Made by a program: the position numbers and the translations under genes. The notes below the pieces were generated by a model. That model did not search any database. It was not told where the DNA came from and was given only the letters and a program-made list of their open reading frames with translations. 44,441 bases of DNA from an uncultured Ruminococcus sp. (GTDB taxonomy: Bacteria > Bacillota > Clostridia > Oscillospirales > Acutalibacteraceae): the NCBI GenBank assembly GCA_902802105.1, contig CADCKR010000020.1, positions 1 to 44,441 of the forward strand, written 5' to 3'. Positions 1-44,441 of the stretch are shown here, one piece after another (within the stretch, counting starts at the first letter, position 1; the number at the start of each line of letters is the position of its first letter).

Positions 1-3000
1 GCCTGTACAACATAAGCGTACTGATAGGGGGTCGTGCCGCCGGAAGCTGCGCCCTTCATTGTTACGCTTGAACCCTTGCTTATGCTTGTTGCTGAAATAG
101 TTGACTTATTTTCAAGACCGGATACAACAACATCTTTGCTGACAGTAACCGTAGCGGTAGCCTTCTTGCCGTTTGAGGAAGAAGCTGTGATCGTAGCTGT
201 ACCGACAGCCTTACCTGTTACTACTCCGTTTGATACGGAAGCAACAGATGTATCACTTGAAGACCATGTGACAGATTTGTCTGTTGCGTTTGAAGGAGCA
301 ACAGAAGCGCTGAATGTTACAGTCGCGCCGACCTTTACGCTTGCGGAGGTCTTGTCAAGAGAAACGCCCGTTACCTCTACCTGAGAGGGCTTTTCTATTA
401 TCTTTGAGAATCCTGAATCGGTGTACAAGCCCTTGTTCTTGAAGTCAAAGCCCTTATCTGCGGGAGCCTGATTTGAGCCGCTGTTGAATACGAGCTTGAC
501 ATTTGATACGGTAGGCTTGAACTCATAATAATATATGCCGTTGCCGCCGTCCTTCATTGCTGTGCCGGGCCATGACGTGCCTATGGTCTCATCCTTGTCT
601 CCGTCATAAATGTAAATATTTACACCTGCACCCCAGCCGGATGGCTTCTGGAAGTAAACGCCGTTGTCGATATAGGTCATTGAAGGACCTTCGACCGTAA
701 CTGATGCAGTGGCGGTCTTGCCGTTTGAGGTAGTTGCTGTGATAGTTGCCGTACCTGTGCCGACAGCTGTTACAGTGCCGTTGCTTACCTTTGCGACCGC
801 ATCGCTGCTTGATGACCATGTTACTGTTTTGTCTGTTGCATTTGCCGGAGCTACTGTTGCTGTGAGATCGCCTGTTTCGCCGACCTGGAGCTTAAGGCTT
901 GTCGGCGCTATTGTAACGCCTGTAGGCTTTACAATGTTGGTATTTTCACTTACCGTTACCTTTACCGTAGCGGTGAGGTTATTGTGTGTAGTCGCTGTGA
1001 TAGTTGCAGTACCCTTGCTTACGCCCTTGATAACGCCGCCGGAAACAGTAGCAACTGAAGCGTCGCTTGTTGTCCACTTAACTGACTTGTTGGTAGCGTT
1101 TGAAGGAGCAACTGTTGCTGTAACGGATGCGCTTTCGCCTTCAAGAACTGTTACGCTTGACTTGCTCAGTGTAACGCCTGTAGCTTCAACTATATCAACA
1201 TCTACAATCTCGCCGCCGATGATCGTAGCTGCGCCGCCGTCGCCCATGAAAGCACCGTTGGGAACTACACGTCCGGGAGCAGGAGTCTTGCTTGTGCTAA
1301 GAACATAAACTCTGAGGTTGCCCTTGCCTGTGCAGGTAGCTGTGAGCGTACCGCCGGAAACAGTCTGTGTATCGCCTGTGACTGCATCAACATAAGTACC
1401 GTTCGGAACGCCTGTGAATGTTGTAGAACCGGAGATAGTTACACAAACAAAGCTGTCTGTGTTAGCGTCTGTATATCTTCTCTTGAATGCAAGACCGCCG
1501 CCGCAGCCCTCTGTTGAGTACTGACCCTTTCTGAGAGCAGGTATAGCCTGACGGAGTCTGTTAAGACGAATGAGGTGCTGAGCAAGAGGTGCTTCAAGAG
1601 TTGACTTCGCTGCGCCTGTTGCTGTGTATACGGTAAATCCGCTCGCATTTATCTCGCCCTCGATGTTGTCGCCGAAATAAGCACGGCCTGTTTCGCTGAG
1701 AGGAGCGTTGGGGCCTACGTCGATCGGCTTGCCGTGCTGGAAGCGGATCTCTGTTCCGTAGTAAATACAGGGAATGCCGCGGAATGTGAAGATCAGGGCA
1801 AGGTCCTCAGCCCATGTTTCCTCATCGAACTCAGGAATGATCGTCTGGCAGTTGTTAGGAGAATAGTCGTGTGAGTTTACATAAGTCACGCTCCATGTGG
1901 AGTCGTTGAAATACGGATCCTCTTCCTTTGCCATGCCGAATGCCTGACCTGCGTTGTCGAACTGCCAGTGCATCTGGAAGTCGATGGAATCAAGTCCGGA
2001 ACGCTGAGAATAGTCGGGTGTATGATAATCGTTTCCGCGAAGGAGAGCGTTATCGGTGGTGGGCTGGCTTCCCATATCCATGTGAGCATCGTAGTGATCC
2101 TTTGTAAGTGCAACGTTCGCATCAGGATCGCTCGTCCATTTGCTCAGCCAGCTGTCGTCATCTGCCCATGTATAGAAGCAGGTAGAGATCGGGGGCTGCT
2201 CACGGTACCATGTGCTTTCACCCTTGGTACAAACCTCACCGAACATATAGAAATCATCATAGCCGGAGCCGGTATGAACCTTTTTGTACTCCTCGCGGAG
2301 CGCAGGAACAAATGTCTTGTTGAGTGTAAGACGTGAAAGATGCTTTACTGTATCTACACGGAAAGCGTCAACACCCATATCTATAAACTTCTTGTAGCAG
2401 TCTATAAGATAATTATATACCTTCGGGTTTTCGGTGTTCAGGTCGAAGCAGTCGCTGTGCAGTGTCATGATCTGAACATTGTAGTTATCGAAGTCGCCGC
2501 CGCCTGCATAGCCGTCATGGTGATATATCTTATCCGGATCCATCTTTGTACCGGCAGGCATAGGCATATCGCTTCGGCCGTTAGGAGACCATACATCTAT
2601 CTCGATCGGGCAGAGGTTTTTCTCGCCCCAGTTGCAGGAGTGGTTGAAAACAACGTCCTGAATGACCTTCATGCCCTTAGCGTGGCAGGCGTCGATAAGA
2701 TCCTGATATGTAACGCCGTTGGATTCGTATCTGTTATCTACTGCCGTGAAATCGTATGCATGATAGCCGTGGTAGTCATAGCTTGATCTGTTTTTCACAA
2801 CAGGAGTGATCCAGATAGCTGTAAAGCCGAGAGCCTTGATGTAGTCAAGCTTGTCGATAAGTCCCTTGAAATCGCCTCTCCATGCAGGGTCGGAATCAGG
2901 GTTCTTAGCCTTGACGTCATCCACGCAGTGCTCATTGTTGCTGGGGTCGCCGTCATAGAATCTTGTTGTGATAAGGAAGTAGATACTCTCATCACGGAAG

Positions 3001-3179
3001 TCGCTTCTGGAGCTTGCAAAGAGCACGCCTCTGTCCTCGTTTGAAAGCTCTGCTGCTGCCACAGGAGTTGAGGTGATAACAGGAAGCGCTGCTGTGCAGG
3101 TCAGTGCTGTGAGCGCTGACAAGGTCCATGCTGTTACCTTTTTGAAGGTTTTCTTGAATTTTTGTGAGAAAACGCTCAT
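1..3179 (-). CDS. Secreted multidomain alpha-amylase (GH13), C-terminus beyond window
   Basis: Extracellular starch hydrolase, about 1059 residues visible, cut by the window start. An N-terminal signal peptide (basic KKTFKK region, hydrophobic stretch, AAA before residue 45) is followed by a GH13 barrel at about residues 50-560. Visible catalytic residues are the nucleophile Asp276 (DAFRVDTVKH), acid/base Glu315 (MFGEVC) and Asp438 (VNSHD). Two Big_2 Ig-like repeats follow (about 663-745 and 749-830). Next is a starch-binding module resembling CBM26 (about 833-914, with WPG and a VYFQKP start), then a third Big_2 repeat (934-1017) and the beginning of a further repeat. The ATG at 3179 is preceded by GGAAAGGA and followed directly by the signal peptide. 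More binding or cell-attachment modules are expected beyond the edge. The alternative reading, a pullulanase or cyclomaltodextrinase, is less likely given the compact catalytic core. Confidence 0.93.
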   Translation of the reverse strand, partial: MSVFSQKFKKTFKKVTAWTLSALTALTCTAALPVITSTPVAAAELSNEDRGVLFASSRSDFRDESIYFLITTRFYDGDPSNNEHCVDDVKAKNPDSDPAWRGDFKGLIDKLDYIKALGFTAIWITPVVKNRSSYDYHGYHAYDFTAVDNRYESNGVTYQDLIDACHAKGMKVIQDVVFNHSCNWGEKNLCPIEIDVWSPNGRSDMPMPAGTKMDPDKIYHHDGYAGGGDFDNYNVQIMTLHSDCFDLNTENPKVYNYLIDCYKKFIDMGVDAFRVDTVKHLSRLTLNKTFVPALREEYKKVHTGSGYDDFYMFGEVCTKGESTWYREQPPISTCFYTWADDDSWLSKWTSDPDANVALTKDHYDAHMDMGSQPTTDNALLRGNDYHTPDYSQRSGLDSIDFQMHWQFDNAGQAFGMAKEEDPYFNDSTWSVTYVNSHDYSPNNCQTIIPEFDEETWAEDLALIFTFRGIPCIYYGTEIRFQHGKPIDVGPNAPLSETGRAYFGDNIEGEINASGFTVYTATGAAKSTLEAPLAQHLIRLNRLRQAIPALRKGQYSTEGCGGGLAFKRRYTDANTDSFVCVTISGSTTFTGVPNGTYVDAVTGDTQTVSGGTLTATCTGKGNLRVYVLSTSKTPAPGRVVPNGAFMGDGGAATIIGGEIVDVDIVEATGVTLSKSSVTVLEGESASVTATVAPSNATNKSVKWTTSDASVATVSGGVIKGVSKGTATITATTHNNLTATVKVTVSENTNIVKPTGVTIAPTSLKLQVGETGDLTATVAPANATDKTVTWSSSSDAVAKVSNGTVTAVGTGTATITATTSNGKTATASVTVEGPSMTYIDNGVYFQKPSGWGAGVNIYIYDGDKDETIGTSWPGTAMKDGGNGIYYYEFKPTVSNVKLVFNSGSNQAPADKGFDFKNKGLYTDSGFSKIIEKPSQVEVTGVSLDKTSASVKVGATVTFSASVAPSNATDKSVTWSSSDTSVASVSNGVVTGKAVGTATITASSSNGKKATATVTVSKDVVVSGLENKSTISATSISKGSSVTMKGAASGGTTPYQYAYVVQ

Positions 3180-3280
3180 TTGGTAGATCATCCTTTCCAT
3201 TTTTGTTGTTCAGGCCAAACATGACTGTCTGACATGATGGGTTGATTTTCGGTGCTGAAAGGCCGTATTTATCTGTATAA

Positions 3281-3309
3281 ATTGTATTACAACCAGTGCC
3301 TTTTGTAAA
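3281..3309 (-). promoter_or_regulatory. Candidate sigma-A promoter of the amylase
   Basis: On the minus strand, TTTACA (3309-3304), a 17-base spacer and TACAAT (3286-3281), about 100 bases ahead of the amylase start. The 3180-3598 gap (419 bases) otherwise holds only this promoter, AT-rich sequence and the terminator of the upstream DUF4317 gene. Confidence 0.45.
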
Positions 3310-3546
3310 GTTGTCAATTTGTTCATAAAAAGATAACAATTTATTAAATAATATTAACAATTAGTAATAATGTACATAAAATTCTTGTGCCACATTGTGA
3401 ATAATCACGGAGTTTTTGAGCCGATTTATCTCAAATGCACAACTTTCAATCTAAAAATTCATCACACAAAATCATATATAATGTTGGTCATTTTTATAAT
3501 TTCAATATGCAGATACAGTAGGCATTATATCCTTACATTAAAATAA

Positions 3547-3568
3547 CGGCAGCCGAATACGGCTGCCG
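3547..3568 (-). terminator. Rho-independent terminator after the DUF4317 gene
   Basis: A perfect 8-bp stem (CGGCAGCC / GGCTGCCG) with a 6-base loop. On the minus strand it is followed by TTATTTTAAT. It lies about 30 bases past the stop codon of the upstream gene and separates it from the amylase. Confidence 0.8.
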
Positions 3569-3598
3569 CTGTGTCGTCAGGTTTATTTCTGTAAAGAA

Positions 3599-4762
3599 TT
3601 ACTGCTCTGCTGCCTCTTCGGCTGCAGCAGGCTGTTCGATGCGTATGCCGACACCGTTTACCTCTACGCCTTCTTCCGCACGGATAAGGACGTATTTGGT
3701 GCCGTCAATTATTCTTGTCTCTAAGAGATAGCTTTTTTCGGGACTTACCTTAATAGTGACATCGGGAGTTTTGACTTCAAACTGCTTTGGGTCGATCACG
3801 TTCAGCGGGCTTATCTCAGCTTTTTCGCCAAAGGCAGCATCGAACCTTTCGTCAAAGTCTGCGATACGCTCATCTGATGCACCGCAGTCCTCTAAAACAC
3901 GCCTGACGTCACGCTTGCCCAGAAGCAGCGGCTCATCCTGCCTTGCACTCTTATGCTCATCTATGATCTCGCTGATATGCTCATGCACAGACTGAACAAA
4001 CTCATAGCTGCAGTCATCGGCAGCTGTTTCGGCAATGAGGGCACGGAAGTTTTCCTTCTGTTCCTCGGCAGGCATCGGATATTCCGTACAGAAAAGCGCC
4101 TCTGCTGCCGCCTTATAGTCATCGCCTGCGCTCTTGGTGTAGAAAAGTGCATTATAGATGTTAGTGCTCCTGTCGTCAAACGCCGGGAACATGAATCCGA
4201 TCTCAGGTGCGCAGACAGCCATATCTGCACCTACGTTTCTGAACGTCTGATCTGCCGTGCTGAAGCCTATGCCGGACTTTGTGAGCTTTACCGGACAAAC
4301 GCTGCACAGGATATAGCGGAACACCTCGTCTGAATCATCAGGCATCTCCTCATCGTTCTTTGATTTGTTGGGAACGTCATACTTATCGCAGCCGACAAAG
4401 ATCATATATGTGTCGTCCGTGTTAAAGGAATCAATTATCTTCTGATAAAGCGTGTGCAGTGCTTCGGCGTCTTCAAGATCACTGTCTCTCAGGCGCATGA
4501 GCAGCTTATGCTCCTCGCTGTCAGCTACCTGCTCTGTGGTAAAGCAGATATCCATAAGGTTTTTGCCTGTACGGCCTGAAAGCGTCTTTTTGAGCAGCTT
4601 GAATAAAGTTTCGCTTTCTTCAAGAGAAAGCAGGCCTACAGTCTGTGAAAACTCGGTCATTATCTCTTTTTTTGTGCTGACATAGCAGCCCTTCAGAACA
4701 GTAATATTGTTCTTGTCATGGTTTATTCTTCTTCTGATTTCTGAGATCTCATTATCGGTCAT
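3599..4762 (-). CDS. DUF4317 family protein
   Basis: Cytoplasmic protein of 387 residues whose opening (EIRRRI, then a conserved GCYV and EFSQTVGLLS) matches the DUF4317 family of Clostridia as I remember it. The family has no established function. No signal peptide or membrane segment is visible; the sequence is acidic. An upstream GTG at 4804 keeps the frame open, but the ATG at 4762 has AGAGGT at the right distance, so I start there. The gene has its own promoter (4839-4811) and terminator (3568-3547), so it is probably monocistronic. Confidence 0.8.
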   Translation of the reverse strand: MTDNEISEIRRRINHDKNNITVLKGCYVSTKKEIMTEFSQTVGLLSLEESETLFKLLKKTLSGRTGKNLMDICFTTEQVADSEEHKLLMRLRDSDLEDAEALHTLYQKIIDSFNTDDTYMIFVGCDKYDVPNKSKNDEEMPDDSDEVFRYILCSVCPVKLTKSGIGFSTADQTFRNVGADMAVCAPEIGFMFPAFDDRSTNIYNALFYTKSAGDDYKAAAEALFCTEYPMPAEEQKENFRALIAETAADDCSYEFVQSVHEHISEIIDEHKSARQDEPLLLGKRDVRRVLEDCGASDERIADFDERFDAAFGEKAEISPLNVIDPKQFEVKTPDVTIKVSPEKSYLLETRIIDGTKYVLIRAEEGVEVNGVGIRIEQPAAAEEAAEQ

Positions 4763-4810
4763 GTTCTTACCTCTTTCATTATTGTCTGCCGTTCTCGGCG
4801 GCACCTGAAT

Positions 4811-4839
4811 ATTATATCAGAAATCAAAAGCTTTTACAA
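4811..4839 (-). promoter_or_regulatory. Sigma-A promoter of the DUF4317 gene
   Basis: Minus strand TTGTAA (4839-4834), 17-base spacer, TATAAT (4816-4811). The implied leader to the ATG at 4762 is about 40 bases. Confidence 0.6.
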
Positions 4840-4918
4840 TATCCGGAAATATAAATTCACAAAAATCAATTCTGGCCGGCAGGTTACACGGGGAAACCCT
4901 TTTCCGGCGCAGAGACTA

Positions 4919-4947
4919 TTGAAAAAACTATGCGATAGTGATATCAT
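4919..4947 (+). promoter_or_regulatory. Candidate promoter of the NifX-like gene
   Basis: TTGAAA (4919-4924), 17-base spacer, TATCAT (4942-4947), followed by a leader of about 70 bases before the ATG at 5025. The leader contains GC-rich segments but I recognise no riboswitch in it. Confidence 0.4.
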
Positions 4948-5024
4948 AGTGACATACTCCCGCCGCCTGCGCTAATGCTTGGAGTCGGGTTAAATTAAGG
5001 CAAAGCATTGGAAGGATGATAAAT

Positions 5025-5354
5025 ATGAAGCTTGCAGTAACTGTTGACCCGTCTGACAACAGCGTTTTCCGTGTGTTTGAGGATACAAGGGTGATATGGA
5101 TATACACTATAGAAAACGGTGAGATAACCGATTCTGAAATGGTCGGCACAATGGCCGAGAGCGTTGATGATATAGTCGGCGTTGTAATGATGATGGAGGC
5201 CGACGGCATTCTTTGCGGAGATATCACGGCGGGATCACGCCGCCTGCTTGATGATGAGGGCATAACATTTTACAGCGGATTTTACGGTAATGCCGATGAA
5301 GCAGTAAGCGATTTTATCAACGGCTATGTTATTTTCGGACCGGATGAGGATTGA
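5025..5354 (+). CDS. NifB/NifX-type iron-molybdenum cofactor-binding fold protein
   Basis: A 109-residue single-domain protein resembling the dinitrogenase FeMo-cofactor biosynthesis fold (PF02579). It has the MKLAVTV opening, a central region ending in ILCGDITAGSRRLL and the typical GITFYSGFYGNADEAVSDF ending with its G...G...A pattern. Many anaerobes carry such proteins without any nitrogenase, and nothing here suggests nitrogen fixation, so a role in metal or Fe-S cofactor handling is only inference. The ATG at 5025 is chosen over 5016 because GGAAGGA (5010-5016) then lies 8 bases upstream. The next gene on the same strand is a metal-dependent repressor, but it has its own promoter. Confidence 0.7.
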   Translation: MKLAVTVDPSDNSVFRVFEDTRVIWIYTIENGEITDSEMVGTMAESVDDIVGVVMMMEADGILCGDITAGSRRLLDDEGITFYSGFYGNADEAVSDFINGYVIFGPDED

Positions 5355-5428
5355 TGAGTGCGCCGATGCTTACAAAAATAAGACCGTTCATAAATTATCA
5401 TATTAAAGAATTATAATTGCGGTTATGC

Positions 5429-5458
5429 TTGACTAATAGTGTGATTTTCTGGTATAAT
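5429..5458 (+). promoter_or_regulatory. Extended -10 sigma-A promoter of the DtxR/MntR-like gene
   Basis: TTGACT (5429-5434), 18-base spacer, TATAAT (5453-5458) with TGG directly upstream of the -10 box. Confidence 0.7.
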
Positions 5459-5489
5459 GTTAATAAAGAATTAAGGAGGAGGATCGACC

Positions 5490-5885
5490 TTGAAAACCGA
5501 TAAGAACAGGGATAAAACCACCGAAGACTATCTTGAAGCCATGCTCATGCTGAAAGAGAAAAACGGCTATGTCCGTTCAATAGATGTTGCTGCACATCTG
5601 AATGTTACCAAGCCAAGCGTTACCTACACCACTAAGCGTCTGAGGGAACGCGGCCTTATAACAATGGATCATGACAATATGATACAGATCACTGATAAAG
5701 GTATGGAGATCGCTGATAAGATCTACAAGCGTCATGTCCTTTTGCGAAATTTCTTTATGCGTCTGGGCGTAGCAGAAAATACCGCAGATGAGGATGCCTG
5801 CAAGGTTGAACACGATCTTAGTCAGGAGACCTTTGACGCTCTGTGCAGTCACGTTGAAAAATACTCAGGCAATTCCGAAAACTGA
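5490..5885 (+). CDS. DtxR/MntR-family metal-dependent transcriptional regulator
   Basis: A 131-residue DNA-binding repressor: winged helix-turn-helix at about residues 9-75 (TTEDYLEAM, then the recognition helix region NVTKPSVTYTTKRL) and a metal-binding dimerisation domain at 76-131. It lacks the SH3-like third domain, as MntR does. Putative metal ligands are Asp13 (MntR-like position), His82, Cys104, Glu107 and His108. Cys104 sits where MntR has Glu and DtxR has Cys, so Fe versus Mn preference cannot be decided by reading. The start is TTG at 5490 with a near-perfect AAGGAGGAGG (5473-5482) 7 bases upstream. No target transporter lies next to it. Confidence 0.9.
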   Translation: MKTDKNRDKTTEDYLEAMLMLKEKNGYVRSIDVAAHLNVTKPSVTYTTKRLRERGLITMDHDNMIQITDKGMEIADKIYKRHVLLRNFFMRLGVAENTADEDACKVEHDLSQETFDALCSHVEKYSGNSEN

Positions 5886-5923
5886 GCTTTTCAGACCTTA
5901 TTTATACATAATCCAGCATATTT

Positions 5924-5956
5924 AAAAACGGCGGATCGCAGTGATCCGCCGTTTTT
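5924..5956. terminator. Bidirectional terminator between convergent genes
   Basis: A 14-bp perfect stem with A-run on the left and T-run on the right (AAAAACGGCGGATC / GATCCGCCGTTTTT) around a 5-base loop. It serves the regulator gene on the plus strand and the acyl carrier protein on the minus strand. Confidence 0.9.
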
Positions 5957-5975
5957 GCAGTATATTATGGTAATA

Positions 5976-6221
5976 TCAGGCTTTTGCTCTTGCGGCAATA
6001 ATGTCAGCCATCTCCCCTACGTTCTTCATGGATGATACCTCACCCATCTTAAACTTCATCCTGAACTCACGCTCAACTGCGTTGATGAGTGTGATATGCT
6101 CAAGGCTGTCCCAGTCGTCAATGTCATCGGCTGTTGTCTTGGGGTTGACCCTTATTGAGTCATCGTCAAACACATCCTGAAAAACCTTGTCAAGTCTTGC
6201 GTAGATAGTTTTTGTATCCAT
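5976..6221 (-). CDS. Stand-alone acyl carrier protein
   Basis: An 81-residue acyl carrier protein. The phosphopantetheine attachment site is the Ser in DDWDSLEHI, in the usual place near the middle, followed by a helix-rich C-terminus. It is the last gene of the run MBOAT, DHHW protein, FkbH-like enzyme, ACP. The ACP presumably carries the acyl group that the FkbH-like enzyme loads and the MBOAT transfers, as DltC does for D-alanine; that role is inference from context. The ATG at 6221 follows AAAGGA; the frame is open to 6320 but without a ribosome site. It is probably co-transcribed with the gene upstream (153-base gap). Confidence 0.88.
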   Translation of the reverse strand: MDTKTIYARLDKVFQDVFDDDSIRVNPKTTADDIDDWDSLEHITLINAVEREFRMKFKMGEVSSMKNVGEMADIIAARAKA

Positions 6222-6374
6222 GTTCCTTTGCTCCTTTATCATTTTGTCAAGATCAGACGGCTTACGGGATGAACCAAGCGGGCGGCTGCCCGCGGAATAA
6301 CCGTCTGTAAATGCTTCCATAACATTTTACTCTATTACAGAAGCAATATATTTCTATAAAAGAAATAAAAATAA

Positions 6375-8168
6375 TTATTTGACGGCGGAATTATCCTCAA
6401 CGGCAATAACATGGTTCCTGTTCTCGTAGCCGTCAACGGAAAGCTCCCAGACGGTATTGCCTGCTTCGTCCTCGCTTACCTTAGTAAAGCCAAAGAAGCC
6501 GTAAAGCTCCCTTACCATGTTATTCTTTGCAGTCGGATAGTAATAACCCTTAATGGTCTTTATGCCCTGCTCACGGCAGCGCTCAACAAGACGGTCTAAC
6601 ATTGCAAGCTCCATGTCCCTTTTCAGCACACGGCAGCTCATCAGCCACAGCTCCATATTAAGCACTTCGCCGTCCTTTTTGCCTATAACAACAGACACAA
6701 CTCCGTTATCGCCGAACTTGTCGATAAGCTTGCCGTAAAGACGTATATACTCAGGGCTGGTGCTTACCTCTTCCATTTCGGTAGCTGTATAGCGCCTTGT
6801 GGTTACATTGAACTGGTTGCTCTTGTTTGTGAGCTGAGTTATGCGCTGGAGATAAACCGGAATAAAGTCATCTATCACTGCCTTCATGTCAAGGCTGAGG
6901 AGATAATCCTTATAATCGGCAAAGGTAGCCTGCTGTGCGGCTCTCTGTGCGTTTGCCTTATACATCTCGTTGCGCTTGAGATCGTCCTCACTGAAATTAG
7001 TTACCTCAAAATATCCGTTCCTGTCTATAGTCGTAATGTAGTTTTCAACACTGTCCATGACCGGAGCGCGAACACCTGCGACCTGCGCGCTGACGATGGC
7101 TCTCTCGGCCGGATTGTCGTCTACGAATACTATGGAATCCGGAAGGATATTGAGTTCGTTTGCTATCTCTTCAATATTTCTGTCCTTGTTTTCCCAGTTA
7201 GCCTTGATTATTATGAAATCGTCGGGCTTCAGCGCACCTTCGGGATGTTCAAGACCGGCTATAGCATTCTCATGGTCATTCTTGGAGCATACCGTGAGGA
7301 TAACTCCAAGCTCCTTGAGTGATTTTATATAGCTCTGGAACTCATAATATGTCTGAGAAACTCCGGTCTCCTGCCCTATCTGTATGCCGTCTACACCGTC
7401 ATCTCCCACAACTCCGCCCCAGAGGGTATTGTCAAGGTCGAGCGCAAGAGCCTTTTTGTTTCTGCCGAAAACAGATTTGATGATATTTGAAAGGTTGAAT
7501 GAAAACTCCGGGATAGCGTCAACGCACATCGCATATTTGTACATATTCCAGTATGAAGGGTCACTCCACTGTTTTAACCCGTAGCAGGCTGAAATATAGT
7601 TTATGTCATTGATATAAAAGCCCTCGTGATTTTCAGCATACTCATAGAATTTTGCGTTAAGACGTGTGAGGTAATTTTCGCGTCCGCGGTAGTCGCTGCA
7701 ATCCTTGTTGCCCATAAGACGATAGAAGGGCATTTCAAAGTTATTCTGTATTATCGGACAGTGATAGGTCTCGGATATCTTGTTCCACATCTGCTCGAAT
7801 CCGGAATACTCTGCATCAAGAAGCCGGCAGACCTGCTCACGGCTGTCTGAGGTATGGGGATAGTTTTTGATGTTCCTGTTGGTCGTATGGATAAAAACGA
7901 TATCCGGTGCAAAGCTGATAAGCTCTTCACTGGGAAACATCGCGTCCTGCCAATACTGCGCATACTCCGACTGATAGAATTCAGCCTCGATGCCCTGATC
8001 TAGCAGGAAAAGCTCAAGATAGACAACAATGTCATTTGTGGTTGAGCCGCCGAATACGGCTATCTTCTTTTTTATTCTTTTGCTGCCGTCAGCCAAAAGC
8101 GCTTTTTTGAGCGACTTGCGCTTTTTGATGATGTATTCCGAATCAAAGGGATATTCAAGCTCTTTCAT
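6375..8168 (-). CDS. FkbH-like HAD-IIIC enzyme with SGNH-like N-terminus and GNAT-like C-terminus
   Basis: A 597-residue soluble enzyme of the FkbH-like family. Residues about 35-220 resemble an SGNH-like domain (AVFGGSTTND). The HAD-IIIC core is at about 235-400, with the phosphatase motif D244-L-D246-N-T and LWGGVVGDDG, then a lysine-centred SKND and the VFVDDNPAER motif. Residues about 440-590 form a GNAT-like acyltransferase part. Characterised FkbH relatives in polyketide pathways load a glyceryl unit from 1,3-bisphosphoglycerate onto an ACP and remove the phosphate. That chemistry is established for those relatives, inferred here. An ACP gene follows at once and an MBOAT/DHHW pair precedes, which points to modification of a surface polymer rather than polyketide synthesis. 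The ATG at 8168 has AGAAAGGAT upstream. Confidence 0.88.
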   Translation of the reverse strand: MKELEYPFDSEYIIKKRKSLKKALLADGSKRIKKKIAVFGGSTTNDIVVYLELFLLDQGIEAEFYQSEYAQYWQDAMFPSEELISFAPDIVFIHTTNRNIKNYPHTSDSREQVCRLLDAEYSGFEQMWNKISETYHCPIIQNNFEMPFYRLMGNKDCSDYRGRENYLTRLNAKFYEYAENHEGFYINDINYISACYGLKQWSDPSYWNMYKYAMCVDAIPEFSFNLSNIIKSVFGRNKKALALDLDNTLWGGVVGDDGVDGIQIGQETGVSQTYYEFQSYIKSLKELGVILTVCSKNDHENAIAGLEHPEGALKPDDFIIIKANWENKDRNIEEIANELNILPDSIVFVDDNPAERAIVSAQVAGVRAPVMDSVENYITTIDRNGYFEVTNFSEDDLKRNEMYKANAQRAAQQATFADYKDYLLSLDMKAVIDDFIPVYLQRITQLTNKSNQFNVTTRRYTATEMEEVSTSPEYIRLYGKLIDKFGDNGVVSVVIGKKDGEVLNMELWLMSCRVLKRDMELAMLDRLVERCREQGIKTIKGYYYPTAKNNMVRELYGFFGFTKVSEDEAGNTVWELSVDGYENRNHVIAVEDNSAVK

Positions 8169-8203
8169 AGATCTTATCCTTTCTGTTTCTTCTTGGTCAA
8201 ATA

Positions 8204-8229
8204 TTATACTAATTCCGGATAAAAATCAG
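8204..8229 (-). repeat. 26-bp dispersed repeat, copy 1 (supplies a TATAAT box)
   Basis: On the minus strand this copy reads CTGATTTTTATCC then GGAATTAGTATAA and differs at about 3 of 26 positions from the copies at 8244-8269, 24101-24126 and 42606-42631. The next minus-strand base completes TATAAT (8208-8203), a possible -10 box about 35 bases ahead of the FkbH-like gene. It forms an imperfect inverted pair with copy 2. Confidence 0.6.
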
Positions 8230-8243
8230 ACCGCAAAAATTGT

Positions 8244-8269
8244 CTGCTTTTTGTCAGGTATTAGTATTA
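8244..8269 (+). repeat. 26-bp dispersed repeat, copy 2
   Basis: Reads CTGCTTTTTGTCAGG then TATTAGTATTA on the plus strand. It matches 24101-24126 at 24 of 26 positions and is inverted relative to copy 1, 14 bases away. Confidence 0.6.
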
Positions 8270-8270
8270 A

Positions 8271-8353
8271 GGGGACTTTCACGAGAAAGCCCCCCCTTTG
8301 TCTCGCCTGTCGGTCCGGGCGGTGCTTTTGCCCGCCGTACACCGCACCGCCCG
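8271..8353. repeat. GC-rich hairpins between the DHHW and FkbH-like genes
   Basis: Two inverted repeats fill this gap. One is GGGGACTTTC / GAAAGCCCC at about 8271-8295, related to the GGGACTTTT hairpin repeats near 15.4 kb. The other is a perfect 10-bp stem CGGGCGGTGC / GCACCGCCCG at 8316-8325 and 8344-8353. Neither has a clear T-run, so attenuation or a repeat-element origin are both possible. Confidence 0.5.
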
Positions 8354-8390
8354 AAAGCCTGTTTTATTCTGTTATTTCCCGTCTGAGCTG

Positions 8391-9953
8391 TCAATCATCG
8401 GCATCCTGATCGCCCTTATCGTAATTATCCGTGATAGTCTGCCCCTGTGCCTGATTGAGAAGCTCAGGGAGATTATATGAATTGTTGCCGAATGCGGAGT
8501 ATGTCACCATTGTGAACAGAACGTCTGTTATACCCATCTGCTTGATGAAATCCACAAGGTTGAGCTGGAAATATCTCATGTCTGTGATATATATTTCCTC
8601 AAAGGAGTTCATCAGGAAGCCCGGTACAGCATTGCCATAGCTGTCCTTGACAAGAAGAAGCTTTCGTCCGTTCTTTACGTTGGTGCGCACCTTGACGATC
8701 TGCTCGTCACCGCCGAAGAAAGTAAGATAAGCGTTCGTCTGCGGGTCACCTACCTGCTTGAAGTAAGAGCCCGTGTAATCGTATGTGAAATCCGTGTCGT
8801 AAAAATCAGTCTTGCACTTATCGTAGTTATCGGGAATATAATAGGTGAAGTCCTCGGGATCGTTCTTTATATTGATATCACCGCCGGAAAAAGCGTACAT
8901 CGTACCGACAAAGCCCTCAATAGTCTGCGGCTTGAAGGTACTAAGCTCCTTGAAGTCTACTCCTGCCGTCTTCGCAAACTCCTGAGCTGCATAGTAAGCG
9001 CCAAGCGGCATCCAGTGATGGTCTGTGCGGCAGTAGATATTCTCCTCCGTATGCCTGCTGAGAACAGTGTCTGCATCAACGATCTTTATGTCCTTTGAAA
9101 GTCTTGACGAAAGGTCATCAATGTATTCCTTCTGGTTAGCAGTGTAGGAATCGTAGTTTGCAGGAGTGTAAAACTCGCAGGGAAGCGGGATTATCATTGA
9201 GTAAATATTGATATTGCTGTCAAGTGAGCTGCGCAGGTCGTTCAGCGAATCCGCATAAGCATTGCCGGAGCCGCCGCCGAAGAGTTCAAGCCCGCGGTAG
9301 TGACCGTCCTGATATACAACGATAACACCGTTTTCAACGGTGTATTCCGCATCCATCTCACGATAGTTCTTCTGCGGCTTGCTCTCTGAGCTTTCCTGAG
9401 CTTCGGAGCTCTGCTGCGAAGGCTCTGCGCTTGCCTGTGTGCTCGTCTGTGAGCTTGCTTCGGCAGGCTTGCCTGACTGATCGCTCTTGCTCGTTTCGCC
9501 TGTCTTTTTAGTTGTTTTCTTCGGGACCTTCTTGATATCGCCTACAACATTAACGCTGTCCTGAGTAGAGATGCCGAAGATCGACTTCATGCTGTTGCCG
9601 TTGTTTTTCAGGTCGTCACGGAAGGGTGCGGTATCGGTGAACCACTGATTGATGCCGTTTGTGAATTTACCGCTGAAATAGTTCTCAACGGTAAACTCAG
9701 GGAACTTTGCAAGCGTTCTCTTTTCTATCTGCGACACCTCGGAACGCGGAAAGCAGACAAAGAAAATTATCATTACAACGAACACCGGCAGCATTATCAT
9801 AACAGAAAGCACGGACGAAAACTGCCTGACAGAAGAGCGCTTATATGAATTGAAGCTTTTCTTGCCCTGGCTGCTCGTTTTATCGACCGGAGCAGCTGCT
9901 TTGCTGTCTTTACCGCTGCTGTTCGCAGGATTGCTTGAATTATTATCCATCAT
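8391..9953 (-). CDS. DHHW-family membrane-anchored SGNH-like protein
   Basis: A 520-residue extracytoplasmic protein. One membrane anchor lies at residues 46-68 after a polar N-terminal tail, and a Ser/Gln/Lys-rich linker at 145-197. The outer domain carries the family motif D311-H312-H313-W314 and a later KDSYGNA (436-442), both typical of the AlgJ/AlgX/DHHW group. These proteins work beside MBOAT acyltransferases in O-acylation of extracellular polymers, and the MBOAT gene lies 20 bases upstream here. I infer it completes acyl transfer outside the membrane, as DltD or AlgJ do. AGGAGGAAAA precedes two successive ATGs (9953 and 9950); the second has the better spacing. Confidence 0.85.
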   Translation of the reverse strand: MMDNNSSNPANSSGKDSKAAAPVDKTSSQGKKSFNSYKRSSVRQFSSVLSVMIMLPVFVVMIIFFVCFPRSEVSQIEKRTLAKFPEFTVENYFSGKFTNGINQWFTDTAPFRDDLKNNGNSMKSIFGISTQDSVNVVGDIKKVPKKTTKKTGETSKSDQSGKPAEASSQTSTQASAEPSQQSSEAQESSESKPQKNYREMDAEYTVENGVIVVYQDGHYRGLELFGGGSGNAYADSLNDLRSSLDSNINIYSMIIPLPCEFYTPANYDSYTANQKEYIDDLSSRLSKDIKIVDADTVLSRHTEENIYCRTDHHWMPLGAYYAAQEFAKTAGVDFKELSTFKPQTIEGFVGTMYAFSGGDINIKNDPEDFTYYIPDNYDKCKTDFYDTDFTYDYTGSYFKQVGDPQTNAYLTFFGGDEQIVKVRTNVKNGRKLLLVKDSYGNAVPGFLMNSFEEIYITDMRYFQLNLVDFIKQMGITDVLFTMVTYSAFGNNSYNLPELLNQAQGQTITDNYDKGDQDADD

Positions 9954-9973
9954 TTTCCTCCTCTCTCAGAGCA

Positions 9974-11416
9974 TCAGAAACGGAAGTACAGGAAGGGATT
10001 GTTGGTCGAATCTACCAACATTATGCTTGAAGCTATGAGCAGCATCATACAGCCCGCAACGCCAAGCATCTTTCCTGTAAGGTATACAACATTATTGCCC
10101 CATTCAAAGAAGAATTTCTTGATCTGCTGAAGTATCGGGGTAGATGCAGCAATGGCAAATATCACAAGGAAGATATTCTTCAGGAAAGCGCTCCATGTGA
10201 TCTGATCGGCAAATCCGCTGCCGTTTACGAACATTCCTATGCCTGAAATATTCATAAAGAAGTTGCCAAGCTGGTTCATGTCGGAGAAACAGAATATTCC
10301 GAATCCGACGACTATTATTATCTTGCTGTAGATATGAGTGAGCACCTTCGGCCATTTCTTCATGCGCTTCTTGCCGATCTTGATCTCAAGCAGCAGGAAA
10401 AGCCCGAAGTAAAGCCCCCAGAAAATATAGTTCCATGCAGCGCCGTGCCACAGGCCTGTGCAGAACCACACAAGGAACAGGTTGAGGTACTTTCTTGTCT
10501 TGCCGAAGATAGGCACATAGAAAAGATAATCCCTGAAAAATGAGCTCAGAGAAATATGCCATCTCTGCCAGAACTCGCTTATAGTCTTGCAGATAAACGG
10601 ATATTTGAAGTTCTCGTCAAAGTGGAAGCCGAAAATGCGTCCAAGACCTATGGCCATATCCGAATATCCGCTGAAATCGAAGTAAACATAGAGCGAATAG
10701 CAGATTATAACGAACCATGTACCAAGGAAGGAAAGCGACGAAATATCCGCATACTGATTCTTGTTGACATCGCCGTAGAACTGTGTGACGACAGCATACA
10801 GGTTGTTGGCTATAATTACCTTCTTTGCAAGGCCTACTATAAAGCGCATTGAGCCCTCGCTGATATCAACAGCTGTTGAACGTCGCTTTTCGATCTCCTT
10901 CTCAACAACGCTGTAGCGGACGATGGGGCCTGCAATAAGCTGCGGGAAAAGCGAAAGATAGAGCAGAAATTTCTTGAATGATCTCTGCGGCTTTACAGTT
11001 TCCCAGTAGCAGTCTATGATGTAGGATATCGCCTGGAAGGTAAAGAAGCTGATGCCTATCGGCAGTGAGATATTCGGGACGGGTATCCCGATATGCAGCA
11101 GGCCGTTGATGTTCTCCACCAGGAAGCCTGTGTATTTGAATATCACAAGCAGCAGAACATCGACTATAATAGCAGAAGCAACTACGGTCTTAGCCTTGGT
11201 TTGCCCTTTGTATCGCCCTATCAGACCGCCCATGAACCAGTTGAAGGCGGCGCTGAAAAGCAGGAGAAGGACATAGAGCGGTTCTCCCCAGGCATAGAAT
11301 ACCAGAGAGAAAATGATGAGCACGGTATTTTTCGTCTTCAGCTTTTTACTGACAAAATAGCAGAGCAAGCATAGAGGAAGAAAAATATACAGAAAAAACA
11401 GATCTGCAAAAACCAT
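9974..11416 (-). CDS. MBOAT family O-acyltransferase
   Basis: A 480-residue polytopic membrane acyltransferase of the DltB/AlgI group with about 11 hydrophobic segments. The catalytic His324 lies in GLWHGAAWNY and a second conserved His287 in FWQRWHISL. Such enzymes pass acyl groups across the membrane to a polysaccharide or teichoic acid acceptor. Downstream are a DHHW partner, an FkbH-like loader and an ACP, so the donor may be an acyl-ACP as in DltB; this is inference. The gene begins the second transcription unit of the polymer locus: AAGGAGAA sits before the ATG and a promoter is visible at 11516-11488. Confidence 0.92.
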   Translation of the reverse strand: MVFADLFFLYIFLPLCLLCYFVSKKLKTKNTVLIIFSLVFYAWGEPLYVLLLLFSAAFNWFMGGLIGRYKGQTKAKTVVASAIIVDVLLLVIFKYTGFLVENINGLLHIGIPVPNISLPIGISFFTFQAISYIIDCYWETVKPQRSFKKFLLYLSLFPQLIAGPIVRYSVVEKEIEKRRSTAVDISEGSMRFIVGLAKKVIIANNLYAVVTQFYGDVNKNQYADISSLSFLGTWFVIICYSLYVYFDFSGYSDMAIGLGRIFGFHFDENFKYPFICKTISEFWQRWHISLSSFFRDYLFYVPIFGKTRKYLNLFLVWFCTGLWHGAAWNYIFWGLYFGLFLLLEIKIGKKRMKKWPKVLTHIYSKIIIVVGFGIFCFSDMNQLGNFFMNISGIGMFVNGSGFADQITWSAFLKNIFLVIFAIAASTPILQQIKKFFFEWGNNVVYLTGKMLGVAGCMMLLIASSIMLVDSTNNPFLYFRF

Positions 11417-11487
11417 ATTATTTCTCCTTCTGACCTTTTTCTTTCAGCACTGAAAAAACACAGTGACAAAAATAAGTTAATAGTTAA

Positions 11488-11516
11488 ATTTTACCTCAAT
11501 GAAAAACGGATATCAA
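11488..11516 (-). promoter_or_regulatory. Promoter of the MBOAT-DHHW-FkbH-ACP operon
   Basis: Minus strand TTGATA (11516-11511), 17-base spacer, TAAAAT (11493-11488). It lies in the 167-base gap after the GT2-TagF gene and makes separate transcription of the acylation genes plausible. Confidence 0.55.
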
Positions 11517-11583
11517 GTGTTTTTTGCCAATTATTTATTCCAAATCTGTAATAATTGCCGCTGTTCGCGGGCGCAGGCAGCTG

Positions 11584-14301
11584 TCAGTCCTCATTTGCAC
11601 CGGCAAGGCTGCATATACTGTTGTAAACACGCTCACAGCTCTTATCGTCAAAATACGGATAGAAAGCCTCTACACGCCTGATATATTTCGGGTCGTTGCG
11701 GCAGTCGTTTTCGATCTCGCGCACCATTGCATCAACAGTGCTTTCGATATCCCTGCACACAGGGCCGAAGCCGTTTTCCTCATAGCTGAAATAGCCCTCC
11801 GAATATGAATGGCTCGCAAAAAATTCCTCTTTGTCAAACTGCGAATAGATAACGGGCTTTTTCAGATAGCCGAAATCGAAAAATACGCTCGAAAAGTCCG
11901 TGACAAGCAGAGCGCACTCGGCAAACTGCTTCTGATAGTCAACATAGCCCTTGTTGACACGGAAAACATCATTTTCAGTGAAATCAACATACTGCTCGGT
12001 AAAAAGCGGATGCAGGCAGAACAGACCCTCGTACCCTTTTTTGCGCATACATTCAAGAAGCCTCGGATGGTTTATAAGTCCGTTGTAGAAAGCGAAAAAG
12101 TCACTTTCCTTGAATTTGTCATAGTAAACGCTTGTGTCTGTCCTCGGGTCAACGCACTTGCTCAGGGATTTGCGCCAGGTAGGAATTATAAGGACCTTCT
12201 TCTTTACGTTTTTGCCCATACGGGTAAGATTATCAAACCTTGGAAAGCCCGTAAGCTTTACAACGCTTTCGTCATAGAAATAATTGCCTTCAAGTATTGA
12301 CTTATACTCAGGCACACCGGCAGTAACGAAAATGCTTATATTCTTGTTGAAGCGGTTGAGCCAGCCTGAGATATCGTCCTTTGTAATGCCGTGCTGCAAG
12401 AATACGAACCTGTAATTATAAAGGTCGGACATATATGCATAATCACCGCCGAAGGGGTTGAGCACATAATCGCTTGCCTGTGAAGATATTACCATCTTTG
12501 CAAATAGGGTGAGCAGACGGAACCTGACTGAATCAAAATCGACTACTCTGCCGATCTTTTTCATCTTTGCATAGTCCTCGCTGCTTTTTTGTATTACAAA
12601 GTAGGGCTTTATGCCCTTTGGCTTTTTATCGCAGATATAGCGGAACAGGTGTTCGCCGTTGTCGCCTGCCTTGTTCGGACGGTCGGATATGAGCCACACG
12701 TTTTTATAGAAGCGATGCAGCAGCCGATAGAGCATTCTCCATTTGACAAGGTAGCCGCGCTTCGATTTTTCAAGATAATTCCTGTACTCTTCCTCATATC
12801 TTGACTCAAGGCGCTTTGTAAAGGGAGTTACCTTTATATATTTATTCCTTATGCGGATAAAGCGGTCGCCTGTTTTCCAGTAGCCGGCATTGCCGCTTTT
12901 TGAGGGAATGTGAGAGAATTTTCCGGGGCTTATGTAGAGCCTTGTGACAAATTCACCGCGGAATGTCATAATGAACTCAACATTTGTCTCGCCGTCCTCC
13001 TTTATCGGGACTGTAAAGGAGAATCCCTTGCCGTCATACGCCTTCATTCCGAGAATGCTTACATCGTATTTTTCAGCATGGAAACGCTCAGGATCATACA
13101 GTACATTATCCGCTTTGGCCTGTATCGTGTAGTCATCCTGATCGAGCAGGATATTGTCTCTGCCCTCAATGCGGAGCATACCGTCCTTGATATACAGGAA
13201 ATCCGCAGTCAGCAGGTTCTTCTGGTCAAACAGGTTGATGACGCAGATATTGTTGAAAAGAAGCTTGCCGTGGTCGTATTCAAACTCCTTGCAGATATTG
13301 CGCTTATATTTTATGTTCATTGCATATATCTTCTGCCCGATGCCCATATTTTTCTGCATACAGATAATGCGGTCTGAGATATTTACAAGTATTTTATTTA
13401 TCAGTTCACGATAGCGGTCAAGATCCTCCTGCTCAAGATACCCTTCAAGCTGCTTTGCGATACGCCAGCGCATATCATACATGACGGTATACTGTATGAA
13501 TTCCATTACCCTGCCGTATTTTTTTATAGACTGCTCAATAAGATCAAGATGGAAATACACAGGAGAATCAAAATAGTAGCTCTCTGAACGAAGCTCGTTC
13601 TGCAGCGCCGACGACTCATCCTTTCTCTTGCGGTAGAGGTGTACAGCGCCCTTTACAACGCCCAGCTTGCATTTGTCAAGCAGTATGGAATTGATAAACT
13701 GAGCATCCTCGCCGTATTTAAGGTGTTCAGAAAAGCGGTGATCTCCTATAGCATCGGCCTTGATGAATGCGCCTGTAACGTCCATCTGTATCATTTCGTA
13801 ATTTGCGATAAGGTCGATAACTCTTGTGGACGAAAATTTATAGTCAAGGTGGTGATATCCCGAAGCCGCATCAAAAAATTTCTTTCGTGCGCCTACAACA
13901 TCCACCTCATCAGTATGCTTTTCAAAAAAAGCATTTACCCATTTGAAGGCATTTTTGCTCCAGCAGTCGTCCGAATCAAGGAAGTTTACATATTTGCCCC
14001 TGATATAGTTTATGCCGTTGTTTCTTGCGGCGCTGACGCCTGCATTTTCCTGTTTTACGTATACGATATTATCCGGATACCTGTCACGATAGCTCAGACA
14101 TATTTCTTCGCTGTTGTCGGTGCTGCCGTCATTTACAAGTATCACCTGTATCTTATCAAAACCGATGGTCTGCCCTATCACGGAATCCAGCGTTTCGGCA
14201 AGATAACGCTCCACGTTATAAACAGGTATCACGACAGAAAATAAAAAGGGATAATCCTGTTCCGGAACCTCAGTGATCTCCGGTTCTGCATTTGTCTGCA
14301 T
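11584..14301 (-). CDS. Fusion of GT2 glycosyltransferase and TagF-type CDP-glycerol glycerophosphotransferase
   Basis: A 905-residue cytoplasmic or membrane-associated polymerase-like enzyme. Residues about 20-250 form a GT-A family 2 domain (FSVVIPVYNVERYL, VNDGSTD, metal-binding DSDD at 109-112). A middle region of about 270 residues has no motif I recognise. Residues about 530-900 match TagB/TagF glycerophosphotransferases: FLQHGITKDD, a GFPRFDNL step, IPTWRKSL and VTDFSSVFFDFGYLKKP. It probably adds a sugar and glycerol- or ribitol-phosphate units to a surface polymer; the actual substrates are not visible. The start at 14301 follows GAGGAGG; the longer frame to 14376 has no ribosome site and would overlap the previous gene. 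Confidence 0.9.
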   Translation of the reverse strand: MQTNAEPEITEVPEQDYPFLFSVVIPVYNVERYLAETLDSVIGQTIGFDKIQVILVNDGSTDNSEEICLSYRDRYPDNIVYVKQENAGVSAARNNGINYIRGKYVNFLDSDDCWSKNAFKWVNAFFEKHTDEVDVVGARKKFFDAASGYHHLDYKFSSTRVIDLIANYEMIQMDVTGAFIKADAIGDHRFSEHLKYGEDAQFINSILLDKCKLGVVKGAVHLYRKRKDESSALQNELRSESYYFDSPVYFHLDLIEQSIKKYGRVMEFIQYTVMYDMRWRIAKQLEGYLEQEDLDRYRELINKILVNISDRIICMQKNMGIGQKIYAMNIKYKRNICKEFEYDHGKLLFNNICVINLFDQKNLLTADFLYIKDGMLRIEGRDNILLDQDDYTIQAKADNVLYDPERFHAEKYDVSILGMKAYDGKGFSFTVPIKEDGETNVEFIMTFRGEFVTRLYISPGKFSHIPSKSGNAGYWKTGDRFIRIRNKYIKVTPFTKRLESRYEEEYRNYLEKSKRGYLVKWRMLYRLLHRFYKNVWLISDRPNKAGDNGEHLFRYICDKKPKGIKPYFVIQKSSEDYAKMKKIGRVVDFDSVRFRLLTLFAKMVISSQASDYVLNPFGGDYAYMSDLYNYRFVFLQHGITKDDISGWLNRFNKNISIFVTAGVPEYKSILEGNYFYDESVVKLTGFPRFDNLTRMGKNVKKKVLIIPTWRKSLSKCVDPRTDTSVYYDKFKESDFFAFYNGLINHPRLLECMRKKGYEGLFCLHPLFTEQYVDFTENDVFRVNKGYVDYQKQFAECALLVTDFSSVFFDFGYLKKPVIYSQFDKEEFFASHSYSEGYFSYEENGFGPVCRDIESTVDAMVREIENDCRNDPKYIRRVEAFYPYFDDKSCERVYNSICSLAGANED

Positions 14302-14335
14302 TTTATAACTCCTCCTCGATTCAGAAATATCAGGC

Positions 14336-15334
14336 TCAGATCTCAAATCCCGACTTTTCGGGCAGCAGCTTTTCAAAGGCTTCTATGACCTGCTGCTTTT
14401 GCAGTTCAAAATCTCTCGTTCCCACTGTGTCATTGACGCAGATCAGCTTATATCTGCCGCTGCCGATAGATCCCAGCATTTCATTATAGATATTGTCCTT
14501 TATATGGAAGCAGCGTCCGATTTTTTTATCTCTCGGAACTGCAATGCCCTCGCAAAGCTGCCAGAATTTCATAAGCCACTGGTTGCAGTTTGATTTCGTC
14601 CTGAATTTATCCCTGCAAGTAAGATCGAGAGTATCTCCCTCGGCCTCCCAGACCTTCTCAAATGTCGATTTAAGGAAATTGGTAGGCAGATGGTTATAGT
14701 ATATCCCCGGAAACCACGGCCATACATTGAGCATCCTTGTCTTGACTACCCTTGTCATTCCGTTTTTCATGCTTAACCACTTGCGCCTGTTTTTGGACTT
14801 GAAAATGTCATTCTTGTTAAAGTGTGTGTTGATAAGCTCGATATCATTCCCGTTGAAAAATCCGGCGCTTTTTTTTGCAAAATAGATGCAGTCGAGCCCG
14901 TATGTATCCATAGGACAGCCGTTCCTGAAAAAGTCCTCCGGCTTTACAGGCGCAGTCACGAACATATCATCGTTAAAATAGACAAACTGTTCGCTGAGCC
15001 CCTTTATCCTGTGAAGATTCAGCTCTATGGTATTCGCGTTGAAGGTCGGCAGATATTTTTCGGGGATATAATCCTTATGGTTCACAATATTGAGCTTTGG
15101 GCTATTTTTATTTATCCATGCCGGAAGATGCCCCCAGGTGACAAAATGTATGCGGTTTACCCAAGGCGCAAATTTTTCTATCCCCCTGAACCAGTATTGC
15201 AGATTGTCCCAGCTTCGGTAACGTATCTCGGTATTGTCTCCCCTCTCGTCCGATGAGTCGTATTTATTCTTTTCAGCCCGCCACGCCGGGTCTGCGCCGT
15301 CTACCCATATCATAACAAAATCTATCTTATCCAA
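14336..15334 (-). CDS. Stealth-type capsular polysaccharide phosphotransferase (copy 1)
   Basis: A 332-residue enzyme of the Stealth family, which transfers sugar-1-phosphate units to make phosphodiester-linked polysaccharides. Conserved region 1 is at the N-terminus (IDFVMIWVDGADP). CR2 includes RYRSWDNLQYW, FAPWVNRIHFVTWG, a long run ending at LPTFNANTIELNLHRIKGL and YFNDDMF. CR4 is near the end (ICVNDT). The frame is open to an ATG at 15448, but that extension translates an intergenic repeat. A TTG at 15334 lies 8 bases after AAGGGG and puts the CR1 motif at the N-terminus, so I start there. The 35-base gap to the next gene suggests one operon. Confidence 0.88.
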   Translation of the reverse strand: MDKIDFVMIWVDGADPAWRAEKNKYDSSDERGDNTEIRYRSWDNLQYWFRGIEKFAPWVNRIHFVTWGHLPAWINKNSPKLNIVNHKDYIPEKYLPTFNANTIELNLHRIKGLSEQFVYFNDDMFVTAPVKPEDFFRNGCPMDTYGLDCIYFAKKSAGFFNGNDIELINTHFNKNDIFKSKNRRKWLSMKNGMTRVVKTRMLNVWPWFPGIYYNHLPTNFLKSTFEKVWEAEGDTLDLTCRDKFRTKSNCNQWLMKFWQLCEGIAVPRDKKIGRCFHIKDNIYNEMLGSIGSGRYKLICVNDTVGTRDFELQKQQVIEAFEKLLPEKSGFEI

Positions 15335-15367
15335 ATTTTCATCCCCTTTTATTCGCTCCCGGTCAGG

Positions 15368-15440
15368 GGGACTTTTGCGAAAAAGTCCCCCCGACACCCC
15401 CGAAAACGATGTTTTAAAATTATCCTTCAAAGGAAAGTCA
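15368..15440. repeat. Intergenic tandem repeat R1 with hairpin
   Basis: A unit of about 73 bases closely matching 15484-15557. It starts with the hairpin GGGACTTTT-GCGA-AAAGTCCC and continues through CCGACACC, GAAAACGATGTTTTAAAAT and TTCAAAGG to AAGTCA. It lies just upstream of the first Stealth gene. Confidence 0.8.
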
Positions 15441-15483
15441 TAGAACAATATCTCGGTTATGTGTTTCCCTATTCACCTAATTT

Positions 15484-15557
15484 GGGACTTTTGCGAAAAA
15501 GTCCCCCCGACACCACCGAAAACGATGTTTTAAAATTGTATATTCAAAGGCAAGTCA
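15484..15557. repeat. Intergenic tandem repeat R2 with hairpin, overlapping a stop codon
   Basis: Second copy of R1, differing by a few substitutions and small gaps. Its last three bases (15555-15557) are the stop codon of the second Stealth gene. The hairpin could act as a weak terminator, but no T-run follows on the minus strand. Confidence 0.8.
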
Positions 15558-16592
15558 AAGCTCAAAGGACGATTTTTCAGGAAGAATGCTGTCAAAAGCC
15601 TCCCTTACCCTTTGCTTCTTGGTGTCAAAATCCTTCGTCCTCGGAGTATCGTTGACGCATATCATACTAAAGCTCTTATTTATTATATCGCTGCAAAGCT
15701 GCTCAAAATTGTCCTCCTCTATATGGTAAGCCTTGCCGAACTTATACGACCTTACCTCATAGTTCCCTTTGCAAAGCTGCCAATACTTGAACAGCCATTG
15801 ATTAACATTTGATTCCCTTCTGAAACGGTCACGGCAGGTCTTATCCAGAATATCGCCGTACTTTTCCCAGACCTCTGCTATAGTCGATTTGCAAAGATCA
15901 GTCGGAAGGTGGTCGTAGTGAAAGCCCGGAAACCAGTCCCATGCCGAAAGCAGGAAGGTTTTCAGGCGTATTGTCCTGCCGTTTTTCAGTGCAAACCATT
16001 TGCGGAAGTCACGCTTCATTATCCGGCGTTTCTGTCCCTTGAATTCGGTATTTATCACTTCCATGTTTGAACCGTTGAAGTGACCTGCGCTGTCCTCGCC
16101 AAAATAGATGCAGTTAAGCCCGAAGGTATCGCAGGGTCTGCCGTTTTTGAAAAAGTCCTCAGGTCTGACCGGCCTTGTAAGGAACATATCATCATTGAAG
16201 TAAACAAAATTTTCACTCAGCCCCGGTATGCGGTGCATATTCAGTTCGATAGTATGTGAGCTGAAGGTCGGAAGATATTCCTGCGGTATATAGTCACGGT
16301 GATCAACAATATTCAGCTTAGGCGCATCCTTTTTAAGCCACACGGGAGTATGCCCCCATGTTATAAAGTGTATCCTGTTTACCCAGGGCGCAAATTTTTC
16401 CGCTGCCCTGAACCAATACTGCAGATTGTCCCAGTCACGGTAGCGCACCTCAGAGCTGCTTTCAGCCATCGGAGACGGAGAATAGCAGGCCTTTTCCTTT
16501 TGCCACTCAGGATCATTTCCGTCTACCCACGGCAGCACAAAATCGATCTTTTGCTCTTCCTTATGTTCTTCACTGATGCTTCTTTTCCCCAT
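15555..16592 (-). CDS. Stealth-type capsular polysaccharide phosphotransferase (copy 2)
   Basis: A 345-residue paralogue of the gene at 14336-15334 with the same architecture: CR1 IDFVLPWVDGNDP, CR2 RYRDWDNLQYWF to LPTFSSHTIELNMHRIPGL and YFNDDMF, CR4 ICVNDT. The two differ throughout, so they are diverged tandem paralogues rather than a recent duplication and may act on different acceptors or alternate in one repeat unit. The start overlaps the previous gene by 23 bases; AAGGAG lies 10 bases before the ATG, typical of translational coupling. Confidence 0.88.
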   Translation of the reverse strand: MGKRSISEEHKEEQKIDFVLPWVDGNDPEWQKEKACYSPSPMAESSSEVRYRDWDNLQYWFRAAEKFAPWVNRIHFITWGHTPVWLKKDAPKLNIVDHRDYIPQEYLPTFSSHTIELNMHRIPGLSENFVYFNDDMFLTRPVRPEDFFKNGRPCDTFGLNCIYFGEDSAGHFNGSNMEVINTEFKGQKRRIMKRDFRKWFALKNGRTIRLKTFLLSAWDWFPGFHYDHLPTDLCKSTIAEVWEKYGDILDKTCRDRFRRESNVNQWLFKYWQLCKGNYEVRSYKFGKAYHIEEDNFEQLCSDIINKSFSMICVNDTPRTKDFDTKKQRVREAFDSILPEKSSFEL

Positions 16593-17796
16593 TTTTCATC
16601 AGCTCCTTGACTGCATTGTAGGTTCTACCGCAGTTATTTCCGTCACACAGGTCGAAAAACTTATTTTCACGGATAAGATACTCCTCAGGCTGAGCAAAGC
16701 CCTCGGCAGCGGCGTTTTTTATCTCAAGGAGTGCCTCATCCTGATCATAGCAGACCTTTCCGAAGCCGTCCTTCTCATAGTCAAAATAACCCTCTGCATA
16801 TTGTCCCTTGCGGAAATCGTCATAATCGAACTGATAGTACATCAGCCGTTTTTTCATATATGCAAAATCCATCGCAATGCTTGAAAAGTCCGTCACGAGG
16901 TATGCGGATTCCTTCAATAATGTCTGAACGTCATACTCCGGCCAAGATGCCATAACTATCCTGTCCGAGCCTTTTTCAAAGTATGAAAGATATTTCTGCA
17001 TATCACGGTGCGGATAGAATATCAGCGTAAGCTCGTTTTCGCGAAGGATCCTGTCAAGCTCCGGACTTTTAAGGAATTCGTTCCAAGCTTTGAAATAGCG
17101 TGTGCCCCTGAAATCAGACACATCCTCTATCTCCCTTGATGCCGAGGTCGGCGTTGATATCCAACTCCTCCATGTCGGCATAAGCAGCATCTGTCCCGGC
17201 TTTACTGTAAAGCTTTGCAGGTTGTCAAACCGGCAAAGGCCTGTCTTTACGATATACCCTTCCGGATATCCGAATTTCTCACACAGAAAGCGGTATTCCC
17301 TTTCCGTTGAGGTAACGAACATACGCATTTTTGTATTTTCGTAGTGCAGCCAGTCCATATCATCCTTGATTATGCCGTGCTGCAAAAACACTCTTGTATT
17401 TTTTATTATGCCCTTGACCTCAAGAAAATAGCACAGCGCAGCATTCGGCTTTCCGCCCTTCTGAGAGCTTATGTTTATCCTTGCTGTCAGATAAAGCAGC
17501 CAGTGCCGCAGAGAACCGTAGCTCACAGTCTTGCCAAGGTCTTTTACTTTACAGTAATCCGGAGAGCGTCTGCTTATAGCATAAACAGCGTCCTGCTCAG
17601 GATGCTGCTCACAAAGATACTTAAAGAACCAGTAACCGTTATCACGCGCCTCGTTACGGTTATCGCAGACAAGCCACAGATCCCTGCGGAACAGTCTGTA
17701 AATAACAGAAGCAGGCAGCGCGATCACAAAAAGAAAAATATGCATAAAGTCAGAAAGCTTTACACGCTGCAGCTTCTGAAAAAATGTTTCTTTCAT
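16570..17796 (-). CDS. TagB/TagF-like CDP-glycerol glycerophosphotransferase family protein
   Basis: A 408-residue enzyme with a short hydrophobic N-terminal segment (residues about 17-35) and a glycerophosphotransferase domain. Family marks visible are VFLQHGIIKDD, the GLCRFDNL step, LLMPTWRSW and YLVTDFSSIAMDFAYMKK. Members transfer glycerol-phosphate or ribitol-phosphate from CDP-linked donors to wall polymers at the inner membrane face. It is shorter than TagF and could be a priming (TagB-like) enzyme; that is a guess. It sits 12 bases after the ABC permease gene with GAGGAG before its ATG. Confidence 0.88.
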   Translation of the reverse strand: MKETFFQKLQRVKLSDFMHIFLFVIALPASVIYRLFRRDLWLVCDNRNEARDNGYWFFKYLCEQHPEQDAVYAISRRSPDYCKVKDLGKTVSYGSLRHWLLYLTARINISSQKGGKPNAALCYFLEVKGIIKNTRVFLQHGIIKDDMDWLHYENTKMRMFVTSTEREYRFLCEKFGYPEGYIVKTGLCRFDNLQSFTVKPGQMLLMPTWRSWISTPTSASREIEDVSDFRGTRYFKAWNEFLKSPELDRILRENELTLIFYPHRDMQKYLSYFEKGSDRIVMASWPEYDVQTLLKESAYLVTDFSSIAMDFAYMKKRLMYYQFDYDDFRKGQYAEGYFDYEKDGFGKVCYDQDEALLEIKNAAAEGFAQPEEYLIRENKFFDLCDGNNCGRTYNAVKELMKNGEKKHQ

Positions 17797-17807
17797 GCGA
17801 AGTCTCC

Positions 17808-18680
17808 TCAGAGCACGTCGGGCAGACGTTTTCTCAGACGGTTGTAATTGAAAACTCCAAGTATGATGATCAACACGAACTCACAAATAAATATAATGTT
17901 TTCATACTCCGGACGATAGTAGCCCTGAAAGAACCACTGGTCATATATGAGCGCCTTTCGGTAGCCGTTGCTGAAATATGTCATGGGATTGAAGAGAAGC
18001 ATCTTGCGGATAATATCGTTTTTGATATGGTATGAATCGAAGCATACTCCGGAAAGCCAGAAAAGTCCGGACATTATCGTAGTGATAAAGCTTTCAAGAT
18101 CCTTGCTGAAAGCGCACATCGGCGCAAGCGACCAGGTAAGCGCAAGGAAAAACATAAACATAAGACCGGAATAGCCGATTATCTGTATATGATATATGCT
18201 CGGTCTGTAGCCTGCACAAAGCAGATAGATATATGCAAGCACAAAAAGGAATATATGGACGTAAAACTTGGAAAGAGTTGTATAGGTAGGTATGGTCGAT
18301 ACCGGGAACGATATCTTGTTGACGAACTGACGGTTGTCACGTATGCACTTGGAGCCTCTTGAAACGCAGTCGCTCATAAAGCACCACGGCAAAAAGCCCA
18401 CCATAGCAAATACAAAAAACGGTACTCCGCCGTATGCAGGGCTTCTGTTCATTGCGACTGTGAATGCGAACCAATATACAAAAAGCTGGAAAAGCGGCTT
18501 CATTACCGCCCAGAACGGACCTATCACTGCGCCCTTGTAGGTCTTGATAAGGTCGTTTTTTGCAAGCATGAATATCTGTTTGCCAAAGCTTTTATGCTCA
18601 AGCGGTATTTGCTTTATGCTTTCAAGCATTCTTTTGAATATTCCTTTTTTTCCGCTGCTGATGTTTATGCCGTTGTTCAT
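17808..18680 (-). CDS. ABC-2 type polysaccharide export permease (TagG/Wzm-like)
   Basis: A 290-residue membrane subunit with about six transmembrane segments. Early comes the typical LAKNDLIKTYKGAVIGPFWAVMKPLFQL (in pieces: LIKTYKGAVIGPFW) and later a periplasmic-type FNPMTYF motif. It exports teichoic acid or O-antigen-like glycans together with an ATPase. No TagH/Wzt ATPase gene occurs anywhere in this window, so it must be elsewhere or shared. The ATG at 18680 overlaps the stop of the GT2 gene (ATGA) and follows GAGGAGGGCGGG; the longer frame to 18725 is inside the GT2 gene. Confidence 0.9.
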   Translation of the reverse strand: MNNGINISSGKKGIFKRMLESIKQIPLEHKSFGKQIFMLAKNDLIKTYKGAVIGPFWAVMKPLFQLFVYWFAFTVAMNRSPAYGGVPFFVFAMVGFLPWCFMSDCVSRGSKCIRDNRQFVNKISFPVSTIPTYTTLSKFYVHIFLFVLAYIYLLCAGYRPSIYHIQIIGYSGLMFMFFLALTWSLAPMCAFSKDLESFITTIMSGLFWLSGVCFDSYHIKNDIIRKMLLFNPMTYFSNGYRKALIYDQWFFQGYYRPEYENIIFICEFVLIIILGVFNYNRLRKRLPDVL

Positions 18681-19807
18681 TTCCCGCCCTCCTCTGTTTT
18701 GTGTACAGAATTTTCCTTTACACACTGTCTGACATTTTCTATCTCGTCCATAGCAGTATGTCCTGTTGCCTGTGCAGTCTTTTTCAGCTTATGCTTCCAG
18801 AACGGTATCTGCAAAAGACCTATCATCGTACCTGTGCCGTAGCTGACGTGCAGCAGGAAAAACACCGCCGGAAGCAGAAAATAAGCTGCATATTTCTTTT
18901 CTGATGCAGCCACTGCTGCAATAGTCATCATTATATCCGCTAAAAGATAGCAGCCAAAAACGAAAATAAACGGATAAGTCATCCACGCATGACCGGTTAT
19001 GAACGCGCTGACAAAGAGCAGCAGTGCGCATATCATTATAAACACAAAAAAGAAAGGCACAAAATGAAAAGATGAGATGCACTGATAGCACACACTCATT
19101 GTCAGGCCTATCCATTTGCCGTTTCCGTATTTCTGCGCAAGCATAGACGAAAGGTCGCCTCTGACGTGCTGATATGAAACTATATCGCTGCCCTGACATA
19201 TCCTGTAGCCGGCTTTTCTTATACGGTAGTGAAGCTCGTTGTCCTCAGTTCTGCCGAGATCCTCATTAAAGCCGCCAACCTTTTCAAACACCTCACGCTT
19301 ATATGCGCCGTGAAAAACCGATGAAACATACTTCTTTTCTCCGCTTTTTCTTCTGTATCCCGCCGGAGAGCTGCCGAACATTGAGCTTTCCGCAAGAAAA
19401 AGCATTTCCTTCATAGGCGTAGGAGAATCAAGCTTTGAAGGTCTTGCTCCTCCGCACACATACTCTCCGCTTTCGATCAGCGCCGCATTCTGCGCTATAA
19501 AATCCTCCGGTATTTCTGCGTGTGCGTCCACACGTATTATAACGTCACCCAAAGCGCTGCTTATTGCTGCATTCCATCCCGCAGCCTGATTTTTCCGCGG
19601 ATTATCAAGCACCTGAATATTCAGGTATTTATCATTATTTTCAGCAGCAAAGCTCTCCATGATATTCCTTGTCGTATCCTCAGAGCAGCTGTCCACAAGA
19701 ACTATCTCGGTTTTATCCTTGGGATAGGTCTGCGCCGTGATCTGTTGAAGAAGCCCGACAAGCGCCTTTTCCTCATTATAAGCGATAATACAAAGTGAAA
19801 CTGTCAT
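18677..19807 (-). CDS. Membrane GT2 glycosyltransferase (ExoA-like)
   Basis: A 376-residue enzyme with a GT-A domain at about residues 1-240: VSLCIIAYNEEKAL, EIVLVDSCSEDTT, IIRVDAHAEIP, then GGFNEDLGRTEDNELHYRIRKAGY. About three to four C-terminal hydrophobic segments anchor it in the membrane. It resembles succinoglycan ExoA-type transferases. It opens the polymer operon. The consensus promoter at 19869-19840 would leave only about 12 bases of leader for the upstream ATG at 19822. I therefore prefer 19807, which has a weak GGGAA 8 bases upstream; either start gives the same domain. Confidence 0.88.
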   Translation of the reverse strand: MTVSLCIIAYNEEKALVGLLQQITAQTYPKDKTEIVLVDSCSEDTTRNIMESFAAENNDKYLNIQVLDNPRKNQAAGWNAAISSALGDVIIRVDAHAEIPEDFIAQNAALIESGEYVCGGARPSKLDSPTPMKEMLFLAESSMFGSSPAGYRRKSGEKKYVSSVFHGAYKREVFEKVGGFNEDLGRTEDNELHYRIRKAGYRICQGSDIVSYQHVRGDLSSMLAQKYGNGKWIGLTMSVCYQCISSFHFVPFFFVFIMICALLLFVSAFITGHAWMTYPFIFVFGCYLLADIMMTIAAVAASEKKYAAYFLLPAVFFLLHVSYGTGTMIGLLQIPFWKHKLKKTAQATGHTAMDEIENVRQCVKENSVHKTEEGGK

Positions 19808-19839
19808 CTTCCACATTCCCATACTATTTATTCTGTTTT

Positions 19840-19869
19840 ATTATAAATCTTTTGCTCCATCTTTGTCAA
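19840..19869 (-). promoter_or_regulatory. Strong sigma-A promoter of the surface-polymer operon
   Basis: Minus strand TTGACA (19869-19864), 18-base spacer, TATAAT (19845-19840): both boxes are perfect. Confidence 0.8.
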
Positions 19870-19955
19870 TGATATGAGCCAATTTCCACGGAAATCAATT
19901 TTGGTCAGGGTAACTTTTACCTGCCCCCGAAAACCTTCCTGAAATGTGAAATGTT

Positions 19956-20020
19956 AAGGCAATACCGCACAAAGATAGTGCCGCAGATGCGCCGGCGCTA
20001 TCTTTGTGCGGTATTGCCTT
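19956..20020 (-). terminator. Long hairpin (23 bp perfect stem) at the end of the zinc-ribbon gene
   Basis: Arms at 19956-19978 and 19998-20020 are perfectly complementary over 23 bases and extend inward by about five more pairs, leaving a loop of about 9. The right arm reaches the first base of the stop codon of the gene at 20020-20340. There is no long T-run, so it may be a terminator or a small repeat element of another kind. Confidence 0.6.
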
Positions 20021-20340
20021 TACTTGCATGAGAACTGCGTACCGCATTCGCAGCAGCCGAAGTGTATTTCTCCGCTGCCTGACAATATACCTGCAATACT
20101 GCTCAAAATCTTTTCTGGAGATGAATTGCCGCAGTCAGGGCATGATATCATGCTTCCATGCAAAAATGCTTTTTCATCCTTTAACTCAAAACGCTTTCCG
20201 GCAGCAAGTGCGGAAAGTATCATCTCCGAAACGGTAGTATCGCTGTCCTCACCGTATTCATCTAAAAGCGACGATATCTGCGCTGCATCACCGCATTGTT
20301 TCAGCAGCTCCTGCAGCTCGTAGGCATCTGAAAGTGTCAT
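20020..20340 (-). CDS. Small zinc-ribbon-like hypothetical protein
   Basis: A 106-residue protein I do not recognise. The first half is helical and acidic. The second half holds two cysteine pairs, CPDCGNSS and CCECGTQFSC, that could bind one zinc, as in zinc ribbons. Its ATG follows AGAGGTTGAGCC and lies 12 bases after the flavin-reductase-like gene, so the two are probably co-transcribed. No signal peptide or membrane segment is visible. Confidence 0.7.
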   Translation of the reverse strand: MTLSDAYELQELLKQCGDAAQISSLLDEYGEDSDTTVSEMILSALAAGKRFELKDEKAFLHGSMISCPDCGNSSPEKILSSIAGILSGSGEIHFGCCECGTQFSCK

Positions 20341-20352
20341 AGGCTCAACCTC

Positions 20353-20919
20353 TTATTTAAGGGCAAGACCGTCCTTGAAAGCATTGCCTACCCTCTCGCC
20401 TACCACACGGTAGCCGTGTGACGGAGAGTCATACACCAAAGCCTCAACTTTGCCGATATCTACATTGCCGCTCTCATCAAGCACGGATTCGTCAGCACTC
20501 AGGTTTACTACCTCGCCGACAACACGCATCTCGCCAAGCTCCTCTCTCACAGAAACGACCCTGCACTCGATAGTCAGCGGGTAATCCGTAATTACGGGCG
20601 CATTTACAAACTCGCTCTTTTCTGCGTGAAGACCTGACTTTTCAAGCTTGTTCTTTTCCGTTTTTGCAGATACCAGACCAACATAATCCGAAGCTGTAAG
20701 ATGCTTTTTATCAGCAAAGCTGACGGTGAAAGCCTGATTCCTGATAATGTTTTCCGTTGTTGCGTGCGACGGACCAAGATTAAGCGCAATATGCTTTGCG
20801 CCGCACTGCCCGCCCCATGCAGCATTCATCGCATCGGGAGTGCCGTCCTCGTTATAAGTAGCAATTATAAGTACCGGCAGCGGAGTTATTACTGCCTTTG
20901 CTCCGAAATTCTTTTTCAT
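20353..20919 (-). CDS. Flavin reductase-like domain protein (FMN-binding split barrel)
   Basis: A 188-residue cytoplasmic protein of the flavin reductase-like/NADH:FMN oxidoreductase-like family. It starts KKNFGAKAVITPLPVLIIAT, followed by NAAWGGQCGAKHIALNLGPSH, AFTVSF, DYVGLVSA and an ending GYRVVGERVGNAF. In anaerobes these are often rubredoxin- or Fe-S-linked flavoproteins of unknown substrate. The ATG at 20919 has AGAGGTG 6 bases upstream. A consensus promoter lies at 20991-20962; the gene leads a two-gene unit with the zinc-ribbon protein. Confidence 0.88.
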   Translation of the reverse strand: MKKNFGAKAVITPLPVLIIATYNEDGTPDAMNAAWGGQCGAKHIALNLGPSHATTENIIRNQAFTVSFADKKHLTASDYVGLVSAKTEKNKLEKSGLHAEKSEFVNAPVITDYPLTIECRVVSVREELGEMRVVGEVVNLSADESVLDESGNVDIGKVEALVYDSPSHGYRVVGERVGNAFKDGLALK

Positions 20920-20961
20920 GCATAACACCTCTATTGTAATTTAATGATTTTCTCCTTTGTT

Positions 20962-20991
20962 ATTATAGCCTGTTTTTCACATGATTGTCAA
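20962..20991 (-). promoter_or_regulatory. Consensus sigma-A promoter of the flavin-reductase-like operon
   Basis: Minus strand TTGACA (20991-20986), 18-base spacer, TATAAT (20967-20962), about 40 bases before the start codon. Confidence 0.8.
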
Positions 20992-21112
20992 TAGATTTAT
21001 CGGATAATAAACATATTCATAACAAAAATGTGACGCATCCATACGTTTGAACGATAGCTTTCAGATGTTTATCAAAACGTGAAAAAAGATTTTTTAAATA
21101 TCAAAAAAATAC

Positions 21113-21141
21113 TTGACAAGCACTCGGTTTTATGATAATAT
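21113..21141 (+). promoter_or_regulatory. Promoter of the tRNA cluster
   Basis: TTGACA (21113-21118), 17-base spacer, TAATAT (21136-21141), ending about 20 bases before the first tRNA. Confidence 0.65.
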
Positions 21142-21159
21142 ATTTCATGTCGCTGATAT

Positions 21160-21233
21160 GCGGGTGTAGTTCAGTGGTAGAACCCCAGCCTTCCAAGCTG
21201 GTTGTGTGGGTTCGATTCCCATCACCCGCTCCA
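21160..21233 (+). tRNA. tRNA-Gly (anticodon TCC), CCA encoded
   Basis: Full cloverleaf: acceptor GCGGGTG/CACCCGC, D-loop AGTGGTAGA, anticodon loop CTTCCAA, T-loop GGTTCGATTCC, then T and CCA. It is the first of five tRNAs on one strand. Confidence 0.97.
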
Positions 21234-21236
21234 CTT

Positions 21237-21310
21237 GCGCCAATAGCTCAGCTGGATAGAGCAACTGCCTTCTAAGCAGTAGGTCAGGGGTTCGAGTCCC
21301 TTTTGGCGCG
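21237..21310 (+). tRNA. tRNA-Arg (anticodon TCT)
   Basis: Acceptor GCGCCAA/TTGGCGC, anticodon loop CTTCTAA, T-arm GGGGTTCGAGTCCC, discriminator G. CCA is not encoded. Confidence 0.96.
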
Positions 21311-21319
21311 CTTTATATG

Positions 21320-21396
21320 GTGGGTATAGCTTAGCTGGTTAAAGCGCCAGTTTGTGGCACTGGAGATCGTCGGTTCGAATCCGATTACCCACCCCA
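21320..21396 (+). tRNA. tRNA-His (anticodon GTG), CCA encoded
   Basis: Acceptor GTGGGTA/TACCCAC with the histidine-specific extra G at 21319 opposite discriminator C. Anticodon loop TTGTGGC, T-arm with GGTTCGAATCC, CCA at the end. Confidence 0.96.
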
Positions 21397-21446
21397 CTTT
21401 TGTAAACACGCAGTCTTTATGACTGCGTGATTTTACAAACTAACAA

Positions 21447-21521
21447 TGGGGTGTCGCCTAGCGGTTAAGGCAACGGACTTTGACTCCGTCATCGCTGGTT
21501 CAAATCCAGCCATCCCAGCCA
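21447..21521 (+). tRNA. tRNA-Gln (anticodon TTG), CCA encoded
   Basis: Acceptor TGGGGTG/CATCCCA, anticodon loop CTTTGAC, T-arm GGTTCAAATCC, discriminator G, CCA. The 50-base spacer before it contains a hairpin (CACGCAGT / ACTGCGTG), possibly a processing signal. Confidence 0.96.
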
Positions 21522-21559
21522 GAAATACTCTCTCCTGCGGCAGGAGTTCAATAAATTAT

Positions 21560-21632
21560 GATCCATTAGCTCAGTTGGCAGAGCACTTGACTTTTAATCA
21601 AGGTGTCCGGAGTTCGAATCTCCGATGGATCA
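21560..21632 (+). tRNA. tRNA-Lys (anticodon TTT)
   Basis: Acceptor GATCCAT/ATGGATC, anticodon loop CTTTTAA, T-arm GAGTTCGAATCTC, discriminator A, no encoded CCA. Last of the cluster. Confidence 0.96.
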
Positions 21633-21646
21633 CTATATATTTTAAC

Positions 21647-21683
21647 GCAGTAAGGCAAGGGATTATATCTCTTGCCTTACTGC
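21647..21683 (+). terminator. Terminator of the tRNA cluster
   Basis: A perfect 13-bp stem (GCAGTAAGGCAAG / CTTGCCTTACTGC) with an 11-base loop starts 15 bases after tRNA-Lys; only a short T-run follows. A second hairpin (TTCCCTG...CAGGGAA) lies near 21710-21740. Confidence 0.7.
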
Positions 21684-21754
21684 TTTATGGATCACTTGAA
21701 GGATAATTTCCCTGTCTTTGGTTTTCCGAAGGCAGGGAAACACTATTTGACACA

Positions 21755-21798
21755 AAAAGCTCACGGACAAGAGGCTTAATTCTCATCCGTGAGCTTTT
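21755..21798. terminator. Bidirectional terminator between the tRNAs and the GT4 gene
   Basis: A 13-bp stem (AAAAGCTCACGGA / TCCGTGAGCTTTT) with A-run and T-run on the two sides. It can stop read-through from the tRNA cluster and end the minus-strand GT4 transcript. Confidence 0.8.
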
Positions 21799-21879
21799 GT
21801 ATTTTGATATTAATATAAGGTAAGCATCAAATCTTCATCGCTTTCTAAACAGCCTATCCATAGATATCGCATTTTTTCC

Positions 21880-23178
21880 TCACAAATCGAATATTGATCT
21901 TATATACTTACCGATACTTATATTTTTAGTCAGATTAATTTCCAGATATCTTCTGCCCTCTAACCCCATTTTCTTGACCTCACTCGTTCCGGCATGATCA
22001 ATATACCAACGAATAAGATCGGCAGCTTCAACATAATTTCCCGGTTCACAGCACTTTCCACAGCCGGATTCTTCGACAATACAACGGATCTCAGTGCCTT
22101 CTTCCAGCACACCCAGAACAGGCTTTCCGACTGCCATAATGCCGTATGCCTTGGACGGACAGCTGACTCCTTTAATTCCCTTGGCATTGACGCACCAATG
22201 AACATCTCCGGCATTAAGACTGTATATCAGATCTTCTTTATCCTGATATGGGATAAATACCACATTTTCAAAGTGATGCCGTTCAGTATATTCCACAAGC
22301 TTTTTAAGGACCACGCCGTCTCCTACAAAGGCAAAAACGACCTCTCTGCCATCTGCCGTTTTCATTCCCGGTTCGTATTGACCGGTAAGTGTATAGCCCT
22401 TACGAAACTGCTTTATGACCTTGATAAGCTTTTCAAGATCATAATAAAGACCTATGTTTCCCGAATACATAATGACAAACTTGTTTTCAAGACCATATTT
22501 CTTCTTGAACTCAACAACATTTTTATTATCAGCCGGTAACGGATATATCTCTTTTTCGTCTATCCAGTTGTTTATCATTGTGTACTTCGGGACTTTTTTG
22601 TTTTTAAAACGATCCCGAAGTGTCTCCGCAAGATCTCTGCCGATAGTAACAACAAGATCACTTTGCCTGCATGAGAACTTATCAAGCATCATCATCGTCT
22701 TCAGAACAAGCTTATTTTTGAAATAGCCAACTGCCATTATCTGCTCCGGATTGAAGTCATGGATACAATAGATCAGTTTGGCGTGTTTCTGCAATTTTCC
22801 AAAAACGCCAAGCAAGCCGCCAAGAACAGGCGGCTGCGAGATCGCAAATATGTAATCATGTTTTCCCGACTTCCGGCAAGCCTTAAATGCGCCAAAAAAG
22901 TAGGATATACTATTCTTTATTCTGCTCCTTTTATTTGCCTTGGAAAATTCAGGAACTCTTACCCTTATAACTTTAACACCATTAATATCCTCATAGTAGA
23001 TCTTCTGAGTTTTATATATATCTTCAATTTTCCCGCTATACGAAGGAACAGTACAAACAACTGTTACATCAAAATCTTTAAGCATTTCTTCAGCCTGATC
23101 CATGAGTATCTGAGCTGTAGATGCAACATCCGGATAATAGTAATGAGCAAATATCAGTATTCTTTTTTTCTCAGACAT
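21880..23178 (-). CDS. Glycosyltransferase family 4 (WbuB-like)
   Basis: A 432-residue GT-B glycosyltransferase. The N-terminal half begins ILIFAHYYYPDVAST and contains CIHDFNPEQIMAVGYF. The C-terminal half has the nucleotide-sugar binding region: IMYSGNIGLYYDLEKLI, FVGDGV, VFIPYQDKEDLIYSLNAGDV and a late GVLEEGTEIRCIVEESGCG, where Glu residues contact the donor. The closest resemblance I see is to WbuB-type enzymes that add N-acetylated amino sugars in O-antigen synthesis. It follows a hexapeptide acyltransferase gene by 12 bases, with AAGGAG before its ATG. The pair is separate from the polymer locus at 11.6-19.8 kb and looks AT-richer by eye. Confidence 0.9.
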   Translation of the reverse strand: MSEKKRILIFAHYYYPDVASTAQILMDQAEEMLKDFDVTVVCTVPSYSGKIEDIYKTQKIYYEDINGVKVIRVRVPEFSKANKRSRIKNSISYFFGAFKACRKSGKHDYIFAISQPPVLGGLLGVFGKLQKHAKLIYCIHDFNPEQIMAVGYFKNKLVLKTMMMLDKFSCRQSDLVVTIGRDLAETLRDRFKNKKVPKYTMINNWIDEKEIYPLPADNKNVVEFKKKYGLENKFVIMYSGNIGLYYDLEKLIKVIKQFRKGYTLTGQYEPGMKTADGREVVFAFVGDGVVLKKLVEYTERHHFENVVFIPYQDKEDLIYSLNAGDVHWCVNAKGIKGVSCPSKAYGIMAVGKPVLGVLEEGTEIRCIVEESGCGKCCEPGNYVEAADLIRWYIDHAGTSEVKKMGLEGRRYLEINLTKNISIGKYIRSIFDL

Positions 23179-23190
23179 CTGCTCAGCTCC

Positions 23191-23769
23191 TTATGGTTCC
23201 AACTTTTTAATCACCTTTGCAGGATTTCCTGCAATAACAGAGTTTTCCTCAAACTTACCGGAAACAACCGCTCCTGCGCCGACAACACAGCCGTCTCCAA
23301 GAATAGTTCCTTTCAGGATTATACTGTTGCAGCCTATAAAACAATTTTTGCCAATTACGATCGGTCTTGACACAACCAAATCACTGTCTCCTCCGTCCGG
23401 ATCATTCAGAAGTCTGTTTCTATGTTCATATTCTATCGGATGAAAATCGTTATCAAGAATTTTGCAATTTCCGCCTATCGCTGTATTATCACCAATGCGT
23501 ATGCTTTTTCTTGCATATATCGTCGCTCCGGAAATGCCTACATTATTTCCAATAATGATCTCAGCGCCTGGAACACGTGTCACAATTATAGAACGGGAAT
23601 AAAGACCTACCAAATTTGATAAAAATGAGCTTTTTATGATACAGTTATCACCAATTAAAAGTGTTGCACCCTTTTTGTTAAAGATCACAGGGACACCCTT
23701 TAGCACAAGCTTCTTTCCATACTTTACTTTTGTTGCCTTCATCACAATTTTGAACCAGTTGCTGTTCAT
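23191..23769 (-). CDS. Hexapeptide-repeat (LbH) acyltransferase
   Basis: A 192-residue left-handed beta-helix acetyltransferase, probably trimeric. Repeats run from about residue 30 (IGDNCIIKSS, IGNNVGISGATIYA, IGDNTAIGGNC, IGKNCFIGCNSIILKG, LGDGCVVGAGAVV) and the C-terminus ends with the class signature AGNPAKVIKKL. It likely O- or N-acetylates a sugar precursor used with the GT4 enzyme encoded just downstream. It is the first gene of that two-gene unit; the ATG at 23769 has only a weak ribosome site. Confidence 0.88.
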   Translation of the reverse strand: MNSNWFKIVMKATKVKYGKKLVLKGVPVIFNKKGATLLIGDNCIIKSSFLSNLVGLYSRSIIVTRVPGAEIIIGNNVGISGATIYARKSIRIGDNTAIGGNCKILDNDFHPIEYEHRNRLLNDPDGGDSDLVVSRPIVIGKNCFIGCNSIILKGTILGDGCVVGAGAVVSGKFEENSVIAGNPAKVIKKLEP

Positions 23770-23890
23770 CTATAGACACCCATTTCGATCTCTTCTGAAT
23801 AAATTCTCCCGACCCTCACAATATCCGGTAAATTCTCGTTTGGCTTACAAATTGTAATATCCGTTATAAAAGTCATTTTACACGGATAGT

Positions 23891-23919
23891 ACTATAACAC
23901 ATCGCTGTAAAAAACGCAA
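23891..23919 (-). promoter_or_regulatory. Promoter of the acyltransferase-GT4 unit
   Basis: Minus strand TTGCGT (23919-23914), 17-base spacer, TATAGT (23896-23891). The -10 context GATGTGTTATAGTAC is nearly identical to that of the STAS/SpoIIE operon at 42309. The gap 23770-24123 (354 bases) holds this promoter, a leader of about 115 bases and, at its far end, a 26-bp repeat copy. Confidence 0.6.
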
Positions 23920-24100
23920 GATTGATTTCCAATTTTTTATGATATTTTTGATATTTTTTGTACATAAAAGCAGTGACATAATATTACTATCCAACAGAAT
24001 ATCCGTATCTCTTCCCGTTCACGGAAATATATCGGCCCGATTATCTTTTGCCGCCGGTTTTGAGTGATGATAAGCGGGTCTTGTTTGCTGCTTCGTTATA

Positions 24101-24126
24101 CTGCTTTTTATCAGGAATTAGTATTA
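24101..24126 (+). repeat. 26-bp dispersed repeat, copy 3, overlapping the NUDIX stop codon
   Basis: Reads CTGCTTTTTATCAGG then AATTAGTATTA. Its last three bases are the stop codon (TAA on the minus strand) of the NUDIX gene, so the repeat has become part of the gene end. Confidence 0.6.
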
Positions 24127-24645
24127 TTTCATTTCTTTCATCAGAATTTCAATAACACGGCATTCTCTTTCGAGCATAGTATTGAATTGAATATGATTTT
24201 GTTTTTCACCGTGAGAATGTGTTCTGTTTGTTTCAAGCACGGTTTCAGGGAATACCCATTCTAAAGTAAACTGCTCTTCATTTTCGTAATCATCAAGATC
24301 CTGAAAAACCGTTTCCGTTTCAGCGGAACAAAGATAATAATAATTGTCCTGTATAAAAATATCTTCTTTCATACCCTTTTGAATACGGTGTACCCAGCCG
24401 TATTCACGGACAGTACCCGGGATCACCTGCAAGCCGCTTTCCTCGGCTACCTCCCGTATCAGTGTATCTATATGGTCTTCCCCGTTTTCGATACCGCCAC
24501 CCGGGAATTTGTAATAATCATATTTCAGGCTGTGTATCATGGCAAGCTTGTTATCTTTTATGATAATTCCGCGTACAGACGGTCTTATGGCTGTTGTGCC
24601 GTCAGGGTCATAATCCTTGGTATCAATTTCAAAAAGCGATTGCAT
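24124..24645 (-). CDS. NUDIX hydrolase
   Basis: A 173-residue NUDIX protein. The NUDIX box is complete (GGGIENGEDHI...REVAEESG, matching GX5EX7REUXEEXGU), within the usual fold: RGIIIKDNKLAMIHS before and YYYLCSAE after it. Such enzymes hydrolyse nucleoside diphosphate derivatives; the substrate cannot be told. The ATG at 24645 is preferred over 24651 because AAGGA then lies 8 bases upstream. A short open frame (24784-24629) overlaps its start. Confidence 0.88.
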   Translation of the reverse strand: MQSLFEIDTKDYDPDGTTAIRPSVRGIIIKDNKLAMIHSLKYDYYKFPGGGIENGEDHIDTLIREVAEESGLQVIPGTVREYGWVHRIQKGMKEDIFIQDNYYYLCSAETETVFQDLDDYENEEQFTLEWVFPETVLETNRTHSHGEKQNHIQFNTMLERECRVIEILMKEMK

Positions 24646-24784
24646 AAACATCTTCCTTCCGGTATTGTCTGATAAATGAATCCCACGGAATGATACTATC
24701 CATCTTTTCTAAAGATACTTTTTTGTTGGTTCTGTCTGCAATAAACTCATCATTTATTTCTTCCCGTGTCATCTGTCTGTTCAT
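24629..24784 (-). CDS. Short ORF upstream of and overlapping the NUDIX gene (51 residues, doubtful)
   Basis: An open frame of 51 codons running into the NUDIX start in another frame. It contains MTREEINDEF and an EKMDSIIPWDSF segment. The latter vaguely recalls the N-termini of IS5-type transposases (an Met-Asp...IPW pattern). There is no ribosome site before either ATG and TATAAT lies five bases upstream of the first. It could be a gene remnant or a chance frame. Confidence 0.2.
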   Translation of the reverse strand: MNRQMTREEINDEFIADRTNKKVSLEKMDSIIPWDSFIRQYRKEDVYAIAF

Positions 24785-24932
24785 GCTATTATATCATTTT
24801 TTACGCTGTTTTGCAATTATGCGGTGCTGACTTACACGGAAATCAACTTTCTTTAAAAGAAAATTAAAAGTGTGCCGTTCTGAACACAGATGATCAACTT
24901 TAGTCACATAATTTGCATTATTGAAATGATTA

Positions 24933-24961
24933 TTGCATAATACTATTAAAAATGGTACAAT
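24933..24961 (+). promoter_or_regulatory. Candidate promoter of the PPTase-NRPS operon
   Basis: TTGCAT (24933-24938), 17-base spacer, TACAAT (24956-24961), about 100 bases before the PPTase ATG. An overlapping TTGAAA/TATTAA pair at 24921-24949 is an alternative. The region from 24785 to 25066 contains no other feature I can support. Confidence 0.4.
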
Positions 24962-25066
24962 TAATTTGTATATTTTATTTGAAATAAAGGATGTTCCCGT
25001 CGGAAGATGTGCCGCTGTAATGGCTTTAAGGAATGTCTGAGATACTTTAATAAAGGACTCAATAAT

Positions 25067-25765
25067 ATGCAGATAAAGATATATACAGCAGATGTCAGGG
25101 AGCTGGATGATCCGGAGCTGTTCCGCTGTGTCTACAGGGGCGTTTCATCCGAGAGAAAAGCAAAAACCGACCGTATGATGTTCAATAAGGACAAAAAACT
25201 TTCTCTCGGCGCAGGTGCGCTGCTGGAGTACGTTCTTGCATCTCATGGAGTTACCGACCTGACATTTGCGACAGAACATAATAAAAAGCCAAGACTTGCA
25301 AATGAGGATGGCATTAAATTCAATATTTCCCATTCGGGAACAAAGGTAATCTGCGCTGTTTCGGATAATGATATCGGCTGTGATGTTGAGCAGATAACGG
25401 ATATAGACATGGAGATAGCTAAAAGGTTTTTCTTTGCAGAGGAGTACGAATCCCTGATGAAATGCGCTGACAGAGCAGAAAGAAACGATCTTTTTTTTCG
25501 CTATTGGACACTCAAGGAAAGCTTTATGAAGGCTGCCGGGCTTGGCTTCGGGCTTGCGCTGGATGACTTCTGTATTCTTCTTGACAAGGATGATATTTCC
25601 GTCAGACATACAGTGGACAGCAGAAAATACTTTTTCCGCGAATTCTTCCTGAACGACGGATACAGATACGCTGTATGCAGCGCAGACAAAACGGACATTC
25701 CGGAAGACCTGATGATCTGCAGCTTCAAGTCATTACTTCATGATAATGATTTCTGTTCTCAATAA
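25067..25765 (+). CDS. Sfp-type 4'-phosphopantetheinyl transferase
   Basis: A 232-residue PPTase that converts apo carrier domains to the holo form using coenzyme A. Visible signatures: FNISHSGTKVICAVS, the Mg-binding DIGCDVEQI, and WTLKESFMKAAGLG (WxxKESxxK). The ATG at 25067 follows AAAGGA at 9 bases; an upstream ATG at 25007 has poor spacing. It precedes the NRPS by 59 bases on the same strand, so its main clients are likely the four NRPS carrier domains, and possibly the ACP at 5976. Confidence 0.95.
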   Translation: MQIKIYTADVRELDDPELFRCVYRGVSSERKAKTDRMMFNKDKKLSLGAGALLEYVLASHGVTDLTFATEHNKKPRLANEDGIKFNISHSGTKVICAVSDNDIGCDVEQITDIDMEIAKRFFFAEEYESLMKCADRAERNDLFFRYWTLKESFMKAAGLGFGLALDDFCILLDKDDISVRHTVDSRKYFFREFFLNDGYRYAVCSADKTDIPEDLMICSFKSLLHDNDFCSQ

Positions 25766-25784
25766 ACAAAAGAGGTGTTGTGAA

Positions 25785-25862
25785 ATGCTAAAAGCAGTTA
25801 AACAAATAAAGGGGGATAACAAAAATGAGTTTATTAACAACCTGTCTTTGTCAGACGTTTGA
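25785..25862 (+). CDS. Possible 25-residue leader peptide overlapping the NRPS start
   Basis: An ATG at 25785 stands 7 bases after AGAGGTG and opens 25 codons (MLKAVKQIKGDNKNEF...) ending at TGA 25860-25862, inside the NRPS coding region in another frame. The NRPS ribosome site (AAGGGGG) lies within it. It may couple translation to the NRPS; it could also be chance. Confidence 0.25.
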   Translation: MLKAVKQIKGDNKNEFINNLSLSDV

Positions 25863-28800
25863 ACGCCATTCTGACAAGATATTGCTCACGGACAATTTTT
25901 CAGGCCGCAGTCTGACCGGAAAAGAGCTGCTGGATCACAGCGGAAGGATAGCTGCCGCTCTGAATGCAAGGGGCGCAGGCAGAGGTTCTATAGTTCCTAT
26001 AATCCTGCCGCGCTGTCTGGATTATGTTGCGGCCGAGATCGGCTCTTTGAGAGCCGGCTGCGGATATGCGCCTATCCTGCCCGAATACCCGCAGGACAGA
26101 ATCGATTACATAATCAATGACTGCAAAGCGCCGGTCGTTATAGATGAAGCTTTCATTCGTGAAGCAGAAAAATATGAACCGATAACAGAAAATGCTGAAA
26201 CCGCCGAGGACGACATTTCCTACCTGATCTATACATCCGGATCAACAGGCAACCCGAAGGGCGTTATCCATACCCATCGCTCCTTCTATGACTCACTCGA
26301 AAGAGATCAGGTCATGTGCCGCATGAGAGAGGACGATAAAACACTCGGCATGGTCAGCTTCAGCTTTGCGTGGTCTGTGGCAGAGGTCTATGATACATTG
26401 ATAGTCGGTGCAAGTCTTGTTATACTGAATTCAGAAGAACGCAAGGATCTGAACTATGTCAGGAATGCGATACGTGAAAACGGCATTACGGTGATGTATA
26501 TCAATCCTAATATGCTCAAGCGTCTGGATATACATGATTCCACCCTCAGAGTCGTCAAAACTGCCGGAGAGAGACTTGCTGATTTCTATACGGACGAATA
26601 TCAGATCGTTAATATCTTCGGAACCTCAGAAACCTACTGCGCATTGGCATTTCATCTTGATAAAGCCTATGACAATACGCCTATCGGCAAAGCATATCAT
26701 AATTGCCGTGTCGTACTGCTTGACGACAGCGGCAAGGAGGTACCGGCAGGCGAAGAAGGCGAGATCTGCATTTGCGGACATCTTGCAAAGGGCTATATGA
26801 ATCTTCCCGAACAGACGGCAAAGGTATTTGAAAAGGATCCTTTCTCGGATGATGAGAACAGTGTGCTCTATCATACCAGTGATATGGGCAGACTTCTTCC
26901 GGACGGAAGTGTACTCTATGTTAACCGTAAGGACTGGATGGTAAAGATAAACGGTCAGCGTGTTGAAACAGGAGAGATCGAGGTCAGGCTCGTTACCGAT
27001 CACCCTGAGATAGAAACAGCTGTTGTCAAGGCTTTTGAAAACGAATACGGACTTACATATCTTGCGGCTTATTATCAGCTCAAAAAGGGAATGAAATTAT
27101 CAGCCGGAGAAATAGAAGCTTCTTTGCGCAAAAAGCTGCCTGACTATATGATACCTCGTTTCTTCGTGGAAACAGAGTCCTTCCCGCTGAACCCCAACGG
27201 CAAGCTTGACCGCAAGGCAATAAAGCCGCCGATGGCAGCTTCCTTCAAGGAGGAATATGCCGCTCCTGAAACAGAAAACGAAAGGAAGCTTTGCGCCGCC
27301 TTTGAAAAGCTGCTTAAATGCGGACAGGTCGGCGTTAACGATAATTTCTTTGCGCTTGGCGGAGACTCGCTGCTTGCAATGACGCTTCAGGCGGACTCCG
27401 GTATTTCCGGTCTTTCATCGGAAATGATATTTAAGGGAAAAACGCCTAAAGAGATCGCTGCAAGGCTCGAAAATGCCGGAACACAAGTATTTTCAGAAAA
27501 AGTCCTTCTTACCGAATATCCTCTCAGTCCCTTTGAGACGGGTATGTATCTCGAACAGAAGTTGGATCCTGAATCGAGAATGTATAATCTTATAGGTTAC
27601 TATCAGATCAGCGGCGCTCCGGCGCAGCAGATAAAGGAAGCTGTCGAGGATATTTTCCGCAGCCATGAGGCCTTCCATTCGGTTTATCGTGAAAAGAACG
27701 GCAGGCTGATGAGAGTATTGGTCGATGAGATACCTTCCGTTACCATTCGGCAAACAGACGATATCAGCTCTGTTCCTGATCTTGCGGAAGCGCTGGATAA
27801 GACTTATGATCTTTCGGGCGGTATCCCCGTAAGCGCAGTTGTATTTACAGACGGCGAAAAGAGCGTTCTTGCGCTGCTCTATCACCATATCATGTTTGAC
27901 GGCGGCAGTGATGTTATTTTCAGCAGAGAACTTATTGCAAGACTTTCGGGCAGCACACCTGCTGCAGACAGCTTTGATCTGAGCGGAGCATCTCTTGAGG
28001 ATAAGGAAGATGAATACCGCAGCGGCCTTGAAAAGTACCGCGCATTGTTTGCAGACGGAGTTCCCGTTACCGAGCTTCCGCTTAAAGGATCACGTCCGAG
28101 GGTGCATCCGGAATCCGATACCGACCGTTTCTTTGTTATCAGCGGCGATATGCTTAATGAATTGAAGCAGACAGCCAGAAGGAAATCTGTCACTGTATTT
28201 GATCTGCTGCTGTCGGCATATTCGATGACGGCAGCAAAATATACGGTTTCAGATGATATTGTTATAAGTGTGCCGGTCAACACCCGTAACGGCAATACAC
28301 ATAATACCATCGGTATGTTTGTAAACAATGCTCTTCTCAGGCTTAAACCTGTCAGGACAAAAATGACTGATGAATATATTCGTGAGGTCAAGGAGGCTGT
28401 TTCCGAATATATAAAGGAGACCTCCTGCCCCTTCGACCGCCTTGTATCCGAATTTTCCGGCAGCAGAGATGGATCACGCAGTCTGCTGTCCGATCTGGGC
28501 ATCAACTACATTCCCGTTCAGAACTCTTTCAGTGAAAACGGTGTTACGCTCAACACCTCCTACCGTTTGCAGACCTCAGGAAAGGATATCAACCTTGTTA
28601 TGCAGGTAGGCGCGGATAAAATAAACTGCTATCTGCAATATTCGAGCGAATTGTTCGATGATGACGTTATAGGAAACTTTATCGACCAGTTCCGGAGTAC
28701 TGCGGAAATGCTCTGTGGGGATAAGTCCGTTACTGTTCGTCAGGCGCTTGATATGCCTGCTTTGCAGAAAAAGGTACTGAAAAGATTTTCTTCATCCGCA

Positions 28801-31800
28801 GATGCCGAAATACCCGTTGTACTGCTGCACAAGCTGTTTGAAAAGAGCGCATATGAAAATGCGGATAAGACCGCGCTCATCGCAAAGGATAAGACACTGA
28901 CATATCGTGAGCTGAACGAAAGCGCAAATATTGCCGCTCATAATCTTATTGATATGGGCATAAAGACAGGTGACAGCATCGTTCTGCTGCTGCCGAGAGA
29001 AAGCTGCTTTTTCAGCTGTATGTTCGGCGTGAACAAGGCGGGCGCTGCGTTCATTCCCTGTGATCCGCAGTATCCGGCTGACCGTATCCGTTCGATCATA
29101 GAGGACAGCGGCGCATCTTGTATTATCACCACCGCCGATAAGTTAGCGGATTATGCTTCCTATAATGCGATCGACGTCTCTTCGATAATTACCGGTGAAA
29201 ACACCTCCGATCCGGACATAAATGTCAGCGGCGACGATCTCGCATATATGATCTACACCTCCGGCTCTACCGGAAAGCCAAAGGGAGTTATGCTTCGCCA
29301 TATCGGTATCTGCAGCTATCTGATGCCGCATAGCGCAAACACACATATGCACTTCCTGAAAAACAATACCGAAACCTATCTGTCTGTTACGACAGTATCA
29401 TTTGATATGTCATTCAAGGAGCATACCGCTGCTCTCTGCAACGGTAAAACCCTTGTGTTCGCTTCTGAAGATGAAATGAATGATCCCCGCCTGCTTGCCG
29501 GTCTGATGAAGAAGTACGGAGTTGACTGTATCAACGCTACTCCCTCGCGCCTTCAGCAGTATATGGAATATGAGCCTTTCAGAAACGAGCTGGCTAAATG
29601 CAGACTTGTTATGTCGGGAGGCGAAGGCTATCCTGTTTCTCTCAGAAACGCTGTAAGGTCATGTTCGTCCGGGATCAGGATATTCAACACCTACGGTCCG
29701 ACTGAAATAACAGTCTCCTGCAACGCCGCCGATCTGACCGATGCAGAATATGTTACGATCGGCAGACCGCTTCTTAACTACAGAGAAATCATTGTTGACA
29801 AATACGGTGATCCGGCGCCGCTCGGTGTAACCGGAGAGCTTTATGTCGGCGGTGTCGGCGTTGCAAAGGGATACCGTAATCTTCCCGAAAAAACAGCAGA
29901 GGCCTTTGTGGAGTATAACGGTCAGAGAATGTACCGTACTGGCGACTATGCAAAATTCGACAAAAACGGAAATGTCTTTATTCTCGGCAGACTTGACAGT
30001 CAGGTCAAGCTGAGAGGTCTGCGCATCGAGCTTTCCGAAATAGAGGAGCTTATAGCTGCTCAGGCGCATATCAAAAAGGCTGCGGTCATCATCCGCAGGC
30101 TTGGCGGTCAGGATAATCTTTGCGCATACTTTACGGCAGATACAAAAATCGACATTGATGCGCTTCGTGATGAGCTTAAAAAGCATCTGACGCATTATAT
30201 GGTGCCTGCTGCTTATATGCAGATGGATGAAATGCCCGTAACTCCCAACGGTAAGACGGATATAAAGCGTCTGCCCGATCTGATAATTGATGATAAGACA
30301 TCAACGCCTCCTCAGAATGAAATGCAGCAGCGCATATTCGATATTGCATCAGAGGTCCTGGGAAACACTGATTTCGGCATTGAGACCGAATTGTTTGCCG
30401 CAGGTCTCACATCTCTTAACAGTGTGAGCTTCAGCATAAAGCTGAGTGACGCCTTTGGCGTAAATGTGCAGATCCGTGACCTGAGAGATAATGACACCAT
30501 CAAAAAGTTAGAGAGCTTTATCAGTGCATTATCGTCCGACAGTCCCGAAGAGTTTGAACTCTTTGACGATTATTCTATAACGCAGACTCAGGAGGGTATA
30601 TTCTTTGAGACGACTTCACATCCGGACAGCACTATCTATAATATCCCCACTCTTCTTAAGCTTGGAAACGGAATAGAAATATCAAGGCTGAAATCTGCGG
30701 TCGCTAAGGCAGTAAACGCCCATCCTTACCTGATGACAGAAATGTTTATTGACAGCAAGGGAGATATCAGACAGAGAAGGAGCGGCAGAAGCTTTGATGA
30801 AAGTGAAATAGCAGAGATCTGCTGCACCAGTGTTGAAGATATAGCTCCCGGTCTTGTAAAGCCGTTTGAAATAGAAAACGAAAAGCTGTACCGTTTCAGC
30901 ATTGTCATATCTGAAAACGGAAAATATCTGTTCTTTGATATTCACCACATCATATTCGACGGCGAATCAAAGAAAATACTTCTCCGTGATATTACGGCGG
31001 CTTATGACGGAAAAGAGCTTACTCCCGAAAAATACAGCGGCTATGAAGCAGCCCTGATCGAAAAGAAGCTGCGTTCAAGCGGACATTATAAGGCTTCAAA
31101 AAAATTCTATACTGACCTTCTTGACGGTGTGGACAGCGACTGTCTGCCGATAGGCGATATTCTTTCGGACGATCAGCAGCGTGACAGCGGTGTACTGAAC
31201 AGGACCGGAAAGGACAATATCGCCGCAACAATAAGAGCTTACTGTGCGGAAAACAACGTCAGTGAAAATGCATTCTGCACTGCGGTGTTCGGCTGGCTTC
31301 TTGGAAAATACTGCGGCAGAGAAGAAAACGCGGTATTTACTACCATAAACAGTGGCAGAAATGATCCCCGTTTCAGAGACAGCATTTCCATGTTTGTCCG
31401 CACATATCCCGTGCTCTGCAAGCTTGACAGTACCAATACTGCCGATTATATCGGAAATGTCGGCAAACAGCTTGCGGACAGCCTTCAGTATGATGTTTAC
31501 TCCTTTGCGGAGATAAGCCACGATCTCGGCATTACCGCCGATGTACTGTTCGTTTACCAAAGCACAATGACAAACGGCAGTGTATTTGATTTTTGCGGAG
31601 ATAAGGCTGAGGATGTACCGCTTGTCTTTGAGGAAGAAAAAGCAAAGCTTGAATTCATCATTTACCCCGACGGCGACAGGCTCAGATATCATATCTCTTA
31701 TGATAACGACGTATTCACCGAGGGATTCATGGAGGATATGCTGGAAACCTATGAACGTGCTCTCGCTGAGTTCTCAGTAAAGGAAAACACCAACGAGATC

Positions 31801-34800
31801 AGTCTTGTTGACGAGCAGACGGAGGCATTGCTTGAAGCAGTAAACAATGATCCCCATGATTATGAGGTGACTGATATAGTAACGCTCTTCCGCCGTCAGG
31901 CTGAGAAAACGCCGGATAATATCGCAGTTGTCTACCTTGACCGCTCCTATACTTACAGGGAGGTAGACCGCATAACCGAGAATATCGCCTCATTCCTTAA
32001 AAACAAGGGAATAGGAAGAAATCAGGCGGTTTCTGTTATTATCCCAAGATGCGAGTATATGCCCATAGCCGCTCTGGGTGTACTTAAATCAGGCGCAGGC
32101 TATGAGCCGCTTGATCCGAGTTATCCTTCCGAGCGTCTTGAATTCATGATAAAGGATGCCGATGCAAAATATCTTATCGCCGAACGCAGTCTTATGGAAA
32201 AGCTTCCGAATTACACCGGACCGGTCCTTTATACCGATGAGATACTGTCACTTCCGGATGCTGAAAGGATAACTGAGGACCCATCGCCGGACGACCTGTT
32301 TATTCTGCTTTATACATCAGGTTCTACCGGTGTTCCCAAGGGTGTAATGATAGAGCACCATAATATGTGCGAATTCTGCGATATGTATATAAGGGGACAG
32401 GATTTCAATGAAAACAGCCGTGCTTCCGGATATGCAAGCTATGGCTTTGATGCTCATATGATAGAAATGTATCCAGTTCTTCTTTCAGGCGGTCAGCTAC
32501 ATATCATAGACGAGGAAATACGTCTTGACCTTGTTGCTATAAAGAACTATTTCTATGCCAATAAGATAACACACGCCTTTATGACAACTCAGGTGGGAAG
32601 ACAGTTTGCCGATCTGTTCCCGGATGCCGAGTATCCTCATGTCCTTATTGTAGGCGGAGAAAAGCTTGTGCCTGTTGCTGCTCCCCGGTTCCGTCTTATC
32701 AATGCTTACGGTCCTACCGAGTGTACCATCTGTACGCATATTTATATTGTTGATAAGCTGTACAGGCGTGTTCCGCTTGGCCGGCAGAACTGCAATATGA
32801 AGCAGTATGTTGTTGACAGGAATATGAACCGTCTGCCGTTCGGTATTCCGGGCGAGCTTGTAGTTGCCGGTCATCAGGTCAGCAGAGGATATCTGAACCG
32901 TCCCGAAAAGACCGCAGAGGTATTTATCCGCAATCCGTTCTCGGATGAGCCCGGATATGAAAAAGCTTACCGGACAGGAGATATCGTCCGTATTCTCAGG
33001 GGAGGGATCATGGACTTCATCGGAAGAAACGACGGACAGGTAAAAGTCAGGGGCTTCCGTATCGAGCTGACTGAGGTAGAGGGGATCATACGTAAATTCC
33101 CCGGCATAAAGGACGCTACCGTTCAGGCGTTTGACGAAACAGGCGGCGGAAAGTATATTGCGGCTTACATTGTTTCTGATGAGCCGGTGAACATTGATGC
33201 GCTTGCGGAATTCATCAAAAAGGATAAGCCTGCGTATATGGTCCCGGCGGTCACGATGCAGATAGACCATATTCCCCTGAATCAGAATCAGAAGGTCAAT
33301 AAGCGCGCTCTGCCAAAGCCGGAAAAGAAAGCCGAAAACACCGTACCGCCGCAGAACGAGACACAGAAAACCATCTTCGACTGCATTGCAAATGTCATCG
33401 GTACTGCTGCCTTCGGTATCACAAACGATATATTCGACGCAGGACTTACCTCTATCGGAGCTATCAAGCTGAATGTTATGCTTTCTTCGGCATTTGATGT
33501 TCCCGTTACCATCAAGGATCTTCGTGAACACAACACCGTCCGGGCTCTTGAAACATTCTTTGCAGAAAGCGAAACTGCGGAGACCTTCGGACTGCAGGAC
33601 GATTACCCGATCACGCAGACTCAGAGCGGCATTTTTGTTGAATGTGTTGCTGATCCCGATTCTACCGCATACAATATCCCATTCCTGTTCAAGCTTTCGG
33701 ATGAGGTAGATACCGATAAGCTGAAGGCTGCAGCCGAAGCGATGATAAACGCTCACCCGTATATAAAAACTGAGCTGTTCCTGAATGACAGCGGAGATAT
33801 CCGCGCGCGGAGGAACGACAGTGCAGCTCCTGTTGTCGATCTGATAGAAACAGACAAGCTGCCCGATGATATGGTTCAGCCGTTTGAGCTTGTTAACAGC
33901 CGCTTATATCGCATAAAGATATACAGGACTAAAGACGGCAATTATCTTTATCTTGAATTTCACCATATCATCTGTGACGGAACGAGTGAAGCTGTCATAA
34001 TTGAGGATATAAATGCAGCCTATGGCGGAGCTGTACTTGAAACAGAGAGCTACACCGGCTTTGAGGCAGCTCTGGCGGAGGAAAAGGCTCGCAGCAGTGA
34101 CAGCTATGAAAAGGCAAAGGCATATTATGACAAGCTTTTCAACGGCACAGATTCCGATTTCCTGCCGTCAAGGGATGTGGAAGGAAAGGAAAAATCCTCG
34201 GGACAGTTTAAAGTGCCGTCAACGATCGACCTTTCTGCAATAAAAGCATGGTGCGAAAAACAGGGCGTTACTCTGAATGCATTCTTTAATTCGGTATTTG
34301 CATTCGTTCTGGCAAAATATAATTACAAGACCGAAGCGGTGTATACGACTATATATAACGGCAGAAACGATTCCCGCCTTTCGCGCTCTGTTACCATGCT
34401 TGTAAAGACCTTCCCTGTTTACTGCTCACTGGAGGGTGATGTAAGGATATCCGAGCTTGTAAAAGCAACCGGAGAACAGCTTATCGGCAGCATGGAAAAT
34501 GACATCTATTCCTTTGCCGAGATCTCACGGGCGTATGATATTCCCGCAGACATTATGTTCGCATATCAGGGAGAAGGATTTGCCTTTTCAAGCATCGGCG
34601 GATATGATGCGGAGATCATCTCCCTGAAACTCAGTGATGCCAAAGCTCCCCTTAATATTAATGTAGCAATAAGGAAAGGTAAGGTTTTGTTTGCCTGCGA
34701 TTACCGTTCGGATCGTTATTCCGAGGCATTTATGCGCGGCTTTGTTGCCTGCATGGAAAAGACCGCGTCCCAGTTTGTTGAGAAGGATAAGCTCAGAGAT

Positions 34801-37800
34801 GTTTCCATTATGACGAGAGGAGCCGCAAAGCTCATTGATTCCTTCAATGCAACAGAGGTCGTGATACCCTATACAACCTGTAATAAGCTCTTTGAAGCTC
34901 AGGCCGCAAAGCATCCTGACAAGACGGCTGTTATTGCCGATAATGTCAAGCTTACATATACAGAGCTGAATGAAAACGCAAACCGTGTGGCTCACAGTCT
35001 TATAGACGGCGGAGTTCAGATAGATGAAATGGTAGGCGTAATGATGCCGAGAACGGTTTATGCTTACGCAGCCCGTGAGGGTATACTCAAATCGGGAGCG
35101 GCCTTTATGCCCCTTGCACCCGATTATCCCGATGACCGTGTATCATATATTCTTGAAAATTCCGGAGCAAAGCATATAGTCACGACCGCCGCTATTGCCG
35201 CAGAGCGCAAGGCTTTGTTCGATGGCGCAGGAGTAACAGTACACACTATGGAGGAAATGCTTGTCTGCGATAAGACCGATAATCCTGAAACAGGAGTAAA
35301 GCCTGAAAACCTCTGCTACTGCATTTACACATCAGGCTCAACAGGAAAGCCCAAGGGCGTTATGATCGAGCACCACTCTCTTGTTAATTTCACTCATCAC
35401 GATCCGATCAATGTTCAATCGTGCGAATTTGTCGATAATATGACGGTATCTCTGGCGCTTGCGGCGCTTACCTTCGACGTATCAGTGCTGGAGGAAAGCC
35501 TTGGTCTGTATCACGGCGGTACTGTTGCAATGGCAACGGAGGAGGAGATAAACAACCCTGTTCTCCTGGCCGAAATGATGCATAAGCATGGTGTAGATGT
35601 AATGAAATGTACGCCGTCCTATATGAACAATATGCTGGATGTACCGCAGGTCGCAAAGGTTCTCTGCCAGATGAAGGCTATCGACATAGGCGCAGAAGCA
35701 TTCCCTGCTCCGCTTTACGACAAAATGCGCCGCGCAGGCATCACCGCAAAGATACATAACGGCTACGGTCCTACCGAAGCCACAATAACCACCTCGATAG
35801 ATTATCTTACATCAAACAGGATCACTATTGGCAAGCCGCTGTGCAATACAAAGGTAGTTATGCTGGACAAGGCAGATCATGAGCTTCCTGCCGATGTTCC
35901 CGGCGAGCTGACAATTCTCGGTGAATGCGTAGGCAGAGGCTATGTTGCCAATGAAAAGCTTAACAGTGAGAAATTCATAACCTATAAAGGAATGCCTGCT
36001 TACCGCAGCGGAGATCTTGCGCGCTGGGGCAAGGACGGAAAGATATATTTCATGGGCAGAATGGACAATCAGGTCAAGCTCAGAGGTCTGCGCATAGAGC
36101 TTGATGAGATCGAAAATGTGATGAATTCATATCCGTCTGTAACACGCAGCGTTGTTATCGTAAAGGAAAGCGAACAGGCAGGTCAGTTCCTCTGTGCTTA
36201 CTTTGCGGCGGGAGTAAAGGTCAATACAGAGGATCTTGCTTCCCATATGGGCAAGAGCCTTGCAAAGTATATGATACCCTCCGTATTTGTTCAGCTTGAT
36301 GCGATCCCCCTCACGGCAAACGGAAAGGTTGACAAAAAGGCGCTTCCTGAGCCGGTAGTCGAAGCGGAAGACCGTGATTATGTTGCTCCGGAAACAGAGC
36401 TTCAGAAAAAGCTTTGCTCTATGTTCGCTTATGCGCTCGGTACCGATAAGGTCAGCATCACCGACAATTTCTTTGAGATAGGCGGCACATCGCTTACTGC
36501 TTCAAAGATTGCAATGAAAGCGATGATGGAAAAGCTTCCCATAGTATTCAAGGATATTTTTGATTACCCGACAGTTGAAGCTATGGAAATGTTTATCAAC
36601 GGCAAAATGCAGACTACTCCTGAAGCAAAGGAGGAAATGAAGGTTACTGAGAGCAACGCCCTTTCGCATAACACAAAAGCCTTCATCAATGACGAAACAT
36701 CAGATAATACGGTCGATACAGGCAATATATTGCTGACAGGCGCGACCGGTTTCCTCGGTATCCATGTGCTCAAATGCCTGCTTGACACTACTGATAAAAA
36801 GGTTTACTGTCTGCTTCGCGCAAACAGCGATACGGCGGAAAACAGGCTGAAAAATATGCTGATGTACTACTTTGACGATCCGATGGACGGGCTGTTCGAC
36901 GACCGTATACAGGTCATCAAAGGCGATATTACCGATAAAGATCTGATCCTTGCACTCGGTTCCTATGATTTCAGGACCGTAATAAACTGCGCGGCCTGTG
37001 TCAAGCATTTTGTACAGGACGATACACTTGACCGCATCAACTGGCACGGCGTTGAAAATCTTATAGCGCTTTGCCTTAAAGCAAAACGCCGCCTTGTTCA
37101 GGTATCAACAGTAAGCATAGCCGGTACAGGAACTACCGAACAATTCAGCATTGACAGAAAGATCTATGAGAACGAGCTGTATTTCGGGCAGAATCTTGAC
37201 AATAAATACGCCAATACAAAGTTCAGAGCCGAACAGGTTCTGCTAAAGGCAGTGGAAGATGACGGTCTTGACGGAATGATCGTCCGCGTAGGAAATCTTA
37301 TGAGCCGTTACAGCGACGGAGAATTCCAGATCAATTTTGTAACGAATAACTTTATGCGCAGTCTGAGAGCCTATGCAAAGTTAGGCGTTATCCCTGTGGA
37401 TGCTCTTGATAAGCCTGTGGAGTTCTCACCCATTGATTGTACCGCAGCGGCTGTTGTTGCCCTTTCTGTAACTGACAGGCAATTTACGGTATTCCACGCA
37501 ACAAACGGACACAGAGTACAGATGGGAGATGTTGTCGAATCTCTCAACAGGATCGGAGTACCATTGAAAACAGTCAGCACGGCGCAGTTCCAGCAGAAAT
37601 TCAATGAGGCTATGAGCAACGAAAAAATGAACGAGATCCTTTCTCCGCTTATTTCCTACAAAGGATCTACGGGAGAGGCTGTTCAGTTCTATATCGGACA
37701 CGATAACGGCTTTACTACAAGTATGCTCTATCATCTCGGCTTCAAATGGCCTATTATCAACGAGGATTATCTTGACAATGCTTTTGAAGCGCTTGAAGGC

Positions 37801-37824
37801 TTTGAATTCTTCACGGGGGATTGA
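25825..37824 (+). CDS. Four-module NRPS with terminal reductase (A-T-C-A-T-C-A-T-C-A-T-R)
   Basis: A 3999-residue cytoplasmic synthetase. A domains: 10-470, 1000-1485, 2020-2500, 3020-3510, each with an intact YTSGSTG loop (near 136, 1144, 2163, 3168). Carrier serines: 515 (GGDSL), 1530 (GLTSL), 2543 (GLTSI), 3556 (GGTSL). Condensation domains at about 560-985, 1580-2015 and 2590-3010, with HHIMFDG at 687, HHIIFDG at 1707 and HHIICDG at 2713. The C-terminal reductase (3630-3999) has TGATGFLG (from 3638) and Y3795-x3-K3799. It should release the chain as aldehyde or alcohol; there is no thioesterase or epimerase. A2-A4 keep the Asp that binds the alpha-amino group (1194, 2209, 3218), but A1 has Ala182 there and FGTSE instead of YGPTE, so the starter may not be an alpha-amino acid. 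AAGGGGG precedes the ATG. Confidence 0.96.
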   Translation: MSLLTTCLCQTFERHSDKILLTDNFSGRSLTGKELLDHSGRIAAALNARGAGRGSIVPIILPRCLDYVAAEIGSLRAGCGYAPILPEYPQDRIDYIINDCKAPVVIDEAFIREAEKYEPITENAETAEDDISYLIYTSGSTGNPKGVIHTHRSFYDSLERDQVMCRMREDDKTLGMVSFSFAWSVAEVYDTLIVGASLVILNSEERKDLNYVRNAIRENGITVMYINPNMLKRLDIHDSTLRVVKTAGERLADFYTDEYQIVNIFGTSETYCALAFHLDKAYDNTPIGKAYHNCRVVLLDDSGKEVPAGEEGEICICGHLAKGYMNLPEQTAKVFEKDPFSDDENSVLYHTSDMGRLLPDGSVLYVNRKDWMVKINGQRVETGEIEVRLVTDHPEIETAVVKAFENEYGLTYLAAYYQLKKGMKLSAGEIEASLRKKLPDYMIPRFFVETESFPLNPNGKLDRKAIKPPMAASFKEEYAAPETENERKLCAAFEKLLKCGQVGVNDNFFALGGDSLLAMTLQADSGISGLSSEMIFKGKTPKEIAARLENAGTQVFSEKVLLTEYPLSPFETGMYLEQKLDPESRMYNLIGYYQISGAPAQQIKEAVEDIFRSHEAFHSVYREKNGRLMRVLVDEIPSVTIRQTDDISSVPDLAEALDKTYDLSGGIPVSAVVFTDGEKSVLALLYHHIMFDGGSDVIFSRELIARLSGSTPAADSFDLSGASLEDKEDEYRSGLEKYRALFADGVPVTELPLKGSRPRVHPESDTDRFFVISGDMLNELKQTARRKSVTVFDLLLSAYSMTAAKYTVSDDIVISVPVNTRNGNTHNTIGMFVNNALLRLKPVRTKMTDEYIREVKEAVSEYIKETSCPFDRLVSEFSGSRDGSRSLLSDLGINYIPVQNSFSENGVTLNTSYRLQTSGKDINLVMQVGADKINCYLQYSSELFDDDVIGNFIDQFRSTAEMLCGDKSVTVRQALDMPALQKKVLKRFSSSADAEIPVVLLHKLFEKSAYENADKTALIAKDKTLTYRELNESANIAAHNLIDMGIKTGDSIVLLLPRESCFFSCMFGVNKAGAAFIPCDPQYPADRIRSIIEDSGASCIITTADKLADYASYNAIDVSSIITGENTSDPDINVSGDDLAYMIYTSGSTGKPKGVMLRHIGICSYLMPHSANTHMHFLKNNTETYLSVTTVSFDMSFKEHTAALCNGKTLVFASEDEMNDPRLLAGLMKKYGVDCINATPSRLQQYMEYEPFRNELAKCRLVMSGGEGYPVSLRNAVRSCSSGIRIFNTYGPTEITVSCNAADLTDAEYVTIGRPLLNYREIIVDKYGDPAPLGVTGELYVGGVGVAKGYRNLPEKTAEAFVEYNGQRMYRTGDYAKFDKNGNVFILGRLDSQVKLRGLRIELSEIEELIAAQAHIKKAAVIIRRLGGQDNLCAYFTADTKIDIDALRDELKKHLTHYMVPAAYMQMDEMPVTPNGKTDIKRLPDLIIDDKTSTPPQNEMQQRIFDIASEVLGNTDFGIETELFAAGLTSLNSVSFSIKLSDAFGVNVQIRDLRDNDTIKKLESFISALSSDSPEEFELFDDYSITQTQEGIFFETTSHPDSTIYNIPTLLKLGNGIEISRLKSAVAKAVNAHPYLMTEMFIDSKGDIRQRRSGRSFDESEIAEICCTSVEDIAPGLVKPFEIENEKLYRFSIVISENGKYLFFDIHHIIFDGESKKILLRDITAAYDGKELTPEKYSGYEAALIEKKLRSSGHYKASKKFYTDLLDGVDSDCLPIGDILSDDQQRDSGVLNRTGKDNIAATIRAYCAENNVSENAFCTAVFGWLLGKYCGREENAVFTTINSGRNDPRFRDSISMFVRTYPVLCKLDSTNTADYIGNVGKQLADSLQYDVYSFAEISHDLGITADVLFVYQSTMTNGSVFDFCGDKAEDVPLVFEEEKAKLEFIIYPDGDRLRYHISYDNDVFTEGFMEDMLETYERALAEFSVKENTNEISLVDEQTEALLEAVNNDPHDYEVTDIVTLFRRQAEKTPDNIAVVYLDRSYTYREVDRITENIASFLKNKGIGRNQAVSVIIPRCEYMPIAALGVLKSGAGYEPLDPSYPSERLEFMIKDADAKYLIAERSLMEKLPNYTGPVLYTDEILSLPDAERITEDPSPDDLFILLYTSGSTGVPKGVMIEHHNMCEFCDMYIRGQDFNENSRASGYASYGFDAHMIEMYPVLLSGGQLHIIDEEIRLDLVAIKNYFYANKITHAFMTTQVGRQFADLFPDAEYPHVLIVGGEKLVPVAAPRFRLINAYGPTECTICTHIYIVDKLYRRVPLGRQNCNMKQYVVDRNMNRLPFGIPGELVVAGHQVSRGYLNRPEKTAEVFIRNPFSDEPGYEKAYRTGDIVRILRGGIMDFIGRNDGQVKVRGFRIELTEVEGIIRKFPGIKDATVQAFDETGGGKYIAAYIVSDEPVNIDALAEFIKKDKPAYMVPAVTMQIDHIPLNQNQKVNKRALPKPEKKAENTVPPQNETQKTIFDCIANVIGTAAFGITNDIFDAGLTSIGAIKLNVMLSSAFDVPVTIKDLREHNTVRALETFFAESETAETFGLQDDYPITQTQSGIFVECVADPDSTAYNIPFLFKLSDEVDTDKLKAAAEAMINAHPYIKTELFLNDSGDIRARRNDSAAPVVDLIETDKLPDDMVQPFELVNSRLYRIKIYRTKDGNYLYLEFHHIICDGTSEAVIIEDINAAYGGAVLETESYTGFEAALAEEKARSSDSYEKAKAYYDKLFNGTDSDFLPSRDVEGKEKSSGQFKVPSTIDLSAIKAWCEKQGVTLNAFFNSVFAFVLAKYNYKTEAVYTTIYNGRNDSRLSRSVTMLVKTFPVYCSLEGDVRISELVKATGEQLIGSMENDIYSFAEISRAYDIPADIMFAYQGEGFAFSSIGGYDAEIISLKLSDAKAPLNINVAIRKGKVLFACDYRSDRYSEAFMRGFVACMEKTASQFVEKDKLRDVSIMTRGAAKLIDSFNATEVVIPYTTCNKLFEAQAAKHPDKTAVIADNVKLTYTELNENANRVAHSLIDGGVQIDEMVGVMMPRTVYAYAAREGILKSGAAFMPLAPDYPDDRVSYILENSGAKHIVTTAAIAAERKALFDGAGVTVHTMEEMLVCDKTDNPETGVKPENLCYCIYTSGSTGKPKGVMIEHHSLVNFTHHDPINVQSCEFVDNMTVSLALAALTFDVSVLEESLGLYHGGTVAMATEEEINNPVLLAEMMHKHGVDVMKCTPSYMNNMLDVPQVAKVLCQMKAIDIGAEAFPAPLYDKMRRAGITAKIHNGYGPTEATITTSIDYLTSNRITIGKPLCNTKVVMLDKADHELPADVPGELTILGECVGRGYVANEKLNSEKFITYKGMPAYRSGDLARWGKDGKIYFMGRMDNQVKLRGLRIELDEIENVMNSYPSVTRSVVIVKESEQAGQFLCAYFAAGVKVNTEDLASHMGKSLAKYMIPSVFVQLDAIPLTANGKVDKKALPEPVVEAEDRDYVAPETELQKKLCSMFAYALGTDKVSITDNFFEIGGTSLTASKIAMKAMMEKLPIVFKDIFDYPTVEAMEMFINGKMQTTPEAKEEMKVTESNALSHNTKAFINDETSDNTVDTGNILLTGATGFLGIHVLKCLLDTTDKKVYCLLRANSDTAENRLKNMLMYYFDDPMDGLFDDRIQVIKGDITDKDLILALGSYDFRTVINCAACVKHFVQDDTLDRINWHGVENLIALCLKAKRRLVQVSTVSIAGTGTTEQFSIDRKIYENELYFGQNLDNKYANTKFRAEQVLLKAVEDDGLDGMIVRVGNLMSRYSDGEFQINFVTNNFMRSLRAYAKLGVIPVDALDKPVEFSPIDCTAAAVVALSVTDRQFTVFHATNGHRVQMGDVVESLNRIGVPLKTVSTAQFQQKFNEAMSNEKMNEILSPLISYKGSTGEAVQFYIGHDNGFTTSMLYHLGFKWPIINEDYLDNAFEALEGFEFFTGD

Positions 37825-37827
37825 TCT

Positions 37828-39591
37828 ATGACAAGAAACGATTACCTGATAAAACGAAAATTCAACAGTTATCTTGTTCCGGGCATACTTATGGTCATTG
37901 CTATGCAGCTTGGCAATATCGTTGACAGTATCCTTGTCAGTATGTTCATTGACATTGACGGACTAACAGCTATCTCATTGAGTATGCCTGCTCTGTGCTT
38001 TATGCAGATGTTCGGATTTATTATAGGCGTGGGCGGTGCGATAACGATCTCTGTCAAGCTCGGAAAGCGCCAGATGGATGAAGCCTCCGGTATTTTTTCG
38101 GTGTGCGTGATCTCCGTTATCGTCATATCACTTGTGTTCACCGTACTGTCATTTTTTATTACCCGTCCGCTGACGATGCTTCTTGCATCAACAGCGCAGC
38201 TGCAGGCATTGCTTGAACCGTATCTTTTTATATTCATCTGCTTTATCCCGTCGCTCAATGTCTGCCTTGTGCTGGCTAACATAATGACAATAGACAACAA
38301 TCCCAAGCTCGGCTCAGCTTCCTTTGTAGTTGCAAATGCCGTTAACCTTATCCTCGATTATGTTTTTCTGAAATACACCGATATGGGAATGACAGGAGCA
38401 GCCCTTTCGTCAATTATCGGCTTCGGCGCAGGAATACTGCTGGTGATCCCTTATATATTCTCGAAAAAGAGAATGCTGCGCTTCAGCCTGCGAGAGGGCA
38501 TCAAACAGATAAGATCAATTTTTGTGGTCTTCAAAAACGGTATGCCGCAGGCAATGTATTTTATTATGGCCATACTTAAATATTACATTCTCAACGCCTT
38601 TATACAGCAGACTCTCGGCGCTGATAATATGGCTATTTATGCTGTATGCATCAATTCGGTCAATATTGTCAGACTTTGCATTGAGGGCGTTATCGGAGTT
38701 GTTCAGACCATCGGCGGCGTCTTGTTCGGCGAAAAGGATTACTACGGTATCCGAAGGCTTGTAAGGAGAACTGTGATATTCTGCTGTGCTGCTGTTGCAG
38801 CATTGATGGCACTGTTCATTATTTACCCGCAGCTGATACTGACTGTTTTCTCCTTCAATAAGCCTGATCTTTACGACATAGCCATGCTCTGTGTTCGTTT
38901 GTTCAGCTTCAGCTTTGCATTCTATGCTGCCAACCGTATCGTTCAGGTTTATTATCAGACGACGCTCAATACAAAGCTTTCATCCATCAATACTACTCTC
39001 GACGGTTTTGTTTTCCTGGTGCCGATCTCAATGATCTTTATCGGGACAATGGGGGTTGTCGGAGTAAGTATCGCAACAATAGTAACGGAAGCAATGTCCT
39101 TCTTCGCGGTATTTATCTACAGGATCATCCAGCAGAAACGTGGAAAGCTGCCGCAAAAGGGCTTCCTTATGATACCGGAAAAGGACGGAGAGAGTCTGGC
39201 TGATATTACTGTGAGCAGTACGGACGAACAGGCCGTTGAGGTGTCAAAGCAACTTATTGAGTGTTGTGAAAGGGAGGGTATCCCGTCGGAAAAAGCCACC
39301 ATAATAAGCGTGGCTGCCGAAGAGCTTACATCAAATATCGCCCGTTACGGATATAAAGGAAACAAGCCGAGCTTTATAGACATAAGGCTTTCAAAGGTCG
39401 ATAACAGACTTATTCTTCGTGTGCGTGATGACGGTGTTTCCTTTAATCCGACGGAATACAGCTCCGGAGAAAGCGAGGAATTCAGTCTCGGAGGCATTGA
39501 GCTTATCAGGTCTGTTGCAGACAAGATGACCTATAACAGAGTGCTTAATATGAACAACACGGTGATCGAAGTAGCTATAGACACTGTTTGA
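37828..39591 (+). CDS. MATE exporter fused to an RsbW/SpoIIAB-like ATPase domain
   Basis: A 587-residue protein. Residues 1-435 form a 12-helix MATE-type transporter (NIVDSILVSMFI, NIMTIDNNPKLGS, GMPQAMYFIMA). Residues about 455-587, on the cytoplasmic side, form a GHKL ATPase like anti-sigma kinases. Its N-box is A-E498-E499-L-T-S-N503, the G1 box D534-D535-G536 and the G2-like region SLGGIELI (553-560). The gene begins 3 bases after the NRPS stop, so it probably exports the NRPS product. The ATPase domain is the natural partner of the STAS protein encoded 18 bases downstream. A fusion of this type is not something I know as characterised. A frameshift joining two genes is unlikely, because the linker at 436-455 is continuous and well coded. 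Confidence 0.9.
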   Translation: MTRNDYLIKRKFNSYLVPGILMVIAMQLGNIVDSILVSMFIDIDGLTAISLSMPALCFMQMFGFIIGVGGAITISVKLGKRQMDEASGIFSVCVISVIVISLVFTVLSFFITRPLTMLLASTAQLQALLEPYLFIFICFIPSLNVCLVLANIMTIDNNPKLGSASFVVANAVNLILDYVFLKYTDMGMTGAALSSIIGFGAGILLVIPYIFSKKRMLRFSLREGIKQIRSIFVVFKNGMPQAMYFIMAILKYYILNAFIQQTLGADNMAIYAVCINSVNIVRLCIEGVIGVVQTIGGVLFGEKDYYGIRRLVRRTVIFCCAAVAALMALFIIYPQLILTVFSFNKPDLYDIAMLCVRLFSFSFAFYAANRIVQVYYQTTLNTKLSSINTTLDGFVFLVPISMIFIGTMGVVGVSIATIVTEAMSFFAVFIYRIIQQKRGKLPQKGFLMIPEKDGESLADITVSSTDEQAVEVSKQLIECCEREGIPSEKATIISVAAEELTSNIARYGYKGNKPSFIDIRLSKVDNRLILRVRDDGVSFNPTEYSSGESEEFSLGGIELIRSVADKMTYNRVLNMNNTVIEVAIDTV

Positions 39592-39609
39592 TAAAGAGGA
39601 GGACCGATA

Positions 39610-39909
39610 ATGAAAATCACTGTAAAAAACGAAGGAAAGGTATATACACTGGTAATAGAAGGAAGAATAGATACTCTTACCGCCCCTGAGCTGGGAAAGG
39701 TTTTTAATGATAATGCCGAAAAAGCTGATAAAATGATTTTTGATATGTACGGCGTGGATTATATATCATCCGCAGGGATCAGAGCGATCGTATCGGCATA
39801 CAAAGCTATGGGCAGCAAGGACGGTCTTGTGCTTAAAGGTCTGAGGAACAATGTGCTGACCATTATAAGAATGACCGGACTTGAAAAGAAGCTGACTATC
39901 GAAGAATAA
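39610..39909 (+). CDS. STAS-domain anti-anti-sigma-like protein
   Basis: A 99-residue single STAS domain of the SpoIIAA/RsbV type: TLVIEGRIDTLTAPEL, then DMYGVDYISSAGIRAI. The likely phosphorylation site is Ser54 in SSAG, at the position of the family DSxG serine. In partner switching the non-phosphorylated form binds an RsbW-like kinase and frees that kinase's other target. Here the kinase-like domain is on the exporter encoded immediately upstream, and a matching phosphatase is encoded by the facing operon. GAGGAGG lies 7 bases before the ATG. No sigma factor follows, unlike classical rsb operons. Confidence 0.9.
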   Translation: MKITVKNEGKVYTLVIEGRIDTLTAPELGKVFNDNAEKADKMIFDMYGVDYISSAGIRAIVSAYKAMGSKDGLVLKGLRNNVLTIIRMTGLEKKLTIEE

Positions 39910-39927
39910 CAGATAATAAATGATATT

Positions 39928-39973
39928 AAAAAAGAGCTGCAGCTGCGGTTTTCCGCTGCTGCAGCTCTTTTTT
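39928..39973. terminator. Bidirectional terminator between the two partner-switching operons
   Basis: A 16-bp perfect stem (AAAAAAGAGCTGCAGC and its complement) with A- and T-runs on the outside. It ends exactly one base before the stop codon of the SpoIIE-type gene. Confidence 0.9.
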
Positions 39974-41938
39974 TCAGCTGCTAAGATTTTTGATAATGGT
40001 CAGAATGTTTTTCCCGTCTTTGTACTGATACGAATATTCGTCAGCTATTTCAAATGTGAGAAATCTTCCTAATCCGCCTATGTCGATGTCGGGATCATAG
40101 CCGTCTATATCAGGGATATCCTTTGTCGGATCGAACGGTATCCCGCTGTCAATGAAAACAAGCGTAACTTTTTTCCCGTCCTGAGAGATACTGACTTCTG
40201 CCGTTCCGGCGCCGCCTTTGTATGCATAGCTGCATATATTTACAAACATTTCCTCTGCCATCAGCCGTAAAGTCAATATGTCGTCCTCTTCAATATCAAG
40301 TGAACGCAGCTTATCGTTGATAATGCTTATATTTTCGGCTTTTGCTTCAAGCTTTAATGAGTATTTTCTGATTTCCGGGATTGTCATAGTCAGTATTGTT
40401 ATATCATCACTTTGTTCGGCTTTTTCTGAAAATGCTTTTACGCTCTCAAGAACCGAGTTCAGAATAACCTCTCCCGATTTTTTCAGATTACGGGAAAGCG
40501 TACCCTTGAGTCTGTCGTCGCCGTACAGTGAATCGTCTTTGCTTTTTGCTTCGGGAACGCCGTCGGTATAAAGAAACAGCGTGTCGCCCGGCTTCATTTT
40601 TATACGTCTTTCAGTGTATTGCTCATCCTCAAAAATGCCGGCCGCTGATTCAAATGCGCTTTCTATTTCAATAAGTCTGTCCGAAAGCAGATATGGCGGA
40701 TTGTGACCGGCGTTGGAGTAAACGAGCTCTCCGGTTTCAGGATGATATATTCCGATGAAGGTAGTAATAAACATCATATTGGGGTTATGCTTCGCAAGAT
40801 GATCGTTGTATTCTGCCATTATTCTGCTTGGAGATAAACCGGACTCTGCATATTGCCGGAGTAAGGTGATCGCGTTTGCCATGAAAAGAGCAGCCGAAAC
40901 TCCCTTGCCTGAAACATCGGCAATTATCACACATATACTCCCATCGCTGAGTATACGGTAATCGTAAAGATCGCCTCCGACGTCCCTTGCAGGCAGCATA
41001 CACGAATGAATATTCACGCTTTCGGTTTGGAATGATGTTGGCTCCAGAAAACCTTTCTGTATTTCCCTGGCAATATTAAGCTCTGTTTCCTGCATCGCTT
41101 TTTCACGGTTGAACTCTGAAATATCCTTGATATAACGGTCTATCTCATACGCCATGCTGTTGAAGGCATCAGCCATTTTTGCAAATTCATCCTGTCCCTT
41201 GATCTTCAGCGGTACGAATTCATTGCCGCGCTCATGGATAAAACCGACCATTTTTTTGCTGATAAGAGTGACCGGCTTCTGTATCTTTCTTTTCAGAATA
41301 AACGCTATGATAAAGACGATCAGAACCGATGTGACGATTATCATAACCATTATATATCTGAATCTTTTCTGTACCGTGTTGACAGCCTCGCTGACGGACA
41401 TTTCCGCGCCGGCAATACAGAATGTTTCCTTCTCCACGCCGGAGTTATCAGAGGACACATTCTTCTTTACCGGAACATAGCAGACTATAGTTTCACCGTA
41501 TTCCGTATTGTCCTGATAGAATGTCACTTCATCATTTGTGAAAGCCCTGATCTCTTCTTCGTACAATATATCGGAAACATATCCTATATAGTGTGATCGC
41601 TTTGCTGATTCAGAAGCGTCTTTGCCGTATCCTATGGAAAGGTATGTTACGCTGCCCTTGTCAAGATCAGGTATCTCGGTATAGATATACGCCATACCCA
41701 TAATATTGCAAAGACTATCGAATCTTGCGGCGCTGTCTTCAAGATCGTAATTGCGGCTGATATCAGCTGTTTCAAAATAATTTGCGGCGATAAAAGCCGC
41801 TTCCTTAACATCTTCCCGGCACTTGTTCATGGTTGCATTATATGTTATGATATATGATCCGAGAAGAACCGCGAGATCTGTAATAAGAACAAGGGGAAGT
41901 ATGAGCATTACGAGTTTCCAAAAAATTGATTTTTTCAT
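39974..41938 (-). CDS. Membrane sensor with HAMP, SpoIIE-type PP2C phosphatase and RsbW-like ATPase domain
   Basis: A 654-residue signalling protein. TM1 is at 7-33, an extracytoplasmic sensor region at 34-194, TM2 at 195-216, and HAMP with a helical linker at 216-295. The SpoIIE/RsbU-type phosphatase spans about 300-520, with metal ligands in D319-V-G-G-D323, D341 (DVSGKG) and D511-D512-I-T. A C-terminal GHKL domain (about 525-654) has LMAEEMFVN and DIGGLGRFLT. It should dephosphorylate STAS proteins in response to an outside signal. The C-terminal ATPase may be a kinase or merely a docking or binding domain. It is encoded 2 bases after the STAS gene, probably translationally coupled since its own ribosome site is weak. 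Confidence 0.92.
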   Translation of the reverse strand: MKKSIFWKLVMLILPLVLITDLAVLLGSYIITYNATMNKCREDVKEAAFIAANYFETADISRNYDLEDSAARFDSLCNIMGMAYIYTEIPDLDKGSVTYLSIGYGKDASESAKRSHYIGYVSDILYEEEIRAFTNDEVTFYQDNTEYGETIVCYVPVKKNVSSDNSGVEKETFCIAGAEMSVSEAVNTVQKRFRYIMVMIIVTSVLIVFIIAFILKRKIQKPVTLISKKMVGFIHERGNEFVPLKIKGQDEFAKMADAFNSMAYEIDRYIKDISEFNREKAMQETELNIAREIQKGFLEPTSFQTESVNIHSCMLPARDVGGDLYDYRILSDGSICVIIADVSGKGVSAALFMANAITLLRQYAESGLSPSRIMAEYNDHLAKHNPNMMFITTFIGIYHPETGELVYSNAGHNPPYLLSDRLIEIESAFESAAGIFEDEQYTERRIKMKPGDTLFLYTDGVPEAKSKDDSLYGDDRLKGTLSRNLKKSGEVILNSVLESVKAFSEKAEQSDDITILTMTIPEIRKYSLKLEAKAENISIINDKLRSLDIEEDDILTLRLMAEEMFVNICSYAYKGGAGTAEVSISQDGKKVTLVFIDSGIPFDPTKDIPDIDGYDPDIDIGGLGRFLTFEIADEYSYQYKDGKNILTIIKNLSS

Positions 41939-41940
41939 TT

Positions 41941-42234
41941 TTATTCAATATTGAGTCTGCCGGCAAAGCCGGTCATTTTTATTATCTCCATAATATTACT
42001 CCTGATATTCCTGAGCACAAGATTATTGCTGCCGACAAGCTTTCTGATTTTAATAATACTGCGGATCCCTGCGGAAGATACATACTTTACATCTGCCATA
42101 TCAAGCACGATTCTGCTGCACTGCGGCAGACATTCTTCAACAGCCTTATCGAGCATGGCGGATGATGTTGTATCAATATCTCCTTCGACAGAGAGTGTGC
42201 ATATGTCCGCGTCAATACACTTTGAAATATTCAT
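41941..42234 (-). CDS. STAS-domain anti-anti-sigma-like protein (second copy)
   Basis: A 97-residue STAS domain, similar to the one at 39610-39909: LSVEGDIDTTSSAML, then DMADVKYVSSAGIRSI, with Ser54 in the same SSAG motif, and an ending KMTGFAGRLNIE that parallels RMTGLEKKLTIEE. The two are evidently paralogues. Cross-reaction with both ATPase domains of the region is plausible. The start at 42234 is set by GGGAGGAAA; the longer frame to 42279 lacks a ribosome site. Confidence 0.9.
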   Translation of the reverse strand: MNISKCIDADICTLSVEGDIDTTSSAMLDKAVEECLPQCSRIVLDMADVKYVSSAGIRSIIKIRKLVGSNNLVLRNIRSNIMEIIKMTGFAGRLNIE

Positions 42235-42308
42235 TTTTATTTCCTCCCGATATTTAGTGTCAGAAAAAATTGATATCAAATAAATAATATTTGAAATACC
42301 GTAATGGT

Positions 42309-42337
42309 ATTATAACACATCTGTAGCCTATAAACAA
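42309..42337 (-). promoter_or_regulatory. Promoter of the STAS-SpoIIE operon
   Basis: Minus strand TTGTTT (42337-42332), 17-base spacer, TATAAT (42314-42309), with TGT just before the -10 box. It looks like a sigma-A promoter, not a sigma-B type. Confidence 0.65.
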
Positions 42338-42346
42338 GCTCAAAAC

Positions 42347-42405
42347 ATCTTCTTTCATACTCTTTTGAATACGGTGTACCATCCGTATTCACGGACACTA
42401 CCCGG
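42347..42405 (-). pseudogene. Fragment of a NUDIX hydrolase gene
   Basis: About 59 bases match 24361-24420 inside the intact NUDIX gene, in the same orientation, with a few substitutions and a one-base deletion that breaks the frame. The flanks do not match. The 42235-42733 gap holds this fragment, the STAS promoter, a 26-bp repeat copy and a terminator; the rest is unrecognised. Confidence 0.7.
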
Positions 42406-42605
42406 CGTTTTCCGGCTTGTATGTACAAACTTTTTGCCCACACGACCCTCTTTCACAAATACACGGGTGTGTATGGTTTTGCGGTATTGGACAGGAAAAT
42501 CAAAAAAGTCATTCACAAGAAATTTGTAAAAAGTCTGAAAAGAAGCTTGAAATCAGCACTTTTGGGCTATTGCTCAGTCACATACTGCTGTCTTCCTGCG
42601 CGGCC

Positions 42606-42631
42606 TTATACTAATACCTAACAAAAAGCGG
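42606..42631 (-). repeat. 26-bp dispersed repeat, copy 4
   Basis: The minus strand reads CCGCTTTTTGTTAGG then TATTAGTATAA, 23 of 26 positions identical to copy 2. It abuts the terminator hairpin of the sortase remnant and shares its T-run. Confidence 0.6.
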
Positions 42632-42670
42632 AAACCAGGATAAATATGCGAAAGCCTGATTTCCGCTTTT
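42624..42670 (-). terminator. Terminator after the sortase remnant
   Basis: Stem of about 16 bp with one mismatch (AAAAGCGGAAA..CAGG / CCTGATTTCCGCTTTT). On the minus strand it is followed by TTTTTG. Confidence 0.7.
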
Positions 42671-42733
42671 CTCTCTGTTCATGGAGAACCCCTGTCTCAT
42701 CTGCAGAGACGATGTATTATCATGTTTGCAGTT

Positions 42734-43594
42734 TTATGATGATCGCTCTGTTGTCACGGTATTGATTTTTTGTTTTCGTATCAGTTTTCCGGCAAACAAT
42801 GCCCGGGCATTTTCAAAGTCATATGCACAGGTGGAAAGTACCACCACTGAATCATCATCGTTCAGTTCCGGTTCAATATAATTTACACTGTTTGCTTTCA
42901 GACATTCCTGCCACTTGCTTCTGTCTGAGGGAATATCATAGATCTCGTCATAAGCGCTGACGATGGAAAGTGCAAAAAAATCAATAAGGTACAGATCTTC
43001 CTTTGTAAACAGCCACCCATAACGATGTTTATCAAACTGCTCCCGCTGTCTGAATTCCCGTATATCGCCGAACATACCATACTGCATATCATGTCCGTAT
43101 ACTATATTCAGAGCGTCAGAGAGATCCGGCGAACAATGATATGACAGAAAAATCGACCCGGCGCGGTTTTCCCTGCCATCCGGCGAATGATACAGATAAT
43201 ACTGATTATCCCGGCTTTTGACCACCGGATAGTCAATATCAGAATCAGCAATATATATCTAGCCGATCAGGTCACTGCTATAAAGGGATACTTCCTGCAT
43301 TTTATTCGTGATCTCAATTATTTTTTGCTCAGTGATGAACGGAACTGATGCATCATACTCAGATTCTTCTGTATGATCGTTTTCTGTTTCTTCCGGGATC
43401 CCTGTCACTTCAGAATTATGCACCGGATCCTCATGAACTGTTCCTGTTGTGGATACCGTAACAGACTGGTTGGGTGTCTGTGATCGTTCAGGAGCGCTCT
43501 GCTGTGCAGAGTGACTAACGTACTTCATCATTATACAGCCTGCCAGAACAGCCAGCAAAACCACAGCGACCCAGAACCTGATAGATTTTATCAT
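42734..43594 (-). pseudogene. Class B sortase interrupted by an in-frame TAG
   Basis: The frame runs from an ATG at 43594 through an N-terminal anchor (FWVAVVLLAVLAGCIMM), a Ser/Thr/Glu-rich linker and SLYSSDLIG to TAG at 43261-43259. It continues in the same frame as IYIADSDIDYPVVKSRDN. The rest is a sortase B core: YGHDM (His), LSTCAYDFENAR (catalytic Cys and Arg). Family members read GW-I at the point of the stop, so TGG has become TAG. Unless the codon is read through or is an error, no sortase is made. It would cross-link pilin-like proteins such as the one encoded just upstream (25-base gap). Confidence 0.85.
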
Positions 43595-43619
43595 ACAAAT
43601 CACCGGTTACGAGTAAAAA

Positions 43620-44363
43620 TCAGATCTTGCTCTTGTTGTCAGAATATTTCTTGTTTCTCATGAACAGAACAAGAAGAACGACACCGGCAGCCGTAATAAA
43701 TATGAACGGTGCAATATCGAACAGAAGTCCGGTTATAGAGACGTCCCTGATGGTATTGGTGAATACGATACGGTTATTATTAGTTTGTGTGTTTACATCA
43801 ACCGCATTAACCATTTCTGCTTTTTGGTTGGAAGCAACAGATACAGAAGAGCCCGTAGTATCCGTGTCATTCACTCTCAGGCTTTGGACAGTATCATCAC
43901 AACTTACTGAAACAGCATACGTATCAGCCGTATCATTGGTTTCAGTGACTTTGATATACGTACCGGCAGGAAGACCCGTGATCATGATCTTGTCGCCCTT
44001 CTGGAGCTGGAGGTTAGTATCTGCGTCAGCACCGTCGAGTTTCCACGCACCGGTTGCGGAAAGATTACCGCTTTCTGCTGACAGAGCAACGCCGTCCTTG
44101 GTGATCTGATACCAGAAGTCGGCCAAAGACTTTATAGCTCCGTTAGCAAGCTCGACCTTGAAGGGGAAGTTGTGCTGGGTATCGGCAAGAGCCCCCGCCG
44201 TATCAAGTCTGACCTCAACATTGTAGGTTTTATAACAATCAGAATGAAAATGCATTTTTACAACCTGATTGTTAGTAACATTCTCATTCTCGGAATCGGT
44301 GTCAAAACCGGTGATCTTGAGCGTTTCGGCTCTGGCATCATTATCATAACTCAAACTTCCCAC
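43620..44363 (-). CDS. Pilin-like cell-wall surface protein, N-terminus missing
   Basis: At least 247 residues of a Gram-positive surface protein. It has stalk-type beta domains (HNFPFKVELANGAIKSL, then MITGLPAGTYIKVTETND, a pattern common in clostridial pilins), a sorting-signal-like VSITG, a hydrophobic segment (LLFDIAPFIFITAAGVVLL) and a basic tail RNKKYSDNKSK. There is no signal peptide. The frame is open upstream to TAG at 44396-44394 and has no ATG, so the GTG at 44363 is only a formal start. The gene appears 5'-truncated, perhaps by an insertion near the window edge. It sits next to the broken class B sortase. Confidence 0.6.
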   Translation of the reverse strand: MGSLSYDNDARAETLKITGFDTDSENENVTNNQVVKMHFHSDCYKTYNVEVRLDTAGALADTQHNFPFKVELANGAIKSLADFWYQITKDGVALSAESGNLSATGAWKLDGADADTNLQLQKGDKIMITGLPAGTYIKVTETNDTADTYAVSVSCDDTVQSLRVNDTDTTGSSVSVASNQKAEMVNAVDVNTQTNNNRIVFTNTIRDVSITGLLFDIAPFIFITAAGVVLLVLFMRNKKYSDNKSKI

Positions 44364-44441
44364 ACTCCAAATAGCTTTAACCCCTGATAAACACTAAGAA
44401 AAACAGCAACAAAAAAGGCACAGTCCCCTGAAATGTGGTAT

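Follow-up and report, generated by a model that had tools for sequence, protein, structure and literature searches.

A MATE exporter fused to an RsbW-type ATPase domain is encoded next to a reductase-ended NRPS in an uncultured Ruminococcus sp., together with two STAS proteins and a membrane-bound SpoIIE-type phosphatase. Judging from the domains and gene neighborhoods of this and related loci, phosphorylation may serve gut and rumen bacteria to switch the likely exporter of an enzyme-made peptide. Partner switching is best known from the control of sigma factors, and to our knowledge little has been described on post-translational control of natural-product export. The window, i.e., the whole stretch of DNA analyzed, comprises 44,441 nucleotides (assembly GCA_902802105.1, contig CADCKR010000020.1), and the features discussed here are collected in Table 1.

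The layout is convergent, with NRPS, fusion and first STAS genes on the plus strand, followed by the second STAS gene and the SpoIIE-phosphatase/ATPase gene on the minus strand. The C-terminus of the NRPS is a NAD-binding reductase domain, which would release the product in an aldehyde-type reaction. Only three bases separate the end of the NRPS ORF from the start of the fusion ORF. An earlier note, made from the DNA letters, had described a MATE protein with an RsbW/SpoIIAB-like C-terminus three bases behind an NRPS gene, then a STAS gene and a convergent pair of STAS and SpoIIE/ATPase genes; this arrangement is borne out by the ORFs and the domain profiles (Pfam for the fusion). The HAMP domain that was also proposed for the sensor fared less well, since its profile stays below the cut-off in the window protein (E 0.0059) and barely passes in relatives at two other loci (L010, L015). 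Coordinates of STAS protein 2 are those of its ATG start; the ORF list begins this gene at a TTG further upstream.

Table 1. Features of the NRPS-exporter locus in the window (positions in the 44,441-nucleotide stretch).
Feature	Position	Strand	Evidence
4'-phosphopantetheinyl transferase, probably gene 1 of the NRPS operon	25007..25765	+	PF01648, E 3.9e-16
NRPS, 3999 aa	25825..37824	+	four adenylation (PF00501) and three condensation (PF00668) stretches; PF07993 at residues 3637-3876
MATE exporter fused to RsbW-type ATPase domain, 587 aa, one open frame	37828..39591	+	
HATPase_c_2 (RsbW/SpoIIAB-like) domain of the fusion, residues 463-573, with E499, N503, D534, G536	39214..39546	+	profiles
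STAS protein 1, 99 aa, probable phospho-acceptor Ser54	39610..39909	+	PF01740, E 9.7e-14; TIGR00377; alignment to solved STAS proteins
Terminator-like hairpin between the convergent gene sets	39941..39966	+	consensus match; 3 in region vs. 1.9 expected
Membrane sensor phosphatase with a transmembrane sensor at the N-terminus, a HAMP-like part, a SpoIIE PPM phosphatase domain and an RsbW-type ATPase at the C-terminus	39974..41938	-	
RsbW-type ATPase domain of the SpoIIE protein, E563 and N567	39989..40336	-	
STAS protein 2, 97 aa, SSAG motif as in STAS protein 1	41941..42234	-	PF01740, E 1.7e-13

In Pfam, the fusion protein matches PF01554 (MatE) in two stretches (E 5.8e-20) and PF13581 (HATPase_c_2) above its cut-off (E 1.7e-12). 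The ATPase domain has EE at 498-499, N503, and RDDG at 533-536. Alignment with RsbW places E499 and N503 at the N-box Glu and Asn, so the N-box and G1 (DDG) residues named in the earlier note are confirmed; the role of the N-box residues is known for kinases of the RsbW/SpoIIAB type. The closest solved relative of the domain by profile is RsbW (6m36), and SpoIIAB entries were matched as well, with the histidine kinase VraS ranked between the two. Since the RsbW equivalog model NF003144 gives 20 bits against a cut-off of 145, the domain is by its profile scores a relative and not an RsbW ortholog. This assignment rests on profiles, as MATE-like chains took up the structure-search lists of the fusion and left little comparison of the ATPase fold.

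In the MATE part, which agrees with the family in profile and fold, D33 aligns with an Asp of DinF-BH (Asn in the 5c6n sequence), which we take to be the conserved TM1 Asp of the DinF/PfMATE type and to have the same role. Asp is found here in 86 of 97 rows (the window counted twice), with a gap in five and a different residue in six. As the residue is largely kept, transport by the fused MATEs is probably retained. Compared with the relatives at L003 and L004, the MATE part has a dN/dS of 0.06-0.09 and the ATPase part one of 0.10-0.13; the ATPase domain is under purifying selection in the window's own group.

The fusion is widespread. One scan of genome contigs gave 36 fusion loci, 29-95% identical and full-length except for two that start at a contig end (L031, L037), from Ruminococcus, Lachnospiraceae, Selenomonadaceae and others, mostly rumen or gut MAGs plus strain D16-51. 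The full set comprises 89 distinct fusions including that of the window and reaches down to 16% identity; it is a non-random set, drawn from a scan seeded by the window protein and from selected matches of genome surveys, with duplicates removed by identical last 400 residues and many contigs ending close to the genes. In the window's family, 36 of 300 genomes match the C-terminal part at E 1e-6, including free-standing and SpoIIE-borne ATPases, and in its genus 30 of 64 genomes match the profile, plain MATEs among these. A phylum-wide draw gave profile matches in 71 of 398 genomes, mostly plain MATEs, and the fusion was present in seven of the ten regions fetched. An assembly or frameshift artefact, which the earlier note would have suspected had no other genome carried the fusion, is ruled out by the 36 loci of the single scan and the 89 distinct fusions from several families. 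Open-access literature, to which the search was largely confined (most subscription journals were outside its scope), yielded no description of a MATE-RsbW fusion, in line with the same note, whose author knew of no characterized system of this form.

A quick maximum-likelihood tree was built from 123 MATE parts, and in it 86 fused sequences fall on one side of a branch (SH-aLRT 99) and 37 plain MATEs on the other. Fifty-four NRPS-linked rows share one subclade with five others (support 91; the branches are long and the details unsure). Seven fusions found later stand outside the 89 (L285, L288, L316, L318-L321). L318 has intact residues and lies beside an NRPS, in L319-L321 G536 is replaced by Cys and the stretches read contain no NRPS, and L285 and L288 are classed as fusions solely for their length and a residual likeness.

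Neighboring genes, whose tabulation the earlier note had proposed as a check, were compared with those of 37 plain MATEs (MATE ORFs of 350-520 aa, identical ones dropped, from 36 regions around unfused matches). An NRPS lies within 1.5 kb of 55/89 fusions vs. 3/37 plain MATEs. Within 8 kb, STAS genes are found at 46/89 fusions vs. 1/37 plain MATEs, and SpoIIE genes at 46/89 vs. 0/37. At least one of the two is present at 58/89 fusions vs. 1/37 plain MATEs (Fisher 7e-12, which ignores relatedness), and this linkage extends to fusions both with an adjacent NRPS (33/55) and without (25/34). A fusion confined to NRPS clusters is rejected by the 34 fusions without an NRPS within 1.5 kb, a few of which are at contig ends. 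The remaining 31/89 fusions have no STAS or SpoIIE gene within 8 kb; some of these are also at contig ends, which depress the neighbor counts. Longer flanks revealed STAS or SpoIIE genes beyond the NRPS in three cases (L322, L323, L324) and none in four (L325, and L312, L313, L314 as far sides of L024, L038, L030), while three (L310, L311, L315) ran to contig ends. Where the fusion locus had no STAS gene, STAS genes were present elsewhere in the genome in 8/8 tested.

The gene set persists while its order differs among lineages. NRPS-fusion-STAS is found at L005, L008, and L009, a compact STAS-NRPS-fusion-SpoIIE run at L010-L013, L015-L017, L073, and L074, NRPS-fusion-STAS-SpoIIE at L034, and fusion-NRPS-STAS-SpoIIE at L072 with L258.

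The catalytic residues of the fused ATPase domain follow the NRPS. E499, N503, D534, and G536 are all intact in 53/55 NRPS-adjacent fusions, the exceptions being L077, where they are lost, and L071, which is truncated by a stop; among the other fusions all four are intact in only 6/34, three of which (L026, L031, L037) lie near contig ends, and they are lost in 28/34 (Fisher 5e-16, relatedness again being ignored). Over the whole set, E499 is kept in 88/89 and N503 in 67/89. Lost kinase residues are known in four NRPS-linked fusions, L077 and the later found L285, L288, and L316; the L285 and L288 loci also hold an NRPS, a STAS gene and a SpoIIE protein with an ATPase domain. The L077 domain is without E499 and N503, and a free 136-aa ATPase gene (L077:12900-13307) lies next to the STAS gene of that locus, a possible case of domain replacement. 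In these alignments the fusion domain outlives its kinase site several times, and its persistence suggests docking as the common function, with phosphorylation possible by another RsbW-type domain. Since most fusions outside the NRPS-linked clade have lost these residues, which are retained chiefly within it, what the domains have in common may be binding and not kinase activity.

The partner proteins are well conserved. Both window STAS proteins score above the cut-off of TIGR00377, and STAS protein 2 is 37% identical to STAS protein 1. Ser54 of the latter aligns with TM1442 and other solved STAS proteins as an acceptor-type Ser, presumably the one phosphorylated in RsbV and TM1442, and it is invariant in the 51 of 52 rows that have a residue at this site. 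The phosphatase domain of the SpoIIE protein (PF07228, E 6e-51) has D341, D459, D511, and D512, which we take to be the metal-binding Asp of PPM phosphatases, and these are kept in 44/44 proteins. E563 and N567 of its ATPase domain are kept in 21/21 proteins having that domain. Thus a second RsbW-type domain, also intact, is present on the SpoIIE protein, the MATE-borne domain need not be the sole kinase, and a scheme with the MATE domain as the only kinase is unsupported. The window SpoIIE protein matches no Cache family in Pfam; that of L154 contains dCache. In the predicted model of the sensor part, two long helices flank a domain of mixed helices and strands, a region scarcely covered by the PDB comparison. 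Against L003, the sensor part (residues 1-285) evolves faster (dN/dS 0.41) than the phosphatase (0.13) and ATPase (0.25) parts.

When approached from the NRPS side, 37 reductase matches were found in 31/300 genomes. Eleven of them adjoin a fused MATE, including L285 and L288 with their degenerate domain. Six (L289-L294) have STAS, SpoIIE or kinase genes with no fused MATE seen; one of these (L289) has a STAS gene only and is close to a contig end. The other 20 show no such genes in the stretches read (some of 1.5 kb only; three were not fetched). Loci L290-L294 combine a reductase-ended NRPS (about 1420-1460 aa), STAS, SpoIIE and a free RsbW-type ATPase of 135-160 aa, and on gene content this is a second association between partner switch and NRPS. 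As the circuit exists there with no fused MATE, it may act on something else too, which speaks against the exporter as its sole output.

Sigma factors are rare in these surroundings. No match to the sigma model TIGR02937 was found on the window contig, in agreement with the earlier note, and 10 were found across the genome. Other genes of 94 loci were clustered by BLAST, with families named by eye except for GH3 and PGA_cap. The widest family, ABC-ATPase-like, occurs at 14/94 loci and may merge several families via a common domain; GH3, PGA_cap and response-regulator-like families follow with 6/94 each, and histidine-kinase-, HTH- and ECF-sigma-like families with 4/94 each. With sigma-like genes, recognized by eye, at no more than 4/94 loci, a sigma factor as the output was rejected. 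Elsewhere in the window's genome (contig C25), a 153-aa ATPase gene is followed by a sigma gene.

A partner switch with the exporter as effector, in which STAS docks on the MATE-borne domain under phosphorylation control, appears on balance probable. Observed are the fusion, its conservation and single clade, the gene linkage, the retained catalytic residues, the invariant Ser and the invariant phosphatase residues; that STAS binds, is phosphorylated and gates export, in which sense it does so, what is exported and which signal acts are inferences. The MATE part would export the product of the reductase-ended NRPS, and its RsbW-type domain would be the docking site for unphosphorylated STAS, in the NRPS-linked clade probably a kinase as well. 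Docking would alter the transport cycle. STAS would be released once its Ser54 is phosphorylated by the MATE domain and/or the SpoIIE-borne domain, and an extracytoplasmic signal would drive the membrane-bound SpoIIE phosphatase to restore it. With its two STAS genes and two RsbW-type domains, the window leaves room for two layers, in which the phosphatase protein would work with STAS protein 2 and the exporter with STAS protein 1; other loci show only one STAS. Of the STAS-gated export put forward in the earlier note, the setting holds, as parts of a switch surround the exporter of the NRPS cluster and recur in several families, while binding, phosphorylation, gating and its direction are conjectural. 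Such a recurring exporter-kinase fusion by reductase-ended NRPSs of rumen and gut Bacillota would directly link an outside signal to peptide release, and would explain STAS and SpoIIE genes at loci without a sigma factor. The wider clade with its often decayed kinase site would provide a natural series for how a kinase becomes a docking module. More speculative is a closed, sigma-free secretion switch, which we consider doubtful: the exporter domain would be the Ser kinase for its own STAS gate, and the membrane phosphatase would sense the exported peptide outside and reset the gate. If true, release of the reductase-made peptide would be phospho-controlled and self-regulated, and the same exporter clade with a docking-only domain would serve other products, e.g., of GH3-type ligases.

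The main rival explanation reverses the flow of information. The exporter would be a transceptor whose transport state sets the kinase activity, with STAS phosphorylation reporting the product load to an unlinked target. It would agree with the retained kinase residues where an NRPS is adjacent, with the circuit devoid of fused MATE at L290-L294, and with known signaling fusions of transporter and kinase (CbrA and the Amt5 ammonium sensor kinase). However, the loci share no candidate target gene, the most widespread of their other families reaching 14/94, and the domain is without kinase residues in most non-NRPS and in four NRPS-linked fusions, a loss that a reporter kinase could not afford, so that we regard this explanation as rather unlikely. 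L290-L294, with reductase NRPS, STAS, SpoIIE and free kinase, could also indicate that synthesis is what the switch controls, at the level of transcription, of the NRPS or of some other enzyme. The MATE part would then do no more than anchor an anti-sigma-like or adaptor domain in the membrane, which would suit canonical RsbW domains, as these pair with both a STAS protein and a sigma factor. This explanation is quite improbable given the scarcity of sigma-like genes (4/94 loci), the transport Asp (D33) kept in the MATE part, and the STAS or SpoIIE genes that stay within 8 kb in 25/34 fusions without an NRPS within 1.5 kb.

It is very improbable that the ATPase domain is a passive appendage for folding or dimerization and its linkage to STAS and SpoIIE a functionless inherited operon structure. 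Loss of catalytic residues in 28/34 fusions without adjacent NRPS would be expected of such an appendage, but purifying selection in the window's group (dN/dS 0.10-0.13), the high retention of E499 (88/89) and N503 (67/89), and a gene set that persists although its order differs between lineages argue against it.

The exporter switch shares its parts with SpoIIAA/SpoIIAB/SpoIIE and RsbV/RsbW/RsbU of Bacillus, i.e., a domain with N-box Glu and Asn, a STAS protein with an acceptor-type Ser and a SpoIIE-type PPM phosphatase, but its RsbW-type domain belongs to a membrane exporter, and the window contig contains no sigma gene. RsbU-RsbW fusions of the Rv1364c type are the best fold match of the SpoIIE protein and likewise have phosphatase and kinase domain in one chain, whereas the window protein has a membrane sensor in front and the second RsbW-type domain sits on the exporter. 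In the SiaA/SiaB/SiaC partner switch the output is a cyclase. The SypE/SypA switch has biofilm control as its output (PMC10120452). Unlike these two, the window has its kinase-like domain fused to a transporter. In the MlaFEDB ABC transporter, the ATPase subunit is bound by the STAS protein MlaB, and a phosphomimetic at the equivalent Thr lowers binding, although phosphorylation of MlaB is described there as not demonstrated (PMC7367683); the window differs in transporter class and in having adjacent kinase and phosphatase genes. CbrA (SLC5-histidine kinase) and Ks-Amt5 (Amt-histidine kinase) are transceptors that, like the window fusion, unite transporter and kinase ATPase domain in one chain, but they are uptake-type carriers with two-component histidine kinases, in contrast to an exporter with a domain of the partner-switch Ser-kinase type. 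Precedents thus exist for both halves of the proposed switch, MlaB for STAS on a transporter ATPase and CbrA and Amt5 for transporter-kinase fusions.

At some loci each, the companions of fusions without NRPS are SpoIIE proteins, STAS-x-ATPase proteins of about 530 aa, or GH3-type ligases. The STAS-x-ATPase proteins, in which STAS and an RsbW-type ATPase occupy opposite ends, adjoin fusions at L078, L080, and L082 (9952-11538), and the middle of the L082 protein is APH kinase-like. The window's genome encodes a protein of the STAS-x-ATPase kind on contig C16 (L222:1492-3108). GH3-family ligases (PF03321, Pfam on L032 only) occur at six loci (L029, L031, L032, L088, L091, L092), where the MATE fusion has lost catalytic residues in its ATPase domain. 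A PGA_cap-type gene is found at L165, L173, L175, L176, L178, and L084 (Pfam on L178 only), five of these in the window's genus.
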